From Oscillospiraceae bacterium (GTDB taxonomy: Bacteria; Bacillota; Clostridia; Oscillospirales; CAG-272): a stretch of 64,000 bases of DNA. The stretch spans positions 17,858 through 81,857 of the forward strand of contig SVSG01000007.1 of the NCBI GenBank assembly GCA_015064415.1. Reading direction: 5' to 3'. Below, piece by piece: positions 1 to 64,000 of this stretch (positions are counted from its first letter, which is position 1; every line of letters starts with the position of its first letter). The notes below the pieces were generated by a model. It saw only the letters and a program-made list of their open reading frames with translations. It had not been told where the DNA came from and made no database searches. A program made the translations under genes and the position numbers.

Positions 1-998
1 ATGACGATGACGGAAACACTAGCAAGAATATCCAGACGCAACTCCGCGCCGCTGAGCACGAAGAAGAGCACGAAGATGGGTGCCGTCCACTTGTCGGCAC
101 GCTCCATAATGTCGGCAGAGAAGTCACACAGATTGCAGAACACGGTGCCAAGCATCATGCATACAAGCAAAGAGGAGAAGCCGATATGTACCTCACCGAT
201 GTGGAATTTAAGCATCGAGAGTGCCACGGTGAGCAGTACAAAGGTGATGGAAAGCGCCATACGCTTCGAGCCGGAGTGGAAGAAGCGCTCGCAAACCGTG
301 AAGAGATAACCCATCACGAAACCGAGCAGCAGCGAGAGCACGACCTCCAGAATGGGGTTGACAAGCACGGAAATAATGCTGATACCACCCTCACTGACAA
401 GCGCCTTGGCTACGCCAAAGGAGATAGAGAACACCACAAGACCCACGGCGTCATCCAGTGCGACGATGGGGAGCAAAAGGTCGGTGAGCTTGCCCTTTGC
501 CTTGTACTGGCGCACGACCATCAAGGTGGCGGCAGGAGCCGTGGCAGTAGCGATCGCACCGAGGATAATGGCGACGGGAATGGTCAGCACGTCGGGCATC
601 GCGAAGTGAAGCGCGATCAGCGCGCCGTCCACAAGCACTGCGGCGGCAATCGCCTGCAGGATGCCGATGACGGTTGCCTGCTTGCCAATGTGCTTCAGCT
701 CGGACAAACGGAACTCGTTGCCAATGGCAAAGGCGATGAAGCCGAGCGAGACGTTGGCAAGGATCTCAAAGGCGACGTTGGGCTCGCTCCCATCGATGCC
801 GAAGTCGGCCGCCGAGAAGCCGATGTGATCGATCGGCAATCCCAGAGCGGAAAGATCGATGGCACCAAGCAGGAAGGGGCCCACGACAAGACCCGCCAGC
901 AGATAGGCCGTGACGGCGGGGAGGTTGAAGAGCTTCGTGAGACGCGTCATCAGAAGTCCTGCCAGCATGGCAATGGAAATGGTGATCAGAAATTGCAT
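1..998 (-). CDS. Cation/proton antiporter (Na+/H+ exchanger family), partial
   Basis: The minus-strand frame is open from an ATG at 998 to the window edge, giving about 332 residues with the C-terminus missing; the supplied ORF track omits it because no stop is present. The translation is a run of hydrophobic helices, with segments such as LTKLFNLPAVTAYLLAGLVVGP and a conserved-looking ALDDAVGLVVFS stretch. This is typical of the CPA/Na_H_Exchanger fold, in which the Asp-Asp or Asp-centred helix carries the ion site. It would exchange Na+ or K+ for protons at the cytoplasmic membrane. It stands alone behind a near-perfect sigma-A promoter. Family assignment is firm; the ion transported is not known. 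Confidence 0.85.
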   Translation of the reverse strand, partial: MQFLITISIAMLAGLLMTRLTKLFNLPAVTAYLLAGLVVGPFLLGAIDLSALGLPIDHIGFSAADFGIDGSEPNVAFEILANVSLGFIAFAIGNEFRLSELKHIGKQATVIGILQAIAAAVLVDGALIALHFAMPDVLTIPVAIILGAIATATAPAATLMVVRQYKAKGKLTDLLLPIVALDDAVGLVVFSISFGVAKALVSEGGISIISVLVNPILEVVLSLLLGFVMGYLFTVCERFFHSGSKRMALSITFVLLTVALSMLKFHIGEVHIGFSSLLVCMMLGTVFCNLCDFSADIMERADKWTAPIFVLFFVLSGAELRLDILASVSVIV

Positions 999-1051
999 GA
1001 TAAGTCACTCTCTTTTCTATAAGTATATATTATAATAGAACATACTTTTTT

Positions 1052-1080
1052 ATTATACTCCCGCGCGCGCGCCTTGTCAA
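1052..1080 (-). promoter_or_regulatory. Sigma-A promoter of the antiporter gene
   Basis: Read on the minus strand the region shows TTGACA, a 17-bp spacer of GC-alternating sequence, and TATAAT, an exact consensus match about 50 bp upstream of the antiporter start. Confidence 0.85.
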
Positions 1081-1117
1081 TAGCGTTACAAAAAAGTAAC
1101 AAAGTAAAGAGCACAAC

Positions 1118-1152
1118 AAAAAAAGGAGCTGTCGCCCACGGGCGACAGCTCC
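1118..1152 (-). terminator. Rho-independent terminator of the purine permease gene
   Basis: A 12-bp perfect stem (GGAGCTGTCGCC) with a CGTG/CACG loop is followed on the minus strand by a run of seven T, directly downstream of the permease stop. Confidence 0.9.
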
Positions 1153-1168
1153 TTGGAGATTTTTTGAA

Positions 1169-2665
1169 TTAAACGACGGGAACGAAGAAGTAAACAAGGA
1201 AGAGTGCGGTGACCACAAGAGCCACGATGGAAACGTTCCACTGGGGCTTTTCGGGAGCTTCCTCACCCTCGCCCTTTTTGGAGAGTGCGTACTTGATCCA
1301 GTCAGCACCGTAAGCGATAGCGGACATCACGGTGAAGGAAACCATACCGATACCGATGCCCTTGGTGATGGAGTAGGAAAGCACCATGACCACAATGGTA
1401 AGGAAGGCGGTGGTGGCGTTGATCGCATTGCCGAAGTCCACGTTCTTGACGTTGTTCTTCATCATCAGCACGCCCACGTAAATAAGGGCTGCGGCGGTAG
1501 CGGCAGAGGGAATCATGGCAAACACGGGCATAGCGAAGATGGCAAGCAGGAACATGCAAGCGGTGGTGAAGGCGGTAAGACCGGTACGGCCGCCTGCGGA
1601 AACGCCGGCACCCGACTCCACAAAGGTGGTAACGGTGGAGGTGCCGAGCATAGCGCCTGCACAGGTCGCCACCGAGTCGGCGATCATGATCTTGCCGTAG
1701 TTGTGGGGCTTATCGTTCTCATCGGAGAGCACGCGGTTGCCGCTGCAGCATCCCACGATGGTGCCCATCGTATCAAACATATCGATCATGCACATGGTGA
1801 TGATCAGCATAATGACGGTGAAGATAGAGCCGGCAGGGAAACCGTCGGAGAAGACGGAGGTGAAGGAAGCGAATACACTGTCGTCACCCATGCTGAAGAA
1901 GTTGGAGAAGTTCTCCCAGAACTTCCAGGAAACGCCCTCGGAGCCGGTGATGATCTTGACGTTGGTCACGCCGAAGGGGATGCCGACGATGGTGGCACCG
2001 ATGATGCCGAGAATGACGGAGCCCTTGACGTTGAGCTTATCGAGAATGGCAATCAGGAACAGGCCGATCAGCGCCACAAGCGCAGGCTTGCAGGTGTCCC
2101 AGTTGGTGAAGTCGGCAAGAGCGACCTGGGTGTACTGGTTGGCCACGATCACGCCGGCATTCTGGAAGCCGATGTAAGCAATGAACAGACCGATACCCAC
2201 GGAGATGGCGGTACGAACGGGCAGGGGCATGCCGTCAAATACCAGCTCGCGGAAGGTCTTGCCCTTGATGGAGATCACGGACAAAAGCAGGAAGATCACG
2301 CCGGAGATCAGCACCATCATGAAGGCCTGACCAAGCGAGAAGCTGAAGCCGTAGGCATAGAAGCCGATGCCGCCGCCGATGATGCTGCCGACAAGGGAGT
2401 TCAGACCCATGCCGGAGGCCTGTGCCAGGGGCATCTTGGCCAGGAACGCCATCAGAAGCGTGCCGATGATCGCGCCGAACGCCGTAGCGATGAACAGCGA
2501 GGACCATCTGGGGTCTGCCGTGCCTGCGTACAGAATTTGGTTGGGGTTGACCGTCAGGATGTAAGCCATCGCAAGGAAGGTAACGATACCCGCGATGATC
2601 TCAGTCTTGACGCTTGTCTGCTTCTCTACGGGATCAAAGCCCAGAAGCTGTGCGAATTTCTTCAT
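1169..2665 (-). CDS. NCS2/AzgA-type guanine-hypoxanthine permease
   Basis: This 498-residue polytopic membrane protein belongs to the nucleobase-cation symporter-2 AzgA/PbuG branch. The N-terminal motif AMAYILTVNPNQIL and the later SGMGLNSL and GTSTVTTFVESGAG segments are family signatures; the latter lies in the substrate-binding half helices. It should import hypoxanthine, guanine or adenine with protons. The ATG at 2665 is chosen because AAGGAGG sits just upstream; the track start at 2740 adds an unlikely N-terminus overlapping the promoter. The gene is monocistronic, with its own promoter and terminator. The short 5' leader (about 67 nt) leaves no room for the purine riboswitch that often controls such genes. 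Confidence 0.92.
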   Translation of the reverse strand: MKKFAQLLGFDPVEKQTSVKTEIIAGIVTFLAMAYILTVNPNQILYAGTADPRWSSLFIATAFGAIIGTLLMAFLAKMPLAQASGMGLNSLVGSIIGGGIGFYAYGFSFSLGQAFMMVLISGVIFLLLSVISIKGKTFRELVFDGMPLPVRTAISVGIGLFIAYIGFQNAGVIVANQYTQVALADFTNWDTCKPALVALIGLFLIAILDKLNVKGSVILGIIGATIVGIPFGVTNVKIITGSEGVSWKFWENFSNFFSMGDDSVFASFTSVFSDGFPAGSIFTVIMLIITMCMIDMFDTMGTIVGCCSGNRVLSDENDKPHNYGKIMIADSVATCAGAMLGTSTVTTFVESGAGVSAGGRTGLTAFTTACMFLLAIFAMPVFAMIPSAATAAALIYVGVLMMKNNVKNVDFGNAINATTAFLTIVVMVLSYSITKGIGIGMVSFTVMSAIAYGADWIKYALSKKGEGEEAPEKPQWNVSIVALVVTALFLVYFFVPVV

Positions 2666-2738
2666 GAAATCCTCCTTTTTTTGATGCTTTTCAGCATATT
2701 TTGACGGTGCGACGAATGCCGCCTCACCATTCTTCATC

Positions 2739-2767
2739 ATTATATCACAAATTTTTCACTATTTCAA
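2739..2767 (-). promoter_or_regulatory. Sigma-A promoter of the purine permease gene
   Basis: TTGAAA, a 17-bp AT-rich spacer and TATAAT are read on the minus strand. The predicted start lies about 67 nt upstream of the chosen ATG. Confidence 0.85.
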
Positions 2768-2799
2768 CATAGATTGCAAAAAACTTTGTTTTTTAGCGT

Positions 2800-3445
2800 G
2801 TTTTTTGCGCGTCGATCAGGCGCGGCGGCACTAAGGCACGCGCTTTCGCGAAGCAGAAGCGACGTGCTCGCATCGCGCTTCGCGCGGGCGAGGACAACCG
2901 CCCTACGGGTTTGTGCATACCCGCATTACGCATCGCGGATGCGGGCCATTCGTGAATGGCCCCTACGGATTTGTGCGTAGACGGTTATGTATCGCGGATT
3001 GCGACGGGTTTGTGCGCTGATTTTCCGCTGAAGCGCGTGGCTATATTTGGCTCCCTTGTGCAAAGGGAGCTCCCGCGTAAGCGGGTGAGGGATTGTCGGC
3101 GCTTTACAATCCCTCCGCCTCCCCCGCCACGCCTGCGGCGAGCCGAGCTCGGCACCTCCCTTTACACAAGGGAGGCGTTTTGTAAGTGCGAACAATGCAG
3201 CATTACCGTTCTATGGGTTGTGCGTAGAAGGTTGTGCGTCGGGGATGGCGGGCCATTCGTGAATGGCCCCTACGGTTTGTGCGATTTCCCGCCAAACGGT
3301 GCGGCTTCCCGCGAACCGGTAGGGGCTGGCGCCTCGACAGCCCGTTTGTGTGTCAGGGATGGCATCCTCACCCGTCTCGCTTCGCGAGCTAGGTCGCCCC
3401 TACGGGTTTGTGCATTTACCCGCCAAACGGTATGAGTTTTTCAAG
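2800..3445. repeat. Repeat-filled intergenic region (REP-like dyads plus a MITE)
   Basis: No gene is seen in these roughly 650 bases. They contain several related short units: two copies of a dyad built on GGCCATTCGTGAATGGCC followed by CCTACGG, other CCCTACGGGTTTGTGC copies, and GTAGGGGC-type ends, with one MITE-like element embedded at 3049-3176. ORF-track entries here are translations of repeats. Confidence 0.7.
3049..3176. mobile_element. MITE-like element with self-complementary terminal repeats
   Basis: The left end GGCTCCCTTGTGCAAAGGG and the right end, read in reverse as GCCTCCCTTGTGTAAAGGG, form 22-bp imperfect terminal inverted repeats, each itself a hairpin. The 128-bp element has no coding capacity. 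Its ends resemble those of the element at 36905-37098. Confidence 0.65.
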
Positions 3446-3535
3446 TAAAAAAGGATGCACCATGAGATGCACCCCTGTTTGTGTAAGGATTTTGGAAGGG
3501 GTGCGGGGGAACTTTTTCTAAAAAAGTTCCCCCGC
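3446..3535 (-). terminator. Hairpin element downstream of murQ, likely terminator
   Basis: A strong stem GCGGGGGAACTTTTT / AAAAAGTTCCCCCGC lies at 3503-3535, next to the murQ stop, preceded on the plus strand by a GGATGCAC/GTGCATCT-like small hairpin. The same two-hairpin layout recurs elsewhere in the window (see findings). Confidence 0.6.
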
Positions 3536-3550
3536 ATATCTCCTTCCCCC

Positions 3551-4354
3551 TTATTTCTCCACAGCGCGGCGGATGTTCCAATCGTTGGCTTCCAGCGCCG
3601 CGATGGCGGTCTGCTCGTCGCAGTCAAGAATGGCGCTGGTGATACGGATCACGCGCCCGCGCAACTTGATGTTGGAGGGCTTTAAGTTGATCATCATATT
3701 CTCGTACACCTTGCCCGTCTGGGTCATGGCGCAGGTGGTCAGCATGTTCATCACCATCTTGTGCGCGGTGCCTGCCTTGAGGCGCGTGGAGCCGGTGATG
3801 ACCTCCGCACCCGTGTCGGTGATGATGGTCACGTCGGCGCATTTTTCGATGGGTGTGTCAAAATTCGAGGTCAACGCTACCGTCTTTGCGCCACGCGCGC
3901 GGGCCTCGTTGAGGGCCCCCACCACGTAGGCGGCACCGCCCGCGACAGAGACGCCCACCAGCACGTCACCCGCGCCGATGCCCGCGTTTTGCACGTCGGC
4001 CATGCCCTTTTCCTCCTTGTCCTCCTCACCCTCGCCGGCGGTGAACATGCGTTCCTTGCCGCCCGCAATGATACCCTGTACCATGTCGGGGGAAACGCCG
4101 AAGGTGGGGGGACACTCGGCGGCATCCAGTACACCAAGGCGACCCGAGGTGCCCGCACCGATAAAGAACAGACGGTGCCCGTTTTGGAAGGCCTCGGCCA
4201 CCAGATCCACGGCCTTGGCGATCTCGGGCGCGGCTTTCTCTACGGCAAGCACGGCGTTCCGGTTTTCGCGGCACATCGCCGCCACTTGCTCGGCAGAGCT
4301 CATTTTGTCAAAATGCATCGTATAGGGGTTTCTCATTTCTGTTTTCAGCATCAT
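3551..4354 (-). CDS. murQ: N-acetylmuramic acid 6-phosphate etherase
   Basis: This 267-residue SIS-domain protein matches MurQ, which cleaves the lactyl ether of MurNAc-6-phosphate to GlcNAc-6-phosphate and D-lactate in cell-wall recycling. The signature IGAGTSGRLGVLDAAECPPT contains the SIS fold glycine loop and the conserved catalytic-site Glu; an acidic GEGEEDKEEKG loop follows, as in the family. The C-terminus has the usual UBA-like tail (DEQTAIAALEANDWNIRRAV). AGGAG lies 5 nt before the first of two tandem ATGs. It starts right after the kinase stop (4357), so the two are co-transcribed and functionally paired. Confidence 0.93.
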   Translation of the reverse strand: MMLKTEMRNPYTMHFDKMSSAEQVAAMCRENRNAVLAVEKAAPEIAKAVDLVAEAFQNGHRLFFIGAGTSGRLGVLDAAECPPTFGVSPDMVQGIIAGGKERMFTAGEGEEDKEEKGMADVQNAGIGAGDVLVGVSVAGGAAYVVGALNEARARGAKTVALTSNFDTPIEKCADVTIITDTGAEVITGSTRLKAGTAHKMVMNMLTTCAMTQTGKVYENMMINLKPSNIKLRGRVIRITSAILDCDEQTAIAALEANDWNIRRAVEK

Positions 4355-4356
4355 TT

Positions 4357-5505
4357 TTACTCCTTTGTGATCTCAGCGTAAGTGCTTTCAAAATTTTTCT
4401 CGAAGGTCTGCGCCGGCTCGCCCAGCATCCGCGCGGCATAGTGGCACGCGCCGAAGATGGGGGGCAGGGTGGGGATAATAAACTCGTACCCGCTCCCCTG
4501 TAAAAGCTCCATTACAATGTCGCGGTCGCGCGTAAGCCCGCCTGCCAGAATGACGCGGTTGCCCGTGTCGTAGAGGGTGGTGGCGCTGTCCAGCGTTTGC
4601 ATAAGGATGTCGGCGCGGATCCGCAGAATGCGCCGTGCGATCCCGTCCCCTTTGCGATAGGCATCAAACACGGTCTTTGCAAGGGCGGCGATCTTTTCCA
4701 TCGGGAGCGCGTACAGCTTGGTAATGTTGTCGAAGATGCCGCCGCCAAGCTCCGCTTGCAGCATGGGGAGAAGGGTGGTGGGCGGTCCCAGGCGATCCTC
4801 GGCGGCAAGTGCCTCCATAATGCCGTCTCTTGCAATGGCGAAGCCGCTGAAGCCGTCGTCAAACAGGTATCCCCAGCCGCCAAAGCGCACAAATTCGGTC
4901 GGCGTTTTGGCAAAAACCGAGGAGCCCGTGCCCATGATGGCCATCACGCACCGCTCGAAATACGGCGTGCTGTAAATGACGTTGTAGGCGTCGTTTCGCA
5001 CCTCGATGCGCACGCCGGGATAGGCCTTTTTGAGGAAGGAGAGCACCGCGCGGCGGTTGCTTTCCACCCCGCAGCCGGCAATGCCCGCAAAGATGGCGGA
5101 AATGCCGTTTTCTCGTACCGTCAGGGCATCAATTCCTTGTTTCAGGGTGGTTTTGGCGGCCTCTATGCCGTAGACGTTGGGGTTGGTGCCGCTCAGCTTT
5201 TCGCGCGCCAGCACGTGTCCGTTCTCGTCGAAAAGGACGAACTCGGTCTTCGTGCCACCGCCGTCAATGCCGATCATCAGCTTGCCCTTGTCGGGGCTTT
5301 GGGCGCCAAGCAGCCGATCTACCGAGACGCCCAGTGCCTCGGCCAGCAGACAGAGGTTGGAGACGTCGGGCGAGGAGAGCCCGTTTTCCCATTTGGAAAT
5401 GTTTTGCGGGGTCAGATACAGCTTTTGTGCCAGCTCCGATTGTGTCAGACCCAACGCCTTTCTGAAATGGCGGATGTTTTCGCCTAAGCGATCGGGGGTG
5501 TGCAT
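4357..5505 (-). CDS. XRE-type HTH domain fused to BadF/BadG-family amino-sugar kinase (MurK-like)
   Basis: The 382-residue protein joins two modules. Residues about 1-65 form a Cro/CI-type HTH (LGLTQSELAQKLYLTPQNISKWENG). From about residue 75 comes an ASKHA-fold kinase of the BadF/BadG/BcrA type, with the phosphate-1 motif GIDGGGTKTEFVLFDENG, adenosine-side GTGSS and ILAGGL. Proteins of this type phosphorylate GlcNAc or MurNAc. Since murQ follows after a 2-nt gap, MurNAc is the likely substrate. The fusion suggests a kinase that also senses sugar and represses DNA, in the manner of ROK regulators; this is inference. ATG at 5505 is preceded by AAAGGAGGG; the longer track ORF includes promoter sequence. 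Confidence 0.85.
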   Translation of the reverse strand: MHTPDRLGENIRHFRKALGLTQSELAQKLYLTPQNISKWENGLSSPDVSNLCLLAEALGVSVDRLLGAQSPDKGKLMIGIDGGGTKTEFVLFDENGHVLAREKLSGTNPNVYGIEAAKTTLKQGIDALTVRENGISAIFAGIAGCGVESNRRAVLSFLKKAYPGVRIEVRNDAYNVIYSTPYFERCVMAIMGTGSSVFAKTPTEFVRFGGWGYLFDDGFSGFAIARDGIMEALAAEDRLGPPTTLLPMLQAELGGGIFDNITKLYALPMEKIAALAKTVFDAYRKGDGIARRILRIRADILMQTLDSATTLYDTGNRVILAGGLTRDRDIVMELLQGSGYEFIIPTLPPIFGACHYAARMLGEPAQTFEKNFESTYAEITKE

Positions 5506-5535
5506 GCGATCCCTCCTTTGCACGTTGTCACCTTT

Positions 5536-5564
5536 ATTATATCGCACCTTGGTGGAATTTTCAA
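5536..5564 (-). promoter_or_regulatory. Sigma-A promoter of the HTH-kinase/murQ operon
   Basis: TTGAAA, a 17-bp spacer and TATAAT are read on the minus strand, about 30 bp before the HTH-kinase ATG. A small inverted repeat CAACC-AGA-GGTTG lies about 25 bp upstream (5593-5606) and could be an operator. Confidence 0.8.
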
Positions 5565-5612
5565 GTGCATGTTCGGATATTTGCACAAAAATACAACCTC
5601 TGGTTGAATTTT

Positions 5613-5650
5613 GCAAAAAAGAAACGGGATGCCGCGCGGCATCCCGTTTC
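5613..5650 (-). terminator. Terminator of the DUF1508 gene
   Basis: A 15-bp perfect palindrome arm (GAAACGGGATGCCGC) is followed by TTTTTT on the minus strand, just before the kinase promoter. Confidence 0.85.
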
Positions 5651-5659
5651 TGATCCATA

Positions 5660-6382
5660 TCAATCATCCATATCCTTGCTGATCTCGATGCGGCCCTCGC
5701 AGTTGGTGATCACGCTTTGAATGCCGTTTTTGCAGCTGGACTTTTGCGTGTAGCCCTGCGTGCAGGCAAGCAGCTGTTGACCGTTCGAGGCGAACAGACG
5801 GAAGCGGTACTTGCCGCCCTTGTCCATGTAAAGCTCAAACTTGGGGAACTTCAGCGTGGTGGTGTTGACCAGCGTCTGATCCTCCACGGGTACGCTCTTG
5901 GCGATCTTGGCAACGCTTTCCACGGCGCTGCGGCAGGTGGCGGCGGTGGCGTAGGTCTGTGCGCCCTTGGCGATGACCTCCTTGTTGCCGGCAACCACTA
6001 CGTAAACGAAACGTCCGTCCTTGGTGGGCTTGACGACCATGTAACCCTTGATGGCGGCAATACGGTCCTTTTCCGCTTGCTCGGCGGCCAGGCGCTCCTG
6101 CTCGATACGCTCCTGCTCGGCCTTGTTGGCGGCTCTGGTCGCGGCGGCCTTTTTGGCGGCATCCGAGCGCTTTTGCGCGGCGGCCTGCTCCTCAGCGGCC
6201 TTGGCGGCTTCTTCCTGCTTTTTGCGTTCTTCCTCGGCGGCCTTTTCAGCGGCCAGCTTCTTGGCGGCGGCCAGCGCAGCGGCCTTGCGCTCAGCTTCGG
6301 CCTTCTCAGCGGCGGCCTTTTCGGTGGCAGCGCGTTCCTCGGCCTCTACTTGTGCTTTTTTCTTTTTTCCGGAAAATAACAT
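5660..6382 (-). CDS. DUF1508 (YegP-like) protein with Ala/Lys/Glu coiled-coil N-terminus
   Basis: Of 240 residues, about the first 110 are almost wholly Ala, Glu, Lys and Gln (charged single-helix or coiled-coil character, no signal peptide). The C-terminal half holds two YegP-type repeats: a divergent one (YMVVKPTKDGRFVYVVVAGN) and a clear one (FELYMDKGGKYRFRLFASNGQQLL followed by GYTQKSSCKNGIQSV). DUF1508 units are small beta-alpha folds of unknown function, usually in tandem. GGGAGGA precedes the ATG at 6382. The gene has its own promoter and terminator. Function is unknown; the long charged helix suggests a structural or tethering role. Confidence 0.75.
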   Translation of the reverse strand: MLFSGKKKKAQVEAEERAATEKAAAEKAEAERKAAALAAAKKLAAEKAAEEERKKQEEAAKAAEEQAAAQKRSDAAKKAAATRAANKAEQERIEQERLAAEQAEKDRIAAIKGYMVVKPTKDGRFVYVVVAGNKEVIAKGAQTYATAATCRSAVESVAKIAKSVPVEDQTLVNTTTLKFPKFELYMDKGGKYRFRLFASNGQQLLACTQGYTQKSSCKNGIQSVITNCEGRIEISKDMDD

Positions 6383-6417
6383 AGGTGGAGTCCTCCCTTT
6401 TCATATATGATACTATC

Positions 6418-6446
6418 ATTTTATCACGAAATCGGGGCAAACGCAA
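6418..6446 (-). promoter_or_regulatory. Putative promoter of the DUF1508 gene
   Basis: TTGCGT, a 17-bp spacer and TAAAAT are read on the minus strand; a moderate match at a suitable distance from the start. Confidence 0.5.
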
Positions 6447-6475
6447 CACTTTTTCGACATTTTTTTATACAAAAG

Positions 6476-6506
6476 GTAAAAAAGTCCCACACCCGCGGGT
6501 GTGGGA
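6476..6506 (-). terminator. Terminator of the sodium symporter gene
   Basis: A perfect 11-bp stem, TCCCACACCCG / CGGGTGTGGGA, is followed by CTTTTTTAC on the minus strand. Confidence 0.88.
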
Positions 6507-6516
6507 CGAGGTGAGA

Positions 6517-7896
6517 TCAGATCTTGACAATGCCAAAGGCGTCCAGCACGGAGGAAATCAGGATCGCCAACAGAAAAACGGGGGCCACGTAGCGGATGGT
6601 GACGGTAAACAGGCGCCGCCAGCCGAACTTGCCGGAGCACTCGATCTCCTCCACCACGGTGGAGGGCTTGATCACGAAGCCCACGAACACGCAGGTGATC
6701 AGCGCAAGGAGCGGCATCATGATGCTGTTGGAAATAAAGTCAAACAGATCCAGTATCTGCATGCCAAGCACCTTGAAGGAGCTCCACGCGCTGTAACCGA
6801 GCGAGGAGGGAAGCCCCAACAAAAGGCAGACGCCAAGCACGGCAAGGCAGCAGAGCTTGCGATCCCACTTGAATTTGTCCATCAGGGTAGAAACAACCGT
6901 TTCCATGAGGGAGATCGAGGAGGTCAGCGCCGCCAGAAGGACGGTCACGAAAAAGACGAAGCCGATGACACCGCCGCCCGGCATGCGTTCAAAGACCTGC
7001 GGCAGTACCCCGAACATCAAGGACGGCCCCTTGCCGAGCGCGGCGGGATCGCCGCCGCTGAAGGCATAGCAGGCGGGAACGATCAGAAGCCCCGCTAAGA
7101 TCGCCACGCCCGTGTCGAAAATTTCGATCTGGTGCACCGATCTTTCAATACTGATCTCCTTTTTCATATAGGAGCCGTAGGTGATCATGATGCCCATGGC
7201 CAGCGACATCGAGTAAAAAAGCTGTCCCATGGCGGCGACCACGGTCATGACGGAAAACTTGGAAAAGTCGGGCTTGAGGTAGTATGCGACGCCCGCGCCC
7301 GCCCCGTCGGTGGTGGCAAGCATGTAGATCACGATGAAGATCATCAGCATGATCAGCACCGGCATCATGAATTTGCTGACCTTTTCCACACCCTTTTGCA
7401 CGCCAAAGAGCACCACAAGGGCAGTGAGGGCGACAAACAAAAGGAACCACAGGACCGGCTCAAACGGCTGTGAAATAAAGCCGCCGAAGTAGGTTTCCTT
7501 CGCCATTTCGCCGCCCTCGCCCAAAAGAAACCCAAAGGCGTATTTGGTGACCCAGCCGCCGATGACCGAGTAATAGGGCAGGATGATGGCGGGGATGGCG
7601 GCGGCCAGATACCCAAGGAAGGCGAAACGGTGATCAAGAGACTTGAAGGCGGAGACGGGGCTTTTGCCCGTTTTGCGCCCGATGGCGATCTCCGCGATCA
7701 TCAAAGAAAAGCCGAAGGTGAGGGAAAGCAGGATATAGACAAGCAGGAAAATGCCGCCGCCGTACTTGGCGGCAAGATAGGGGAAGCGCCAGATGTTGCC
7801 CAGCCCCACAGCGGAGCCCGCCGCGGCAAGGACAAAGCCGATCTTACCCGTAAAGGAGCCGCGCTTGGTGGCGGCATGCGGCGTTGTTTCGTTCAT
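6517..7896 (-). CDS. Neurotransmitter:sodium symporter family transporter
   Basis: The 459-residue membrane protein has the NSS (LeuT-type) signature in its first helix, AAAGSAVGLGNIWRFPYLAAKYGGG, which forms the sodium and substrate sites. Further helices follow as expected for the 11-12 TM bacterial members. It should take up amino acids or related amines with Na+. ATG at 7896 has AGAGAGG upstream; the longer 491-aa track ORF reads through the promoter. Monocistronic, with its own promoter and terminator. Substrate cannot be told from sequence. Confidence 0.93.
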   Translation of the reverse strand: MNETTPHAATKRGSFTGKIGFVLAAAGSAVGLGNIWRFPYLAAKYGGGIFLLVYILLSLTFGFSLMIAEIAIGRKTGKSPVSAFKSLDHRFAFLGYLAAAIPAIILPYYSVIGGWVTKYAFGFLLGEGGEMAKETYFGGFISQPFEPVLWFLLFVALTALVVLFGVQKGVEKVSKFMMPVLIMLMIFIVIYMLATTDGAGAGVAYYLKPDFSKFSVMTVVAAMGQLFYSMSLAMGIMITYGSYMKKEISIERSVHQIEIFDTGVAILAGLLIVPACYAFSGGDPAALGKGPSLMFGVLPQVFERMPGGGVIGFVFFVTVLLAALTSSISLMETVVSTLMDKFKWDRKLCCLAVLGVCLLLGLPSSLGYSAWSSFKVLGMQILDLFDFISNSIMMPLLALITCVFVGFVIKPSTVVEEIECSGKFGWRRLFTVTIRYVAPVFLLAILISSVLDAFGIVKI

Positions 7897-7929
7897 ATAA
7901 ACCTCTCTTTGAATTTCACATAATATATT

Positions 7930-7958
7930 ATTATACCACAAAGGCGTACACTTTGCAA
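7930..7958 (-). promoter_or_regulatory. Sigma-A promoter of the sodium symporter gene
   Basis: TTGCAA, a 17-bp spacer and TATAAT are read on the minus strand, about 34 bp before the ATG. Confidence 0.8.
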
Positions 7959-7961
7959 CAG

Positions 7962-7990
7962 AAAAACGCCCTCCTGCGGGAGAGCGTTTC
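7962..7990 (-). terminator. Terminator of the RNase M5 gene
   Basis: An AAACGCTCTCC / GGAGGGCGTTT stem with one mismatch ends in TTTTTC on the minus strand, overlapping the RNase M5 stop. Confidence 0.75.
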
Positions 7991-8576
7991 AAATAGGCGG
8001 GAGCGCGGCGGCCGCGCGCGCGAATTCCTCGCGTGTGGCGATGACGTTGAGTGCGGCTAAAAGGGCGTTGGGCGTCATCCCTGCGGGCAGGGCAAACGCC
8101 TTTGCCAGCGCGTCGCGCCGCGCGGCGCTGTTTTGCGCACCCGTAAGGCCGTATTCAAACAGATCGGTCTTGGTGATCGGCTCGCGTTGGGGGAGCGTGT
8201 CGGCGGCAAAAGGGGAGAGCAGATCGTAAAGCAGCTGTTGTTCCTGCCCCTCCACGCCAAGGAACCCTTCGGCGGAGGGCTCTTGCTTGCGCCGTTCTTT
8301 GCCCGCAATTTGCGGCACGTATAGGGGGATAATGCGCTCTTTTGGCACAGCGGAGCCGATGTGCGCGCGGATCAGCTTGCCCGCCCCGTCGGGGTCGGTC
8401 AGTACGATAAGGGGGGATCTTTGCGCCAGCGCGCGAAAGAGCGCCAGCTTCTCCTTTTGCTTGAAGATGCCGAAGCCCTGTGTGCAAAGGATCTGTCCTT
8501 CCATCACGCAAAGCAAGCGCAGTCGGTCGTATTTGCCCTCCACGATCACGGGATAGGCGATTTTCAGTTTTTCCAT
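7989..8576 (-). CDS. rnmV: Ribonuclease M5 (5S rRNA maturation), Toprim/DUF4093 protein
   Basis: The 195-residue protein has an N-terminal Toprim fold with the catalytic VEGKYD and LTDPDGAGK motifs (Glu and DxD metal ligands), then a C-terminal DUF4093 extension rich in Ala. This order is that of Gram-positive RNase M5, which trims precursor 5S rRNA on ribosomes with L18. AAAGGATAGG lies upstream of the ATG at 8576. It lies alone, well separated from uppP by a 216-bp repeat-bearing gap, and not beside the usual ksgA. Family assignment is good; in vivo role follows from homology. Confidence 0.85.
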   Translation of the reverse strand: MEKLKIAYPVIVEGKYDRLRLLCVMEGQILCTQGFGIFKQKEKLALFRALAQRSPLIVLTDPDGAGKLIRAHIGSAVPKERIIPLYVPQIAGKERRKQEPSAEGFLGVEGQEQQLLYDLLSPFAADTLPQREPITKTDLFEYGLTGAQNSAARRDALAKAFALPAGMTPNALLAALNVIATREEFARAAAALPPI

Positions 8577-8628
8577 AGTGTTCCTATCCTTTCGGGAAGA
8601 TTACCCTTGGCATAGCCGAGGGGAGCGG

Positions 8629-8692
8629 TCTGTTTTGCGGGCGAACACTATTCGCCTCTACAATATTGCAGGATGCCGCACCGTTTGACGGG
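8629..8692. repeat. REP-like dyad GCGGGCGAACAC..TTCGCCTCTAC plus tail
   Basis: An imperfect dyad, GGGCGAACAC and TTCGCCTCTACAAT, is followed by TGCAGGATGCCGCACCG, the same tail found at about 21163-21179. It fills part of the rnmV-uppP gap. Confidence 0.6.
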
Positions 8693-8740
8693 GATGGCAT
8701 ATATCTTTTTGCAAGCAAAGCGGCTGTGCGCCAATTCCTT

Positions 8741-8796
8741 TTATGTAAAAGTTTTGAAAGGGTCATAGGGAAAACTTTTTTAAAAGTTTTCCCTAT
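8741..8796 (-). terminator. Terminator-like hairpin element after uppP
   Basis: An AGGGAAAACTTTT / AAAAGTTTTCCCT stem overlaps the uppP stop. It is preceded on the plus strand by the TATGTAAAAGTTTTGAAAGGG segment shared by the other copies of this element. Confidence 0.65.
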
Positions 8797-9602
8797 ACTG
8801 TCCCCAAAAGCACCACAACGCCAAGCGCGATGCGGTAGATGCCGAAGGCACGGAAGGTGTGGCGCTTGACGAAATCCAGCAGCGCGCGGATGACAACAAG
8901 CGACACCAAAAACGCGGTCAGCGTGCCCGCCGCAAGCATCACCCACTCGGTGCGAGAGAGCACGTTGCCCTCCCAAAAGAACTTCGCGCACTTGAGCGCC
9001 GAGGCGCCGAGCATCGTCGGGATGCCGAGGAAAAAGGAGAACTCCGCCGCTCCCGTGCGGGGAAGCCCCAGAAGCGTGCCGCCCAGCATCGTCGCACCCG
9101 AGCGCGAGGTGCCGGGGATGAGGGCAAGCAACTGAAAAAGCCCCACGCCAAGCGCGGTCTTTTTCGTAATTTGCCCTCCGAACGGTACGAGTTTTGGCCG
9201 CTTTAAGGGGAAAAGAAAGGCGATGCCGTAAAGGATCAGCATGGCGGCCACGGTTGGCACGTTGTAAAGGTGTTCGTCCAAAAAATCGTCAAGGAGAAGC
9301 CCCACAATAGCCGAGGGGAGTGCCGCAAGGAGCACCAAAGACCAAAGACGCCACGTGCCGCGTCGCTCGACGGGCGTTTTTTGCCTCGCGAACGGGTTGA
9401 GCTTTTGAAAGTAGAGCACCACCACGGCAAGGATCGCGCCGAGCTGGATCACGACCTCAAAAATTTCAAAAAAAGCGGGACGTACCTCAAATTTGACGAC
9501 ATTTTCCAGTAAAATGAGGTGGCCCGTGGAGGAGATCGGCAACCATTCGGTCACTCCCTCCAGCACACCGAAAAGCATGGCAAGCAAAAGCGCGGGAAGC
9601 AA
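8793..9602 (-). CDS. uppP: Undecaprenyl-diphosphate phosphatase
   Basis: This 269-residue integral membrane protein carries the BacA/UppP motifs EGVTEWLPISSTGH (the Glu-rich active-site loop) and PGTSRSGATM (phosphate-binding loop with the conserved Arg). It recycles C55-PP to the lipid carrier phosphate used in wall synthesis, and gives bacitracin tolerance. The start is a TTG at 9602 with AAAGGGG 6 nt upstream. It is the last gene of a U32-rarA-uppP run with gaps of 17 and 29 bp, so probably an operon. Confidence 0.95.
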   Translation of the reverse strand: MLPALLLAMLFGVLEGVTEWLPISSTGHLILLENVVKFEVRPAFFEIFEVVIQLGAILAVVVLYFQKLNPFARQKTPVERRGTWRLWSLVLLAALPSAIVGLLLDDFLDEHLYNVPTVAAMLILYGIAFLFPLKRPKLVPFGGQITKKTALGVGLFQLLALIPGTSRSGATMLGGTLLGLPRTGAAEFSFFLGIPTMLGASALKCAKFFWEGNVLSRTEWVMLAAGTLTAFLVSLVVIRALLDFVKRHTFRAFGIYRIALGVVVLLGTV

Positions 9603-9631
9603 ACGTACCCCTTTCTACGGGGCGCCCCCCG

Positions 9632-10891
9632 TCACTGGCGCGGCTTGCCACCCTCCGTACGGATCTTTTGCGCGAAGGCGGCGGCCGCTTGCTCGGTTTT
9701 GTTCTCTCCGAAATGATAATACGTCCGCCCGCGCAGGTCGTCGGGCAAATATTGCTGCTGCACGAAATGACAGGTGTACTCGTGCGGGTACTTATAGCCC
9801 TTAAAAAGGGGGGATTGCAGGTGTACGGGGGCCACGTTGCCCTTGCCCGCCTCCACGTCGGCCATGGCGGCGGCCAATGCCTCGTAGGCGGAGTTGGACT
9901 TGGGTGCGGTGGCAAGCGTCAGCGCCGCGTTGATGAGGGGAATACGCGCCTCGGGGAAGCCGAGCTCCATCGCGCTTTCGCAGCACGCGCGCGTGATGAC
10001 GGCGGCCTGCGGGTAGGCAAGCCCCACATCCTCGCTGGCGATCACCTGTAGGCGGCGGCACAGCGAAATGAGCTCTCCTGCGGCGCACAGCTTCGCCACG
10101 TAAAAGGCGGTGGCGTCGGGGTCGGAGCCGCGGATCGACTTTTGCAGGCAGGAGAGCAGATCGTAGTGCGTATCGTTGTTGAAGTTGCCGACGGGCACGT
10201 GAAAATCCTCGATATTTTCGCGCGTGATCGCACCCGCTCGGGGGGTAATGCCCTCCTCGCCTGCGGCAAAATAGGCGTTTTCCAGAAGCACGATGCCACG
10301 GCGCACGTCACCGCGCACCTGCGCGGCAACGTAGGTAAGCAGCTCCGCGTCGGCGGTGATGGCGGTGCCGTTTTCCTCGTTCAGATACGCCAGCGCGCGT
10401 GTGAGCGCGGGCAGCATCTCGGCGGGCTTTACGGGCTTGAACTCAAAAAGAGAGGAGCGCGAGATGATCGCGTTATAGATATAAAAATGCGGATTTTCCG
10501 TGGTGGAGGCGATCAGGGTGATGCGCCCGTCCTCCATGTACTCTAAAAGCGATTGCTGCTGCTTGCGGTTGAAGTATTGCAGCTCGTCTAAATACAGTAA
10601 TATGCCGCCCGAGCCGAAAATATTAGAGGTTTCGGCCAGAACCTCCTTCACGTCGGAAAGCGAGGCGGAGGTGCAGTTGAGACGGCGGAATTCCATCCCC
10701 GAGCGCGCCGCGATCACGGATGCCGCCGTGGTCTTGCCCGTGCCGGGAGGGCCGAAGAAGATCATGTTGGTGATGCGGCCGCTTTCCACCATGCGGCGCA
10801 CCGCGCCGCGCGGGCCAAAAAGGTGCTGCTGACCCACGATGCCGTCGAAATCGACGGGGCGCATCATATCTGCTAATTGCTGATTTCTCAT
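9632..10891 (-). CDS. rarA: Replication-associated recombination ATPase RarA (MgsA)
   Basis: The 419-residue AAA+ ATPase of the clamp-loader-like RarA/MgsA/WRNIP1 family has Walker A GPPGTGKTT, Walker B GILLYLDELQ, sensor region ASTTENPHF and an arginine-finger-like SRSSLFEF. The C-terminal helical tetramerisation part contains a KGYKYPHEY segment near the end, as in family members. It acts at stalled replication forks. An AAGGAC site precedes ATG 10891. It lies 17 bp downstream of the U32 gene and 29 bp upstream of uppP. Confidence 0.95.
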   Translation of the reverse strand: MRNQQLADMMRPVDFDGIVGQQHLFGPRGAVRRMVESGRITNMIFFGPPGTGKTTAASVIAARSGMEFRRLNCTSASLSDVKEVLAETSNIFGSGGILLYLDELQYFNRKQQQSLLEYMEDGRITLIASTTENPHFYIYNAIISRSSLFEFKPVKPAEMLPALTRALAYLNEENGTAITADAELLTYVAAQVRGDVRRGIVLLENAYFAAGEEGITPRAGAITRENIEDFHVPVGNFNNDTHYDLLSCLQKSIRGSDPDATAFYVAKLCAAGELISLCRRLQVIASEDVGLAYPQAAVITRACCESAMELGFPEARIPLINAALTLATAPKSNSAYEALAAAMADVEAGKGNVAPVHLQSPLFKGYKYPHEYTCHFVQQQYLPDDLRGRTYYHFGENKTEQAAAAFAQKIRTEGGKPRQ

Positions 10892-10908
10892 ACCGTTATA
10901 CGTCCTTT

Positions 10909-12156
10909 TTATTCTCCTGCGCGCAAAATGTCGCCTGCTTCGGCCTCATGCGGCAGTCTGGTGTAAAACTCCATCAAGGGGTGCGGTGCGCTTTCCATGG
11001 GCGCACCGTCCGCGTCGTAAAGCTCCGTCACGAGAAGCGGAATGCCAACGCGCGAGGGGGTGAGGAGCTCCGCCTTGTCGAAAAGCGACACCTTGTTGCG
11101 CTGGCGCAGTCGGCAAAGCACGCCTTGCTCGTTTTCTGCGACAAGTCCTGCGGGCGCGTTGCCGCGCTCCACCACCGTGGCGAAGTATGCTTTTTCGCGG
11201 ATGTAGCCGTTCTCGGTGCAAAGCTGGGGCTCTTTTTTGGGGTCATCAAACCAAAAGCCCGTGGCGTACTCGCGGTGCGAAACGCTTTCCACCTCGCGGT
11301 ACCAACGTTCGTCAAACTCATACCCGTTCGGGTCTTTTTTGTACGCGTCGATCGCCATACGGTAGGCATTTGTGACCACCGCGGTGTAATACGCGCTCTT
11401 CATTCTGCCCTCGATCTTGAAGGAGCTGACACCCGCTTCGATGAGCTCGGGCACGTGGCGCAGCATGCACATATCCTTGGAGGACATGATGAAGGTGCCG
11501 TGCTCGTTTTCGATGACGGGGAGCGCCTCGTCGGGACGCTTTTCCTCCACGATGGTATAGTTCCAACGACAGGGCTGGGCGCATGCGCCGCGATTGGCGT
11601 CGCGGCCGGTAAACTCGTTGGACAGCATACAGCGCCCGCTGTAAGAAACGCACATCGAGCCGTGGATGAAGGCCTCCAGCTCCACCTCAGGGGGCAGGGC
11701 CTCGCGGATGCGCTTGACCTCGTCCAGCGTGAGCTCGCGCGCCAGCACCAGACGCTCCGCACCGAGAGACGCCCACGCGCGCGCGGCGGCAGGGCTGACG
11801 ATGCTGGATTGCGTGGAGACGTGGATCGGCATATCGGGCAACAGCTCCTTGACGGTCGCCATCACGCCAAGGTCGGTCAAAATGATACCGTCCGGGGGGT
11901 AATGGGCGATTTTTCGCAAATATTCGCGCAGTGCGGGGTACTCGTATCCGTGGGGCATCGTGTTGACGGTAAGGTAAATTTTCTTGCCGCGCGCGTGGAC
12001 GTATTCCACGGCGGCGGCCAGCTCCTCGTCTGTGAAGTTGTCGGCGGCGGAGCGCATTCCGAAAAGCTGTCCCGCCAGATATACCGCATCCGCGCCAAAA
12101 CGCAGTGCGGCTTGCATTTTTTCAAAATTTCCCGCGGGGGAAAGTAATTCTGTCAT
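10909..12156 (-). CDS. U32 family peptidase-like protein (tRNA hydroxylation TrhP/RlhA type)
   Basis: The 415-residue protein starts MTELLSPAGNFEKMQAALRFGADAVYL, typical of the U32 TIM-barrel family, and has the U32 signature EAFIHGSMCVSYSGRC plus later Cys residues in GACAQPCRWNY that may bind an Fe-S cluster. Characterised relatives act in prephenate-dependent hydroxylation of tRNA (TrhP) or 23S rRNA (RlhA) rather than proteolysis, so an RNA modification role is likely. AAAGGAG precedes the ATG. First gene of the U32-rarA-uppP run, behind a good promoter shared divergently with the rubrerythrin operon. Confidence 0.85.
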   Translation of the reverse strand: MTELLSPAGNFEKMQAALRFGADAVYLAGQLFGMRSAADNFTDEELAAAVEYVHARGKKIYLTVNTMPHGYEYPALREYLRKIAHYPPDGIILTDLGVMATVKELLPDMPIHVSTQSSIVSPAAARAWASLGAERLVLARELTLDEVKRIREALPPEVELEAFIHGSMCVSYSGRCMLSNEFTGRDANRGACAQPCRWNYTIVEEKRPDEALPVIENEHGTFIMSSKDMCMLRHVPELIEAGVSSFKIEGRMKSAYYTAVVTNAYRMAIDAYKKDPNGYEFDERWYREVESVSHREYATGFWFDDPKKEPQLCTENGYIREKAYFATVVERGNAPAGLVAENEQGVLCRLRQRNKVSLFDKAELLTPSRVGIPLLVTELYDADGAPMESAPHPLMEFYTRLPHEAEAGDILRAGE

Positions 12157-12188
12157 AGTGGGCGCTCCTTTGCATATCGTTTACCATT

Positions 12189-12217
12189 ATTATAATAGTT
12201 TTTTGCCCCCGCGTCAA
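12189..12217 (-). promoter_or_regulatory. Sigma-A promoter of the U32-rarA-uppP operon
   Basis: TTGACG, a 17-bp spacer and TATAAT are read on the minus strand. Confidence 0.8.
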
Positions 12218-12273
12218 GGGCAATCTTCCTTAAAATATATACGCGCGCGCACACGCAAGAAAAGAAAAAATAT

Positions 12274-12292
12274 TTTTAGAATTATTCTAAAA
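12274..12292. promoter_or_regulatory. PerR/Fur-type operator palindrome 1
   Basis: TTTTAGAATTATTCTAAAA is a perfect 9-1-9 inverted repeat. Its core TTAGAATTATTCTAA differs from the Bacillus PerR box TTATAATNATTATAA at two symmetric positions. It lies just upstream of the rubrerythrin -35. Confidence 0.75.
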
Positions 12293-12308
12293 AATTTCTA
12301 AAAAGCTA

Positions 12309-12337
12309 TTGACAAACACGAAATCTTGTGCTAAAAT
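12309..12337 (+). promoter_or_regulatory. Sigma-A promoter of the rubrerythrin-perR operon
   Basis: TTGACA, a 17-bp spacer and TAAAAT precede the first rubrerythrin gene. Confidence 0.85.
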
Positions 12338-12350
12338 AGAATTGTTCCAA
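12336..12350 (+). promoter_or_regulatory. PerR/Fur-type operator 2 (imperfect)
   Basis: ATAGAATTGTTCCAA matches palindrome 1 at 12 of 15 positions and overlaps the end of the -10 and the predicted transcription start, where a repressor would block initiation. Confidence 0.55.
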
Positions 12351-12410
12351 AAACAGTGCGAATGTGAGGAACGAAAAACGAAATTTTTTATCTTAAAGGA
12401 GATTATGATA

Positions 12411-12965
12411 ATGAAAAAGTGGAAATGCTCTGTATGTGGTGAGATCGTTGAGTCCGAGAACCGCCCCGAAAAGTGCCCCCTTTGCAAGGTGCCGGGCGAA
12501 AAGTTCAATGAGATCGTGGAGACCGAGAACGCCGCTTGGGCAACCGAGCACGTGATCGGCGTTGGCAAGGCCGCTGAGGTTCCTGCTGAGATCATCGAGG
12601 GCCTGAAGGCAAACTTCATGGGCGAGTGCACCGAGGTCGGTATGTATCTGGCTATGGCTCGCGTGGCTCATCGCGAGGGCTATCCCGAGATCGGTCTGTA
12701 CTGGGAAAAGGCCGCTTGGGAAGAGGCAGAGCATGCCGCTAAGTTCGCTGAGCTGCTCGGCGACGTGGTGACCGACTCCACCAAGAAGAACCTGGAGATG
12801 CGTGTCGAGGCCGAGAACGGCGCTTGCGAGGGCAAGTTTGAGCTGGCCAAGATGGCAAAGCAGCTGAATCTTGACGCGATCCATGACACCGTGCACGAGA
12901 TGGCAAAGGACGAGGCCCGTCACGGCCGCGCCTTCGAGGGCCTTCTGAACCGTTACTTCAAGTAA
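12411..12965 (+). CDS. Reverse-type rubrerythrin (NADH peroxidase-like), rubredoxin domain first
   Basis: The 184-residue protein begins with a rubredoxin-like CxxC pair (WKCSVCG...CPLCKVPG) and continues as a ferritin-like four-helix di-iron domain with Glu-containing helices ([43 protein letters not shown]). This order is reversed from classical rubrerythrin and matches clostridial reverse rubrerythrins that reduce H2O2 with electrons from NADH-linked rubredoxin. The second ATG at 12411 is chosen because AAAGGAG is 8 nt upstream, too close to the ATG at 12405. First gene of an oxidative stress operon with a Fur-family regulator. Confidence 0.9.
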
Positions 12966-13009
12966 TTCCAAATAAGCACCAAGGGCGCAACGCCCGAAAG
13001 GAGGACGAC

Positions 13010-13372
13010 ATGACACAAAAACGTGCCGCCATCCTGCAGATCCTGCGCGAGTCCGAGGGACACCTGTCCGCCGACGAGATCTTTCGCCGTGCAAAGGAGA
13101 AATACCCCGGCATCGTGCTTGCTACCGTGTATAACACGCTGCATTATCTGACGGAGGAGGGGCATATCTTGCACATCCGCACCGCGGATGGCCCCGACTT
13201 TTATGACAAAACCCCAAAAAAGCACGAGCACGCGTTCTGTTCCTCGTGCGGACGGGTGCTGGACGTGGATCTCGGCGATCTTGCCGCCGAGTTCACCAAA
13301 CGCACGGGTATTGAGATCGATTCTTACGAATTGATCCTGCACACCCGTTGCTCTCACTGTCAAACAACTTAA
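13010..13372 (+). CDS. perR: Fur-family transcriptional regulator, PerR-like
   Basis: The 120-residue protein has an N-terminal winged helix (RAAILQILRESEGHLSADEIF...IVLATVYNTLHYLTEEG) and a C-terminal dimerisation part with two CxxC pairs (FCSSCG and RCSHC) forming the structural zinc site, and a HEHAF metal-binding stretch. It is short for the family, starting almost directly at the HTH. Its place between two rubrerythrins and the PerR-box-like palindromes point to peroxide-sensing autoregulation rather than iron control. AAAGGAGG precedes ATG 13010. Confidence 0.85.
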   Translation: MTQKRAAILQILRESEGHLSADEIFRRAKEKYPGIVLATVYNTLHYLTEEGHILHIRTADGPDFYDKTPKKHEHAFCSSCGRVLDVDLGDLAAEFTKRTGIEIDSYELILHTRCSHCQTT

Positions 13373-13384
13373 AGGAGAATGATT

Positions 13385-13918
13385 ATGAATTTGAAGGGTA
13401 CCAAGACCGAGCAAAATCTGATGACCGCGTTTGCCGGCGAGAGCCAGGCACGCAACAAGTACACCTACTTTGCCAGCGTGGCAAAGAAGGAGGGCTATGA
13501 GCAGATCAGCGCCCTGTTCACCAAGACCGCCGACAACGAAAAGGAGCACGCCAAGATGTGGTTCAAGCTGCTTGGCGGACTTGGCAACACGGCACAGAAT
13601 CTGGCCGACGCTGCCGCAGGAGAGAACTACGAGTGGACGGATATGTACGCCACCTTTGCCAAGGAAGCCGATGAAGAGGGCTTCCATGACATCGCCGCAA
13701 AGTTCCGCGCTGTGGCCGAGATCGAGAAGTCTCACGAGGAGCGCTACCGCAAGCTGCTTTCCAACGTGGAGCTGCAGCAGGTGTTCGAGAAGGGCGAGAT
13801 GACCATGTGGGAGTGCCGCAACTGCGGCCACCTTGTGATGGGCAAGAAGGCCCCCGAGGTCTGCCCCGTATGCGTGCATCCGCAAAGCTACTTTGAGGTT
13901 CACGCAGAGAACTATTGA
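13385..13918 (+). CDS. rbr: Rubrerythrin (ferritin-like di-iron plus C-terminal rubredoxin)
   Basis: This 177-residue classical rubrerythrin has an N-terminal di-iron four-helix domain ([43 protein letters not shown]) and a C-terminal rubredoxin ([12 protein letters not shown]...CPVCVHP) with two CxxC iron-binding knuckles. It reduces hydrogen peroxide to water in anaerobes. The ATG at 13385 is 7 nt after AAAGGAG; the ATG at 13379 is too close. The gene follows perR by 12 bp and ends the operon at a strong terminator. Confidence 0.95.
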
Positions 13919-13933
13919 TCCGGCTATCCGCAT

Positions 13934-13962
13934 AAAAAGAGCAGGGAAACCTGCTCTTTTTT
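13934..13962 (+). terminator. Terminator of the rubrerythrin-perR operon
   Basis: An AAAGAGCAGG / CCTGCTCTTT stem with a GAAA loop is followed by a T run. Confidence 0.9.
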
Positions 13963-14090
13963 GCATCACGGAGCCGTATTTGGAAAAACCAAGGAACTGT
14001 AATCGGACAAAACAAGAAAATTATTCCGAATAGCTGGAAAAAATATGAAATAAATTGGAAAATGATCGAAAAAGCCGCGCAAAACAAAAT

Positions 14091-14120
14091 AAGGCCGCGC
14101 CCCCGACGGGCGCGGCCCTT
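14091..14120 (-). terminator. Terminator after the DUF1846 gene
   Basis: A GC-only stem GGCCGCGCCC / GGGCGCGGCC is followed by TTATTTTG on the minus strand, and by T-rich sequence on the plus strand. Confidence 0.75.
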
Positions 14121-14143
14121 TTGCTTTTTATCCTAATAATATG

Positions 14144-15628
14144 TCAGCCGTGGTACAGCTTTTTGGTCTGATACTGCGGCTCGCAGGTCAGCTGCACGCC
14201 AAGCTTCTTGAGCGTGGACTCATCCACCTGCGAGAGTATCACGGTGGAGTGCGCGTCACAGTGGTTCAGCTTGTCCAGGCATCCCAGTGCCTTGCGTGCC
14301 AGCTTGTCGTTCACAGCACAAATGGAAAGCGCGATCAGTACCTCGTCCAGATGCAGTCGCGGGTTCTTGTTGCCAAGGCGCTTGATCTTAAGGTTGGAGA
14401 CCGGCTTGAGGATCTCGGGGGAGATGAGCTTGGTCTCACGCGGAATGTCGGCCAGCGCCTTGAGGGCGTTGATGGTCGCGGCGGAGACGGCACCAAGCAA
14501 CTTGGAGGTCTTGCCCGTGATCACGCGGCCGTCGGGGAGCTGCAGCGCCACGGCGGGGGACTCGGTCTCGGCGGCACGCTTGCGCGCGGCCTCGATGACG
14601 GGGCGGTGGCTTTCGTCCAGACCGCTCTTGGCCATCAGCATTTTGATCTTGTCGACCTCCGCGCCATCGCTCTCCGCTTTGCGCTTGCGGCAAAGTGCGG
14701 CGAAGTAGCGGCGCAGGATCTCGTCTCTTGCACCCTCGCGCACGGCCTCGTCATCGACGATGCAATTTCCGACCATGTTCACACCCATGTCGGTGGGGGA
14801 TTTGTAAGGACATTCGCCGTAGATGTGCTCGAACATGGTTTTCACCACGGGGAAGACCTCTACGTCTCGGTTATAGTTCACGGTGGTCACACCGTAAGCG
14901 GTGAGGTGGAAGTGATCCACGATGTTCACGTCGTTGAGATCGGCGGTGGCCGCCTCATAGGCAAGGTTCACGGGGTGATCCAGCGGCAGGTTCCAGACGG
15001 GGAAGGTCTCAAACTTGGCGTAGCCCGAACGGATGCCGCGCTTGTTATCATGATAGAGCTGAGACATGCAAGTTGCCATCTTGCCGGAGCCGGGGCCGGG
15101 AGCCGTGACCACCACCAGCGGGTGGGAGGTCTCGATGTACTCGTTTTTTCCGTAGCCCTCGTCACTGACGATGGTCTTGACGTCCATGGGGTAACCGGGG
15201 ATGGGGTAGTGGCGGTAGACCTTAAGGTCAAGCCCCTCCAGCTTCTTCTGGAATGCTTCGGCTGCGGGCTGGCCCGTGTAGCAGGTCAGCACCACGCTGC
15301 CCACGTACATCCCAAAGCTGCGGAACGCATCGATCAGGCGCAGCGCCTCCTGATCGTAGGTGATGCCGAGATCGCCGCGGACCTTATTTTTCTCAATGTC
15401 GGAGGCGTTGATGGCGATGACGATCTCCGCATCGTCGGCCAGACGCGAGAGCATGCGGATCTTGCTGTCCGGTGCAAAGCCCGGCAGAACGCGCGCGGCA
15501 TGGAAGTCATCAAACAGCTTGCCGCCAAACTCCAGATAAAGCTTGCCGCCAAACTGCGCGATCCGTTCCTCGATGCGCTTCGATTGTGTTTCGATGTACT
15601 TTTCGTTGTCAAACCCGATTTTAAACAT
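14144..15628 (-). CDS. DUF1846 family protein
   Basis: The 494-residue cytosolic protein is full length for the DUF1846 family (MFKIGFDNEKYIETQSKRI start, ATCMSQLYHDNKRG, GMYVGSVVLTCYTGQPAA). Structures of family members are known but the biochemical role is not established; the VVTAPGPGSGKMATC stretch resembles a nucleotide- or phosphate-binding loop. ATG 15628 is preceded by AGGAG with 7-nt spacing; the 500-aa track version begins at an upstream TTG that lies inside the SD site. Single gene between its own promoter and terminator. Confidence 0.88.
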   Translation of the reverse strand: MFKIGFDNEKYIETQSKRIEERIAQFGGKLYLEFGGKLFDDFHAARVLPGFAPDSKIRMLSRLADDAEIVIAINASDIEKNKVRGDLGITYDQEALRLIDAFRSFGMYVGSVVLTCYTGQPAAEAFQKKLEGLDLKVYRHYPIPGYPMDVKTIVSDEGYGKNEYIETSHPLVVVTAPGPGSGKMATCMSQLYHDNKRGIRSGYAKFETFPVWNLPLDHPVNLAYEAATADLNDVNIVDHFHLTAYGVTTVNYNRDVEVFPVVKTMFEHIYGECPYKSPTDMGVNMVGNCIVDDEAVREGARDEILRRYFAALCRKRKAESDGAEVDKIKMLMAKSGLDESHRPVIEAARKRAAETESPAVALQLPDGRVITGKTSKLLGAVSAATINALKALADIPRETKLISPEILKPVSNLKIKRLGNKNPRLHLDEVLIALSICAVNDKLARKALGCLDKLNHCDAHSTVILSQVDESTLKKLGVQLTCEPQYQTKKLYHG

Positions 15629-15660
15629 GCCATCACTCCTTTTCAAAAAAATACTATATT

Positions 15661-15690
15661 ATTATAGCATATTAAGGGGGATAAGAGCAA
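15661..15690 (-). promoter_or_regulatory. Promoter of the DUF1846 gene
   Basis: TTGCTC, an 18-bp spacer and TATAAT are read on the minus strand. Confidence 0.65.
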
Positions 15691-15789
15691 GACCTTTTTC
15701 GAAAATTTTTGCGATTTTTGCCTTTTGTGTATAAGCTATCCGTTTCGGGCAAAAATAAGAGCGACAGAAAAAAGAAAAGGAGTAAAGCC

Positions 15790-16539
15790 ATGCAAAAAAA
15801 GAATCTGTTTGTAAAATTGAAGGAGGATAAGAGCGCCCGCGCCATCGCCCTCACCGTCACGGTGATGCTGATGGTGCTGACGGCGATCATCATCACCACG
15901 GTGGTGGCCAACCGCGCCGCGAAAAACAACGCCGCTCTTCCCACGCCCGATGACAGCACGCAGGCCGGCATCAACGATCCCGCGCCCGATGACACCCCCG
16001 ATCTTCCCGACACCCCTGACAAGCCCGATACTCCCGCACCTCCCGTGGAGGAGGACAAAAACGCCGCCGCCCTTCCCGAGCGCTTTTTGTTACCCGTTTC
16101 GGGGGTATTGCAAAAAAATCACGATGCCAGCGTGCAGGTGTTCTCTCCTACCATGGGGGATTACCGCGTGCATCTTGGCATTGACATCGGTACCGTTGCG
16201 GGCGCCGCGGTCAGTACGATGGCCGACGGCGTGATCGCACAGGTGTGGGAGGACGTTTCGATGGGGCAGTGCGTCGCCGTCAAGCACGGGGGCGAATGCT
16301 ATACCGTTTATAAAAATCTTTCCGCCGACCTGCCCGAGAACGTGGTGGTCGGTGCCGCCGTGAAGGCGGGTGACGTGATCGGCCACGTGGGCGAGAGCGC
16401 CATGGTGGAGGTGGCAGAGGAGCCGCACCTGCATTTGGAAATGACTGTGAACGGGCTGCAGGTCGACCCCACGGACTACCTGGACGAGGATGCCAAGGCC
16501 ACGCTGATGGAGGACGCAAATTACGAGGACGTTTCCTGA
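15790..16539 (+). CDS. M23 (LytM) metallopeptidase-domain membrane protein, SpoIIQ-like
   Basis: The 249-residue protein has a short basic N-terminus, one membrane helix (residues about 20-45: ALTVTVMLMVLTAIIITTVVA), a Pro/Asp/Thr-rich linker, and a LytM domain from about residue 100. The zinc-site motifs appear intact: HLGID (HxxxD) and HLHLEM (HxH). One-helix LytM proteins of this size include SpoIIQ, the forespore half of the engulfment channel; clostridial SpoIIQ keeps a full zinc site. A wall hydrolase of vegetative cells cannot be excluded. AAAAGG lies upstream of ATG 15790. Monocistronic with a terminator. Confidence 0.75.
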   Translation: MQKKNLFVKLKEDKSARAIALTVTVMLMVLTAIIITTVVANRAAKNNAALPTPDDSTQAGINDPAPDDTPDLPDTPDKPDTPAPPVEEDKNAAALPERFLLPVSGVLQKNHDASVQVFSPTMGDYRVHLGIDIGTVAGAAVSTMADGVIAQVWEDVSMGQCVAVKHGGECYTVYKNLSADLPENVVVGAAVKAGDVIGHVGESAMVEVAEEPHLHLEMTVNGLQVDPTDYLDEDAKATLMEDANYEDVS

Positions 16540-16547
16540 AATTGACC

Positions 16548-16575
16548 AAAACGCCGCCATACGGTGGCGTTTTTT
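16548..16575 (+). terminator. Terminator of the M23 gene
   Basis: An AACGCCGCC / GGTGGCGTT stem is followed by TTTTTG. Confidence 0.88.
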
Positions 16576-16854
16576 GTTGTCATTTCCAAGAAAATACAGC
16601 ATGGCGTTGCGTGCGCTTTTTTTCTTTTTTTGACCCGCAACGGGCGCATATATAAAAAAAAGGATAATTTCCGCTTGCGGCGAAAAAAAGAAAATAAAAA
16701 AAATTTTTTCGTGACAGCGTTTCTTCTGCCCGGAGGCCGTCGAAAAAAAGCGCAAGAGGGAGAAAAACGTGCAAAAAACGCCCATAATGATAAATCATTA
16801 TGCCCTGCCCAAAATTTGGAATAAAAAAAATTATTATTAATATTAAACTAACTC

Positions 16855-16883
16855 TTGACAAACCCCCCATCATATGCTATAAT
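16855..16883 (+). promoter_or_regulatory. Consensus sigma-A promoter of the coiled-coil lipoprotein gene
   Basis: TTGACA, a 17-bp spacer and TATAAT form an exact consensus. The AT-rich stretch just upstream (about 16815-16850) could act as an UP element. The rest of the gap from 16576 holds A/T-rich sequence with no gene visible. Confidence 0.9.
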
Positions 16884-16889
16884 AATCCC

Positions 16890-17064
16890 AACTGGAGTGG
16901 ATTTTTTGTCGTGATTTGCTAAAACTCCAAACTTTTTACACGGGAGGTGCGAGGGTCGAATAATCGCCGATTGGGTTATTCAAGTCAGAGGACAATCGGA
17001 AGCAGACACGGCAAATTTTTGATTTTTGTTTTTTATTATTATTAATTAAAGGAAGGAAACGCAC
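16890..17064 (+). promoter_or_regulatory. Long structured 5' leader (about 175 nt) of the coiled-coil lipoprotein gene
   Basis: Between the predicted start and the ATG at 17065 lie at least two helices: TGGAGT (16893-16898) with ACTCCA (16924-16929), and CCGATTG (16967-16973) with CAATCGG (16993-16999). A T-rich stretch and the AAAGGAAGG site follow. I do not recognise a known riboswitch. It could be an mRNA-stabilising leader or an undescribed element. Confidence 0.45.
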
Positions 17065-20000
17065 ATGAAAAACACGAAGACATGGGTAAAAGTGTTGCTG
17101 TTGGCATTCTGCCTTGTGTTTGTTTTCTCCAGCCTGATCGCCTGCGGAACTGACGAGAAGATCGCCAATCTGCAGCAACAGCTGGACGACTTGAAGAACA
17201 AGGGCGACGAGACCGCAACCGACCTGGACGCCAGCGAGGCAGTGATTGCCGAGCTCAAGACTCTCCTTGACGCTGTCAAGAAGACCGCCGACGCTGCTGC
17301 TACCGCAGCAAAGTTGGAGGAGGCTGTAGCCGCTCTTACCGCTGCTGACACCACCAACGCCGCAGCTCTTACCGCTGCTGAGGCCGCTATCAAGAACCTG
17401 ATTGCTGACAATGCTACCGCTGATGCAGCAACCAAGGCCGCTCTTGAGGCAGCTGACGCTGAGATCAAGGCACTGGCTGAGGCCGCTGCCACCAAGACCG
17501 AGTTCAACGAGGCTGTGAAGACTCTGAACGACACTCTTGCCACCAAGAAGGCACTTGAGGAGGCCGATGCCGCTCTCAAGAAGCTGATCGCTGACGGCGA
17601 CGCTGAGGCCGCCAAGAAGTTGGCCGAGCTGAAGGCGACCGTTGACGAAGAGGTTGCCGCTAAGATCAAGGCCGTTGAGGATGCGATCAAGGCAAACGGC
17701 GAGAACGATACTAAGGTCCAGACTGCTCTTGAGGCTGCCGACAAGGCCATCGCTGAGAGAGTTACCGCTCTGGAAGGCACCATGACCGAGGTTCAGAAGA
17801 CCCTCACCGCTCTTGGTGAGAAGGACGCTGCTCTTGAGGCACGGATCAACACGATCCTTGACACCAAGGCTGACAAGGAGACCGTTGAGGCCGCTATCGA
17901 GGCAGTAAAGGCCCAGATCAATGAGGACATCGCTACCAAGCTGTCTGCTCTTCAGACTGATGTTGCCAACTTCAAGACCGAGGTGAACGAGAAGATCACC
18001 GCTCTGCAGACCGAGCAGGCCGCTATCGCAGAGAGAGTGACCGCTCTTGAGAGCAAGACCACCGCTCTTGAGACCACCCTTGAGGCAGTTAAGACCGCTC
18101 TTGCTGCTATCGAGGAAGAGGACTTCGCCGGCAATTACGATGCTGCTACCAAGGAGCTTCGTGAGGGCGAGTACTCCCTTGCCGCCTTCGAGGAGAAGGT
18201 CAATGCTGTTGACAAGGCACTCTACACCGACGAGGATTACGCTAAGTTCGTGAAGAAGGCAGACGACATTCGCTTCTTCCTGACCCGCGCTATCTCCGTT
18301 CAGCAGATCAAGGATTACTTTGAAATGCTGGATGAGGCTGTTGCTGAGATGCCCACTCTGGTTGAGAGCCTGAAGGCCGAGATCGAGTCGATCTATGCGA
18401 ACAAGTCTATCAACCTTACCGTTGCCGAGGACGGCGCTACCTGCCTGACCAAGCTGACCGGTATCTACAATAAGATTCAGGACAAGACCGTTCTTGACAC
18501 CGAGAAGGTGACTGTGAACGAGGCCGAGACCTCCCTTGCACAGGCATACAACACCATTGTTGCCGCTTACGACAACCTCTACGCCGCTGTGAACGGTTAC
18601 ACCGCTCCCGAGGGCGCTGAGGACACCAAGACCGATGCTGTTGAGGCAACTGCTACTCTGAACGCTGTCGTTCTTGACGGTACCGTTGGCATTCTTTACA
18701 AGCAGAGCGATGCTTCCGTTGCTGAGGCGCGTGCCGCATTCAACAAGTTTGCTGCTGATTTCTTCACCAACACCGCTTACACCGTGCTTTACAGCGAGGA
18801 TTGCAACGAGGCATCCGAGGTGTTCGCCGGTTACGAGACCCTTACTACTTACGAGGCACGCGTTGCACAGCTCAAGCAGGCCGCTTCCGTGAAGCCCGCC
18901 CTGTCTGAGGATGCTTACGATTACCTCACCTTCGAGACCACCAGACCTCTGTTCTCTGATTTCGAAGTTCTTAACACCTTTGTAAACACCACCATTGCTA
19001 ACTGGAGAGCCAACGCTGAGGGTGGCTTCAACATCGACGATGTGAACTACCAGCTGATCTTCACCTCCACCTACACGGAGACCATCCCCAATGAGGAGGA
19101 TCCCGAGGCAGAGCCCGATACCAGAGAGGTTACCGTTTACGAGTACGACCTGCTTGCTAAGTCCTATGACTACGCAAGTGCTATGAAGAGAATTTACGAC
19201 CGTTACGTTCTGGTTATCGAGGTCACTGATCTTGAGACCGGCGAGACCGCTGTTGCATTTGACCTGGTTACTCTGATGACCGAGCTGTGCGCTAAGGAGA
19301 AGGTTCTTTACACCGACCTTGCACTGGTTCAGGGTGAGACCAGCTACCGTGCAAAGCTTGACGAGATCAAGGCACTTATCGTTGCTGTTGAGAACTACAA
19401 CGAAGAGGCATGCGGCAACTACGAGGCAATGATCGGCACAGAGCTGCTTGCTAAGTTCGCTAAGGTTGAGGAGACCATGGAGGTTCTTGTCAATGCTGAG
19501 CTTGCTATCGAGGCACTGACCGCGGAGATGAACGCTATGGTTGGCAAGGTTACCTTCGGTGACTATGACACGATCGTTGGTTACGCCAACACGATCAAGA
19601 CCATTTGCGAGCGCGCTCACATCGAGATGAACGAGAACGATCCTAACTACGTATCCCTGATTGCTGATGCACAGGCACTGCAGAAGGGTCTGTACGAAGA
19701 GTACCTTGAGCTCACCGCTGAGGTTGCAAGAATCTACCTCATCGTTGAGGGCATCATGGACGGCAAGACCTGGAAGCTTTCCGACGGTAAGGATGTTAAT
19801 ACCATCGACGATCACCTTGCTGAGATCGTTCTGAGACTGGGTGTTGACAACATCGACCTTGACCTGACTCTGGTTTACAATGCCGGTGAGGAGAACGAGT
19901 ACACCGAGGAGACCAACCTGAAGACTCTGTGGTTGAACTGGAACTCCGTTGCTGCTCAGTACACCAAGCTTGCTGCCGATGCTCAGGCTGATGCAGAAGC

Positions 20001-20937
20001 TGTGAACGCCGCTATCAATGCTCTTGCTACCTTGAGCACCGACGACGTTAAGAACAACGCTCAGATCGTTGAAGCTTGGAACCTGTTCACTACTTGGGCT
20101 ACCAAGTACCTTGGCCTGGATATGACCACCGCTACCGATGACGAGATCGCCGCTGCCGTTAAGGCCGTTCAGGGCGTCAAGGTTATTGGTGAGGTTGACA
20201 CTCTGTATGTATTCGTATCCGAGGAGAACTTCGCTGCTCTGAATGCTAAGTACGATGCATCCATGGCACAGCTTGCAGCAGCCGCTGACAAGTGGACTGA
20301 GGTAAGCGCTCAGATGAACGCTCTGATCACCGAGTGGAACATCCACTCCGACTTTGCAACCGTTCTGGCTGCTTACAACGCATATGTTGCTGACTTCTAC
20401 TCTGGCAGCATCGCTGCTGATACTCAGCTGAATGAGGAGTACGATCTGTACACTACCTTCGCTGGTGTCATGAGCACCTACGAGGATACGCTTGATGATG
20501 CTAAGGCCGCTGCTGCTGCTATCAAGAACGCTATCAACGCTCTGCCCGCAGTTACCACTGCAAACGCTGCTGAGGTGATTGCTAAGGTTGCAGAAATCCG
20601 TGATCTGGTTGCAGATTACGAGGATACTTACCGTTGCGCTATCCTGACTCCTTGCACGCAGTGCGGTATCACCGCTGACGAAGTGCTGGCTCTGGAGAAG
20701 GCAGACGCTAAGTCCGCTTACACCAAGGCATGCGCTGACTTCATCGCAGCCAATGGCCTGACCGAGGATACTGCTGTTAAGGCAAGCGACGTTAACTTCG
20801 CTCTTGCTGCTGCTAACGGCCAGTTGAACCGTGCTACCACTGCTGATCAGGTGAAGGACGCTAAGGGTATCGTCGAGTCCACTCTCGCCGAGTACCAGGC
20901 AATCCTTGACGCTGCTAACGCAACGCCTGCTCCCTAA
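17065..20937 (+). CDS. Large Ala/Glu-rich coiled-coil lipoprotein
   Basis: The 1290-residue protein opens with a lipoprotein signal peptide (MKNTKTWVKVLLLAFCLVFVFSSLIAC; lipobox LIAC, Cys at about 27). Residues about 30-360 are heptad-rich coiled coil with repeats such as AVIAELKTLLDAVKKTADAAA and ITALQTEQAAIAERVTALESKTTALE. The remainder is helical, with more aromatic and acidic residues, and has a CxxC (CTQC) near the C-terminus. There is no LPXTG or other wall anchor. Codons are strongly biased (GCT, CTT, GTT, GAG, AAG), unlike the GCG/GCC-rich neighbours, as in highly expressed genes. Probably an abundant cell-surface protein; no family recognised. Monocistronic, consensus promoter and strong terminator. 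Confidence 0.8.
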   Translation: MKNTKTWVKVLLLAFCLVFVFSSLIACGTDEKIANLQQQLDDLKNKGDETATDLDASEAVIAELKTLLDAVKKTADAAATAAKLEEAVAALTAADTTNAAALTAAEAAIKNLIADNATADAATKAALEAADAEIKALAEAAATKTEFNEAVKTLNDTLATKKALEEADAALKKLIADGDAEAAKKLAELKATVDEEVAAKIKAVEDAIKANGENDTKVQTALEAADKAIAERVTALEGTMTEVQKTLTALGEKDAALEARINTILDTKADKETVEAAIEAVKAQINEDIATKLSALQTDVANFKTEVNEKITALQTEQAAIAERVTALESKTTALETTLEAVKTALAAIEEEDFAGNYDAATKELREGEYSLAAFEEKVNAVDKALYTDEDYAKFVKKADDIRFFLTRAISVQQIKDYFEMLDEAVAEMPTLVESLKAEIESIYANKSINLTVAEDGATCLTKLTGIYNKIQDKTVLDTEKVTVNEAETSLAQAYNTIVAAYDNLYAAVNGYTAPEGAEDTKTDAVEATATLNAVVLDGTVGILYKQSDASVAEARAAFNKFAADFFTNTAYTVLYSEDCNEASEVFAGYETLTTYEARVAQLKQAASVKPALSEDAYDYLTFETTRPLFSDFEVLNTFVNTTIANWRANAEGGFNIDDVNYQLIFTSTYTETIPNEEDPEAEPDTREVTVYEYDLLAKSYDYASAMKRIYDRYVLVIEVTDLETGETAVAFDLVTLMTELCAKEKVLYTDLALVQGETSYRAKLDEIKALIVAVENYNEEACGNYEAMIGTELLAKFAKVEETMEVLVNAELAIEALTAEMNAMVGKVTFGDYDTIVGYANTIKTICERAHIEMNENDPNYVSLIADAQALQKGLYEEYLELTAEVARIYLIVEGIMDGKTWKLSDGKDVNTIDDHLAEIVLRLGVDNIDLDLTLVYNAGEENEYTEETNLKTLWLNWNSVAAQYTKLAADAQADAEAVNAAINALATLSTDDVKNNAQIVEAWNLFTTWATKYLGLDMTTATDDEIAAAVKAVQGVKVIGEVDTLYVFVSEENFAALNAKYDASMAQLAAAADKWTEVSAQMNALITEWNIHSDFATVLAAYNAYVADFYSGSIAADTQLNEEYDLYTTFAGVMSTYEDTLDDAKAAAAAIKNAINALPAVTTANAAEVIAKVAEIRDLVADYEDTYRCAILTPCTQCGITADEVLALEKADAKSAYTKACADFIAANGLTEDTAVKASDVNFALAAANGQLNRATTADQVKDAKGIVESTLAEYQAILDAANATPAP

Positions 20938-20984
20938 TAGCTAACCGCTATTAACCTGTAAGCCGCAAGGTTTACAAAACAAGG

Positions 20985-21015
20985 ACACCCCCCGCGAAAG
21001 CGGGGGGTGTTTTTC
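20985..21015 (+). terminator. Terminator of the coiled-coil lipoprotein gene
   Basis: An ACACCCCCCGC / GCGGGGGGTGT stem with a GAAA loop is followed by TTTTT. Confidence 0.93.
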
Positions 21016-21077
21016 GCTTGTTCGGGATGATGCAAGGAAAGAGAAAAATTTTAGCTTCCTAAAAATGGCGCACGGAT

Positions 21078-21180
21078 CCGTAGGGGTCATTCACGAATGA
21101 CCCGCCATCCGCGATGCACAAACGGACAGTCGGGGACGCCTGTCCCTACAATGTTTGCAGGATGCCGCACCGCATTGCGG
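21078..21180. repeat. REP-like dyads GTAGGGGTCATTC..GAATGACCCG and GGGGACGCCTGTCCC
   Basis: Two adjacent dyads belong to the same GTAGGGG..CCCTACA family as 2800-3445 and 8629-8692, ending in the shared TGCAGGATGCCGCACCG tail. No gene is present. Confidence 0.6.
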
Positions 21181-21231
21181 CAATTTCCGATACCCATGGA
21201 AACGCGCTTATAATTTCGTGCCCCTCTAAAG

Positions 21232-21324
21232 AAAAAAGGATGCGCCATGTCAGCACATCCTATTTTGTGTAAAAGCTTTTGGGAGGGGGTAAGGGGGAGG
21301 CCTTTTTGCAAAAGGCCTCCCCCT
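21232..21324. repeat. Two-hairpin terminator-like repeat element
   Basis: GGATGCGCCATGTCAGCACATCC forms the first hairpin. After TTGTGTAAAAGCTTTTGGGAGG comes a second, AGGGGGAGGCCTTTT / AAAAGGCCTCCCCCT. It lies 43 bp beyond the stop of the minus-strand LRR gene and could end its transcript. Confidence 0.6.
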
Positions 21325-21366
21325 CACGTCTTCCACGCGTTCTCCCTCGCGTCCCCATCGCGTCTC

Positions 21367-22092
21367 TCACTTCACAAACTTCAAGCTCGCCTGATACAGC
21401 GCGTTGTTGTCATCCCCCACGATGAGGGCGTGCCACTCTGCGGTGGTGCCGCAAAAATAAACGGTTGAGAGCGTGTGGCACTCCGCAAAGGCACCCGCCA
21501 CAATGCGGCGGAGCCCCTCGTGCAGGTGCAGATCCTTGGCGGTACGGCCCGCAGGGCAGTAAAGCAGAGTGCGCCCGTCGGCTGTGTAAAGCGCGCCGTC
21601 ATGCTCGGAGAAAGCGGTGTTTCCCTCCGAGACCCGAATGTAGGAAAGCCGCGTGCACCCCTCAAAGGATGCGGCGGAAAGCGTGGTGAGGCCGCTCGGC
21701 AGCTCGATCGCGCCCACCGTGCTGTTGCGAAAAGCACCGGGTAAGATCTCCACCACCGTGTCGCCTAAAGGGCTCTTGGGTGGGATCAGCACACACGCCG
21801 CCGTGCAGGTGCCAAGGCCCGCCACGGCGCAACTTCCGTCTCCGTTACTGCGGAATAAGAGCCCCGTGCTGTATGTTTTTTCCACCGTAGTCGAGCTCTC
21901 CGGGGGCGTTTGCGGCTGTGTTTCTTCCTCTGTTTTCTCCTCGTTTTGTTCTTCCTTTGGTGTTTCGTTTTGCAATACGTTGTTGTCCTCGGGCGTCTTT
22001 GCGGCCGCCTCGGCACTTTGTCCAAGTACAATACAACCGCAAATGATGACGACCAAAAGTCCCAGACATCCTGCCAATTTCCAAATCTTCAT
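21367..22092 (-). CDS. BspA-like leucine-rich-repeat surface protein
   Basis: The 241-residue exported protein has an N-terminal membrane/signal segment (MKIWKLAGCLGLLVVIICGC; ICGC could serve as a lipobox), then an acidic Glu/Thr/Pro-rich linker (residues about 35-75), then LRR_5 type repeats (LPGAFRNSTVGAIELPSGLTTLSAASFEGCTRL; HLHEGLRRIVAGAFAECHTLSTVYF). BspA-like LRRs bind host or environmental ligands in other bacteria; here the function is unknown. ATG 22092 follows AAGGAGGAG; the longer track ORF includes the leader. It stands alone on the minus strand between plus-strand genes. Confidence 0.75.
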   Translation of the reverse strand: MKIWKLAGCLGLLVVIICGCIVLGQSAEAAAKTPEDNNVLQNETPKEEQNEEKTEEETQPQTPPESSTTVEKTYSTGLLFRSNGDGSCAVAGLGTCTAACVLIPPKSPLGDTVVEILPGAFRNSTVGAIELPSGLTTLSAASFEGCTRLSYIRVSEGNTAFSEHDGALYTADGRTLLYCPAGRTAKDLHLHEGLRRIVAGAFAECHTLSTVYFCGTTAEWHALIVGDDNNALYQASLKFVK

Positions 22093-22130
22093 TTTTTCTC
22101 CTCCTTTTCTCCGCTTGGCGGGTAATTTAG

Positions 22131-22159
22131 ATGGTAGCACAAAATATGCGTGCGGTCAA
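22131..22159 (-). promoter_or_regulatory. Putative promoter of the LRR protein gene
   Basis: TTGACC, a 17-bp spacer and TACCAT on the minus strand; the -35 is good and the -10 weak. Confidence 0.45.
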
Positions 22160-22312
22160 GCCCCATTCGCTCGTCCAAAAGTGACACGCACATGGGAAAA
22201 GGCGTCGCTTTTGCGCAGATGCGGCAGGAGCGAGGGGGAAGGAGCGGGATTTTGCGATGGAAATTTGGCACAGATCTGATTTTCGACAGGGTGTAAAAGC
22301 GCGCGCAGGGGG

Positions 22313-22341
22313 TTGACTTTGCGCCGTTTTTATGTTATGAT
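22313..22341 (+). promoter_or_regulatory. Promoter of the DUF4886-dus-wHTH-murI operon
   Basis: TTGACT, a 17-bp spacer and TATGAT lie about 32 bp before the first ATG. Confidence 0.75.
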
Positions 22342-22373
22342 GTAACATATACGCGAGAACAGGGGACGAAAAA

Positions 22374-23018
22374 ATGAAAATTTTATTTATCGGAAACAGC
22401 CATACGTATTATAACGCGATGCCACAGATCGTGCAGGAGCTTTTCTGCGCCACGGGGCAGAAGCCGCACGTCACCATGCTGGCGCTCGGGGGCAAAAATC
22501 TTTGCTATCACGCGGCCTCCACCAACGTACCCTTCAACATCCGTTTCGGGGGATATGACGTGGTGATCGCGCAGGAAAAGGCGGGCGGATTTGACCCCGT
22601 TTCCTTCCGCGAGGGCGCGAAGGCGATCAAGGATATGGCGGATGAGGCGGGCTCCGCGTTTTATCTGTACATGCCCTGGACAAGCAAGGAAAACCGCGCC
22701 GCGCAGAACGATATGACCGACGTATATCAAAGCTTTTGCCGCGCGAACGGGTGCTTTTTTGCCCCTGCGGGTGAGGTGTTCGGGCGTATGCTGTTGACTG
22801 AGCCCGCGGACGCGCTGTACCGCGAGGATGGCTCGCACGCCACGCTGTTCGGCTCTTACGTGGCGGCCGTGACCGTTTTTTATACCATCACGGGCCGTAA
22901 GCGTATCATGAAGGTGGCGGATATCGAGGATCCGGGTGTGAAGCTCGGCTTTCCCGTGGAGCTTTGCCAACGCGTACATACCGAGGCGTGCCGCACCATG
23001 CGCCTTTTTAACGGCTGA
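22374..23018 (+). CDS. SGNH-hydrolase-like protein (DUF4886 type)
   Basis: The 214-residue soluble protein starts MKILFIGNSHTYYNAMP. The GNSHT block replaces the classic GDS nucleophile block of SGNH/GDSL hydrolases. DGSHATLFGSYVAA near residue 160 fits block V (DxxH). This is the pattern of DUF4886 proteins. It lacks a signal peptide, so it is cytosolic. The substrate is unknown; esters on carbohydrates are common for the clan. Its TGA overlaps the dus start (TGATG), so translation is coupled to tRNA dihydrouridine synthase, though no functional link is evident. Confidence 0.7.
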   Translation: MKILFIGNSHTYYNAMPQIVQELFCATGQKPHVTMLALGGKNLCYHAASTNVPFNIRFGGYDVVIAQEKAGGFDPVSFREGAKAIKDMADEAGSAFYLYMPWTSKENRAAQNDMTDVYQSFCRANGCFFAPAGEVFGRMLLTEPADALYREDGSHATLFGSYVAAVTVFYTITGRKRIMKVADIEDPGVKLGFPVELCQRVHTEACRTMRLFNG

Positions 23019-24037
23019 TGGCACCCTTGAAGATCGGAACGCTGTGCCTGCCGCACGGCTTGTTGCTGGCGCCCATGGCGGGGGTGGCGGATACCTCTTT
23101 TCGGGAGATCTGTCGCGCGCTGGGGGCGGAGTATACCGTCAGCGAAATGGTGTCCGCCAAGGCACTTTGCTTTGAGCAGCGGGCACGTGGCAACGCGCCC
23201 GTGCGCACGGCGGCGTTGGCCAACATCACACAAAAGGAATCACCGATGGCGGTGCAGATCTTCGGGCGCGAGCCGCAGTATATGGCTGAGGCCGCGCGGC
23301 TGATCGCCGAGGGGAGCTATCGTGGCGCCGTACAGGCCGCACCGCCTGCCGCCATTGATATCAATATGGGGTGTCCCGTGCCCAAGGTGGTCTCCAACGG
23401 CGAGGGAAGTGCCTTGATGCGCGAGCCCGAGCTTGCCGCCGACATTGTACGCGCGGTGAAGGATGCGGTGAAGATCCCCGTAACCGTGAAGATCCGCGCG
23501 GGCTTTAGTAACGATAACAAAAATGCACCCGAGATGGCCAGAATGCTGGAGGCGGCGGGCGCTGATCTGATCTGCGTACACGGAAGGACGCGCCAGCAGT
23601 TCTATGCGCCATACAGCGACAATGGCATTATCGCCGCCGTCAAGCGCGCGGTCAGCATTCCCGTTGTGGGGAACGGCGACCTGAACAGCGGCGCGGACGC
23701 GATCAGAATGTTAGAGGAAACCGATTGCGACGGGCTGATGATCGCGCGCGGCGCGCTGGGAAATCCGTGGCTCTTTGCCGAGGTGCAGGCCGCCCTTGCA
23801 GGGCGGGAGTATGAAGCACCCGACGTGGAAACGCGCTTGGCGCAGGCCTTGGCACATGCCGCCGATATGGTGGAGCGCAAGGGCGCGCGTGTGGGATTGC
23901 CCGAGGCGCGCAAGCACATGGTCTGGTATTGCAAGGGATTGCGCGGTGCCGCCGCGGCGCGCGGTGCCTTGATGCAGGCGGAAAGTCTGGAGGGCGTACG
24001 GCTTGTTTTTGATGAGCTGCTCGCGCAAAACGTATGA
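23018..24037 (+). CDS. dus: tRNA dihydrouridine synthase (DusB-like)
   Basis: The 339-residue FMN-dependent TIM barrel carries LLLAPMAGVADTSFREICRALGA, the DINMGCPVPKVV motif with the catalytic Cys, VTVKIRAG, LICVHGRTRQQFY and VVGNGDL, then an all-helical C-terminal RNA-binding domain. It reduces uridine to dihydrouridine in tRNA D-loops with NADPH. The start overlaps the upstream stop by one base and the stop overlaps the next start (ATGA), giving a tightly coupled four-gene operon ending with murI. Confidence 0.95.
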   Translation: MAPLKIGTLCLPHGLLLAPMAGVADTSFREICRALGAEYTVSEMVSAKALCFEQRARGNAPVRTAALANITQKESPMAVQIFGREPQYMAEAARLIAEGSYRGAVQAAPPAAIDINMGCPVPKVVSNGEGSALMREPELAADIVRAVKDAVKIPVTVKIRAGFSNDNKNAPEMARMLEAAGADLICVHGRTRQQFYAPYSDNGIIAAVKRAVSIPVVGNGDLNSGADAIRMLEETDCDGLMIARGALGNPWLFAEVQAALAGREYEAPDVETRLAQALAHAADMVERKGARVGLPEARKHMVWYCKGLRGAAAARGALMQAESLEGVRLVFDELLAQNV

Positions 24038-24597
24038 GTGTAGCCATCTTTTCGCAGGACGCGACGTTGGCGCGCATGCTCTTGCTGGAGGCGAGACGCT
24101 GTGGCTTGCAGGAGGTGCCTCCCGCGCAGGCGCGCGTGTGGCTGTTGGATCTGGATCACCTGCCAACGCTCCCTCGGGAGGGCGGTGCCCTTTTGCAGAT
24201 CGGCTTTTCTGCACACCCCGAAGAGGTGAAAAACTCGACCCGTTCGGGGCTTTATGCCATTTTGGAGCTGCCTTTTTCCGCTCGCGAGCTGGATGCGATT
24301 TTGCAACAGCGTGAGCTGTTGCCTGCCGCGCGCCTATTGCGCGAGGGCGGCGAGCTCTGGCTGGCGGGGAAGAAACTGCACTTTAGTAAGATCGAAAACC
24401 GAATATTGTCTTTACTTTATGAAAATCGCCACCGCACAGTCGCCGTGGCGGAAATCGAAGCTGTCCTTGGAGAGAATGCCAAAAAATCCAATGCGGCGGC
24501 GGTATATCTTTACCGCCTGCGGCGTAAACTGGAAACAGACGGCATTGCGCGCATCCGCACAAGGCGGGGCGCGGGCTACCAATGGATAGGAGAGTAG
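24034..24597 (+). CDS. Winged-helix DNA-binding protein with degenerate receiver-like domain
   Basis: The 187-residue protein ends in a PhoB/OmpR-type winged helix (LHFSKIENRILSLLYENRHRTVAVAEIEAVLG...AAAVYLYRLRRKLETDGIARIRTRRGAGYQWI). The N-terminal 100 residues have the rough strand pattern of a receiver (VAIFSQD; VWLLDLD; ILELPFSARELDAIL). However, they are short, and the conserved switch Lys before the Pro is Leu, so normal phosphorylation is doubtful. No histidine kinase is nearby. Its start overlaps the dus stop and its stop precedes murI by 2 bp. Confidence 0.75.
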   Translation: MSVAIFSQDATLARMLLLEARRCGLQEVPPAQARVWLLDLDHLPTLPREGGALLQIGFSAHPEEVKNSTRSGLYAILELPFSARELDAILQQRELLPAARLLREGGELWLAGKKLHFSKIENRILSLLYENRHRTVAVAEIEAVLGENAKKSNAAAVYLYRLRRKLETDGIARIRTRRGAGYQWIGE

Positions 24598-24599
24598 AG

Positions 24600-25430
24600 A
24601 TGGAAAATATCGAAAAAAACGCACCCGTTATGCCACTTATGGAACAAAAGGCGGCAGGGGAGCGGGAAGGTCTCCCCATTGCCGTGATGGATTCCGGCGT
24701 GGGGGGACTTTGTGTTTTGCGGGAGATCCGACGTCAGTTGCCGCGCGAGGAGCTGCTTTATTTTGGGGATAGCGCCAACGCACCGTATGGCGAGCGCAGT
24801 AAGGAGGAGCTTTGCCCCTTGATCCTATCGCATGCGGAGCGGCTTTTGACAGAGGCGAAAGCGTTGGTGCTGGCGTGCAACACCGCCACTGCGCTGGTAG
24901 CAGAGGAACTGCGGGCGCGTCACCCCGACGTGCCGATCATCGGCATGGAGCCCGCGCTGAAGCCGGCGGTGTCGGTGAAGGAAGATCCTCGTGTTTTGGT
25001 GCTGGCAACCGAGGTCACTTTGCGCGAGGGAAAGTTCGCCGCGCTTTTGAAAAAGTACGCAAAAGTCGCACACGTAGTGCCGATTTGCGCACCGGGGATC
25101 GTCAGAATGGTGGAGGAAGGCGCGCAGAGCTCGCCGCGGATGCGGTCGTATTTGCAGGAGCTGTTGGCGCCGCATCTTTCAAAGGGGGTGGACGCCGTGG
25201 TGCTGGGATGCTCGCATTTTCCCTTTGCAAAAGGCGCAATTTCTCATACCGTTGGGGGGGATATTCCAATTTTCGACGGTGTGGAGGGCACTGCCCGCCA
25301 GCTTAACCGGCGGCTTGGTGCGGCGGGGCTGCTCAACCCCAGTCCGACGCGAGGCGCGGTGCGCTTGACCTCCTCGTTGCCGCGCATGCTGCCGCATTAC
25401 GCGCGCCTTTTGTTCGGCGACGGGTATTGA
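24600..25430 (+). CDS. murI: Glutamate racemase
   Basis: The 276-residue protein interconverts L- and D-glutamate for peptidoglycan. Both catalytic Cys motifs are present (LACNTATAL and LGCSHFPF), with the N-terminal IAVMDSGVGGLCVLREI and the YFGDSANAPYGERS substrate loop. An extra 25 residues precede the core. The ATG at 24600 is preceded by AGGAGA within the end of the wHTH gene. Last gene of the DUF4886-dus-wHTH-murI operon; the gap to the following tRNA has no obvious terminator other than T-rich sequence. Confidence 0.95.
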   Translation: MENIEKNAPVMPLMEQKAAGEREGLPIAVMDSGVGGLCVLREIRRQLPREELLYFGDSANAPYGERSKEELCPLILSHAERLLTEAKALVLACNTATALVAEELRARHPDVPIIGMEPALKPAVSVKEDPRVLVLATEVTLREGKFAALLKKYAKVAHVVPICAPGIVRMVEEGAQSSPRMRSYLQELLAPHLSKGVDAVVLGCSHFPFAKGAISHTVGGDIPIFDGVEGTARQLNRRLGAAGLLNPSPTRGAVRLTSSLPRMLPHYARLLFGDGY

Positions 25431-25478
25431 CGTGTCGAGATTTGCGGTAAATTTTTTCTTTTTTTGCTGCGAGGGGCA

Positions 25479-25507
25479 TTGACAAAACCCCTCGCATCGG
25501 CTATAAT
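25479..25507 (+). promoter_or_regulatory. Promoter of tRNA-Gly
   Basis: TTGACA, a 17-bp spacer and TATAAT form an exact consensus, 11 bp upstream of the tRNA. Confidence 0.9.
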
Positions 25508-25518
25508 ATTACTGTTAT

Positions 25519-25592
25519 GCAGGCGTAGTCTAGTGGTAAAACCTCAGCTTCCCAAGCTGATGCTGCGGGTTCGATTCCCGTCGCCTGCTCCA
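25519..25592 (+). tRNA. tRNA-Gly (anticodon CCC)
   Basis: The acceptor GCAGGCG pairs with CGCCTGC, followed by discriminator T and encoded CCA. The anticodon stem TCAGC/GCTGA encloses loop TTCCCAA, giving anticodon CCC. The T arm is GCGGG-TTCGATT-CCCGT. It reads GGG codons. Confidence 0.95.
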
Positions 25593-25641
25593 AAGCAAAA
25601 GGGGCGCCAAACGGCGCCCCTTTTGCTTTGGAGCAGGCGAC
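25580..25641 (+). terminator. tRNA-Gly terminator extended into a 29-bp perfect inverted repeat
   Basis: The terminator core GGGGCGCC-AAAC-GGCGCCCC-TTTTG is nested in a much longer perfect palindrome. Its left arm starts inside the tRNA (last two T-stem bases, 3' acceptor strand and CCA) and its right arm runs to 25641, 29 bp per arm with a 4-nt loop. Confidence 0.85.
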
Positions 25642-25940
25642 CCACAAGCGCCCCGGTTTGCGCGCGAGAGAAATTGCGCCATTCGATATGCAACGGTGCG
25701 CGCGAACGCGGGTGCGCACACTCCGCCCGAAGATCCGGGAGCTTGCTCACGAGGCGCAGGGCGTGAGTGTATTCGCCAAAGGCGAAATACCCGTCGGGTC
25801 GAAGCACGTCGGGCTTTTCTTTTTTGCAAAAAAGCGAAAAAAGTCAGGTGATGGCAGCTTTTACAATCGGTTTACACACACCGCATACAAAAGTGTGATT
25901 TTTGCCCAAAAAAATAAAAAGTTTTTGTACAATAATACGA
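25642..25940. other. Intergenic region without recognised gene
   Basis: Roughly 300 bp with scattered dyads (for example TTCGCCAAAGGCGAA) and a T-rich hairpin near 25818-25850. No start with RBS and no family-like translation was found on either strand. Confidence 0.5.
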
Positions 25941-25969
25941 TTGCAAAATATACTGTAAAGTATTATAAT
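25941..25969 (+). promoter_or_regulatory. Promoter of the giant lipoprotein-ABC locus
   Basis: TTGCAA, a 17-bp AT-rich spacer and TATAAT, about 29 bp before the ATG. Confidence 0.8.
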
Positions 25970-25997
25970 GAAATTAATTCAAAAGAAAGGAGAGATT

Positions 25998-28900
25998 ATG
26001 ATGAAATTCAAGCATTTCAACAAATCTTTTTTCGCAGTTCTGTTGGTGATCGCCATGCTGCTTTCCGCTTGCGCGATCTTCGCTTCCTGCAGTGATGATC
26101 CGGAGCCCAACCAGAACGATCCGGGCACCAATCCGCCTACCTTGTCGAATTGCACGCATGCGCAAACGACAAAGAAAAATCAACGCGCCGCCACCTGTAC
26201 CGAGGCGGGCTATACCGGTGACGACGTCTGTACCGCGTGCGGTGCCGTTGTCAAGACGGGTGAGGCCATCGCCGTTCTGGCACACGCGTGGGATGCGGGT
26301 CAGATCACCAAGGATCCCACTTGTATCGAGCAGGGTGTGAAGACCATCACCTGCACCGGGTGTCTGACGACCAAGACAGAAAGCGTTCCCGTGGTGGCGC
26401 ATCGCGATGAATATCATGATGCACTGGACGGCACGCACTCGCACACCTGTACCACCTGTACGATGAGCGAGTTCAAGGAGCACACCCCCACCGATGCCGG
26501 TAAAGTCTATGCCGCCACCTGCACAACCGATGCTTACACTGAGTACACCTGCTCGGTATGCGAGGGCGTTTACCGCGTATACAGCACCACCGAAAAGGCC
26601 ACCGGCCACGCGTGGGGCGAATGGAGCACCGTTGCCGCCACCTGCATTGCCGCCGGTAGTAAGACCCGTGAGTGCGGTACTTGTGGCGAGGATGAGGTGC
26701 TGACCATTGACGTCGTTCCCTCGGCTCACAATTACGTGGAGGTCGGCCAGCGCAAGCTTGCCACCTGCGTGGCTGTCGGTACCATTTACTACCAGTGCAC
26801 GCACTGTGAGGGCACGACCACCAAGGAAATTCCGATCAATCATAACGCGCACGCGCTGAGTGCCGCCGTACAAAGCGGCAGCTTTTTGCGCCAGGAATGC
26901 GCACTGTGCGACTTTGAGGTCTCCAAGCTGGTGGCTACCTCCACCAACGCCACGGTGAGTGCAGGGGATATTGAGACAGGCCGCGCGCTGGAGATCGAGA
27001 CCACCGACGCCAGCGTGCAGTTCCCGAAGGACGTTGTTTCCCAGCTGACGGGCAACAAGGATGCTACGGTTGCGGTGAGCGCCGGCGTTGCCGCTGATAA
27101 GGCGGGCATTCTGAACAAGGCCCAGAACCTCACGCAGGAGCAAAAGGACCGCCTTAGCTCCGACGGCGTGGATATTTACGATTTTGGCGTGACGGTGGGC
27201 GGCGATCCGCTTTCCCAGTTTGATTCCACCATTACCGTTGTACTTCCTTACACCCTCAAGGAGGGCGAGGATCCCAACGGCATCGTGATCTGGTACGTGG
27301 CCGAGGATGGCAGCATCGAGCAGTATCCCGCCGTGTACGAAAACGGCACGGTGACCTTCCAGACCAAGCACTTCTCCTACTACGCGATCGCGTATGAGGA
27401 AACACAGGAGTCCAAGTGCCGTCGCGGCATCCACAGATGGATGGAGAACCCCTACGTTCTGGAGCCCACCTGCCAGCATCTGGGCTATACCAGAAACGAA
27501 TGTGACACCTGCCACACGGTCGAGCTGCACAACGTGCAGGAGCGTCTGGAGCACGAGTACGGCGAGCTGATCCAGCCCACCGTCAACTGCACCGAGGGTG
27601 GCTTTGTGCACAAGATCTGCGCCAAGTGCGAGCACGTGCTGGAGCTGACCTACGTGCGCGCCACCGGCCACACCCTGACCACCGTTGCCACCTGTACCAC
27701 CGGTGCTTACTGCGACGTGTGTGAGGAGCTGGTACGTCCTGCCACCGGCCACAACTGGTCTGAGTGGACCGTGGTGGTGGAGCCGAGCGAGACCACCGTT
27801 GGCCTGCGCCGCCGCAACTGCCCCAAGTGCGGCACTGTGGAGAACGTCAATATCGCCTACACGGGCAATATTGAAAAGCTGCAGTTCAACTCCTATGATG
27901 ACATTGCCAACTTCCTTGTCACCGACGTGCTGAACATGGAAAACGGCAAGATCTCGCTTGGTACGGTCATCACGGAGCACGCGAACGGCCCCTACTACCT
28001 GAATATTGATTTCACCATCAATAAGGAAGGCGAGTCCTACGCGATGCTGATCGATTATCGCATGTCCGAGTCGGAGAACGATCCGTTTGCGGATCACGTG
28101 CAGATCCTGTATCGCAACGGCGTGGCGCTGATGCTGGAGGATTATTCCGCGTGGGATGTGGACACCCTGCTTCTTCTCACGGGTAACGTTTTCGAAGGCA
28201 TGTTCGAGATGCCTTTCGTCAACTTCCGCGAGATCGCAGACAAGACGTTTGACTCCGTGGCTCCTACCTTTGAGCCCGTGATCGACAATCTCGGCACGCT
28301 GTTTGAGGTGCTTGACGCCCTCTTTGCCGAGGAGGTGGACGCGGCGCTTGCCAATGCGGACAGCACCTACACGGTGGGCAAGCTGGCCTCCGCTTATCAA
28401 CAGATCAAGAACACGTACGCATACTGGGCGTACAAGATGGGCTTCCAGACGGGGCTTTCCTATGACGGCACCGTCAACGTTGTGACAAGACAAGAGATCC
28501 TGGATACACTTTCCCATTTTATGACGGTGGAAAAGGATGCCACGGGCACCCATTACACCTGGGATTGCACCGAGCTGATGGAGGCCGTTGACACGGTGCT
28601 TGACTGGTTCCAGGAAAACGAGAAAAAGACGATGGCAGAGCTCCTCTGGCAGGAGTTCGGCGCAGACGTGACCGCCAAGTATCCCGACGTCAAGAGCTTT
28701 GAGGATGCAATGCAGGCACTGCGCGACGCCTTCCCCGGCACAACTCCCATGAAGGACGTGCTGGATGACCTGATCGCCTTCCTTGACGGGAAGAAAGCAG
28801 GTGCCACCGCTTCGCTTTACGCGATGGTGGATGCCATTGCCAAGGTGTTTATGGCCGGTGGGACCGAGTTTGACAGCGAGGAATATCTGCTGTCCATGGT

Positions 28901-31900
28901 GGAAGAGGGCACGCTGGACGATCTGGCTGCCATGATCCTCAAGGAAGAGGAGGCCACCGTTTCCGATCTCTTCGACAATCTTGAGGGTATGCTGACCGGC
29001 ATGACGCTGGGCACCGCTTACAGCAGAAGCGCAGAAAACGAGCAGGGCGAGCGCGTGACCATTACGCTGGCGGACTACGTCAAGACGGCGCGCGAAGCCA
29101 TTGACCGCATCACGATGACCGATGCGCTTTCCTTCTCGCTGGACGCGAAGGGCGATCTGACGGCATTTAGCTATGACAACAAGCTTGAGTACGCTGTCGG
29201 TGAGGAGGGCAATACCAAAAACGTCACCTTTGAACAGAGCACGCTGACCGTCACCCGCGACGAAAGCGTGAAGATCGAGCTCCCCGAGGCGCTGCAGAGC
29301 GCGGTCGCGGACAAGGTCACCGCCACCTTCAACGAGCTGGGTCAGCTTGTGGTGAAGGTGCCTGCCGGCTATGATATGGATTTCCGTGTGGAAAGCATCC
29401 GCAATCTGAACCCGCAGCTTTCCGACGTGCTGGAAAAGGACGAGGAAATGAGCCGGGAGCTCGGCGTTGACGTTTACGTGACCAAGGAAGCGTACTGGCA
29501 GAACCAAGGCATGTATTCTTCCTCCATCTATTACAAGGTAGACGGTGTATACTACAAGAGATGGGACAACTTTGGGGAAAAGAACAACTACGAAAAGATC
29601 GTCTCTCTGGCAGAGCTGCAGAAAAATCCCTCCGTGCTGTTGCCGGATGAGGAGGATTTCGTTGGCTACTACGTCGAGGGCGATAACGAGTACCGCGTTT
29701 ACCGCACCGCCCTGCTCAGCGAATACGGCAACTACTTTGCCTTTTTGCTTGACGGCGAGTGGTATCTGAAGAAGCAGATGCGGGATTATGCCGACTATTC
29801 GGGCGACACGCGCAAGGAATGGGATGCCACGACGGGGCAGATGGTCAGTAAGGAATACGTCAGCTTCCGCGAGGAGGTCGAGCTTGTATCCTTTAACAAG
29901 GTGTTCTCCAACGTTGAGATCAGCAGCATCGAGAAATGGCGCGATGGCATTCTGGTCGACGGCGTGGAGCGCGATCTGCTGCAGCTGTACGTCTCCCTGG
30001 ATATTTCCACGTGGGGCACCACTACGATGACGGCATACGGCTACATAGATTACGAGGACAACATCAACTTCTGTCGCTATGCGGACAAGGGCAGCGCGAC
30101 CACGCTGATCCCCTTCAAGGGCACGCCCGAGGGAACGTGCACGAGCTACTACGCCGCCGACATCGAGCGCGAGTTCTGTTTTGCGGACGGCACCAAGGTG
30201 CAGAGCAAGGTATACGTGGTGGAATTTGAGATCACGGAAAAGACTCGCGAGCCCCGTTACTACGCGAAGGTCGGCGGAGAGCTTTACGTTGATATCAGCT
30301 ATCTGGTCACCAATCCCGCACACCGCCATCTGAAAAATACGCTCACATTGCCCGACGGCAACGTGATGTACGTGCTTGGCGAGCGCGCTGAGGGCGGCGA
30401 GTTCTTTGGCAAGGAATACGATGATTACGCATTCGGTTATATCAAGCTGAGCGACGGGCTGTTCACCGAGGTGATCGCCCTGCGCGCAGGCGGCGAGGTC
30501 GTGGACGTTCGTTACCGCTACGCCACGGACACCTATATGGGTGTGGAATCCTGGCTGGAGCTTGAGGATTATATGGTAAAGGCAGACGATACCACCTATA
30601 TCTTCGCCAAGGAGCTGTTCACCCTGTTGCAGGGACTTTGCAAGGAAGAGGGCGACGGCTATACGCTTCGTGCAAACGGTTACAAGTGCACGGACAACAT
30701 GCAGATCAGATTGAAGGCAAGTCTTGCTTGCTATGTGCTGACACCGGATCAGATCGCCTTCGGCGGCATGGAAACGGAGCGTGACTTCGATTGGGATTCG
30801 ATGTTCTACAACATGGAAAACCAGCCCGCCTTCCGCATCATGACAAATAAGGAAGGCACGGTCAGCATCTATTTCGATGCGGGCGCCGAGGTCGAGGTTT
30901 GGGAATACGAGCTGGATGACCGCTATCCTGCCGACTCCTACATGGTGAAGGATCAGGCCATGAGCAACCAATACGGCCTGAACGTATACAGCTACTCCTT
31001 CGACTTCATGAAGGATCAAAGCTACTCCGAGTACGTTTACAAGGACGGCAAGTATTATCCGCTTGATTGGGATTACGTCTACGATTTTGAGTATGCGTCC
31101 TCTCTTGCCGCTTGCTTTAGCGACGCGTGGGTGCTGGAGGATATCTACTTCCGCTATACCATTCCCGCTGCGGACATCACGGGCGGCAAGGAGCTGCGCG
31201 CTTACCACTCCTGGTTGCACTTCTATGCGGCACCGAATGATGCGATCAGCGTTTACTTCACGGTGAAGGACGGCGTGCTGATGGCACTGCTTGGCGCAGA
31301 GGAGGAAAGCGAGCGCGTGCTTCGCTTTGAGAGCATGATGCCCTTCAGCGATTATATCGCGATGTTGATCTCCTCCGTCACGGAAAACGAGGATTACGGC
31401 TCCTTCGTGGAGGATCAGTTCCTTTACGTGGACGGCGAATACTATGCGGAAGAGTATCAGTACGTGAACATGACCGAAAGAAACGAGGCGGGCGAGGTGA
31501 TCAGAGAGCACCTGCTTTGCGTGCGCTTCTTCGAGAAGGACAGCGTGAAGAAGTACGCCAAGAACGTGCTGAACAAGGGCCGCTACCTCTTCTTCGACGA
31601 GGAGAGGGCTCTGGATGCACTTCCCGCATATGATGAAATTTACGAGGAAGAGGAGACCTTCTACAACGGCCTGTATACCGTGAGCGAATTGGTGCATTAC
31701 GAAGAGCACAAGGATTACGCCGTGAAGCTGGCGGGCAAGTACTACGATCTGGAATATTACATGGAGAGCTACGGCCCCCGTATCACCGAGTATGAATTCC
31801 GTGAGCGTATGTCCGAGAGCGAGGAGATCTACTTCATCCAATTGCCCAACGGCACGAACAAGTACTACAGCCGCGTGGATATCGAGTACGGCGAATGGGA

Positions 31901-32492
31901 TTCGTACGGCGTTCTGAGCGATCCGATCGATGAAGAATACGCCAACCGTATCGAGCTTGGCACGTATGCTCCGCTCAGCGTGTCCACAGAGAAGGGCGAG
32001 CAGATCTACTGCTTCTACGGCTATCTGGCCACCGAGTGGGATCTGGTCGAGGAGCCGCAGGGCGACGGCACGGTGTTCTATCACCGTGAGGGCCTGACCA
32101 AGGGCTATCTCAAGGATCAGAAGGGCTATTACGTCCGCGCCTCGAAGATCGTGGCGGATGACGGCAGCAGCTATATTCTGTGCCACACAACGCAGGTCAG
32201 CATCGACGATTATTACATCGATGAGATCGGTGCTTTTGCGGATTTTGTGACCTTCAACCGTGACGAAACGGTTGTGACGATCTCGCGCGAGCTTCTGGAA
32301 TGGATCGAGCAAAAGGATCTGGAAAAGTATTTCGTCATCAGACTGCGCTCCTATGACCGTTACGGCGAGCACTTCGTCACGCTGAATTACTATCAGCTGG
32401 CGGCGTGGCTGGAGCTTGCCGATGCGGGTGAGCTGGTTCCCGGCGATGCCGGTGACCCCACCCTGCAGTCGGACAACGGCTACTGGAACTAA
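25998..32492 (+). CDS. Giant Cys-repeat lipoprotein (about 2164 aa)
   Basis: It has a lipoprotein signal peptide (FFAVLLVIAMLLSAC; lipobox LSAC). Residues about 45-310 carry tandem ATCTExGxxxxxCxxCG-type repeats, about seven CxxC pairs. A beta-rich block ends in TITVVLPYTLKEGEDPNGIV and TKHFSYYAIAY, a motif seen in clostridial surface proteins. A second Cys-repeat set (PTCQHLGYTRNECDTC onward) ends near residue 620. The remaining 1500 residues are acidic and Tyr-rich, with recurrent YxxDGxYY-like units (YYKVDGVYYK, YVYKDGKYYP, FLYVDGEYYA). There is no wall anchor. AAAGGAG precedes tandem ATGs at 25998 and 26001. The next genes are a lipoprotein and an ABC exporter. I do not recognise a family for the C-terminal part. 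Confidence 0.8.
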   Translation: MMKFKHFNKSFFAVLLVIAMLLSACAIFASCSDDPEPNQNDPGTNPPTLSNCTHAQTTKKNQRAATCTEAGYTGDDVCTACGAVVKTGEAIAVLAHAWDAGQITKDPTCIEQGVKTITCTGCLTTKTESVPVVAHRDEYHDALDGTHSHTCTTCTMSEFKEHTPTDAGKVYAATCTTDAYTEYTCSVCEGVYRVYSTTEKATGHAWGEWSTVAATCIAAGSKTRECGTCGEDEVLTIDVVPSAHNYVEVGQRKLATCVAVGTIYYQCTHCEGTTTKEIPINHNAHALSAAVQSGSFLRQECALCDFEVSKLVATSTNATVSAGDIETGRALEIETTDASVQFPKDVVSQLTGNKDATVAVSAGVAADKAGILNKAQNLTQEQKDRLSSDGVDIYDFGVTVGGDPLSQFDSTITVVLPYTLKEGEDPNGIVIWYVAEDGSIEQYPAVYENGTVTFQTKHFSYYAIAYEETQESKCRRGIHRWMENPYVLEPTCQHLGYTRNECDTCHTVELHNVQERLEHEYGELIQPTVNCTEGGFVHKICAKCEHVLELTYVRATGHTLTTVATCTTGAYCDVCEELVRPATGHNWSEWTVVVEPSETTVGLRRRNCPKCGTVENVNIAYTGNIEKLQFNSYDDIANFLVTDVLNMENGKISLGTVITEHANGPYYLNIDFTINKEGESYAMLIDYRMSESENDPFADHVQILYRNGVALMLEDYSAWDVDTLLLLTGNVFEGMFEMPFVNFREIADKTFDSVAPTFEPVIDNLGTLFEVLDALFAEEVDAALANADSTYTVGKLASAYQQIKNTYAYWAYKMGFQTGLSYDGTVNVVTRQEILDTLSHFMTVEKDATGTHYTWDCTELMEAVDTVLDWFQENEKKTMAELLWQEFGADVTAKYPDVKSFEDAMQALRDAFPGTTPMKDVLDDLIAFLDGKKAGATASLYAMVDAIAKVFMAGGTEFDSEEYLLSMVEEGTLDDLAAMILKEEEATVSDLFDNLEGMLTGMTLGTAYSRSAENEQGERVTITLADYVKTAREAIDRITMTDALSFSLDAKGDLTAFSYDNKLEYAVGEEGNTKNVTFEQSTLTVTRDESVKIELPEALQSAVADKVTATFNELGQLVVKVPAGYDMDFRVESIRNLNPQLSDVLEKDEEMSRELGVDVYVTKEAYWQNQGMYSSSIYYKVDGVYYKRWDNFGEKNNYEKIVSLAELQKNPSVLLPDEEDFVGYYVEGDNEYRVYRTALLSEYGNYFAFLLDGEWYLKKQMRDYADYSGDTRKEWDATTGQMVSKEYVSFREEVELVSFNKVFSNVEISSIEKWRDGILVDGVERDLLQLYVSLDISTWGTTTMTAYGYIDYEDNINFCRYADKGSATTLIPFKGTPEGTCTSYYAADIEREFCFADGTKVQSKVYVVEFEITEKTREPRYYAKVGGELYVDISYLVTNPAHRHLKNTLTLPDGNVMYVLGERAEGGEFFGKEYDDYAFGYIKLSDGLFTEVIALRAGGEVVDVRYRYATDTYMGVESWLELEDYMVKADDTTYIFAKELFTLLQGLCKEEGDGYTLRANGYKCTDNMQIRLKASLACYVLTPDQIAFGGMETERDFDWDSMFYNMENQPAFRIMTNKEGTVSIYFDAGAEVEVWEYELDDRYPADSYMVKDQAMSNQYGLNVYSYSFDFMKDQSYSEYVYKDGKYYPLDWDYVYDFEYASSLAACFSDAWVLEDIYFRYTIPAADITGGKELRAYHSWLHFYAAPNDAISVYFTVKDGVLMALLGAEEESERVLRFESMMPFSDYIAMLISSVTENEDYGSFVEDQFLYVDGEYYAEEYQYVNMTERNEAGEVIREHLLCVRFFEKDSVKKYAKNVLNKGRYLFFDEERALDALPAYDEIYEEEETFYNGLYTVSELVHYEEHKDYAVKLAGKYYDLEYYMESYGPRITEYEFRERMSESEEIYFIQLPNGTNKYYSRVDIEYGEWDSYGVLSDPIDEEYANRIELGTYAPLSVSTEKGEQIYCFYGYLATEWDLVEEPQGDGTVFYHREGLTKGYLKDQKGYYVRASKIVADDGSSYILCHTTQVSIDDYYIDEIGAFADFVTFNRDETVVTISRELLEWIEQKDLEKYFVIRLRSYDRYGEHFVTLNYYQLAAWLELADAGELVPGDAGDPTLQSDNGYWN

Positions 32493-32496
32493 GCAA

Positions 32497-32531
32497 AAAG
32501 GACACGGCGGGAGCATTCCCGCCGTGTCTTA
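32497..32531 (+). terminator. Partial terminator or attenuator after the giant lipoprotein gene
   Basis: A strong GACACGGCGGGA / TCCCGCCGTGTC stem is followed only by TTATC, so some read-through into the next lipoprotein gene is likely. Confidence 0.55.
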
Positions 32532-32560
32532 TCAATTCACGGAAAGGAGGCACGGGAAGG

Positions 32561-33805
32561 ATGATCGTGCGACGCATCATGTTGCTTTTGTTGGCGCTTT
32601 TGTTGCTGACGGGTTTTGTTTCCTGTGCCAAGGAGCCGGTGCAAGTGCCCGCAAGGCGGTTGGAGATCGAGCAGACGCCCCCCACCTATTCCCCCACATT
32701 TCTTGACACGCTAAAAAAGGATCTTGTCAGCGTGACGGAGCGTTGGCTTTTGGTGGCGCGTGGAGTAAAGGCGGGGGAGAGCGAGCGCGCCGCGCTTCGC
32801 ACGCGTGTGGAGCGGGACGTATTGCCCATTTTGCTTGGCGTTTCCCTGTATGAAGAGGAGTGCGCGGGCGTTCTTGCGGCCATGCACGCCTATTGCGACG
32901 CGCTGGAGGCGGGTGAGGTGTCGGCGTTTGCGGCTTCCTGCCATTTTTACAGTACGCTCGTCTCGCTCTTTGGAACGGCGCGCGCGGGCGAGATGGCTAA
33001 GCGCGCTATGGCGGTGTACCTCAGCGACCGTGTGGTCGTATACGAGGAGCGCTACCGCACCTACGGCTACGAGTGGTATCTGGCGGATGCCGAGCGCTAT
33101 CGCGCGCTGCTTGGCACCCTTGACACGGAGCTTGCCGCAAGCGATTTTGCGGCGGCGATGTCCGTGCTTTCACTTTGCGACGTGGTGGACCTGCAACAGG
33201 GTGTTGCGGGGTGGCCTGCGGGGCTTTTGCTTTCCGTGTGGCAATGGCAGGCCGCGCATTTCGACGCCCCCGCGCTTTGTGCCCGAAAGTGGGAGCTGAT
33301 GGGGGAGATGCTTTCTGACGTGCAACCGAGCAAGCGCGACACCGCCCTTAAGGCGGAGATCGGCATTTTGCAGGACGAGGGCAGATTTTCCCGCCTTTGC
33401 GCGGCCATGCCGGAGCTTTTGGAGCTGTATTGTGCCGCCGTCGGGCGGCTGGACAAGGCGGAGCTTTCCGTACTTCTGAAGGGGAGCGAGCAGGAAAGGG
33501 CGGCAGGAATATGCCGCGCGTTGCTTGCTTGCGAAAAGGAGTTTTTCGCCTTTACCGCGCGCTTGGAGACGCTTTCGATAAAGGAGAGCGCGGCGGAGCC
33601 AAAGGCGATCAAGTCCTTGGGGCTTTTGGCGGATTGCGATGCGTTTTTGTCGGCCACCGCACCGCTTTCGGCGCGGGAGCTGTGGAGCGCGCTTGCCGCG
33701 TGCGCCGCGGACGGCGACGCCAAGGCCGTATGGGCGGCGCAGATCGGATATTTGCGGGGCGTGATGCCCTATCTTGCCTATGCCATTCATCACGAGGGGG
33801 GATAA
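32561..33805 (+). CDS. Predicted lipoprotein of unknown family
   Basis: The 414-residue protein begins MIVRRIMLLLLALLLLTGFVSC, a lipoprotein signal with lipobox FVSC or nearby. The mature part is almost wholly alpha-helical, Leu/Ala/Glu-rich, with about ten Cys and no motif I recognise. GGAAAGGAGG lies about 12 nt before the ATG. It ends 3 bp before the ABC ATPase start, so it is almost certainly part of the transporter operon, perhaps as an extracytoplasmic partner or adaptor. Distant relation to other surface helical proteins cannot be judged by eye. Confidence 0.7.
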   Translation: MIVRRIMLLLLALLLLTGFVSCAKEPVQVPARRLEIEQTPPTYSPTFLDTLKKDLVSVTERWLLVARGVKAGESERAALRTRVERDVLPILLGVSLYEEECAGVLAAMHAYCDALEAGEVSAFAASCHFYSTLVSLFGTARAGEMAKRAMAVYLSDRVVVYEERYRTYGYEWYLADAERYRALLGTLDTELAASDFAAAMSVLSLCDVVDLQQGVAGWPAGLLLSVWQWQAAHFDAPALCARKWELMGEMLSDVQPSKRDTALKAEIGILQDEGRFSRLCAAMPELLELYCAAVGRLDKAELSVLLKGSEQERAAGICRALLACEKEFFAFTARLETLSIKESAAEPKAIKSLGLLADCDAFLSATAPLSARELWSALAACAADGDAKAVWAAQIGYLRGVMPYLAYAIHHEGG

Positions 33806-33808
33806 AGC

Positions 33809-34465
33809 ATGCTGAGTGCCAAAGGGCTGTATAAAAGCTATGGGGAGCACGAGATCCTGCATGGCGTGGACTTGCAGGTGGAAAAGGGAGAGTTTGTTTC
33901 CATCATGGGGGAAAGCGGCAGCGGCAAGAGTACGCTGCTTGGCGTCCTTGCGGGCAACCTGCGCCCCGACGCCGGTGAGGTGTGGCTGGACGGGCTGCAG
34001 ATCTCGGCCCTTTGTGAGAGGGAATTGGCGAAATTCAGACGGACGTCCCTTGGTTTTGTGTACCAAAGCTTGAATCTGGTCTCCACCCTGCAGGCAAGGG
34101 ATAACATCCTTTTGCCGCTGATCCTTGACCGCGCGGATCTGTCTGCAGGCGAGAAAAGGATGCAGACGCTTGCGGAATATTTGCACGTGGCGCACCTACT
34201 GGAGCGCTATCCCGCTGAGATGTCGGGGGGCGAGCGACAGCGCGTGGCGATCGCCAGGGCGCTTTTGCACGATCCCGAAATTCTGATGCTGGACGAGCCC
34301 ACGGGCAGTCTTGACAGCGCCACCACTGCGCAGGTGATGGAGCTTTTGGTGGACATCAACAAGCGCTTCGGCGTGACCGTTATTCAGGTCACGCACAGTG
34401 CGGCCGCCGCGACCTACGGCGGCCGCATCGTGGAGCTTTGCGACGGGCGTGTGATCGAAAAATGA
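33809..34465 (+). CDS. ABC transporter ATP-binding protein (MacB/LolD type)
   Basis: The 218-residue nucleotide-binding domain has Walker A GESGSGKST, Q-loop FVYQSLNLV, signature MSGGERQRVAIARAL, Walker B ILMLDEPTGSLD and H-loop VTHS. The LDEPTGSLD form and length are those of the MacB/LolD/FtsE subfamily, which powers lipoprotein or peptide mechanotransmission rather than solute transport. It is translationally coupled to the permease (ATGA overlap) and follows the lipoprotein gene by 3 bp. Confidence 0.95.
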   Translation: MLSAKGLYKSYGEHEILHGVDLQVEKGEFVSIMGESGSGKSTLLGVLAGNLRPDAGEVWLDGLQISALCERELAKFRRTSLGFVYQSLNLVSTLQARDNILLPLILDRADLSAGEKRMQTLAEYLHVAHLLERYPAEMSGGERQRVAIARALLHDPEILMLDEPTGSLDSATTAQVMELLVDINKRFGVTVIQVTHSAAAATYGGRIVELCDGRVIEK

Positions 34466-36759
34466 AGCTGTTTTTGAAGCATATATGGCGCTCGATCTGC
34501 AAGGCACCCCTCCAGCCGCTTTTGATCTGCCTTGCGGCCGGCGTTTCCGTGGCGGTCTGTGTGGCGGCGTTTTGCCTTGCCGATCTGTTTGCGGAGCACG
34601 CGGCACAGCAGGCGTCGCTGGAAAAGGAGCTGGGGGATATTCTGATCACGCCGCGCGCGGACAGTGACTCGCATCTTCTGTTCAAGGAGGACGCCGCGCA
34701 CGTCCTCGGCGACGGGGCGAAGGTCTTCGGTGAGTTTGCCGTCAGCGGCTTTACCGAGCGCGACAATGATACAGAGCTGCTGCGGGTGTCGGCGGCCGAT
34801 CTGCTTGCGGCTGATGATTTTTACCGTTTTTCTTACGTGGAGTACGACGTGTTCACCACGCAAAATCTGAACAGCGCCGCCATCCTTTCAACGGAGGCGG
34901 CAAGGCGCCTGGGCCTTCGCATCGGAGAGAGCTTCACCGTGCGCATCTGGGAGAGCGAGCATACCTATACGGTGCGCGCCATTGCGGAGCCCACGGGGCT
35001 TCTGGCGCAAAGCGATATGCTGGTCTCGCTGACGGGGCTTTTGCAAACGCTTTCTGCAAGAGTACCCTTGCTTGCCTCTCTTGGCAAGGATTTTTCCCCT
35101 GCCACGCGCTTGATGATCCGCGCCGACGGCCTTGAAACGGGGGAGGCGTATAAGCGCCTGCTTGCGGCAGAGGCCTTCTCAAAGGCATCGGTCACGCTGA
35201 GTGTGCGCGAGGGGCAGATGGACTATATGACCACCTTTCAGCTGGTGTTCGTGCTTGTGCTTTTGCTGTTGCTTTTGGTGCTGGCCGCCTTTGTGATCTG
35301 TACCGCGCTTGCCATTTTGCACGAGCGGCGCGCGACGGAGTACGCCGTGTTTGCCTGTGCCGGGGCGTCACCCGCGCAGATCGCGGCGCTGACTTATCTG
35401 GAAAGCTTTGTGTACGCTCTTGTTTGCGGCGCCCTCGGGGTGGCGCTTTCCTATCCCGCGCTTTTTTTTGCTGGGGGCTTTTATTCCTGGAACGATACCC
35501 CTCTGCGTCCCGGAATCGCGGGTACGTTATTGGGTTTTGCGGCATCCTTCTTGTTGATCGGGCTTTGCACCGCGTTGCATTTGCACCGCGTCAAGCGGGT
35601 GGATGGGCAAAAGCGTGCCGCGCGTTTTGTGCGGATCTTGCCGCTTTGCTTGCTGATCCCCATGCTGGTGCTTTGCTATTCGTTACCCGTTGCTTACCGT
35701 TTTTATCCCTGCCTTTTGGCACTGCCGCTTGCCGTATGGGCGCTCTTTTCTCTCTCGCCCGTCCTTTTGCGCATGCTTGCAGGGGGCGCCGAGCGCGTAC
35801 TTGCGCGGGCGCTTCCGTCCTTGCTGTTGGCGGTCAAAAATCTGCACCGTCACGTGATGCTGCGCTACGTGGCCCGCTTACTTGCGGTGCTGCTTGCGCT
35901 GGTTTTGGCGATCCTGATCTGCGCCGGCAGAATGGGAGAGCAGCTGGAAACGATGACCGAGGAGCTGCCCTTTCATTTCGTGGTGTTGGGCGTGGACGGG
36001 GAGCGCGGCGCGGAGATCGCGAAGGACCCCGCCGTCGCGGCCTCGATGCATATGATCTATGACGCGGGCGTGGAGCTGCCGAACGGCACCAACGCCTATG
36101 CCATTTCCTTTGCGGGGGATCTTGCGGCGTGCGTGCCGCAGGAGTGGAGCACCGAGCGCTTGCCGAAGGGCAACGAGATCCTGCTTTCCGAGGGGCTGCT
36201 TTTGCGCAGCGGCTGCAAGGTGGGTGACGTGCTGGCACTTTCGATCGGCGGCGTGTCACGCGATTTTGTGATTGCGGGCAGTATGCCGATGACCATGAAC
36301 TGTCTGTATTTCGATGCCGACGGCATCGGGGTGGAATGGAATATGCTGTGCATTCAACTGACCGAGCAGGCACGTGTGGACGCGGGGGAGACGGAGCGCC
36401 TTGGCGCCGTGCTGGAGTCCAAGGGCGGCATTATGGCACCCGCCAAGCTGGCCTTCGGTGCGCTGCCCGATACGCTTGGCGGGCACCTGAAGCTGGCGCG
36501 CTTTTCGGTGTATATCGCGCTTTTGCTGGGGCTTTCCGGCTGTGCGAACGTGCTGGTACAGCAGTACGATGCGCGCCGCCGCGAGCGAAGGATCCTGCGC
36601 GACTGCGGCATGACGCGTGCCACGCTTTGCGGGATGTACCTTTTCGAGCTTGCTTTCGTGGCACTTTTTGCCGCGCTGTGCGCGGCGCCCACGGCGGCAC
36701 TTTTGTGCCATCTGGTCGACCTCGGCGTGCGCTCCTTTGGCATCGTGCTGTTTTTGTAA
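34462..36759 (+). CDS. FtsX-like ABC permease (MacB/LolC-type), duplicated-core form
   Basis: The 765-residue protein has an N-terminal TM helix (residues about 17-40), a periplasmic-type soluble domain (about 45-255), then a group of helices with the FtsX-like HERRATEYAVFACAGASPAQIAALTYLE motif. A second TM helix (about 480-500), a second soluble domain (about 505-680) and a final FtsX-type end with RRRERRILRDCGMTRATLCGMYLFE follow. This two-FtsX layout is common in Firmicutes exporters. Start 34462 overlaps the ATPase stop; the track ORF start at 34438 lies inside the ATPase gene. It likely moves or detaches the adjacent lipoproteins, or expels a peptide; the substrate is inferred only from context. 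Confidence 0.88.
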   Translation: MKLFLKHIWRSICKAPLQPLLICLAAGVSVAVCVAAFCLADLFAEHAAQQASLEKELGDILITPRADSDSHLLFKEDAAHVLGDGAKVFGEFAVSGFTERDNDTELLRVSAADLLAADDFYRFSYVEYDVFTTQNLNSAAILSTEAARRLGLRIGESFTVRIWESEHTYTVRAIAEPTGLLAQSDMLVSLTGLLQTLSARVPLLASLGKDFSPATRLMIRADGLETGEAYKRLLAAEAFSKASVTLSVREGQMDYMTTFQLVFVLVLLLLLLVLAAFVICTALAILHERRATEYAVFACAGASPAQIAALTYLESFVYALVCGALGVALSYPALFFAGGFYSWNDTPLRPGIAGTLLGFAASFLLIGLCTALHLHRVKRVDGQKRAARFVRILPLCLLIPMLVLCYSLPVAYRFYPCLLALPLAVWALFSLSPVLLRMLAGGAERVLARALPSLLLAVKNLHRHVMLRYVARLLAVLLALVLAILICAGRMGEQLETMTEELPFHFVVLGVDGERGAEIAKDPAVAASMHMIYDAGVELPNGTNAYAISFAGDLAACVPQEWSTERLPKGNEILLSEGLLLRSGCKVGDVLALSIGGVSRDFVIAGSMPMTMNCLYFDADGIGVEWNMLCIQLTEQARVDAGETERLGAVLESKGGIMAPAKLAFGALPDTLGGHLKLARFSVYIALLLGLSGCANVLVQQYDARRRERRILRDCGMTRATLCGMYLFELAFVALFAALCAAPTAALLCHLVDLGVRSFGIVLFL

Positions 36760-36773
36760 GATCGAGACAAATA

Positions 36774-36808
36774 AAAAAATTGCCAAGCAAACGCTTGGCA
36801 ATTTTTTA
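36774..36808 (+). terminator. Terminator of the lipoprotein-ABC operon
   Basis: AAAAAATTGCCAAGC / GCTTGGCAATTTTTT with an AAAC loop. Part of this sequence (CGCTTGGCAATTTTTT) is repeated at 37249-37264, next to the end of the acyltransferase gene. Confidence 0.93.
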
Positions 36809-36904
36809 TTGTATAACGAAAGCCACGCCATAGTGGCGTGGTAGAAGAAAGGCTATTGCCGATGAGGAGAATATAAACAAAAGAAAAACGCAGGATGTTA
36901 TGTG

Positions 36905-37098
36905 AAAAGGCTCCCTCCGGGAGGGAGCTGTCAGTTGTAGACTGACAGAGGGAGCCCGCGCAACAAAGGAAAAGCGTTTGTAAAAGGGCGTGTCGAGTTG
37001 TCAAAAGCAAAATTTCGAAGTGACGCAGGCTCCTTGTGTCACACCACCTCGCTTGCGCGAGCTGCGCGTGCCACCTCCCTCTCGGAGGGAGGCTTTTT
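36905..37098. mobile_element. MITE-like element with self-complementary termini
   Basis: The left end AAAAGGCTCCCTCCGGGAGG and right end (reverse AAAAAGCCTCCCTCCGAGAG) form imperfect terminal inverted repeats of about 24 bp, each a small hairpin. The interior includes GCTGTCAGTTGTAGACTGACAG and no gene. Termini resemble the element at 3049-3176. Confidence 0.65.
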
Positions 37099-37162
37099 GT
37101 TAGCCCCATTATAACACAAATCGGCAGAGAAAACAACATCTCTGCCGAAATTTATGTGTATC

Positions 37163-37213
37163 CGTAGGGGAGACCTGCGGTCTCCCGCGGGCGAACACAG
37201 TTCGCCCCTACCA
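37163..37213. repeat. REP-like dyad GTAGGGGAGACC..GGTCTCCCGCGGGCGAAC..GTTCGCCCCTACC
   Basis: Two fused dyads (GGGGAGACCTGCGGTCTCCC and GGGCGAACACAGTTCGCCCC) belong to the GTAGGGG family seen elsewhere in the window. Confidence 0.6.
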
Positions 37214-37262
37214 TATTCCCAAAACATCCTTATGAGAAGGAGCGTAACGCTTGGCAATTTTT

Positions 37263-38162
37263 TCATTTCAGCGTGAAAAATCCAAGGCCGACGGCGGTTT
37301 TCTCGCCCCGTTTGACCCTTTGTGCATAGGCGCGGCGCAAGGAGCTGTCCTGCGGCAGGGCATCGGGGTCGCCCGTGTATTGGCAATCGAACAGCCGCCA
37401 GAGCTGTGAGTAATCCGGGCATTCTTCTGTTTCTACGATCTCAAAATCGCGGATGAAGGCGGCAAGATTTGAGTCGGGGCGAAGCACCGTGAGGTTCCAC
37501 GGATCCAGAAGCCAGGAATGGCAGGTGAACAACGTGGGTGCATCCTTGAAGGCATCCGCAAAGAACTCTTTCGCCTTGGCATAGGACTCCAGCACCTCAT
37601 CGTGGTCCAGTCGCGTGCCCGTGCGCGGGATGTGAATATTGATGGCTGTTTGCCCCTCCGTGACCTGAAAATCGGCACACGTATAGGACTTTTTCGCCCG
37701 TGTCAGCTCAAATTGCAGTCTGCCAAGGGCAAAACGCTCCAGCTTGAAAAAGCCGGAAAACCACATCCCGACAAAGGAGCCGTTGATGCCGTGCACCAGG
37801 CGGCACTCCTCTAATTTGTAGGCAAGATCTGCCATCGCGGCCCAAAACAGCCCTTCGTCGATCCCGCGCGCAAGATAATGCGCGCGCAAGGGCTCTGCCA
37901 GCGAAACATAAAGCAAAAGCTTGCCCGTGTAAGGGTGAACGCCCACCGCCTCGCACAGGGCTTGGTTTTCCTCCTGCAGGGGGGTGAAATGGATGGCGCA
38001 GTCCTTGCGGTATGCCTCCAATATGGCGCAAAAACGCGAAAAACTCGTACCGTTTGCCGCTATTTTGTCAAAAGCGGCCAAAAGATCGCTTTGCGCGTCA
38101 GCGGGGAAGCTCAGCGCTTCCATATAGTATTTTGCGCGTGCGCGCAGGGTGCTTGCGTCCAT
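37263..38162 (-). CDS. Acyltransferase-domain protein (GNAT-like, clostridial type)
   Basis: The 299-residue cytosolic protein resembles the two-domain acyltransferase proteins of gut Clostridia: a helical N-terminal part (LRARAKYYMEALSFPADAQSDLLAAF) and a GNAT-like C-terminal part with FKLERFALGRLQFEL, INIHIPRTGTRLDHDEV and FTCHSWLLDPWN. The HIP/HSWLL segments are the basis for the call. Acyl donor and acceptor are unknown. GGAGGGG precedes ATG 38162; a TATAAT lies just upstream, but the -35 is poor. Single gene between the repeat region at 37 kb and the sugar module. Confidence 0.6.
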   Translation of the reverse strand: MDASTLRARAKYYMEALSFPADAQSDLLAAFDKIAANGTSFSRFCAILEAYRKDCAIHFTPLQEENQALCEAVGVHPYTGKLLLYVSLAEPLRAHYLARGIDEGLFWAAMADLAYKLEECRLVHGINGSFVGMWFSGFFKLERFALGRLQFELTRAKKSYTCADFQVTEGQTAINIHIPRTGTRLDHDEVLESYAKAKEFFADAFKDAPTLFTCHSWLLDPWNLTVLRPDSNLAAFIRDFEIVETEECPDYSQLWRLFDCQYTGDPDALPQDSSLRRAYAQRVKRGEKTAVGLGFFTLK

Positions 38163-38369
38163 TGGAGATCCCCTCCCGTTCGTATTTTCTTCATTATACC
38201 ACAAAACGGTGGGGGATGGCTGTGCTTTTTGAAAAAAAGCAAAATTTTGCTATAATTGCACTGCCTTTTGTGATATAGTAAGGTCCATATTCTCGAAAAG
38301 GAAAGAAAAGCCTCCCTTTTTCAAAAGCTTTAACCAAAAGAAAACGCATAACGTATGTCGCCGTGAAAA

Positions 38370-38467
38370 TAAAAAAAGGATGCGCTGTGAAACGCATCCT
38401 GTTTTTTTGTTTGAATGGTTTTGGGTGGGGGTGCGGGGGAGCCCTTTTGTCAAAAGGACTCCCCCGC
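38370..38467. repeat. Two-hairpin terminator-like repeat element
   Basis: The first hairpin AGGATGCGCTGTGAAACGCATCCT is followed by a T run. After the TTTGAATGGTTTTGGGTGGGGG spacer comes GCGGGGGAGCCCTTTT / AAAAGGACTCCCCCGC, 12 bp past the stop of the minus-strand dehydrogenase. Same layout as at 3446-3535 and 21232-21324. Confidence 0.65.
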
Positions 38468-38478
38468 CTATACACACA

Positions 38479-39669
38479 TCAAATCTTCGGAATTTTGATC
38501 TCAACCTCGCGGCCTGCGGCGGCGGACTTGGCGATGCCGTCGATGATGGCCTGGTTGTAAAGGATCTGGGAGGAGGGAACGGGGGCGGTGCCGCCCTCCT
38601 TCACAGCGTCCACGAAGGAGCGGATCTTGAGGTCAAACAGGGAAATGCCCTGCTTTTCCTCGGCGGAGACGATGATCGGGATCTCGGTCACGGTCTGCTG
38701 ACCGCAGACCTCGTGATACAGCTTCATGGGGCCGCCGACGGAGCCGTTCCAGCAGTCGGTAGAGGGGATGCGCAGGCCGCCCTTCTTACCCAGGATCAGG
38801 GTGTCACCGGGGGTGTCGATGTTCATGGCCCACGCGATGCGGAAGTCGAGAATGATGCCGCCCTCCAGACGGATGAATGCGGCGGCGAAATCGTCCACGC
38901 CGAACAGCTTCGCGTATTCGGGGTGACCGGTCTTGACGTAGTTGCAGTAGTTCGGGTCGGTGCCGAAGAAGTTCGACTTGTAGCCGCTGACGGTAAGGGG
39001 CTTCGGGTAGCCGATGGCGTTGAGCACCATATCAAGCGAGTAGCAGCCGATGTCACCGAGCGCGCCGATGCCGGCGGTCTTGTCCTCGATAAAGGTGGTG
39101 CCGAAGGGGGTGGGAATGCCGCGACGGCGGCCGCCGCCCGTCTGAATGTAGTAGACCTCGCCAAGGGCGCCGGACTCGACGATCTTCTTGATCATCTTCA
39201 TGTTCGCGTCCATACGGGGCTGGAAGCCGATCGACAGGATCTTGCCGCTCTCCTTTTCGGCGCGGCAGACCTCAACGGCCTCGTCCAGCGTTACCGTGAA
39301 GGGCTTTTCCAAAAGGACGTGCATACCCTTCTTCAGCGCATAGATGGCGGGCTCGGCGTGCTGACGGTTGTAGGTGCAGATGGTGACGGCGTCAAGCTGC
39401 AGACTCTCGTCATCCAGCATCTCCTTGTGGTCCTTGTAATCGGTCTTGACGCCCTCGACCTCGTATTTTTCAAAGAAGGCCTTTGCCTTGCCGGGGATGA
39501 GGTCACAGCCGGCAACGATCTCTACGTCCGGCTGCTTTTTGAAGGACTTGACGTGACTTTGTGCGATCCAGCCGCAGCCGATAAAGCCGATGCGCAGCTT
39601 GCGGTTGGTGTCGATCTCCTTTTTCTCGTGGTTCTCCTGGAAGGCGAACAGATCTTTGTTTTCTGCCAT
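38479..39669 (-). CDS. Gfo/Idh/MocA family oxidoreductase
   Basis: The 396-residue NAD(P)-dependent dehydrogenase has the Rossmann motif IGFIGCGWIAQSHVKSF at about residue 28, the catalytic EKPFTVTLDEA (Glu-Lys-Pro), and a C-terminal alpha/beta domain with GALGDIGCYSLDMVL. About 25 extra charged residues precede the fold. Substrates of the family are sugars, inositols or their derivatives. ATG 39669 is chosen because AAAGGAG lies inside the longer track ORF. It follows the isomerase gene with a 14-bp gap, so the two form an operon for sugar or inositol catabolism. Confidence 0.93.
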   Translation of the reverse strand: MAENKDLFAFQENHEKKEIDTNRKLRIGFIGCGWIAQSHVKSFKKQPDVEIVAGCDLIPGKAKAFFEKYEVEGVKTDYKDHKEMLDDESLQLDAVTICTYNRQHAEPAIYALKKGMHVLLEKPFTVTLDEAVEVCRAEKESGKILSIGFQPRMDANMKMIKKIVESGALGEVYYIQTGGGRRRGIPTPFGTTFIEDKTAGIGALGDIGCYSLDMVLNAIGYPKPLTVSGYKSNFFGTDPNYCNYVKTGHPEYAKLFGVDDFAAAFIRLEGGIILDFRIAWAMNIDTPGDTLILGKKGGLRIPSTDCWNGSVGGPMKLYHEVCGQQTVTEIPIIVSAEEKQGISLFDLKIRSFVDAVKEGGTAPVPSSQILYNQAIIDGIAKSAAAGREVEIKIPKI

Positions 39670-39683
39670 GTTACGATACTCCT

Positions 39684-40502
39684 TTACCAAGTAATAGATT
39701 TGAGGTATTGAATGCTCTTTTCGGCGCAGCCAAGCTCGTCAAGCCCCATCGAGGGGGAATCCTGCTCGACCACGACCCACTCGGCGCCCGCGTCCTCCGC
39801 GGCGGCGAGAATGGCGGGGAAGTCCTGCTTGCCGTGCCCCACGGGGCGGAACTCAAAGCCCTCGGGACGCTTGGGGGGCGCGACCGTCTTTTCGCCGATC
39901 AGCTCGTACATATTCTCGGTCTTCTCGCCAAAGAAATCCTTGAGGTGCACCACGGGGGCGCGCCCTGCGTACTTGCGGACGAAGTCGGCGGGGTTCTCGC
40001 CGCCCACGTTCACCCAGCAGGTATCCAGCTGTGTTTTAAGCAGGTCGGCGCTGACCGTCTCGTAGATCTTGTCGATGCCGTAGGTACCGTCCAGCTTGAC
40101 AAACTCGAAATCGTGGTTGTGATAAAGCAGCGTGATGCCGTGCTTGTTGGCAATGGCGCCGAACTCCTTGATCTTTTCCAGCACCTCGTCAAACCTTTCC
40201 TTGCCGGGGCGGTATTCCTCGGGCAAGCTGGGGATGGCGACGAAGCGCATACCGATGGCGGCGTATTTTGCAAAGGTCGCCTCGGCGTCCTTGAACATTT
40301 CGTTGATGCTGACGTGCGCGGAGATCGGCACAAGGCCCACCTCTTCGCAAAGCGCCTTGATCTCAGCGGGGGAGCGGTCGAAAAGTCCCGCAAATTCCAC
40401 ACCGTCATAGCCCATCTCTTTTACTTTTTTCAGCGTGGCGGCAAGATCCTTTTTCATCTCGTTGCGCACGGAATACAGCTGTAATGCAATCGGCAAAGCC
40501 AT
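39684..40502 (-). CDS. Sugar phosphate isomerase/epimerase (xylose isomerase-like TIM barrel)
   Basis: The 272-residue AP-endonuclease-2-fold TIM barrel has IALQLYSVRNEM, GYDGVEFAGLF, TLLYHNHDFEF (metal-ligand His region), QLDTCWVNVGG, VVHLKDF and WVVVEQDSP, the metal-site order of IolE/IolI-type isomerases and 3-keto-sugar epimerases. AGGAGGT lies 8 nt before the ATG at 40502. Co-transcribed with the Gfo/Idh/MocA gene; paired enzymes of these families often oxidise and then rearrange or cleave sugar derivatives. Confidence 0.9.
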   Translation of the reverse strand: MALPIALQLYSVRNEMKKDLAATLKKVKEMGYDGVEFAGLFDRSPAEIKALCEEVGLVPISAHVSINEMFKDAEATFAKYAAIGMRFVAIPSLPEEYRPGKERFDEVLEKIKEFGAIANKHGITLLYHNHDFEFVKLDGTYGIDKIYETVSADLLKTQLDTCWVNVGGENPADFVRKYAGRAPVVHLKDFFGEKTENMYELIGEKTVAPPKRPEGFEFRPVGHGKQDFPAILAAAEDAGAEWVVVEQDSPSMGLDELGCAEKSIQYLKSITW

Positions 40503-40535
40503 AAAAGCACCTCCTAAGGGTAAGTTGTTAGTTTC

Positions 40536-40564
40536 ATTATAAGACAATTTGTGTGCAAAGGCAA
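40536..40564 (-). promoter_or_regulatory. Promoter of the isomerase-dehydrogenase operon
   Basis: TTGCCT, a 17-bp spacer and TATAAT are read on the minus strand. Confidence 0.75.
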
Positions 40565-40633
40565 GTCAGAATTTGGTGCATAGTGGACAAAAATTGCTCT
40601 TTTAAACGTGCACGCGTTTTTTTGAAAAACAAC

Positions 40634-40662
40634 TTGATTATTTGGGCACTTCGTGGTAAAAT
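40634..40662 (+). promoter_or_regulatory. Promoter of the M20 hydrolase gene
   Basis: TTGATT, a 17-bp spacer and TAAAAT, divergent from the isomerase promoter 70 bp away. Confidence 0.7.
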
Positions 40663-40692
40663 GGAGGTATCATTGGAACAGGAGCTTGTGCT

Positions 40693-41844
40693 ATGGAAAG
40701 TTACGTTGTGAATTTGCGCCGTGAGCTGCACCAACATGCAGAGATCGGCTTTGATCTGCCCGAAACGCTGGCGATTCTGCGCCGCGAGCTGGATGCGCTG
40801 GGTGTTCCGTACACCGAGCAGTACGGCAAAAGCAGTATCGTGGCAACGGTGAATCCCGAAAAATCGCATTTTACCATCGGCGTGCGCGCCGATACGGACG
40901 CTCTGCCCATCGAGGAGCAGAACGACGTCCCCTATAGATCCTGCCACAAGGGCATCATGCACGCTTGCGGACACGACTCGCACGCCGCTATCGTGATGGA
41001 GACGTTGCGCCGCGTGTGGGCGATGCGTGAGCAGATCGGTTGCTGTGTGAAGTTCATCTTCCAGGCGGCGGAGGAGTACGCTCCCTCGGGCGCGATGCTG
41101 ATGGTGAAGGACGGCGTGATGGAGGATATCGACTGCATCGTCGGTATGCACTGCGACACCAACTTCCCCGCAGGGCATCTGGCGATCACCGAAGGACCGC
41201 AGAACGCCACCAGCGACGGCTTTATGCTGGATTTTTACGGCGTGTCTGCGCACGCCGCAAGACAGCACGCGGGCGTGGATGCCAACGTGATGGCTCTGCG
41301 CGCCTTTATGGATATTGAGCTGATGATCGCCAAGGAGATCAACGCCAAAAAGCCCGTGATCTTCAACGTGGGCGCGATCCACGGCGGCAGCGCCAATAAC
41401 ATCATATGCGACCATTGCTCTATGTTCTGCACCCTGCGCACCTGGGAGGACGGGGTGGCAGAGTACGTGCTGGATAAGGTGAAGCGCATCATCGAGGCGG
41501 TGGCAAGCACCGCAGGCGGCAGCGCGACCTTTACCCTCAAAAAGCATTATCCCATCATTCAGAACGACAAGAAGATGACCGCGCTTTTCCGCGCCGCGGG
41601 TGTCAAGACCGTGGGCGAGGAAAATATGCACGAGAACGCGCGCGGCATGGGCGGCGAGGACTTTTCCTACTTTGCCAACGAAAAGCCGGGTGCCTTCATG
41701 CGCTTTGGCGTGCGCAACGAGGAAAAGGGCTATACCATCGGCGTGCACAACGACCGCTTTATGTTGGACGAGGACGCGCTGGAGTACGGTGTGCGCACCT
41801 TCGTGCAGTTCATTCTGGATAATCAAAACGGCATCGAATTTTAA
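40693..41844 (+). CDS. M20 family amidohydrolase (N-acyl amino acid / HipO-like)
   Basis: The 383-residue binuclear-metal hydrolase has RRELHQHAEIGFDLPET, the metal motifs RADTDALPIEEQ, IMHACGHDSHAA and QAAEEYAPSGAMLM, a lid domain with SAHAARQHAGVDAN, and the final GGEDFSYFANEKPGAF. This is the HipO/amidohydrolase branch, cleaving N-acyl or amidated amino acids. No signal peptide. ATG 40693 follows GGAG with 9-nt spacing. It ends in a terminator shared with the convergent GH10 gene. Confidence 0.93.
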   Translation: MESYVVNLRRELHQHAEIGFDLPETLAILRRELDALGVPYTEQYGKSSIVATVNPEKSHFTIGVRADTDALPIEEQNDVPYRSCHKGIMHACGHDSHAAIVMETLRRVWAMREQIGCCVKFIFQAAEEYAPSGAMLMVKDGVMEDIDCIVGMHCDTNFPAGHLAITEGPQNATSDGFMLDFYGVSAHAARQHAGVDANVMALRAFMDIELMIAKEINAKKPVIFNVGAIHGGSANNIICDHCSMFCTLRTWEDGVAEYVLDKVKRIIEAVASTAGGSATFTLKKHYPIIQNDKKMTALFRAAGVKTVGEENMHENARGMGGEDFSYFANEKPGAFMRFGVRNEEKGYTIGVHNDRFMLDEDALEYGVRTFVQFILDNQNGIEF

Positions 41845-41892
41845 TTTAGTGCCCAAACGGTATGAAAAAAGCCGCCGAAAGGCGGCTTTTTT
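41843..41892. terminator. Bidirectional terminator between M20 and GH10 genes (direct-repeat copy 1)
   Basis: AAAAAAGCCGCC-GAAA-GGCGGCTTTTTT, preceded by AATTTAGTGCCCAAACGGTA. The whole unit of about 48 bp is repeated in direct orientation at 44122-44170. Confidence 0.9.
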
Positions 41893-41893
41893 G

Positions 41894-43237
41894 TTATACT
41901 ATGACGGCGAGGTCGCCTTCCTTTCCTTTTTCCAGCTTCAAGATTGCGGTAGCGTCGCCCACGGTGAGCGCGTAATTGCCAAAGAAGCCGCGGAAGGAAA
42001 GATAGCCGTCCGCATCGGTCATGGCAGTGAGGTTGGTGCACCATTCCTCCTCAAAGAGGTGTTTTAGCATCAAGGCGCTCTTTTTGGGTGTCATATCCTT
42101 GTGGAAAAGGCCTCCGCGACAGCGGTTTTCGTCGTATTCCGCACCAAGCGTGTAGCCGTGGCCGTCTGCCGTGTTCCAGTAAACGATGGTATCCATCAGC
42201 GGATGCGAGAAGTATGCGGAGTACCACAGCTTCAGCATATCCGCCTGCAGCTGCTCGAATTCCTCGCCCTCACCGAAGGTGGGAATGGTGATCTCTGTGA
42301 TCTCCAGCGGGAGATCGAATTGGCCGAGAATGTCGAGCGTGTGCAGCATCTCGCACACGTTGCCGCGATCCACAAGCTCGCGGGCGCTTTGCTCATACTG
42401 CTCCGGTGTTTGCGCCTTGTAGCCCACGAACAGATGCGACTGAATGCCGATCTTGTCCATTGTGACACCCTTCAAAAGCGCGTTTTCCAAAAGCAACGGG
42501 TATCTGTCCGTAACACCGTATTGCTTAAAGCGGTGCCAACGAACCGTTTCGTTAAAGACGAGCTTGTTATTGGGGAAAAATTTGCGCGCGGTTTCCCATG
42601 ACCATGTAATAAGATCGGGAGAGTGGGCAAGGGCAGAGGTGCGGCCCTTCCAGGTCGGGATGCAAAGCACCTCGTTGATGACCTCCACCTCGTACAGCTT
42701 ATCCGCATAGCGCTCGGCGATCTCGGCAAAGCGCTTTTCGTAGGCGGCCTTGACCTCGGCAAGCGGCAGCGATTTGATCCATTCCGGCATATATGCCTCG
42801 TACACAAGACAATGGAGCTTCGCATCGATGCCCTTTTCGCGGCAGTACTCTATGCAAAGATCGGGCGCGGGGCGGCGGTAGATCTTTTCGCTGTCTGCGG
42901 CAAAGCGCGGCTTGCCGCGTTCCGGCTCCAGCGTGTTCCAATAAAAGGGGACGGTGGTAAGGTTGAAATATCGATGGAACGTATCGCGGTAGCGCACATT
43001 CAGCTCCTTTTCCTTGAACTCATCCAGCATAAAGATATTGGCACCGTAGCGGAAGGCGTGCGCGGTCTGTTTGATCTCCACACGCGTGTTTGCAAGCGGC
43101 TTTCCGACAGCATCCGTCACGCGCACGCGACAGTCCCCCTTGCGGTTTTGCTCGATGCCGTCGGCAATGCGCTTTTGCAGGGCGGCATCGGTTGCATACG
43201 GCTCGTAGTAAAGCTTATAAAAATCCGAATAGGTCAT
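41894..43237 (-). CDS. Glycoside hydrolase family 10-like enzyme, cytoplasmic
   Basis: The 447-residue protein starts with a small beta-domain-like stretch (RVRVTDAVGKPLANTRVEIKQTAHAFRYGANIF), typical of GH10 proteins with an N-terminal carbohydrate-binding-like part. The GH10 TIM barrel follows: FYWNTLEPERGKP, the acid/base Glu in VEVINEVLC, and the nucleophile Glu in LEITEITIP. GH10 enzymes are xylanases. No signal peptide is present, so it would act on imported xylo-oligosaccharides. AAAGGAG precedes ATG 43237. Divergent from an AraC regulator that probably controls it. Confidence 0.88.
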   Translation of the reverse strand: MTYSDFYKLYYEPYATDAALQKRIADGIEQNRKGDCRVRVTDAVGKPLANTRVEIKQTAHAFRYGANIFMLDEFKEKELNVRYRDTFHRYFNLTTVPFYWNTLEPERGKPRFAADSEKIYRRPAPDLCIEYCREKGIDAKLHCLVYEAYMPEWIKSLPLAEVKAAYEKRFAEIAERYADKLYEVEVINEVLCIPTWKGRTSALAHSPDLITWSWETARKFFPNNKLVFNETVRWHRFKQYGVTDRYPLLLENALLKGVTMDKIGIQSHLFVGYKAQTPEQYEQSARELVDRGNVCEMLHTLDILGQFDLPLEITEITIPTFGEGEEFEQLQADMLKLWYSAYFSHPLMDTIVYWNTADGHGYTLGAEYDENRCRGGLFHKDMTPKKSALMLKHLFEEEWCTNLTAMTDADGYLSFRGFFGNYALTVGDATAILKLEKGKEGDLAVIV

Positions 43238-43266
43238 AAGGCGCTCTCCTTTGTGTTGATGAATTC

Positions 43267-43295
43267 ATTATAATAGATTTTCGCTATGAAATGAA
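43267..43295 (-). promoter_or_regulatory. Promoter of the GH10 gene
   Basis: TTCATT, a 17-bp spacer and TATAAT on the minus strand; the weak -35 fits activator dependence. Confidence 0.6.
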
Positions 43296-43330
43296 GGTGA
43301 AAATTGATATAATACACTTGATTTTCGCTA
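43276..43330. promoter_or_regulatory. Direct repeat GATTTTCGCTA x2, candidate AraC operator
   Basis: Identical 11-mers at 43276-43286 and 43320-43330, 44 bp apart (about four helical turns), lie one in each of the two divergent promoters. Confidence 0.5.
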
Positions 43331-43346
43331 CCGCGCGTGATATACT
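43318..43346 (+). promoter_or_regulatory. Promoter of the araC-type gene
   Basis: TTGATT, a 17-bp spacer and TATACT. Confidence 0.7.
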
Positions 43347-43366
43347 GAAAAAAAGGAGGGGTGAGA

Positions 43367-44122
43367 GTGAGTGAAAAATTGAAGCTATCTTTGCGCGAGG
43401 TGTTGGTGTTTGCGCAGAAACGCGAAAAGGCTCGACAGGGCGCGCGCCCCTTTTCTGCGCTTTCCTTTAAGGCGAGCGCAGGCGGCGCTTACGTAGTGAA
43501 CGGTGAGCGCATCCCCTATGAAAAGGGGGCGATCTGCTTGGTTCCCGCAGGCGTGGCGTACCGCCGCGAGAGCGAGCGGGAGGATATTTTCGTGCTCCAT
43601 TTTGATGCAGACGGTATTTTGCCGCAGACCGTACGTATCGTACAGGTCACGGATATCGGGGCGTATCAAGAGAAATTTGCCGCCGCACTTGCATTTTGGC
43701 AACGAAGGGAGCCGGGGGATCATTATCGCGCGAGTGCAATTTTATATGAGCTTTTTGCTGAAGTGATCGCGCCCGACGAGCAAGCGACAAGAGAGGGTGA
43801 CTATCTTGCGGAAAGCGTGCGATATATGGAGAAAAAGCTTTCGGATCATACCCTTACGGTGGGGAAATTGGCCGCGCGCGCCTTTGTCAGCCCTGCGAAT
43901 TTCCGTCGCCGCTTTGGGAAACGTTACGGGTGCTCACCAAAGCAATATTTGGATCACTTGCGCATGAGCTATGCGCAAAGCTTGTTGCAAACGGGCTATT
44001 ACAGCGCCGAGGAGGTTGCCGAGCGCTGCGGCTTTGTCGACGCGGGCTATTTTTGCACCGCCTTTCGCCGCCACACGGGCGAAAGCGTGACACAATTTCG
44101 TCGCAAGCACCTTGAAAAGTAA
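43367..44122 (+). CDS. AraC-family transcriptional regulator
   Basis: The 251-residue protein has an N-terminal cupin-like sensor part (GGAYVVNGERIPYEKGAICLVPAGVAYRRES) and a C-terminal double HTH (LTVGKLAARAFVSPANFRRRFGKRYGCSPKQYLDHLRMSYAQSLL ... SAEEVAERCGFVDAGYFCTAFRRHTGESVTQFR). It likely binds a sugar and controls the divergent GH10 gene. The GTG at 43367 is chosen over the track GTG at 43361 because AAAGGAGGG ends one base before the latter. It ends in a terminator identical to that of the M20 gene. Confidence 0.92.
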   Translation: MSEKLKLSLREVLVFAQKREKARQGARPFSALSFKASAGGAYVVNGERIPYEKGAICLVPAGVAYRRESEREDIFVLHFDADGILPQTVRIVQVTDIGAYQEKFAAALAFWQRREPGDHYRASAILYELFAEVIAPDEQATREGDYLAESVRYMEKKLSDHTLTVGKLAARAFVSPANFRRRFGKRYGCSPKQYLDHLRMSYAQSLLQTGYYSAEEVAERCGFVDAGYFCTAFRRHTGESVTQFRRKHLEK

Positions 44123-44172
44123 ATTTAGTGCCCAAACGGTATGAAAAAAAGCCGCCGAAAGGCGGCTTTTAT
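44122..44172. terminator. Terminator after the araC-type gene (direct-repeat copy 2)
   Basis: A near-identical copy of the 41843 unit (one extra A before the stem), serving the AraC gene and the convergent transposase gene. Confidence 0.88.
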
Positions 44173-44666
44173 TTGTCGGTATAAAGCTTGTTGAAATGCC
44201 ATTTGAGGGGATTTTCATAAATGTATTTTGCGTGCTCTTCGTAATCCTGACGGTTACGGATAACGTGATCGATGAAGCGCTTTTGCCATATAGAACGCCC
44301 GATTTTTTTGGTGATATATCCTTTCATTTGCCGCATTAGCCGATCTGTTGTAGGGGCGACCATTGGTCGTCCGTGCTCGTCTGCGCGAACGATCAATAAA
44401 ATATGAATGTGATCCGGCATAATGACATAATGATCCACTGCTATGACAGGATAGATTTTTGAGATTTTGCAAATGGCTTCTTCCACAATTTCGCCGTAAG
44501 GGGATAATGCAATATCTTGCGGACGACCAATGGTCGCCCCTACGGTATATGCGGGATCCCAAAAATAATTTTTCCTTTCCTTTGTGCATACGGTAAGGAA
44601 ATATGCTCCGGGTGAACTGTAATCAAAATGTTCTAAGCGGATATTTTTTCTCTTCGGCAGATCCAT
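44169..44666 (-). CDS. REP-associated tyrosine transposase (Y1/IS200-like, RAYT)
   Basis: The 165-residue single-strand transposase of the Y1 fold has the HUH motif in VIMPDHIHILLIV and the C-terminal catalytic Tyr region EHAKYIYENPLKW, with start signature RLEHFDYSSPGAYFLTVCTK. No terminal inverted repeats of an insertion sequence surround it, as expected of RAYTs, which mobilise short REP palindromes. Two 24-bp inverted copies of a REP-like dyad (core GACCATTGGTC) lie within the ORF at 44350-44373 and 44520-44543, encoding GRPMVAPT and VGATIGRP. ATG 44666 has GGGAAGG upstream; it starts 1 bp after the tcdA stop. Confidence 0.92.
   Translation of the reverse strand: MDLPKRKNIRLEHFDYSSPGAYFLTVCTKERKNYFWDPAYTVGATIGRPQDIALSPYGEIVEEAICKISKIYPVIAVDHYVIMPDHIHILLIVRADEHGRPMVAPTTDRLMRQMKGYITKKIGRSIWQKRFIDHVIRNRQDYEEHAKYIYENPLKWHFNKLYTDK
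44350..44373 (-). repeat. REP-like dyad inside the transposase gene, copy 1
   Basis: The 24-bp unit GTAGGGGCGA..TCGTCCG with core GACCATTGGTC lies inside the ORF and is a perfect inverted match of the copy at 44520-44543. Confidence 0.85.
44520..44543 (+). repeat. REP-like dyad inside the transposase gene, copy 2
   Basis: The exact reverse complement of copy 1, 146 bp away and also in frame. Confidence 0.85.
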
Positions 44667-44667
44667 T

Positions 44668-45378
44668 TTATGCCTTCCCTGCAAGCTCTCGTATCACCTC
44701 GCTGGCAAGGACAAGGCCTGCGGCGGCGGGGACGAAGGAGATCGAGCCCGGTGCGTGGCGGCCGTGGCCGTCTGCGAGCGTCGCACCCTGCGGTTGCTCG
44801 GTGGAGTACACCACTTTCACGCCCCGTATGCCCTCTTTTTTGCAAAGATTGCGGATCGTGCGCGCGAGGGGGCAGGTGTCGGTCTTTTCGATCTTCGCCA
44901 CGCGAAAGGCGGTGGGATCCAGCTTGTTGCCCGTGCCCATCGAGCAGATGATCGGCACGCCCGCGGCACGCGCGCGGCGGATCAGCTCCATTTTGGCCGC
45001 CACCGTGTCGATGGCGTCCACGATGTAATCATATTGCGACAGGTCAAATTCCTCCGCGTTTTCGGGCAGGTAAAAGACGTTATGGCAATGCACCGTGGTA
45101 TCGGGGTCGATGTCGCGCACACGCGCGGCGGCGGCTTCTGTTTTTTGCATGCCGATCGTGCTTCGCAGCGCGATGATCTGGCGGTTGAGATTGCTTTCAC
45201 TCACCGTGTCGTTGTCAAAAAGCGACAGCGTACCAACCCCTGCGCGGGCAAGCGCCTCAACGACGTAGCCACCCACGCCGCCGATGCCGAACACCGCCAC
45301 GTGCGCGCGGCGCAGGCGGGCAACGCCCTCCTCTCCCAGCAGCATTTCGGTGCGGACGTATTGCTCTTTTGATGCCAT
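44668..45378 (-). CDS. tcdA: tRNA threonylcarbamoyladenosine dehydratase (TcdA, ThiF/E1 family)
   Basis: The 236-residue E1-like ATP-dependent enzyme has AVFGIGGVGGYVVEALARAGVG (ATP-binding Rossmann), the FDNDTVSESNLNRQI motif, DYIVDAIDTVAAKMEL, and a late ADGHGRHAPGSISFVPAAAG segment typical of TcdA (formerly CsdL/YgdL). It cyclises t6A37 to ct6A in tRNAs. AAAGGAG is 7 nt before ATG 45378. The transposase gene sits directly downstream; a MITE-like element lies upstream. Confidence 0.92.
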   Translation of the reverse strand: MASKEQYVRTEMLLGEEGVARLRRAHVAVFGIGGVGGYVVEALARAGVGTLSLFDNDTVSESNLNRQIIALRSTIGMQKTEAAAARVRDIDPDTTVHCHNVFYLPENAEEFDLSQYDYIVDAIDTVAAKMELIRRARAAGVPIICSMGTGNKLDPTAFRVAKIEKTDTCPLARTIRNLCKKEGIRGVKVVYSTEQPQGATLADGHGRHAPGSISFVPAAAGLVLASEVIRELAGKA

Positions 45379-45407
45379 AACGGGTCTCCTTTTTGTGGAA
45401 TGATGTG

Positions 45408-45569
45408 ACTACCCCACCACCGCAAGCGGTCCCCCTCCCCTCGCAAGGGGCGGACAGGTTTGTGCGAACAAAGCGAATAAAGCATAAAGCTTTTATTGTC
45501 AGCAATGCGGCTACACAGTCCTCCCCTTGAGAGGGGAGGGGGACCAACGAATGTTGGTGGTGGGGTAGT
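45408..45569. mobile_element. MITE-like element with ACTACCCCACCACC terminal inverted repeats
   Basis: The left terminus ACTACCCCACCACC..GGTCCCCCTCCCCTC and the right terminus, whose reverse reads ACTACCCCACCACC..GGTCCCCCTCCCCTC, form long terminal inverted repeats with a small variable hairpin (CGCAAGCGG / AACATTCGTT) in each. The element is 162 bp and non-coding. Confidence 0.8.
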
Positions 45570-45607
45570 AAGGATAGAATTTTTATCTAAAGTTAAGCGA
45601 GAATGGT

Positions 45608-47524
45608 TTACTCCAGCTCAAACGCGCCGGTGTAAAGCTGGTAATAGGTGCCTTTTTCAGCAATCAGCTTTTCGTGATTGCCGCGCTCGATGATGCGGCC
45701 GTGGTCAAGCACCATAATGACGTCGGAGTCCATGACGGTGGACAGGCGGTGCGCGATGACGAACACCGTGCGTCCCTCCATCAGCTTATCCATACCACGC
45801 TGTACGATCGCCTCGGTGCGGGTGTCGATGGAGGAGGTCGCCTCGTCCAGGATCATCACGGGCGGGTCAGCTACGGCGGCACGCGCGATGGCGATCAGCT
45901 GGCGCTGACCCTGCGAGAGGTTCGCGCCGTTGTTTTGCAGCTCGGTCTCATAGCCACCGGGCAAGCGGGTGATGAAATCGTCCGCACCCGCCAGCTTCGC
46001 GGCGGCGATGCACTCCTCGTCGGTGGCATCCAAACGCCCATAGCGGATGTTGTCCATCACGCTGCCCGTGAACAGGTTGGTCTCCTGCAGCACAAGGCCA
46101 AGCGAACGGCGCAGATCGTTTTTCTTGATCTTGCCGATATTGATGCCGTCATAGCGTACCTTGCCGTCGGCAATATCGTAAAAGCGGTTGATCAGATTGG
46201 TGATGGTGGTTTTGCCCGCGCCCGTGGCACCCACGAACGCGACCTTCTGGCCGGGCTCCGCGTACACGGTGACGTCGTGCAGAACGGGCTTGCCCTCCTC
46301 GTAGGCGAAATCCACCTCGCTAAGGCGCACGTCACCCTTCAGCTCGGTGTAGGTCAGCGTGCCGTCGCCGTGGGGGTGCTTCCACGCCCACAGCCCCGTG
46401 TGCTCGGCGGTCTCGGTCAGGTTGCCGTTTTCATCGCGCTTGGCGTTGACCAGCGTGACGTAGCCCTCGTCGGGCTCGGGCACCTCGTCCATCATTTCAA
46501 GCACGCGCGCGCCGCCCGCCATGCCCATGACCACGGCATTGATCTGCTGGGAGGCCTGGTTGACGTTGCCCGTGAACTGCTTTGCCATATTGAGGAAGGG
46601 AACGACGATCGAAATGGTGAAGACGGAGAAGGGGCCGATGGCCACGTTCGGGACGTTTGAGAGCAGGAAAATGCCGCCCGTCACCGCCATCACGACGTAC
46701 AGAATGTTGCCGATGTTGCCGATGATGGGCCCCAGCGTGTTTGCGAAGGCGTGTGCCTTGGCGCTGTCCTCAAACAGGGCGTTGTTCACCTTTTCAAAGT
46801 CCTCAGCGGCCTTTTTTTCGTGGTTAAAGACCTTCACGACCTTTTGGCCGTTCATCATTTCCTGGATAAAGCCCTCGGCACGGCCCATCGCCTTTTGCTG
46901 ACGGATGAAATACTTGGCAGAGCCGCCGCCGATCTTTTTGGAAACGAGCACCATAAACACCACGCCGCAAAGCAGCACCAGCGTCATCCAGACGCTGAAA
47001 TACAGCATTACGAAAAGGACGGCCAGCAGCACCACCACGCACTGCAAAAGCGAGGGGAGTGCCTGCGAAACCAGCTCGCGCAAGGCGTCGATATCGTTGG
47101 TGTAATGCGACATGATGTCGCCGTGCTTGTGCGTGTCGAAGTAGCGGATGGGCAGATCCTGCATCTTGTCGAACATCGTGCGGCGGAATTTGCAAAGGAA
47201 CCCTTGCGTGATGACCGCCATCAGCTGCGTTTGCAGGATGATGGCCGCCCAGGAGATCGCGTAAAAGACGCCGAGCAGCACGACCTTGGGGATGATGATG
47301 GCGGAGGCCTTATCCCAGCCGTAGGCGTTTTCCACGGCGGTCTCGATCTCGGCAATGACCTGCTGCATAAACACGGGCGGGAGTGCCGCCGTGACGGCGG
47401 AGATCAGGATGCACAGAATGGTAAGGGGCATCAGTACGGGGTAATAGGAGAAAAGCATTTTCATCACGCGGATGAGTACGCGGGGGTTGGCCTTCGGGCG
47501 GCCGTTCATTTGCGGCTTACTCAT
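45608..47524 (-). CDS. ABC exporter subunit with canonical ATPase site (heterodimer partner B)
   Basis: The 638-residue half-transporter has about six TM helices (residues about 20-330), a linker insertion (GYVTLVNAKRDENGNLTETAEH..WAWKHPHGDG) common in clostridial homologs, and an NBD with Walker A GATGAGKTT, signature LSQGQRQL and Walker B PVMILDEATSSID with the catalytic Glu. It pairs with the upstream gene, whose NBD is degenerate, as in LmrCD/BmrCD/TM287-288 exporters. Start 47524 overlaps the previous stop by 8 bp with GGGAGG upstream; the track start at 47584 is inside the partner gene. Confidence 0.93.
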   Translation of the reverse strand: MSKPQMNGRPKANPRVLIRVMKMLFSYYPVLMPLTILCILISAVTAALPPVFMQQVIAEIETAVENAYGWDKASAIIIPKVVLLGVFYAISWAAIILQTQLMAVITQGFLCKFRRTMFDKMQDLPIRYFDTHKHGDIMSHYTNDIDALRELVSQALPSLLQCVVVLLAVLFVMLYFSVWMTLVLLCGVVFMVLVSKKIGGGSAKYFIRQQKAMGRAEGFIQEMMNGQKVVKVFNHEKKAAEDFEKVNNALFEDSAKAHAFANTLGPIIGNIGNILYVVMAVTGGIFLLSNVPNVAIGPFSVFTISIVVPFLNMAKQFTGNVNQASQQINAVVMGMAGGARVLEMMDEVPEPDEGYVTLVNAKRDENGNLTETAEHTGLWAWKHPHGDGTLTYTELKGDVRLSEVDFAYEEGKPVLHDVTVYAEPGQKVAFVGATGAGKTTITNLINRFYDIADGKVRYDGINIGKIKKNDLRRSLGLVLQETNLFTGSVMDNIRYGRLDATDEECIAAAKLAGADDFITRLPGGYETELQNNGANLSQGQRQLIAIARAAVADPPVMILDEATSSIDTRTEAIVQRGMDKLMEGRTVFVIAHRLSTVMDSDVIMVLDHGRIIERGNHEKLIAEKGTYYQLYTGAFELE

Positions 47525-49253
47525 TTTCCTTACCTCCCTTCGTCTGCTGCTCGTAGATCTCGCGGTAAATATCCGAGCTTGCAAGCAGCTCCTCGTGTGT
47601 GCCCGCGTTCGCCACGCGGCCGTTCTCCATCACAAGGATGAGGTCCGCGTCCTCCACGGAGGCCACACGCTGGGCAATGATGATCTTGGTGGTCTCGGGA
47701 ATATAGGCTTTGAAGCCCGCACGGATGAGCGCGTCGGTCTTGGTGTCCACCGCGCTGGTGGAATCGTCCAGAATCAGGATCTTCGGCTTTTTGAGTAGGG
47801 CGCGTGCAATGCAAAGGCGCTGCTTCTGACCGCCCGACACGTTGGTGCCGCCCTGCTCGATGTAGGTGTCGTATCCGTCGGGGAAGGAGCTGACGAAATC
47901 GTGCGCTTGCGCCAGCTTGCAGGCCTCGATCAGCTCCTCGTCGGTGGCTTGCTCGTTGCCCCAGCGCAGGTTTTCCTTGATCGTGCCCGAGAACAAAAGG
48001 TTCTTTTGCAGCACCATTGCCACCGCGTCGCGCAGCACAACAAGGTCATATTCCTTCACGTTCACGCCGCCGACCTTGACACACCCCTCGGTCGCATCGT
48101 AAAGGCGGGGGATGAGCTGCACGAGCGACGTCTTGCCCGAGCCCGTGCCGCCGATCACGCCCACGGTCATGCCGGAGCGGATGTGCAGATCCACGTCGGA
48201 GAGGGAATTGCGCTTTGCCTTTTGGGAGTATTTGAAGTTGACGTTTTCAAAATCGATCGAGCCGTCTGCCACAACGGTGACGGCGTTTTCGGGGGAGTGC
48301 AGGGAGGATTCCTCGGACAGCACCTCGTAAATACGCTTCATCGATTCGGTGGACATGGTGAGGATGACGTAGATCATCGACAGCATCATCAGCGACATCA
48401 AAACCTGCATGCCGTAGGTCAGCATCGCGGAAAGCTCGCCCACGCCAAGCTCGCCCACCGTGATGATGAGGCGAGAGCCGACCAGCAGCACGAAGATCAT
48501 GTTGAAGTACATGCAGAACTGCATGATCGGGCGGTTCCACGCCACGATGCGCTCGGCACGCGTGAAGTCACCGCGGATGTTCTCGGCGGCGGCACCGAAC
48601 TTTTCCTTTTCATATTCCTCACGGGAAAAGCCCTTGACCACGCGCATGCCGCGCACGTTTTCCTCGATCGACTCGTTCAGGCGGTCGTACTTGCGGAACA
48701 CGCTGCGGAAGGCGGGCAGCGCCTTGCGCCCCACCATCCAAAGTCCAATGCCAAGCACAGGAATGATGACCACAAAGGTCATGGCGAGCGTGCCGCCCAT
48801 CACAAAGGACATAATGACCGAGAAGATCAGCATCAGGGGCGCGCGGATCGCCGTGCGGATGATCATCATGTAGGACATCTGCACGTTCTGCACGTCGGTC
48901 GTCATACGCGTGACAAGCGAGGTGGAGGAGAATTTATCCACGTTTTCAAAGGAGAATGCACCGATGCGATCGTACAGATCGTGGCGCAGATTCTTCGCGA
49001 AGCCCGCGGATGCACGCGCACAGCAAAAGCCCGCGATGCCACCGCAAGCAAGCGACGCGAATGCCATCACGGCAAGCACCACGCCGATCTTGATGACCTC
49101 GGGTAGCCCGGCACCTTCTTGGATCTTGTTGACAAGATCGGCGGTGATGAAGGGGATCAGCGTTTCGATGATGGATTCCCCAATGATAAAGATCAGCGTA
49201 AGGATCGTGGGCTTTTTGAACTCCCTTACGCATCCCAGCAGTCGTTTGAGCAT
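47517..49253 (-). CDS. ABC exporter subunit with degenerate ATPase site (heterodimer partner A)
   Basis: The 578-residue half-transporter has TM helices over residues about 15-310 and an NBD with Walker A GGTGSGKTS and signature VSGGQKQRL. Its Walker B is ILILDDSTSAVD, where the catalytic Glu is Asp. This is the pattern of the degenerate-site subunit of heterodimeric type IV exporters, usually for drugs or lipids. It is expressed from a promoter overlapped by a 9-4-9 palindrome typical of MarR regulators, but no marR gene is adjacent. Confidence 0.93.
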   Translation of the reverse strand: MLKRLLGCVREFKKPTILTLIFIIGESIIETLIPFITADLVNKIQEGAGLPEVIKIGVVLAVMAFASLACGGIAGFCCARASAGFAKNLRHDLYDRIGAFSFENVDKFSSTSLVTRMTTDVQNVQMSYMMIIRTAIRAPLMLIFSVIMSFVMGGTLAMTFVVIIPVLGIGLWMVGRKALPAFRSVFRKYDRLNESIEENVRGMRVVKGFSREEYEKEKFGAAAENIRGDFTRAERIVAWNRPIMQFCMYFNMIFVLLVGSRLIITVGELGVGELSAMLTYGMQVLMSLMMLSMIYVILTMSTESMKRIYEVLSEESSLHSPENAVTVVADGSIDFENVNFKYSQKAKRNSLSDVDLHIRSGMTVGVIGGTGSGKTSLVQLIPRLYDATEGCVKVGGVNVKEYDLVVLRDAVAMVLQKNLLFSGTIKENLRWGNEQATDEELIEACKLAQAHDFVSSFPDGYDTYIEQGGTNVSGGQKQRLCIARALLKKPKILILDDSTSAVDTKTDALIRAGFKAYIPETTKIIIAQRVASVEDADLILVMENGRVANAGTHEELLASSDIYREIYEQQTKGGKENE

Positions 49254-49288
49254 ATAACCTGCCTTTCCGTTGCCCTTGCGGCAACCTT

Positions 49289-49310
49289 AATAGTTAGTAA
49301 CCTAACTATT
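49289..49310. promoter_or_regulatory. MarR-type operator palindrome at the ABC exporter promoter
   Basis: AATAGTTAG-TAAC-CTAACTATT is a perfect 9-bp inverted repeat overlapping the -10 end and transcription start. Confidence 0.75.
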
Positions 49311-49336
49311 ATAACAGAAAATGGGTGAAAAAACAA
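49308..49336 (-). promoter_or_regulatory. Promoter of the ABC exporter operon
   Basis: TTGTTT, a 17-bp spacer and TATAAT on the minus strand. Confidence 0.75.
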
Positions 49337-49380
49337 GACGTAAAATGTGAATATTAGGTGATAGAGGGGAAAGAAAAAGG

Positions 49381-49439
49381 GCGGGGAAAACATTTTTGCA
49401 AAATTGTTTTCCCCGCACCCCTTTCAAAAAAGCTTTTAC
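49381..49439 (-). repeat. Terminator-like hairpin element, minus orientation
   Basis: GCGGGGAAAACATTTTTG / CAAAATTGTTTTCCCCGC preceded, on the minus strand, by GTAAAAGCTTTTTTGAAAGG. It is a reverse copy of the element family at 3446, 8741, 21232, 38370 and 49535. Confidence 0.65.
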
Positions 49440-49534
49440 AGCAAGGGAGAGTGGCACAGCCGCATTGTTTGCGGAATCGGCATTGTGCCGCCGCAAAGGC
49501 GCAGCGCATTTTGTTTGCATTTGGCCTCAAAATG

Positions 49535-49592
49535 ATTTAAGGATTTTGAAAGGGGGTGCGGGGGAGGACTTTTATCAAAAGTCCTCCCCCGC
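49535..49592. terminator. Terminator-like hairpin element after the TIGR01440 gene
   Basis: GCGGGGGAGGACTTTT / AAAAGTCCTCCCCCGC, 15 bp from the TIGR01440 stop, preceded on the plus strand by AAGGATTTTGAAAGGGGGT. Confidence 0.65.
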
Positions 49593-49606
49593 ATCATTCA
49601 TCCTTC

Positions 49607-50206
49607 TCACTCATAAACCGCCCTTGGGCCGCCGATGTATTTGGGGCGGGTGCGGGCGCAGAGAATGTTGGCCTCGCCGATCTTGTCAAGCGTGAGGCGC
49701 ACGGGCACCGCCACGGCGCGCAGATGCATGCCGATGAGCGTGCCGCCGATGTCGATTCCCGCGTGTGCGCGTACGGTTTCGACGGCAACGGGTTGCTCTA
49801 AAGCGTTAAAAACGGCGGTGGCAAAGGAGCCGCCCGCCTTGGGCGCGGGGCGCACCGAGACCACGTCAAGTCCGTATTTTTCCGCGCAAGCGGCTTCCAT
49901 GATAAGGGCACGGTTGAGGTGCTCGCAGCACTGCGCGGCAAGAAAGACACCGCGCTCGCGCACCACGGGGTAAAGCCCCGCAAGCAACGCCTCGGCCACG
50001 GCGGGGATGGAGGCCTTGCCGATGGTGTGCCCCGCGACCTCGGAGGTGGAGCAGCCCACCACCAGAATGTCGCCCGCCCTCAGCGTGGCGGTATCCAACA
50101 GCTCGCGCGCGGCGCGTGCGGCCTCGGTCTTTACCTTATTTAAAAAGCTTTGATCGGTGGCCAGCAGCTCGGCTGTGCCATCCGCGTTTTTCTTGATGTT
50201 TTCCAT
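49607..50206 (-). CDS. TIGR01440/DUF436 (YwlG-like) family protein
   Basis: The 199-residue soluble protein matches the conserved Firmicutes family TIGR01440: LRAGDILVVGCSTSEVAGHTIGKASI, FLAAQCCEHLNRALIMEA, VSVRPAPKAGGSFATAVF and AHAGIDIGGTLIGMHLR. The Cys pairs and GIDIG motif are family-wide, but the function is not established. It starts just beyond the thiN stop (8-bp gap) and so belongs to the housekeeping run from remA to thiN. Confidence 0.9.
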   Translation of the reverse strand: MENIKKNADGTAELLATDQSFLNKVKTEAARAARELLDTATLRAGDILVVGCSTSEVAGHTIGKASIPAVAEALLAGLYPVVRERGVFLAAQCCEHLNRALIMEAACAEKYGLDVVSVRPAPKAGGSFATAVFNALEQPVAVETVRAHAGIDIGGTLIGMHLRAVAVPVRLTLDKIGEANILCARTRPKYIGGPRAVYE

Positions 50207-50214
50207 AGATTACC

Positions 50215-50841
50215 TCACTTGTCGCGTGATTCGATGATGTAAAGCCCGCCCTTTTTGACCTCAACCAAGGCGCAGTTGCCCGTGATCTCGTTGCTGACGG
50301 CGTACTGATGGGTGTTTTTCAGCTTCGCATTTTTGAGGGGGTATTTGCACCCCTGCACCTCCACGCCCTTGACCTGCGGGTCGGCGGCAATGAGGGAAAG
50401 ATAGGTGAAGCCCTCGCGCGGGATGAGCGCGCCGCTGTTGCGGATAAAGCGTGCGCGATTTTGCCCGTCGGTCATGATGGCGTGTACCTTTTTTTCCTGC
50501 AGATGCGCAAGGATGGCAAGGTTGGAGAGCGTGTGGTCAAGCCGCCCTGAAAGCCCACCGATGATGACGATCTCGGTGGCGCCGCGCGTGAGCGCCAGCT
50601 CCACGGCAAGCTGAGTGTCGGTGAGGTCCTTTTCTGCGGGAACCTGATAGATTTCGGGCCCGTCGGGCAGATTCTCCTTGCCCAGCGAATCAAAGTCGCC
50701 AAGCAGGATATCGGGTGTGATGCCAAGCGCCCGCGCGTTATTCCAGCCGCTGTCCGCGGCAATGCGCAGATCCCTCTCGAGGGGGCGCTCGGTGATGGCG
50801 GCGGCATCGATATTGCCGCCCGTGTAGATGTAAGCACGCAT
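50215..50841 (-). CDS. thiN: Thiamine diphosphokinase
   Basis: The 208-residue enzyme converts thiamine to thiamine diphosphate with ATP. It has ADSGWNNARALGITPDILLGDFDSL, the catalytic VPAEKDLTDTQLAVELAL motif, IIGGLSGRLDHTLSNL, and a C-terminal beta domain with SLIAADPQVKGVEVQGCKYPL. The ATG at 50841 overlaps the rsgA stop (TAATG) with GGAG upstream; the track start five codons earlier sits on that SD. thiN after rsgA is a standard Firmicutes order, though rpe is missing here. Confidence 0.94.
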   Translation of the reverse strand: MRAYIYTGGNIDAAAITERPLERDLRIAADSGWNNARALGITPDILLGDFDSLGKENLPDGPEIYQVPAEKDLTDTQLAVELALTRGATEIVIIGGLSGRLDHTLSNLAILAHLQEKKVHAIMTDGQNRARFIRNSGALIPREGFTYLSLIAADPQVKGVEVQGCKYPLKNAKLKNTHQYAVSNEITGNCALVEVKKGGLYIIESRDK

Positions 50842-51824
50842 TATTTTTTGCTCCATTCGTGTTTGTTCTTCAGTGCATCAAACATCGCCACGTAGCTTTG
50901 ATGGCGGCTTTTGGCGATCTTGCCCTCGTGCACGGCGGCAAGAATGGCGCACCCCTGTTCCTTGGTGTGCGAGCATTTGGTGAAGCGACACTCGCCTATG
51001 TAGGGCTCAAACTCGCGCATCGTGCCGACAAGGTCGTCGCGCGTGAAGAAATCGAAGCGCACAAAGTCCAGCATACTAAAGCCCGGGGTGTCGGCAATAT
51101 ACGCATTTTCCATACCGTCTATGGGGTAAAGCTCCACGCGGCGGGTGGTATGCTTGCCGCGCGAGATGCGGTGACTGATCTCTCCCGTCTGCAGAGAGAG
51201 CGTGGGGAAAAGGGCATTCATCAGCGTGGATTTGCCCACGCCGGAGGCACCCGCAAAGGCGGCAGTTTTGCCCGCCATCTCGCGTGCGAGATACTCGCGA
51301 AGGGGCGCGATGCCCTCGCCCTCCTTGGCGGAAAGCAAGAAGACGGGGAAGCCCGCCAGCTCGTAAATTTCCTTGAGCGTTTTGGCGTTTTCGGGGTCTA
51401 CGTCACATTTGCCGATGACAAGCACGGGCTCGATGCCGTTGAATTCCGCGATCGAGATCAGCTTGTCAATGGTCTCGGGCACGGGGGTGGGCTCCGCCGC
51501 CGCCACGGTGATAAGCAGCAGGTCAAGATTTGCCATCGGAGGGCGGATCAGCGCGTTTTTGCGCGTGAGGATCTCGGCGATGACGGCGCCGCCGCCGTCG
51601 CTTGCACGCATAAGCTCCCCTTGCTCGTCCTTTGCGCACGCGCTTTCGTCAAACAAAAGGCGCACGCGGTCGCCGGGCAGAGGGGTGACCCCCTCGTGAC
51701 GGAAGTTCCCCTTGGCACGCGCGGCAACAGAGCGCCCCGAAAGCGGCGTTTTTCCCGCATCCAGCGCGATCTCGAAAAGCCCGCCCACACCGCGGATCAC
51801 TTTTCCCGTTTCTTCATATTGCAT
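50841..51824 (-). CDS. rsgA: Ribosome small subunit-dependent GTPase A
   Basis: The 327-residue circularly permuted GTPase has an OB-fold N-terminus (QYEETGKVIRGVGGLFEI), the G4 motif IGKCDVDP before the P-loop AGASGVGKSTLMNALFP, G3 ADTPGFSMLDF, and a C-terminal zinc site (CRFTKCSHTKEQGCAI). It assists late 30S maturation. ATG 51824 follows AGGAGGAAGG; the longer track ORF is unlikely. It lies downstream of rlmN and a tiny membrane-protein gene, where stp and prkC normally sit. Confidence 0.95.
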   Translation of the reverse strand: MQYEETGKVIRGVGGLFEIALDAGKTPLSGRSVAARAKGNFRHEGVTPLPGDRVRLLFDESACAKDEQGELMRASDGGGAVIAEILTRKNALIRPPMANLDLLLITVAAAEPTPVPETIDKLISIAEFNGIEPVLVIGKCDVDPENAKTLKEIYELAGFPVFLLSAKEGEGIAPLREYLAREMAGKTAAFAGASGVGKSTLMNALFPTLSLQTGEISHRISRGKHTTRRVELYPIDGMENAYIADTPGFSMLDFVRFDFFTRDDLVGTMREFEPYIGECRFTKCSHTKEQGCAILAAVHEGKIAKSRHQSYVAMFDALKNKHEWSKK

Positions 51825-51923
51825 ACGGCAGACCTTCCTCCTTGTTGAAAATAGATGGCTCCTCACCCGCTTGGCGGGAGGCAAACGGTGTCGACACCGT
51901 TGGGGGGGGGAGATGGCAAAGGG

Positions 51924-52079
51924 TCAAAAGAAAAAGGCGAAAATGCTGCCAAGCAGCCCGAGAGCCCAGAGCACCGTGACGCTGATCGTCACCAGCGCAA
52001 GGGTGGCGACAAGGTTTGCGACAAGCAGGCGCTTTATCGTGGTCGGCTTTTTCTTTTTTGGAACGTTTTTCTTTTTCAC
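51924..52079 (-). CDS. Small basic single-span membrane protein (51 aa)
   Basis: Too short for the ORF track. A GTG at 52079 is preceded by GGGAGG with 8-nt spacing. The translation begins with about 17 Lys-rich residues (VKKKNVPKKKKPTTIKR), continues with one strongly hydrophobic helix (LLVANLVATLALVTISVTVLW) and ends hydrophobic (FAFFF, TGA at 51924). It lies between rlmN and rsgA, the place of the Ser/Thr phosphatase-kinase pair in most Firmicutes. The layout also resembles the start of class A penicillin-binding proteins or the juxtamembrane part of PrkC, so it could be a remnant or a real small protein. Confidence 0.6.
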   Translation of the reverse strand: MKKKNVPKKKKPTTIKRLLVANLVATLALVTISVTVLWALGLLGSIFAFFF

Positions 52080-52135
52080 GGCGTGATCCTCCCGACGGGG
52101 AATTTTGCCGTTATCTTGCCCCGTTTGGGGGCTTT

Positions 52136-53200
52136 TTATGAATTTTGCTTCAGATCCTCGCGACGCAGCTGTCCGCAGGAGGCGTTGATGTCAGAGCCCA
52201 GACGACGGCGAACGGTGGCGCGGATGCCGTTTTTTTCCAAGGTCGCGGCAAACTGCTTGATCGCTTGCGCCCCGGCGCGCTTAAAACCGGTCTCCTCGAC
52301 CTCGTTGACGGGGATGAGGTTGACGTGAATGGGCATCGTCTCCGTGCGGGTGCGCAGGGCGCGGTTGAGCACCAGCGCAAGCTTCGCGGCCTGCTCACGG
52401 CTGTCGTTTTTGCCCGCAATCAGCGTGTACTCAAAGGAGATGCGCCGCCCCGTCGTTTTGTAATAGCGCAGGCACGCCGAGAGCAGCTCCGCCACGGGAT
52501 AGGCGCGGTTGACGGGCATGATGGTGTCGCGCGTTTCATCGTCTGCCGCGTGCAGCGAGATCGACAGCGTGATCGGCAGCTTGTAGGTCGCCAGCTTGTC
52601 GATCTGGGGCACAAGGCCGCAGGTGGAAAGCGAGATGTGGCGGTAGCCGATGTTCACGCCGCCCTCCGCGTTCACCAGCGTGAGAAAGCGCAGTACGTTG
52701 TCAAAATTATCCAGCGGCTCGCCAATGCCCATCATCACGATGCCGTCGATGCGCTCGCCGCTGTCCTTGGCGGCGGCAATGACCTGCCCCAAAAGCTCTG
52801 CGGGCGTGAGATTGCGCACCTTGCCCCCGATGGTGGAGGCGCAGAACTTGCACCCCATCGCGCATCCCACCTGACTGGAGATGCAGATGGTGGTGCCGTG
52901 GTCATAGTGCATCACCACGCTTTCCACGGCGTGCCCGTCGGAAAGCTCGAACAGATATTTCACGGTGCCGTCGATGGCGGACACCAGCTTGCGCTTGACG
53001 CGCGGCAGATAGTAGGTTGCGACCTCGGCAAGCTTTGCACGCGTGGTTTTGCCGATATTGGTCATTTCCTCGGGGGAAAGACCCTTGTGTAATTGCGGGA
53101 AGATCTGCCCCGCGCGATAGCGCGGCTCACCGATGGAAAGGAGCAGCTCCTCCAGCTCTTCCTTCGTCAGCGACAGCAGTTCTTTTTTCGTATTTTCCAT
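52136..53200 (-). CDS. rlmN: 23S rRNA A2503 / tRNA A37 C2-methyltransferase
   Basis: The 354-residue radical SAM enzyme has the cluster motif CAMGCKFCAS (Cx3Cx2C), GIVMMGIGEPLDNFDNVLRFL, HISLSTCGLVPQID, and the catalytic Cys in ASCGQLR at the C-terminus. It methylates C2 of A2503 in 23S rRNA. The ATG at 53200 is preferred, just downstream of the rsmB stop (5-bp gap) with an AAGGA upstream; the 428-aa track ORF extends into rsmB. Confidence 0.95.
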   Translation of the reverse strand: MENTKKELLSLTKEELEELLLSIGEPRYRAGQIFPQLHKGLSPEEMTNIGKTTRAKLAEVATYYLPRVKRKLVSAIDGTVKYLFELSDGHAVESVVMHYDHGTTICISSQVGCAMGCKFCASTIGGKVRNLTPAELLGQVIAAAKDSGERIDGIVMMGIGEPLDNFDNVLRFLTLVNAEGGVNIGYRHISLSTCGLVPQIDKLATYKLPITLSISLHAADDETRDTIMPVNRAYPVAELLSACLRYYKTTGRRISFEYTLIAGKNDSREQAAKLALVLNRALRTRTETMPIHVNLIPVNEVEETGFKRAGAQAIKQFAATLEKNGIRATVRRRLGSDINASCGQLRREDLKQNS

Positions 53201-53205
53201 ACCGT

Positions 53206-54492
53206 TCAGCATCCTTTTTGCATTTTTGCCACGAAAAAGCCGTCCGTGCCGTGCACGGCGGGGGTGAGGGTGATCATTCCGTCCGTGTGCAGCTCGCCCA
53301 CCGAAAAGGGCAGGAGCGAGAACTCCTTGTGTGCCGCAAGGAACGCGCCCACCAGCTCCTCGTTTTCTGCGGGGAGCACCGTGCAGGTGGAGTAAACGAG
53401 AATGCCGCCCGCCTCCACGCACGTGGCGGCGCGCTCCAGGATCTCGCGCTGAATGCGCGGCAGTCCCTCGGCACTTTTCACGTCCTTATAGCGGATGTCC
53501 GGCTTTTTGGCAAGCACGCCGAACCCCGAGCAGGGCACGTCGCAAAGCACGCGGGGATAGGTGCCCGTTTTTTCGGACGAGGCGGTCTTGGCATCCTGCG
53601 CGGCGGCGGTGAGGTTTTCGATGCCGAGCGTTGCGGCACCGCGGCGGATGAGCGAAATTTTGTTTTCATGTAGGTCAAAGCTGTGCACCTCAGCGGCGCC
53701 GTCCAGGGCGGCCCCGAAGGACTTGGAGCCGGGCGCGGCGCAAAGGTCCAGCACGCGCTGTCCGCGCGCGTCCAACGCGGCCACGCAGATCTGCGAGGCC
53801 GCGTCCTGCACGAAGCAAAGCCCTTCCGAAAGGGCTTTTTTCAGCACCTCGCCATCCGTGAAGCGCACGCCGTGCGGCGCGAACTCTGTGGGGGTGCCGC
53901 CAAAGCGCGCGAGCCAGTCCTCGCGCGTGAGCTTTTTTGTGTTGATGCGCACCGTGACGTCGGGCACGCGGGAGAACGCGATCAGCTGTTTTTCCGCACC
54001 GTTCAGCCCCCAAATGCGCAAAAAGGCCTCGGCAAGCTCCTCCGAGATCGAGTAGGCAAGCGAGAGGTAGCGCACGGGCTCCTTGGTCTTATCGGGCAGG
54101 GGAAATTGCCCTTTCGCGCGTAAAAAACCTCGCAGAATGGCGTTCACAAAGCCGCGCGAGCGCGTGGGAACAAGCGACACGCTTTCGTTGATGGCGGCGT
54201 GGTCGGGGATGCGGTCAAAATAAAGCAGCTGACAAAGCCCCAGCCGCAGTGCCGCGCGCACGCGCGGCTCGATCTTGGAGGCAGGGAGCTTGGAATAGGT
54301 GTCGATCACGTGGTCAAGCGTGAGTCGGTGCTCGGTCACGCTGTAAAAAAGCGCGGTGAAAAGTCCGCGATCCGCGCCCGTGAAGTGCCCGCGCGAGAGC
54401 GCGGTGTCAAGGGCGATGTTGCTGTATTGCCCCGCCGCCTCACAGCGAAGCAGAAGCTCGCAGACGGCGGCGCGCAGAGTTTGCTCTGCCAT
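53206..54492 (-). CDS. rsmB: 16S rRNA C967 methyltransferase
   Basis: The 428-residue enzyme has an N-terminal NusB-like RNA-binding domain (RAAVCELLLRCEAAGQYSN; GLCQLLYFDRIPDHAAINESV; RGFVNAILRGFLR) and a C-terminal SAM methyltransferase domain with LDLCAAPGSKSFG, VLCDVPCSGFGVLAKKPDIR and the catalytic VYSTCTVLPAENE. It makes m5C967 in 16S rRNA. Start 54492 lies 1 bp after the fmt stop without a clear SD, so translation is probably coupled. The 466-aa track ORF runs into fmt. Confidence 0.95.
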   Translation of the reverse strand: MAEQTLRAAVCELLLRCEAAGQYSNIALDTALSRGHFTGADRGLFTALFYSVTEHRLTLDHVIDTYSKLPASKIEPRVRAALRLGLCQLLYFDRIPDHAAINESVSLVPTRSRGFVNAILRGFLRAKGQFPLPDKTKEPVRYLSLAYSISEELAEAFLRIWGLNGAEKQLIAFSRVPDVTVRINTKKLTREDWLARFGGTPTEFAPHGVRFTDGEVLKKALSEGLCFVQDAASQICVAALDARGQRVLDLCAAPGSKSFGAALDGAAEVHSFDLHENKISLIRRGAATLGIENLTAAAQDAKTASSEKTGTYPRVLCDVPCSGFGVLAKKPDIRYKDVKSAEGLPRIQREILERAATCVEAGGILVYSTCTVLPAENEELVGAFLAAHKEFSLLPFSVGELHTDGMITLTPAVHGTDGFFVAKMQKGC

Positions 54493-54493
54493 A

Positions 54494-55426
54494 TCAGTGG
54501 AGCAGGTCGCCCACACACAGGCGGCGACCGCGGATATAGTCGGCGGCGGACATTCTGCCCTTGCCCTCGGGCAACAGGCGATGCAGCTCGATGGCGGTGC
54601 CCTCACCGCAAGCGACGGTCACACAGCCGTCCAGCGCGATCACCGTGCCGGGGGCGGCGTTGGTCACCGTTTTTGCAATACGTGTCTCGATAACCTTCAA
54701 CAATTTGCCGTCGGGCGTGTGCGTGAAGGAGAGCGGAATGGGCGAGAGGCCGCGCGCGAGATCATGTACCGTTTGGGCGTTTTTCGTGAAATCAAGCAGG
54801 CAATCCTCTTTGAGGATTTTGGCGGCGTAGGTCGCCTTGCTGTCATCCTGCTTTGTGGCAACCAGCGTGCCTGCGCGAAGCGCATTGACGGTCTCCAAAA
54901 GGGCCTCGGCACCCGCCGCACCCAGCGCATCGTGAATATCCTCAAAGTTATCGTTTTCCTTGATTGGTACGCGGCGTACGATCAGCATGTCGCCCGTGTC
55001 CAGCCCCTCTGCCATCTGCATGGTGGTGACACCCGTTTCCTTACAGCCGTCGATGATGGCGCGTTGCATCGGCGCGGCACCGCGGTATGCGGGCAAAAGC
55101 GACCCGTGCACGTTCACACAGCCGTATTTCGGGAACTCCAGCACGTAACGGGGCAGAATTTTGCCGTATGCCACCACCACGATGAGGTCGGGGGCAAGTG
55201 CCTTCAGCTCGTTTTCAAACGCGCCGTCCTTGAAGGTCTCTGGCTGATAGACGGGGAGCCCTTGCTCCTCGGCATACACCTTGACAGGGGGCGGCTGGAG
55301 CGCGTAGCCGCGCCCTTTGGGTTTATCGGGTTGGGTGACAACGCCCACGATATTTTCACCTGCTTGCACCAATGCCTTGAGGGTGAAAAGCGCGAAATCG
55401 GGGGTGCCCATAAACAAAATGCGCAT
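54494..55426 (-). CDS. fmt: Methionyl-tRNA formyltransferase
   Basis: The 310-residue protein has MRILFMGTPDFALFTLKAL, QPDKPKGRGYALQPPPVK, and the catalytic segment YGCVNVHGSLLPAYRGAAPMQRAI with the SLLPxYRG folate-binding motif, then the OB-fold C-terminal domain. It formylates initiator Met-tRNA. ATG 55426 overlaps the def stop by one base (TGATG), behind GAGGAGGAG; the track TTG start is one codon earlier. It pairs with def to add and remove the formyl group. Confidence 0.95.
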   Translation of the reverse strand: MRILFMGTPDFALFTLKALVQAGENIVGVVTQPDKPKGRGYALQPPPVKVYAEEQGLPVYQPETFKDGAFENELKALAPDLIVVVAYGKILPRYVLEFPKYGCVNVHGSLLPAYRGAAPMQRAIIDGCKETGVTTMQMAEGLDTGDMLIVRRVPIKENDNFEDIHDALGAAGAEALLETVNALRAGTLVATKQDDSKATYAAKILKEDCLLDFTKNAQTVHDLARGLSPIPLSFTHTPDGKLLKVIETRIAKTVTNAAPGTVIALDGCVTVACGEGTAIELHRLLPEGKGRMSAADYIRGRRLCVGDLLH

Positions 55427-55890
55427 CAAAGCTCCTCCTCGTCCAGCATGCGGGTGACCTTTTCCAGATACAGATGTCCGTCCAGATGGTCGATCTCGTG
55501 GCAGAAGGCACGCGCGAGAAAATCATGCGCGGTGACCTCGTATTCCTCTCCGTGGCGGTTGGTGGCACGTACCGTGACGTGCTTGGGGCGCGTGACAAGC
55601 CCGTAGCGGCCGGGGACGGAAAGACAGCCCTCCGCGCCCTCCTGCTCGCCGCTGTAGGCAATGATCTTGGGGTTGATCAGCTCATAGACCTCGCCGGGCT
55701 CGGTCTCGACCACGGCGATGCGGCGCAAAATGCCCACCTGCGGGGCGGCAAGGCCCACGCCGTCGGCGGCGCGCATCGTCTCGGTCATATCGTCAAGTAA
55801 GGTGAGGATGCGGGGGGTGATTTCCTCGACGGGGCGGCAGACCTTGCCAAGCACCTCGTCACCCACCTTGCGGATGTTCAGTTTAGCCAT
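55426..55890 (-). CDS. def: Peptide deformylase
   Basis: The 154-residue metalloenzyme has all three family motifs: GVGLAAPQVG, EGCLSVPG (Cys metal ligand) and HEIDHLDG (two His ligands and catalytic Glu). It removes the formyl group from nascent proteins. The ATG at 55890 with AGGAG 10 nt upstream is preferred; the 200-aa track ORF reaches into priA. Lies 23 bp after priA in the housekeeping operon. Confidence 0.96.
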   Translation of the reverse strand: MAKLNIRKVGDEVLGKVCRPVEEITPRILTLLDDMTETMRAADGVGLAAPQVGILRRIAVVETEPGEVYELINPKIIAYSGEQEGAEGCLSVPGRYGLVTRPKHVTVRATNRHGEEYEVTAHDFLARAFCHEIDHLDGHLYLEKVTRMLDEEEL

Positions 55891-55913
55891 AGGGAAAATC
55901 TCCTTTTCAGTTA

Positions 55914-58391
55914 TCAAAGGTTTGTGGGGTTGAAATCTATCGAAAGCTGCGGCAGGGAATGGCCGCTTTGCTGAAATTGCGTGAGGATGGCGCGGAAGAG
56001 CGCACGGGTGCGCTTTTGCAGACGGCACTTGATGACGATGCGCATCCGATACCGCCCCTCGGCGCGGTAGATGGGGGCCTCAAAGGGGCCGAAGGCAAGC
56101 AGCTTGACGTCGCTGTATTCTCCCTCGATGGCGGCCTTCAGCTGCTCGGTGAGCTGTTTGGCGCCCGCGAAGAGCGTTTGCTCGTTTTTGTGCGAGATCG
56201 TAAGCAGGGCGATATCGCAGAAGGGCGGGAACACAAGCAGTTGGCGCAAGCGGATCTCGCGCTCATAAAACGCCTCGTAGTCCTGCCTGCAGGCGAGACG
56301 GATGACGTCGTGATCGGGGTTGCAGGTCTGAATGATGGCGCGTCCCGCCTTGCCCGCGCGCCCTGCGCGGCCCACCACTTGTGTCAGCATCGAGAAGGTG
56401 CGCTCGGCGGCGCGGTAATCGTCCAGATACAGCGAGGTGTCTGCCATCAGCACACCGACCAGCGTGACGTCGGGGAAATCATGCCCCTTGGTCACCATCT
56501 GCGTGCCAAGCAGCACGTCCGCCTCGCGGCGGCGGAAGGCACCCAGCATCTTTTCGTACGCGTGGCGCGTGGAGGTGGTGTCGGTATCCATGCGCAGCGT
56601 TTTGCCGTCCGGCAAAAGGTTGCCAAGCTCCTGCTCGACGCGCTGCGTGCCGTAGCCAAGGCGCGCAAGATGCTCGGATTTGCAGGAGGGGCACACCTGC
56701 GGCAGGGATTGGCGGCGGCCGCAAAGGTGGCAGATCAGCTCACCCGTATCATAGGTGTGGGGCTTTGTGTGATAGGTCATCGACACACTGCACGCGGGGC
56801 AGGTCACGGGCTTGCCGCAGGAGCGGCAGGAGACCACGTGATTGTAGCCGCGGCGGTTCAGAAACAGAATGGATTGGTTGCCGTTTTTCAAGTTGTCGGA
56901 AAGCGCGGCCGTCAGCTCCGCACCAAGCGGTGAGAGATTGCCCGCGCCCGGCTCTGTGCGCATGTCCGCGACGGTGACCTCCGGCAGGATCGACCCCGCG
57001 GGCCGCTTTTTGAGCGTGAGCAGGGTGTAGCGTCCCGCCTTGGCGCGTTGATAGCTTTCCAAGGACGGGGTGGCGGAGCAAAGCAACAAAATCGCCTTGT
57101 TGTACGCCGTGCGCCAGCGCGCCACGTCGCGCGCGTGATATTTGGGGTTCATATCGGATTTGTAGGTGTGCTCGTGCTCCTCGTCCATGACGATAAGCCC
57201 GAGATTTTTGACGGGGGCAAACACCGCGGAGCGCGTGCCGACCACCACGTCGGCCTCGCCCGAGGCGATGCGCGTGTAAGCGTCCAGTCGCTCGCCTTGC
57301 GAGAGCCCCGAGTGCATCACTGCCACGCGCTCGCCGTATCGGGCGCAGAAGATGGAAAGTGACTGTGGCGTGAGGGCGATTTCGGGCAGCAGCACGATGA
57401 CGCCGCGTCCGCGTTCCAGCATACCGTCAATGGTTTTCAGCATCACATAGGTCTTACCCGAGCCCGTGACGCCATGCAAAAGGATCGCGTGCCCCTCGCC
57501 ATCCGCGGCAAGGCGGTCGATCTCGCCAAGCGCCGCCGCCTGCTCGTCACTCAACGGGTGCTCGACGCGGCGCACGTCGGTCTTGGCGGTCAGCTCCAGA
57601 TCGCGGTACACGCGCGTGGCGCGCACGCAGATCAGCTCCTTTTGCAAAAGCGCGTCGGTCTGCGATTTGCTGCAGCCCGCCTCGCGCAGCTCGTCTGCGG
57701 TCTTTTCTCCTTCTAACAGAAGGGAAAGCACCAATTTTTGCTTGTCGCCCATGCGCCCCTTGACCGCGCCCGACAGGATGGCCTCGGCATGCTCGCGTGT
57801 GACGTTCAGGGAAAAATGCAGCACTTCCTTCGCGGCGGAGGCGTTTTTTTGCACCAGCTCGCGGCGCACAAGCTTCAGGCGGATCAGGTGCTCCAGCATT
57901 TCCTGCACGCTCGCGCCAAAGCGCGTGCGCAGGGCCTCCTCCGAGCACTCGCCCTCGTCGCGCAGGTGTGCGTAAAGGAAGGCCTCCTCTGTGGAAAGGC
58001 GGCGCACGTCACCCACGGGACGGTCGGTCACACGGTAGCGCGCCGTAAGCCCCGACAGCACCCCTGCGGGGAGCATGGTGTGCACGGCCTCACCCGTGGT
58101 GCAAAGCGTTTGCTCGCGCAAAAACTCCGCAAGCCCCAGCATCTCGTCGGTAAGGCGCACGTGCGGCGTGGGAACGGCCAGCACGGGCTTGATCTGTGAC
58201 GAAAGGGCAGGATCACGCTCCGCGCGCGCCAGTATCAGCGCGTTGTGCGGGCGGTTGCCGCCACCGAAGGGAACGGTGACAAAGCCGCCGGGTGTCACGG
58301 CGGCGTCCAGCGTCAAGGGCACGCTGTAGGTATATTCCCGATCGAGAAAGGAGGGCGCATCCAGCAGCCGCACTTTCACGTCCTTTGGCAT
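55914..58391 (-). CDS. priA: Primosomal replication restart helicase
   Basis: The 825-residue helicase has an N-terminal 3'DNA-binding domain (VRLLDAPSFLDREYTYSVPL), Walker A LHGVTGSGKTYVMLK, DEEH box IVMDEEHEHTYKSD, and a paired zinc module of eight Cys (CRSCGKPVTCPACS; CHLCGRRQSLPQVCPSCKSEHL) with helicase motifs VVGRAGRAGKAG. It reloads replisomes at collapsed forks. AAGGAGGG precedes ATG 58391. It follows rpoZ; coaBC, often between them, is not here. Confidence 0.96.
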   Translation of the reverse strand: MPKDVKVRLLDAPSFLDREYTYSVPLTLDAAVTPGGFVTVPFGGGNRPHNALILARAERDPALSSQIKPVLAVPTPHVRLTDEMLGLAEFLREQTLCTTGEAVHTMLPAGVLSGLTARYRVTDRPVGDVRRLSTEEAFLYAHLRDEGECSEEALRTRFGASVQEMLEHLIRLKLVRRELVQKNASAAKEVLHFSLNVTREHAEAILSGAVKGRMGDKQKLVLSLLLEGEKTADELREAGCSKSQTDALLQKELICVRATRVYRDLELTAKTDVRRVEHPLSDEQAAALGEIDRLAADGEGHAILLHGVTGSGKTYVMLKTIDGMLERGRGVIVLLPEIALTPQSLSIFCARYGERVAVMHSGLSQGERLDAYTRIASGEADVVVGTRSAVFAPVKNLGLIVMDEEHEHTYKSDMNPKYHARDVARWRTAYNKAILLLCSATPSLESYQRAKAGRYTLLTLKKRPAGSILPEVTVADMRTEPGAGNLSPLGAELTAALSDNLKNGNQSILFLNRRGYNHVVSCRSCGKPVTCPACSVSMTYHTKPHTYDTGELICHLCGRRQSLPQVCPSCKSEHLARLGYGTQRVEQELGNLLPDGKTLRMDTDTTSTRHAYEKMLGAFRRREADVLLGTQMVTKGHDFPDVTLVGVLMADTSLYLDDYRAAERTFSMLTQVVGRAGRAGKAGRAIIQTCNPDHDVIRLACRQDYEAFYEREIRLRQLLVFPPFCDIALLTISHKNEQTLFAGAKQLTEQLKAAIEGEYSDVKLLAFGPFEAPIYRAEGRYRMRIVIKCRLQKRTRALFRAILTQFQQSGHSLPQLSIDFNPTNL

Positions 58392-58427
58392 TTTGCACCC
58401 TCCTTCCTTTTTCGTATTGCGTGGACG

Positions 58428-58733
58428 TCAGTCCTCGATCTCGCTTTCCTCCGGCTCGGTCTCTTCCTCCACGGGCGCGTCTACGATCTCATAGTCGCCG
58501 CGGTGCATGCTGTCGATGGCGTTCTTCACGGCCTTCTCATTGGCAAGCACGGGGTCGATCATGGAGGCGATGGTGGAGCCGCCCTCCTTGGTGCCGGCCA
58601 GCGTGGTCTCGGCATTGGTGCGCTGCTTGACGTACTCGTCAGTGATCAGTCGCGCGCACTTGGCGGTGGCCAGCGTCAGCTGATAGCGGTTGAATTCTCC
58701 CTTGGTAAGCTCTGCAATGGTGGGGTAGATCAT
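58428..58733 (-). CDS. rpoZ: RNA polymerase omega subunit
   Basis: This small protein of 101 residues shows the omega pattern FNRYQLTLATAKCARLITDEYV and a KAVKNAIDSMHRGDYEIVD segment, followed by a very acidic tail (EEETEPEESEIED). It assists beta-prime folding and RNAP assembly. The usual position between gmk and priA supports the call. AAGGAG precedes the ATG at 58733. Confidence 0.9.
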   Translation of the reverse strand: MIYPTIAELTKGEFNRYQLTLATAKCARLITDEYVKQRTNAETTLAGTKEGGSTIASMIDPVLANEKAVKNAIDSMHRGDYEIVDAPVEEETEPEESEIED

Positions 58734-58774
58734 GTTCGTTCTCCTTGTCTATAATTTAAGATGTATGTTCAAAA

Positions 58775-59395
58775 TTATTCGGCAAAATAGTGGGCGGCGG
58801 CATCCTTGTTGCGCAGGACGCGCAGTGCCTCCGCGCGCACGATGGCGTAAATATCCTCCGCCACGGCGCCGATCTTGCCGTCGCGGTTGTAGACCACGTA
58901 ATCGTAGCCCTCCAGCTGCGTGAGCTCCTCACGCGTGCGCGCCAAGCGCGCCTGGATCTTTTCCTCGGTCTCCGTGCCGCGGCCGCGCAATCTGGCCTCC
59001 TGTACGGCGAAGGAGGGGGGCAACAGCATGATGGTGACGGCCTCAGGGTAGACGCGCTTGACGTTCATCGCGCCCTCGACCTCGACCTCCAGCACCAGAT
59101 TTTGTCCGCGCTCCAGCACCGCCTCGGTCTCCTTTTTCAGCGTGCCGTAGTAGTTGCCGCAGTACTCGGTGTATTCGAGCAGGTCGCCGCGCGCGATGCG
59201 CGCCTCAAACTCCTCACGCGAAAGGAAGTGATAGTTGACGCCGTCCACCTCGCCGGGGCGGGGGGCACGCGTGGTGGCGGAAACCGAAAAGGTGTACTTT
59301 TTGCCGTGCTTGGGGCTTGCGAAAATATGCTTGAGTGTGGTGCCCTTGCCGCTGCCTGCAGGGCCGGAGACCACGATCAAAAGTCCTTGCTTCAT
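58775..59395 (-). CDS. gmk: Guanylate kinase
   Basis: The 206-residue enzyme phosphorylates GMP to GDP. It has P-loop VVSGPAGSGKGTTLKHI, the GMP-binding SVSATTRAPRPGEVDGVNYHFLSREEF, EYTEYCGNYYGTLK and VLEVEVEGAMNVKRVYPEAVTIMLLPPS. ATG 59395 is chosen, with GAGGAG in the end of remA; the longer track ORF overlaps remA. The remA-gmk-rpoZ-priA order is the classic Firmicutes one. Confidence 0.96.
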   Translation of the reverse strand: MKQGLLIVVSGPAGSGKGTTLKHIFASPKHGKKYTFSVSATTRAPRPGEVDGVNYHFLSREEFEARIARGDLLEYTEYCGNYYGTLKKETEAVLERGQNLVLEVEVEGAMNVKRVYPEAVTIMLLPPSFAVQEARLRGRGTETEEKIQARLARTREELTQLEGYDYVVYNRDGKIGAVAEDIYAIVRAEALRVLRNKDAAAHYFAE

Positions 59396-59399
59396 ACTC

Positions 59400-59672
59400 T
59401 TACTCCTCGTCCTCGGGCACGTCCATGCTGCTGTCATCGTCATTTTCAAGGCGGCCCGCAATGGTCTCGGCCTGGATGGCGGAAAGAATGACGTGCTCGC
59501 TGTCTGTGATGATGACGGCGCGGGTGCGGCGTCCGCAGGTCACGTCGATGGTGCGTCCCTCGTCCTTGGCGTCCTGAATGAGGCGCTTGATGGGGGCGGA
59601 ATCCGGGCTGACCAGGGCCACCATGCGGTCCACGGCCACCATATTACCGAAGCCGATGTTGATGAATTTCAT
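59400..59672 (-). CDS. remA: RemA/DUF370 DNA-binding matrix regulator family
   Basis: The 90-residue protein has the DUF370 core [38 protein letters not shown] and [29 protein letters not shown], then an acidic tail. In Bacillus RemA is a ring-forming DNA-binding activator of matrix and osmoprotection genes; in Clostridia the family is widespread but little studied. AGAGGGAG precedes ATG 59672. It is the first gene of the long operon behind an exact consensus promoter. Confidence 0.93.
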
Positions 59673-59720
59673 ATGTTTCTCCCTCTGCGGGCGCACGCGC
59701 CCAATAATTATACAGAATAT

Positions 59721-59749
59721 ATTATAATACAAAAAAACGATTTTGTCAA
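59721..59749 (-). promoter_or_regulatory. Consensus promoter of the remA-gmk-rpoZ-priA... operon
   Basis: TTGACA, a 17-bp spacer and TATAAT on the minus strand; it probably serves the whole run down to thiN/TIGR01440, as no terminator is visible between those genes. Confidence 0.88.
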
Positions 59750-59819
59750 CGCGCCGCGCCGATTTTGCGAAAAAAACGCAAAAAAATCAAAGGATTTTAA
59801 AAAAAATTACAAAAACCCC

Positions 59820-59848
59820 TTGCAAACTGCGCCATTATAAGGTAAAAT
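59820..59848 (+). promoter_or_regulatory. Promoter of efp
   Basis: TTGCAA, a 17-bp spacer and TAAAAT. Confidence 0.8.
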
Positions 59849-59909
59849 AAAGTGTAACGAAAAACCAAGGGGCAATTCTGCCCAAAACAAAATTCGGAGG
59901 ATTTTAACA

Positions 59910-60470
59910 ATGGTAGTAGCAGGCGATTTCAAAAACGGTATCACCTTTGACGACGGCCAGGGCAACGTTCTGCAGGTCGTAGAGTTCCAGCACGTAAAGC
60001 CCGGCAAGGGCGCCGCATTTGTGCGTACCAAGCTGAAGAACGTGATCACCGGTGCCGTGATCGAGAAGACTTTCAACCCCACTGACAAGTTCGAGAACGC
60101 TTATATCGAGCGCAAGGAGATGCAGTACTCCTACAACGACGGCGATCTGTATTACTTCATGGATATGGAAAGCTTTGACATGATGCCCCTGAACGCAGAC
60201 AAGCTTCCCGAAAGCTTTAAGTTCGTGAAGGAAGAGATGATGTGCAAGATCGTGTCCTACAAGGGCAACGTGTTCGGTGTTGAGCCCCCCACATTCGTGG
60301 ACCTCACCGTTACCCAGACCGATCCCGGCTTTGCCGGCAACACCGCCACCAACACCCTCAAGCCCGCAACGCTTGAGACCGGTGCCGTGGTAAAGGTTCC
60401 GCTCTTCATCAACGAGGGCGACGTGCTGAAGATCGACACCCGTACGGGCGAGTATCTCTCCCGCGCATAA
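59910..60470 (+). CDS. efp: Elongation factor P
   Basis: The 186-residue, three-domain beta protein relieves ribosome stalling at polyproline. The N-terminal KOW-like domain carries the tip Lys in [19 protein letters not shown]. The OB domains follow ([35 protein letters not shown]), ending in [11 protein letters not shown], a family signature. AGGAGG lies 8 nt before the ATG. It is followed at 21 bp by a CD1247-like gene, probably in the same transcript, which ends at the terminator at 60951. Confidence 0.97.
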
Positions 60471-60491
60471 TTGAAACAAAGGAGAACAGCT

Positions 60492-60938
60492 ATGAAGATT
60501 ACCGAAAAGGCAGCATACCTCAAGGGTCTTGCAGACGGCCTTGAGATCGATAACACCACCAAGGAGGGCAAGCTGATCGCCGCTCTTGTGGATATGGTGG
60601 ACGCCCTTGCCAAGAAGGTTAACGAGCTGGACGGCGACGTGCAGGAGCTGAACGACTACTGCGAGGAGCTGGACGAGGATCTGGGAGAGGTCGAGGAGTA
60701 CCTTTGTGAAGAGGACGAGTGCGATTGCTGTGAGGACTGTGAGTGCGACGGCGATTGTGACGAGTGCGACTGCGAGGGTGACTGCGACGAGTGCGACTGC
60801 GGTTGCGATTGCGAGGAGACCTACGAGATCGAGTGCCCCAAGTGCGGCGACACCATCTGCTTTGACGAGAGCGTGGATCCTGAGGATCTGATCTGCCCCG
60901 CTTGCGGTGCCAAGGTAGCGCTTACCGCTGAGGAATAA
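60492..60938 (+). CDS. CD1247-type protein with acidic Cys-rich linker and zinc ribbon
   Basis: The 148-residue protein has the N-terminal CD1247-like helical motif (YLKGLADGLEIDNTTKEGKLIAALVDMVDALA), then coiled-coil acidic sequence (residues about 45-75). A striking Asp/Glu/Cys tract follows (CDCCEDCECDGDCDECDCEG...), and finally a zinc ribbon (IECPKCGDTICFDESVDPEDLICPACGAKV). The family sits next to efp in many Clostridia, but no function is known. The ATG at 60492 has AAAGGAG upstream; the track start at 60471 is upstream of that SD. The tract could bind several metal ions. Confidence 0.8.
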   Translation: MKITEKAAYLKGLADGLEIDNTTKEGKLIAALVDMVDALAKKVNELDGDVQELNDYCEELDEDLGEVEEYLCEEDECDCCEDCECDGDCDECDCEGDCDECDCGCDCEETYEIECPKCGDTICFDESVDPEDLICPACGAKVALTAEE

Positions 60939-60950
60939 TTTTTAAGAAAT

Positions 60951-60994
60951 AAGAGCGATTACTCGTACCGTTATGGGGGTAATCGCTCTTTTTG
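60951..60994 (+). terminator. Terminator of the efp-CD1247 transcript
   Basis: A 12-bp AAGAGCGATTAC / GTAATCGCTCTT stem with a 16-nt loop is followed by TTTG. Confidence 0.8.
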
Positions 60995-61050
60995 CTCTTG
61001 CAAAGGGCGCAAAAAAGGTCGAAAAATCAAGAATAAGGACGGAAAAAACA

Positions 61051-62826
61051 ATGTTGAAAAAGCTTTCTGCAAAGCAGATCGCCCTGATGGTTGCGGCCGT
61101 GGTCATCGTGGTACTGATGATCGTGGCGGGCGTTACCGGGGGCTCGCTTGGTACGGTAGAATGTATGGATTGCCACGCAACGGGCGAGATGACCTGTGAC
61201 GCGTGTGGCACGGGGGAGGGAGACACGCCCCCCGCTGAATGTAAAGCCTGCGAGGGAACACAGATCGTGGATTGTGAGACCTGCGGGGGTGAAAAAGAGG
61301 TGCGCGGCACCTTCTGGGCGCTGATCCCGCCCATCATCGCCATTGGTCTTGCGCTGATCACCAAGGAGGTTTACAGCTCGCTGTTCATCGGTGTGCTTTC
61401 CGGTGCGCTCCTGTACGCCAACTTCTCCTTTACGGGCAGTATGGATGCCCTGATCGGTGACGGTCTGATCTCCGCCGTGTCGGATACCGCGGGTATCTTC
61501 ATCTTTTTGGTGGAGCTTGGTATTCTGGTGGCGCTGGTCAATCACGGCGGCGGCTCCGCGGCGTTCGGCCGTTGGGCACAAAAGCACATCAAAACGCGCG
61601 TGGGTGCCATGTTCGCCACCTTCGTGCTTGGCGTGTTGATCTTTATTGACGATTACTTCAACTGTCTTACGGTGGGCTCTGTGATGCGCCCCGTGGCACA
61701 GGGGCACAAGGTCTCCCGCGCCAAGCTTTCCTATCTGATCGACGCCACCGCCGCTCCCATTTGTATGATCGCACCGATCTCCAGCTGGGCGGCCGCCGTG
61801 TCCGCGTATGCGGAGGACGGCAAGGGTCTGGATCTCTTTATCACGGCCATTCCTTTCAACTTCTATTCGTTGCTCACGCTGGTGTTCGTGTGTGCCATTA
61901 TCTTCCTTGGATATGATTACGGCGCGATGAGAAAGCACGAGTTTATCGCGATGACCACGGGCGATCTTGGGGAAGCGGGAGACAATAGCCACGTCGAGAC
62001 GTTGCCCACTAATGAGCGCGGTCGCGTGTTCGATCTGATCGTACCGATCGCCACGCTGATCGTGGCCTCCGTCTTTGCGCTTCTGTACGTGGGCGGCATC
62101 ATGGACGGCGAGAGCTTTGTGGATGCGTTTGCCAACACCGATGCCACCGTGGGTCTGCCTTGGGGCGGTCTGATCGCGCTGGTCGTGACCGTGATCTACT
62201 TTGTGGCGCGCAGGAATATCACCTTTGAAAAGGCGATGAAGTGTGTGCCCGACGGCTTTATCGCCATGGTGCCCGCTATTCTGATCTTGAGCTTGGCGAC
62301 CGCCCTGAAGAATATGACGGGTGCGCTTGGTGCCAAGTATTTTGTGGGCGATCTGATGAACGGCGCCGCCGCAGGGCTGGATAATTTCCTGCCTGCCATC
62401 ATCTTTGTGGTGGCTTGCGTGCTGGCGTTTGCTACGGGTACCTCTTGGGGTACGTTTGGCATCCTTATTCCGATCGTGACCTATCTGTTTGCGGATACCC
62501 CCGACGCGACCATTATGATCATCAGCATGTCCGCGTGCCTTGCGGGTGCCGTGTGCGGCGACCATTGCTCGCCTATTTCGGATACCACCATCATGTCCTC
62601 TGCGGGCGCGGATTGCAACCACATCAACCACGTGTCCACGCAGCTGCCCTACGCCCTTACCGTGGCGGGCATCTCCTTCGTGATGTACGTGATCGCGGGC
62701 TTTGTCCAGAACGCCTGGATCTGCCTGCCCATCGGTATCGTGCTGACGGTCGGCACCGTCTTTGTGCTCAAGAAGCTTGGCGACAAGCGCGAAGCTAAGG
62801 CGCAGGTCGAAGAGCAAGCACAGTAA
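61051..62826 (+). CDS. NhaC-family Na+/H+ antiporter with DnaJ-like Cys-rich insert
   Basis: The 591-residue membrane protein opens with one TM helix (IALMVAAVVIVVLMIVAGV). A Cys-rich stretch of four CxxCxG-like motifs (CMDCHATG, CDACGTG, CKACEGT, CETCGGE) spans about residues 37-82, like the DnaJ zinc centre. The NhaC core follows: LIPPIIAIGLALITKEVYSSL, VLIFIDDYFNCLTVGSVMRPV, IAPISSWAAAVSAYA, FATGTSWGTFGILIPI and CGDHCSPISDTTIMSSAG. It exchanges Na+ or an organic substrate for H+ (some relatives swap malate and lactate). The Cys domain should be outside by the positive-inside rule. ATG 61051 has only a weak SD. Confidence 0.85.
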   Translation: MLKKLSAKQIALMVAAVVIVVLMIVAGVTGGSLGTVECMDCHATGEMTCDACGTGEGDTPPAECKACEGTQIVDCETCGGEKEVRGTFWALIPPIIAIGLALITKEVYSSLFIGVLSGALLYANFSFTGSMDALIGDGLISAVSDTAGIFIFLVELGILVALVNHGGGSAAFGRWAQKHIKTRVGAMFATFVLGVLIFIDDYFNCLTVGSVMRPVAQGHKVSRAKLSYLIDATAAPICMIAPISSWAAAVSAYAEDGKGLDLFITAIPFNFYSLLTLVFVCAIIFLGYDYGAMRKHEFIAMTTGDLGEAGDNSHVETLPTNERGRVFDLIVPIATLIVASVFALLYVGGIMDGESFVDAFANTDATVGLPWGGLIALVVTVIYFVARRNITFEKAMKCVPDGFIAMVPAILILSLATALKNMTGALGAKYFVGDLMNGAAAGLDNFLPAIIFVVACVLAFATGTSWGTFGILIPIVTYLFADTPDATIMIISMSACLAGAVCGDHCSPISDTTIMSSAGADCNHINHVSTQLPYALTVAGISFVMYVIAGFVQNAWICLPIGIVLTVGTVFVLKKLGDKREAKAQVEEQAQ

Positions 62827-62835
62827 TTTGCGCAC

Positions 62836-62870
62836 AAAAAAGCGGAAGCCGTTCGGCTTCCGCTTTTTTG
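62836..62870 (+). terminator. Terminator of the nhaC-like gene
   Basis: AAAAAAGCGGAAGCCG / CGGCTTCCGCTTTTTT stem and T run. Confidence 0.93.
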
Positions 62871-62899
62871 CGTCATCATGGCATTTCCTGTATTTGCGC

Positions 62900-62928
62900 T
62901 TGACAAAAGCGCGAAAATATGGTATCAT
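62900..62928 (+). promoter_or_regulatory. Promoter of tRNA-Leu
   Basis: TTGACA, a 17-bp spacer and TATCAT, about 50 bp before the tRNA. Confidence 0.8.
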
Positions 62929-62981
62929 ACCTATGTTTGCGAGGTGTGCTCCGATCGCGCCACACTCCGCAAGCTACGCAT

Positions 62982-63066
62982 GCGGGCGTGGCGGAATTGG
63001 CAGACGCATAAGATTTAGGATCTTACGCCATTCGGTGTGCAGGTTCAAGTCCTGTCGCCCGCACCA
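62982..63066 (+). tRNA. tRNA-Leu (anticodon UAG)
   Basis: The acceptor GCGGGCG pairs with CGCCCGC, with encoded CCA. Anticodon stem TAAGA/TCTTA with loop TTTAGGA gives TAG. There is a long variable arm (CGCCATTCGGTGTG) as in class II tRNAs, and T arm CAGG-TTCAAGT-CCTG. It reads CUA, and CUG by wobble. Confidence 0.95.
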
Positions 63067-63068
63067 AC

Positions 63069-63112
63069 AAAAACAGAACATTTGTCTACCGACAAATGTT
63101 CTGTTTTTGTTT
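63069..63112 (+). terminator. Terminator of tRNA-Leu
   Basis: A long AAAACAGAACATTTGTC / GACAAATGTTCTGTTTT stem with a TACC loop, then TTGTTT. Confidence 0.92.
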
Positions 63113-63299
63113 ATCCAAGCCGCAGGCTTGGCATATCATCACGACGCAGTCGTGTATATCATCAAGGGCGCATTGCGCCCTTGTATCTCATCACGCGCCA
63201 GCGTGTATCTCCCTGCGGCTTGATGATATACAACACTTCGTGTTGATGATATGCAATTCCTGCGGAATTGATGATATACAAGGCTTCGCCTTGATTTAT
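63113..63299. repeat. Array of small hairpins joined by ATATCATCA / TGATGATAT linkers
   Basis: Six short palindromes lie about 25-30 bp apart: CGACGCAGTCG, AAGGGCGCATTGCGCCCTT, CACGCGCCAGCGTG, AACACTTCGTGTT, CAATTCCTGCGGAATTG, CAAGGCTTCGCCTTG. The first three are joined by (TA)TATCATCA-type linkers, the last three by the reverse complement TGATGATAT. A GCCGCAGGC / CCTGCGGC pair brackets the first half. No protein is likely. Confidence 0.75.
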
Positions 63300-63319
63300 T
63301 TACAGAAGTGTGGTATAAT
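63291..63319 (+). promoter_or_regulatory. Promoter of the DUF3885 gene
   Basis: TTGATT, a 17-bp spacer and TATAAT. The -35 lies in the last bases of the hairpin array. Confidence 0.7.
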
Positions 63320-63342
63320 AAACACACAAAGGCGGTGATTTT

Positions 63343-63978
63343 GTGAATGCAAAGAACAAGTCAAACAGTGAAATTGAAAGCTTGATTACGGACGCATCGT
63401 TTTCGTATAAACAACCTTGGTTTTATAATCACCCTTTTGCACTCAGATGTGAATTGGGGATAGGCGATTCCAATCGTGTATATTTAAAAAAAGCCAAGAA
63501 ACGAGCTTTTGAAATATTTGATATTCTTTTTCAAAATCCGCCCGATGCTATATTTTTTGATCATTATATTGAAGATGTTTCTTCGTGGGATGGAATTAAC
63601 GTCAATAATACCATTAGATATTTCAAACGGAATATAAAATTTCTTGCACAGCATGTAAACAAATATGAAAACACCATCGTATTCAACATTCCGCTTGACG
63701 AAGATGAAAAAGAAAATAATGTTCAAAAAAATCGTATTATATGCTATGCAGATTCCAAGTATCCTTACAAAAAAAGAGCAATAGAAAATTTTTCATGGGG
63801 ATCAAGAACAGTACATTTTGTGTCTTTTGAAAACGAATGCATTTTAAGCATTTATGACGATAGAGGTTGTGATATTGTTTTTGCGACAAAAGAAAAAATG
63901 CGAGAATTTTATAACAAATTGAAACCGTATTTTCTCGAATATGATGCAGAAGAAATGTCGAGGCGTTTTAATGATTAA
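63343..63978 (+). CDS. DUF3885-like protein
   Basis: The 211-residue soluble protein is AT-rich and rich in Lys, Asn and Ile, unlike the rest of the window, suggesting later acquisition. WFYNHPFALRCELGIG near residue 27 and the C-terminal LSIYDDRGCDIVFATKEKMREFYNKLKPYFLEYDAEEM fit DUF3885 (xxMYDDRGLDxx...LRPLYxKYNxWILDYD). Such genes are often solitary, and some sit in immunity gene clusters; the role is unknown. GTG start 63343 has AGGCGGTGAT upstream, one mismatch from the full anti-SD complement. Nothing is visible in the last 22 bases of the window. Confidence 0.65.
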   Translation: MNAKNKSNSEIESLITDASFSYKQPWFYNHPFALRCELGIGDSNRVYLKKAKKRAFEIFDILFQNPPDAIFFDHYIEDVSSWDGINVNNTIRYFKRNIKFLAQHVNKYENTIVFNIPLDEDEKENNVQKNRIICYADSKYPYKKRAIENFSWGSRTVHFVSFENECILSIYDDRGCDIVFATKEKMREFYNKLKPYFLEYDAEEMSRRFND

Positions 63979-64000
63979 ATGCTGATGACATACCAGACAC

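Follow-up and report, generated by a model that had tools for sequence, protein, structure and literature searches.

A palindrome at the 3′ end of a clostridial tRNA-Gly gene and a proposed rtT-like family of tRNA-tail repeat units

Repeats behind bacterial tRNA genes

The description of the 178-bp repeats of Escherichia coli tyrT dates from the late 1970s and that of rtT RNA from about 1991. To our knowledge no function has been settled for these repeats since their discovery, and they look an oddity of one operon. At tyrT and tyrV/rttR the repeats are tandem, non-coding and behind a tRNA; a direct copy of 19 nt of the tRNA 3′ end, AATCCTTCCCCCACCACCA, occurs in tyrV/rttR at +159, +337 and +515, and every repeat has a degenerate mirror of the T arm, GGGGAAGGATGAGAAGCTTCGA, with a GAGAA change. 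With the direct copy denoted S and the mirror M, the annotated E. coli rttR RNA extends as far as the CCA of S, and the Rfam RtT model sets the M strand against the S strand. RtT RNA is reported to contain a tandem G.A motif (PMC7657543). In Salmonella rtT is a 175-bp VNTR, and a table of indels includes a further VNTR, of 220 bp, at a tRNA-Gly (PMC2658671); the latter may be a second enterobacterial rtT-like array.

The clostridial units dealt with here are likewise tandem non-coding repeats behind tRNA genes, with a direct copy of the tRNA 3′ end and a mirror that has the same GAGAA change. They also resemble REP or BIME sequences and other extragenic palindromes in being short intergenic hairpin repeats. 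REP, however, has no forward and inverted copies of a host tRNA 3′ end, whereas each unit carries the end of its own tRNA and the units hence differ at each tRNA. Direct repeats of tRNA 3′ ends are shared with tRNA-targeting integrative elements, those of the relatives having adjacent tyrosine recombinases, but the units are about 130-260 bp, gene-free, tandem and have an inverted copy too, and the integrative elements sit between tRNA and array.

The palindrome of tRNA-Gly(CCC)

In the window, the 64,000-nt stretch of DNA analysed here, the 29-nt inverted repeat to which an earlier note drew attention is real, its arms, 25580-25608 and 25613-25641, being complementary at 29/29 positions around the 4-nt loop AAAC; it ranks first among the short-distance inverted repeats of the 64 kb. 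The left arm, as that note had it, begins within the T stem, of which it includes the final 2 nt, and continues over the 3′ strand of the acceptor stem (25582-25588), the discriminator nucleotide and CCA. The tRNA gene (25519..25592, CCA encoded; ARAGORN, and 62 bits with Rfam RF00005), on the plus strand as are all the features of the unit described below, is preceded by a predicted promoter, TTGACA-17-TATAAT, at 25479..25507 with a 12/12 match to the consensus. Sixteen base pairs of the palindrome are the stem of an intrinsic terminator, T (25593..25628, loop AAAC), and the remainder is a 13-nt extension, M (25629..25641, TGGAGCAGGCGAC), that is the reverse complement of the tRNA-Gly(CCC) 3′ end. 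T has the G+C-rich hairpin and following T run (TTTTGCTTT, 25621-25629) of an intrinsic terminator; a consensus terminator scan gave no call there, the likely cause being a T run that is broken and sits inside the stem. The earlier observation that a simple terminator needs no extra 13 bp is borne out, an inverted copy of the tRNA 3′ end being involved. The chance probability of such an extension is about 4^-13. An ordinary terminator extended by chance, or an assembly artefact, has nothing to recommend it except the position after a tRNA and is refuted by the genus-wide occurrence of the same arrangement in MAGs obtained independently, in different studies and from different hosts; its probability is negligible.

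Folding of 25519-25645 yields the 29-bp hairpin (-81.3 kcal/mol, z -10.5), whereas an RNA that stops in the T run (25519-25628) folds into the normal cloverleaf plus the 16-bp terminator, and so the acceptor stem is displaced only in read-through RNA at equilibrium. The proposition that the hairpin outcompetes the acceptor stem accordingly stands for that RNA and falls for RNA ending in the T run. Control of processing, also put forward in the earlier note, would have the right arm displace the acceptor stem of the precursor and thereby block or delay tRNA maturation in read-through RNA. Though the 29-bp hairpin does win at equilibrium, an RNA terminated at 25621-25629 lacks the right arm and keeps the cloverleaf, and the tRNA folds before M is made. 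M is also broken in many units by 2-3-nt insertions, and its mismatches against the genuine tRNA are without G-U bias (27 G-U, 32 A-C), so that pairing of M with the genuine tRNA seems not to be selected. Such control is very improbable.

Downstream of M is X, whose first part is a long stem-loop at 25648..25717 (CGGTTTGCGCGC...GCGCGCGAACGCGGG), identified by folding, with the stem retained in relatives and its sequence changed. It is followed by a branched hairpin, X module type A, at 25711..25790, identified by covariation and by a covariance model, R2, at 96 bits (match G000:C41:43568-43647, equal to window 25711-25790), the model itself including the window's copy. The same type A module is common to units behind other tRNAs of the genus, for example Cys, Gln, Ser, Arg and Glu. 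The tRNA 3′ end itself (about 25573-25592) is the host copy, S0. After the type A module come a putative decayed second S copy and a degenerate T-rich terminator (together 25787..25826). The remnant ATACCCGTCG (25787-25796) is taken to derive from ..ATTCCCGTCG.. of the tRNA, an assignment that depends on comparison with the second units at L002, L004, L008 and L018. These loci carry further and better preserved units at the same place, and the window a single one.

No integrase gene directly beside tRNA-Gly(CCC) marks an attachment scar; its neighbours encode glutamate racemase and a protein of 2174 aa that matches no Pfam family. The ORF for the latter (25968-32492) has a signal-like N-terminus and Cys-rich repeats, and the strand opposite is likewise open across 2180 codons.

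Units behind other tRNA genes of the family

In seven genomes of the same family, six from the genus and one (G022) from another genus, S-T-M-X units follow many operon-final tRNA genes, singly or in tandem. Each has the terminator T, an inverted copy of the acceptor and T arm of the host tRNA (M), the branched hairpins of X and a direct copy of the host 3′ end through CCA (S). With tRNAs taken as independent and the calls hinging on local alignment thresholds, the tRNA's own mirror exceeds the 99th percentile of other tRNAs' mirrors for 14/25 in G014, 11/30 in G020 and 8/25 in the window's genome (G000). An own S copy is present within 300 nt for 10/24, 11/23, 6/13, 11/21, 11/23 and 12/28 tRNAs in the six genus members and for 6/22 in G022; by the same scoring there are none in the out-groups G385 (0/16) and G026 (0/23). 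Those tRNAs closely followed by another tRNA show no enrichment of own mirrors or S copies.

Behind tRNA-Lys(UUU) of the window's genome there is a 30-bp perfect palindrome of the same kind, and degenerate mirrors follow its Cys, Thr, His, Met, Val, Arg, Leu and Gly(GCC) tRNA genes. At tRNA-Gly(CCC) across the genus M is kept and the inner part of the terminator varies, being GGGGCGCC, GGGGTGCCC, GCGGAGCCCCC, ACCCCGCC or GTGCCACCC. Tandem arrays run S-T-M-X-S-T-M-X with a period of mostly 130-260 bp; that of tRNA-His in the window's genome has five units of 165 nt that are 96-98% identical. Apart from E. coli, the set compared includes metagenome assemblies, and contigs often stop in or at arrays.

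As so many tRNAs, in this genome and in relatives, are followed by inverted and direct copies of their own 3′ ends, the palindrome is not a one-off scar, a possibility that the earlier note had entertained. What survives of its suggestion of an inverted duplication or integration is the inverted copy of the tRNA end; uniqueness does not.

When all GTDB contigs were scanned with an exact pattern for mirrored ends of tRNA-Gly, the matches fell mostly in the same genus, the contig titles being those of uncultured Clostridia or 'Oscillospiraceae' MAGs with stated hosts mostly ruminant gut; none of the matches in other phyla has tRNA-Gly(CCC) alongside. Candidatus Coproplasma avicola and further uncultured Clostridia (L144, L150, L155) likewise have S-T-M-X after tRNA-Gly(CCC), there with a 10-nt ATTATGCAAT-like insertion in M. 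A class-wide pattern, GCTCCA-N-TKGGAGC, was discarded as far too loose to inform. A literature search, largely outside subscription journals, yielded no account of such units in Clostridia, and they are apparently a large family of tRNA-tail elements not previously described.

A proposed tRNA-tail RNA made by read-through

The reading that we favour, with moderate confidence and from the sequences, is that the palindrome marks the seam, S0-T-M, of a tRNA-tail repeat unit of rtT type, one that would be transcribed by read-through, with M pairing to a downstream S. Polymerase passing T would transcribe M-X-S, and M could pair with S within the same unit in a helix like that of the acceptor plus T stem, often closed by G.A pairs. 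The product would be a structured RNA ending in CCA that could be freed by tRNA-processing enzymes, as the annotation of E. coli rttR suggests. M would be complementary to the real tRNA end too because S copies that end, and the long palindrome around the terminator would arise because T stands between the tRNA end and the complementary M. Recombination between direct S copies would expand, shrink and homogenize arrays, homogenization of this kind being indicated by the near-identity of units within arrays; in the window one unit would be left, with its S copy decayed. Strong terminators precede M, which counts against this reading insofar as M-X-S would be made only by read-through. As a guess, the unit RNA may be a by-product or a regulator of tRNA-operon read-through.

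The layout of the units departs from that of rtT in several respects. Whereas E. coli rtT is one locus, the clostridial units are behind many tRNA genes; they have an intrinsic terminator between S and M, their M runs on through the acceptor strand to TGG, and their X modules are unrelated in sequence to rtT. A transcript is known only for E. coli rtT. At the gathering score RF00391 matched none of 300 genomes of the phylum, the window's own included, with the E. coli control positive. At E <= 1 the RtT model had no match at unit-bearing loci, the E. coli score being 133-138 bits. Given the lack of RF00391 matches in the phylum the units are not filed as RtT members. Of the traits of RtT, a direct host-tRNA 3′-end copy through CCA occurs family-wide, with a decayed remnant only in the window, as does tandem repetition with variable copy number, the window having one unit. 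The units are built like rtT and, by analogy, may well work like it, outside RF00391.

Altered T loops and the proposed pairing of M

S spans T loop to CCA and its T loop is altered, from GGTTCGA to GGTTCAGA, GGCGAG, GACGAG and others. M carries a matching systematic change, TCGAA to GAGAA, behind different tRNAs; GAGAACC is in 15/145 stretches 40-95 nt downstream and in 0/195 control stretches. S and M thus look mutually adapted rather than simple decaying copies, and at the former T-loop position they probably form G.A pairs.

Many units have both mirror and GAGAA motif, and their mismatches between M and the S copy are G-U in 10 cases and A-C in 13, a ratio that makes the M-S helix less convincing as RNA. 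That the G-U/A-C comparison can detect pairing in RNA is indicated by the terminator: in the first 30 nt downstream of tRNAs, changes between orthologues tend to preserve pairing, with 31 double Watson-Crick changes and 19 G-U vs 8 A-C (for this comparison each sequence was folded singly and the fold projected onto its orthologues). RNAalifold, tried with pairs of orthologs, was dropped for its bias towards standard pairs.

Some of these features could come from fold-back template switching, in which a nascent strand folds on the terminator and copies the tRNA 3′ end, the duplication then decaying and being remade by palindrome correction. The mirror does begin exactly at the terminator, its arms are perfect where the inner stems are varied, G-U preference is missing and mirrors decay in grades. 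But direct S copies, tandem units, covarying X modules and the TC-to-GA change shared by mirrored T loops are left unexplained, and out-groups with equally strong tRNA terminators have no such mirrors, so the idea is an improbable one.

The X modules

Two families of X, type A and type B, were collected. Type B is a three-way junction in which 14/20 pairs have changed on both sides, and 93.6% of cells are paired vs 79.4% when shuffled and 32-51% when slid; in well-paired columns G-U:A-C is 16:5. For type A 11/17 pairs covary and 80% of cells are paired, with hardly any G-U (G-U:A-C 3:7), a pattern that would suit DNA-level palindromes equally. Comparison of orthologs over the X region gave G-U:A-C of 89:72. 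The counts for M against the tRNA and against S, for type A and for the X region of orthologs fit DNA-level palindromes as well as RNA, and a DNA-level account, by recombination or a non-autonomous element, retains a substantial share.

A covariance-model search of ten whole genomes found X modules in this family only. In G020, counting from coordinates, 19/28 matches are within about 400 bp downstream of a tRNA, and several of the others bear a tRNA 3′-end copy (L374 Met, L383 Glu, L388 Ser, L390 Pro), these modules evidently having been shifted from their tRNA by an integrated element. A few X-like modules, among L375-L380, have no tRNA link and weigh against the favoured reading. Two of type B character that are nearly identical (L376 840-898 and L377 839-897, G020:C11) are inside a GGGGCTGTCTCAAAT-type inverted-repeat element with no tRNA near, and perhaps are a mobile relative of X. 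Further type-B-like modules, in two species and again with no tRNA near, are flanked by GAGCCACACCTCGATAT-like direct repeats (L375 392-447, L378 859-915).

Possible recombination at tRNA ends

Tyrosine recombinases that act at tRNA genes often have attachment sites running from T loop to CCA. The span of S is typical in this respect, and the units might be a selfish or recombination-made DNA repeat, non-autonomous, in which the tRNA 3′ end would serve as att core and M and X as hairpins recognized by a recombinase, any RNA being incidental. Near-identity of tandem units, identical X types behind different tRNAs and the lack of G-U preference in M agree with this, and true integrative elements do use these tRNA ends. 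At L031 (1751-2960, G018:C6) an integrase gene (358 aa) is directly followed by a tRNA-Gly(CCC) 3′-end att site and the original terminator palindrome. In the window's genome (L079 229-1380 / L388, G000:C17) a tyrosine recombinase gene appears to be in a stretch of about 6 kb between tRNA-Ser(GGA) and its S-T-M-X array, the array being at the far junction of that stretch with a 22-nt repeat of the tRNA 3′ end. The units themselves, however, are without genes, and their arrays stay behind orthologous tRNAs from one species to another. The integrative elements are distinct from them, an attachment core would have no need of the systematic changes seen in the T loops of S and M, and the covariation of X type B is RNA-like. 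Such a repeat is possible, though on the unlikely side.

Outlook for tRNA operons

Should the favoured reading, of an rtT-like unit transcribed by read-through, apply generally, most tRNA operons in this clade of gut Clostridia would carry their own CCA-ended structured RNA matched to the acceptor and T domain of their tRNA, with E. coli rtT one member of the class; this we offer as tentative and somewhat doubtful. If it is true, tRNA-specific tail RNAs could sense or influence the processing, charging or supply of their tRNA. With the same layout behind many tRNAs and each copy adapted to its own tRNA, the dozens of units in a genome are a natural data set for constraint. The units also explain why tRNA 3′ ends can have long perfect palindromes, which one would otherwise take for scars, and they mark sites of short-read assembly breaks.

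Array-like hairpins (TATCCAAGCCGCAGGCTTGG..) follow other tRNAs of the window's genome. In the window itself, tRNA-Leu(UAG) and its terminator are followed by a hairpin array of a different repeat, TTATCCAAGCCGCAGGCTTGGCATATCATC... (62982-63140), also present behind Tyr, Val(GAC), Ala(GGC) and Ser(GCT) tRNAs of the same genome, and similar TGATAT-linked hairpin arrays are behind tRNAs in other families of the order (G026).
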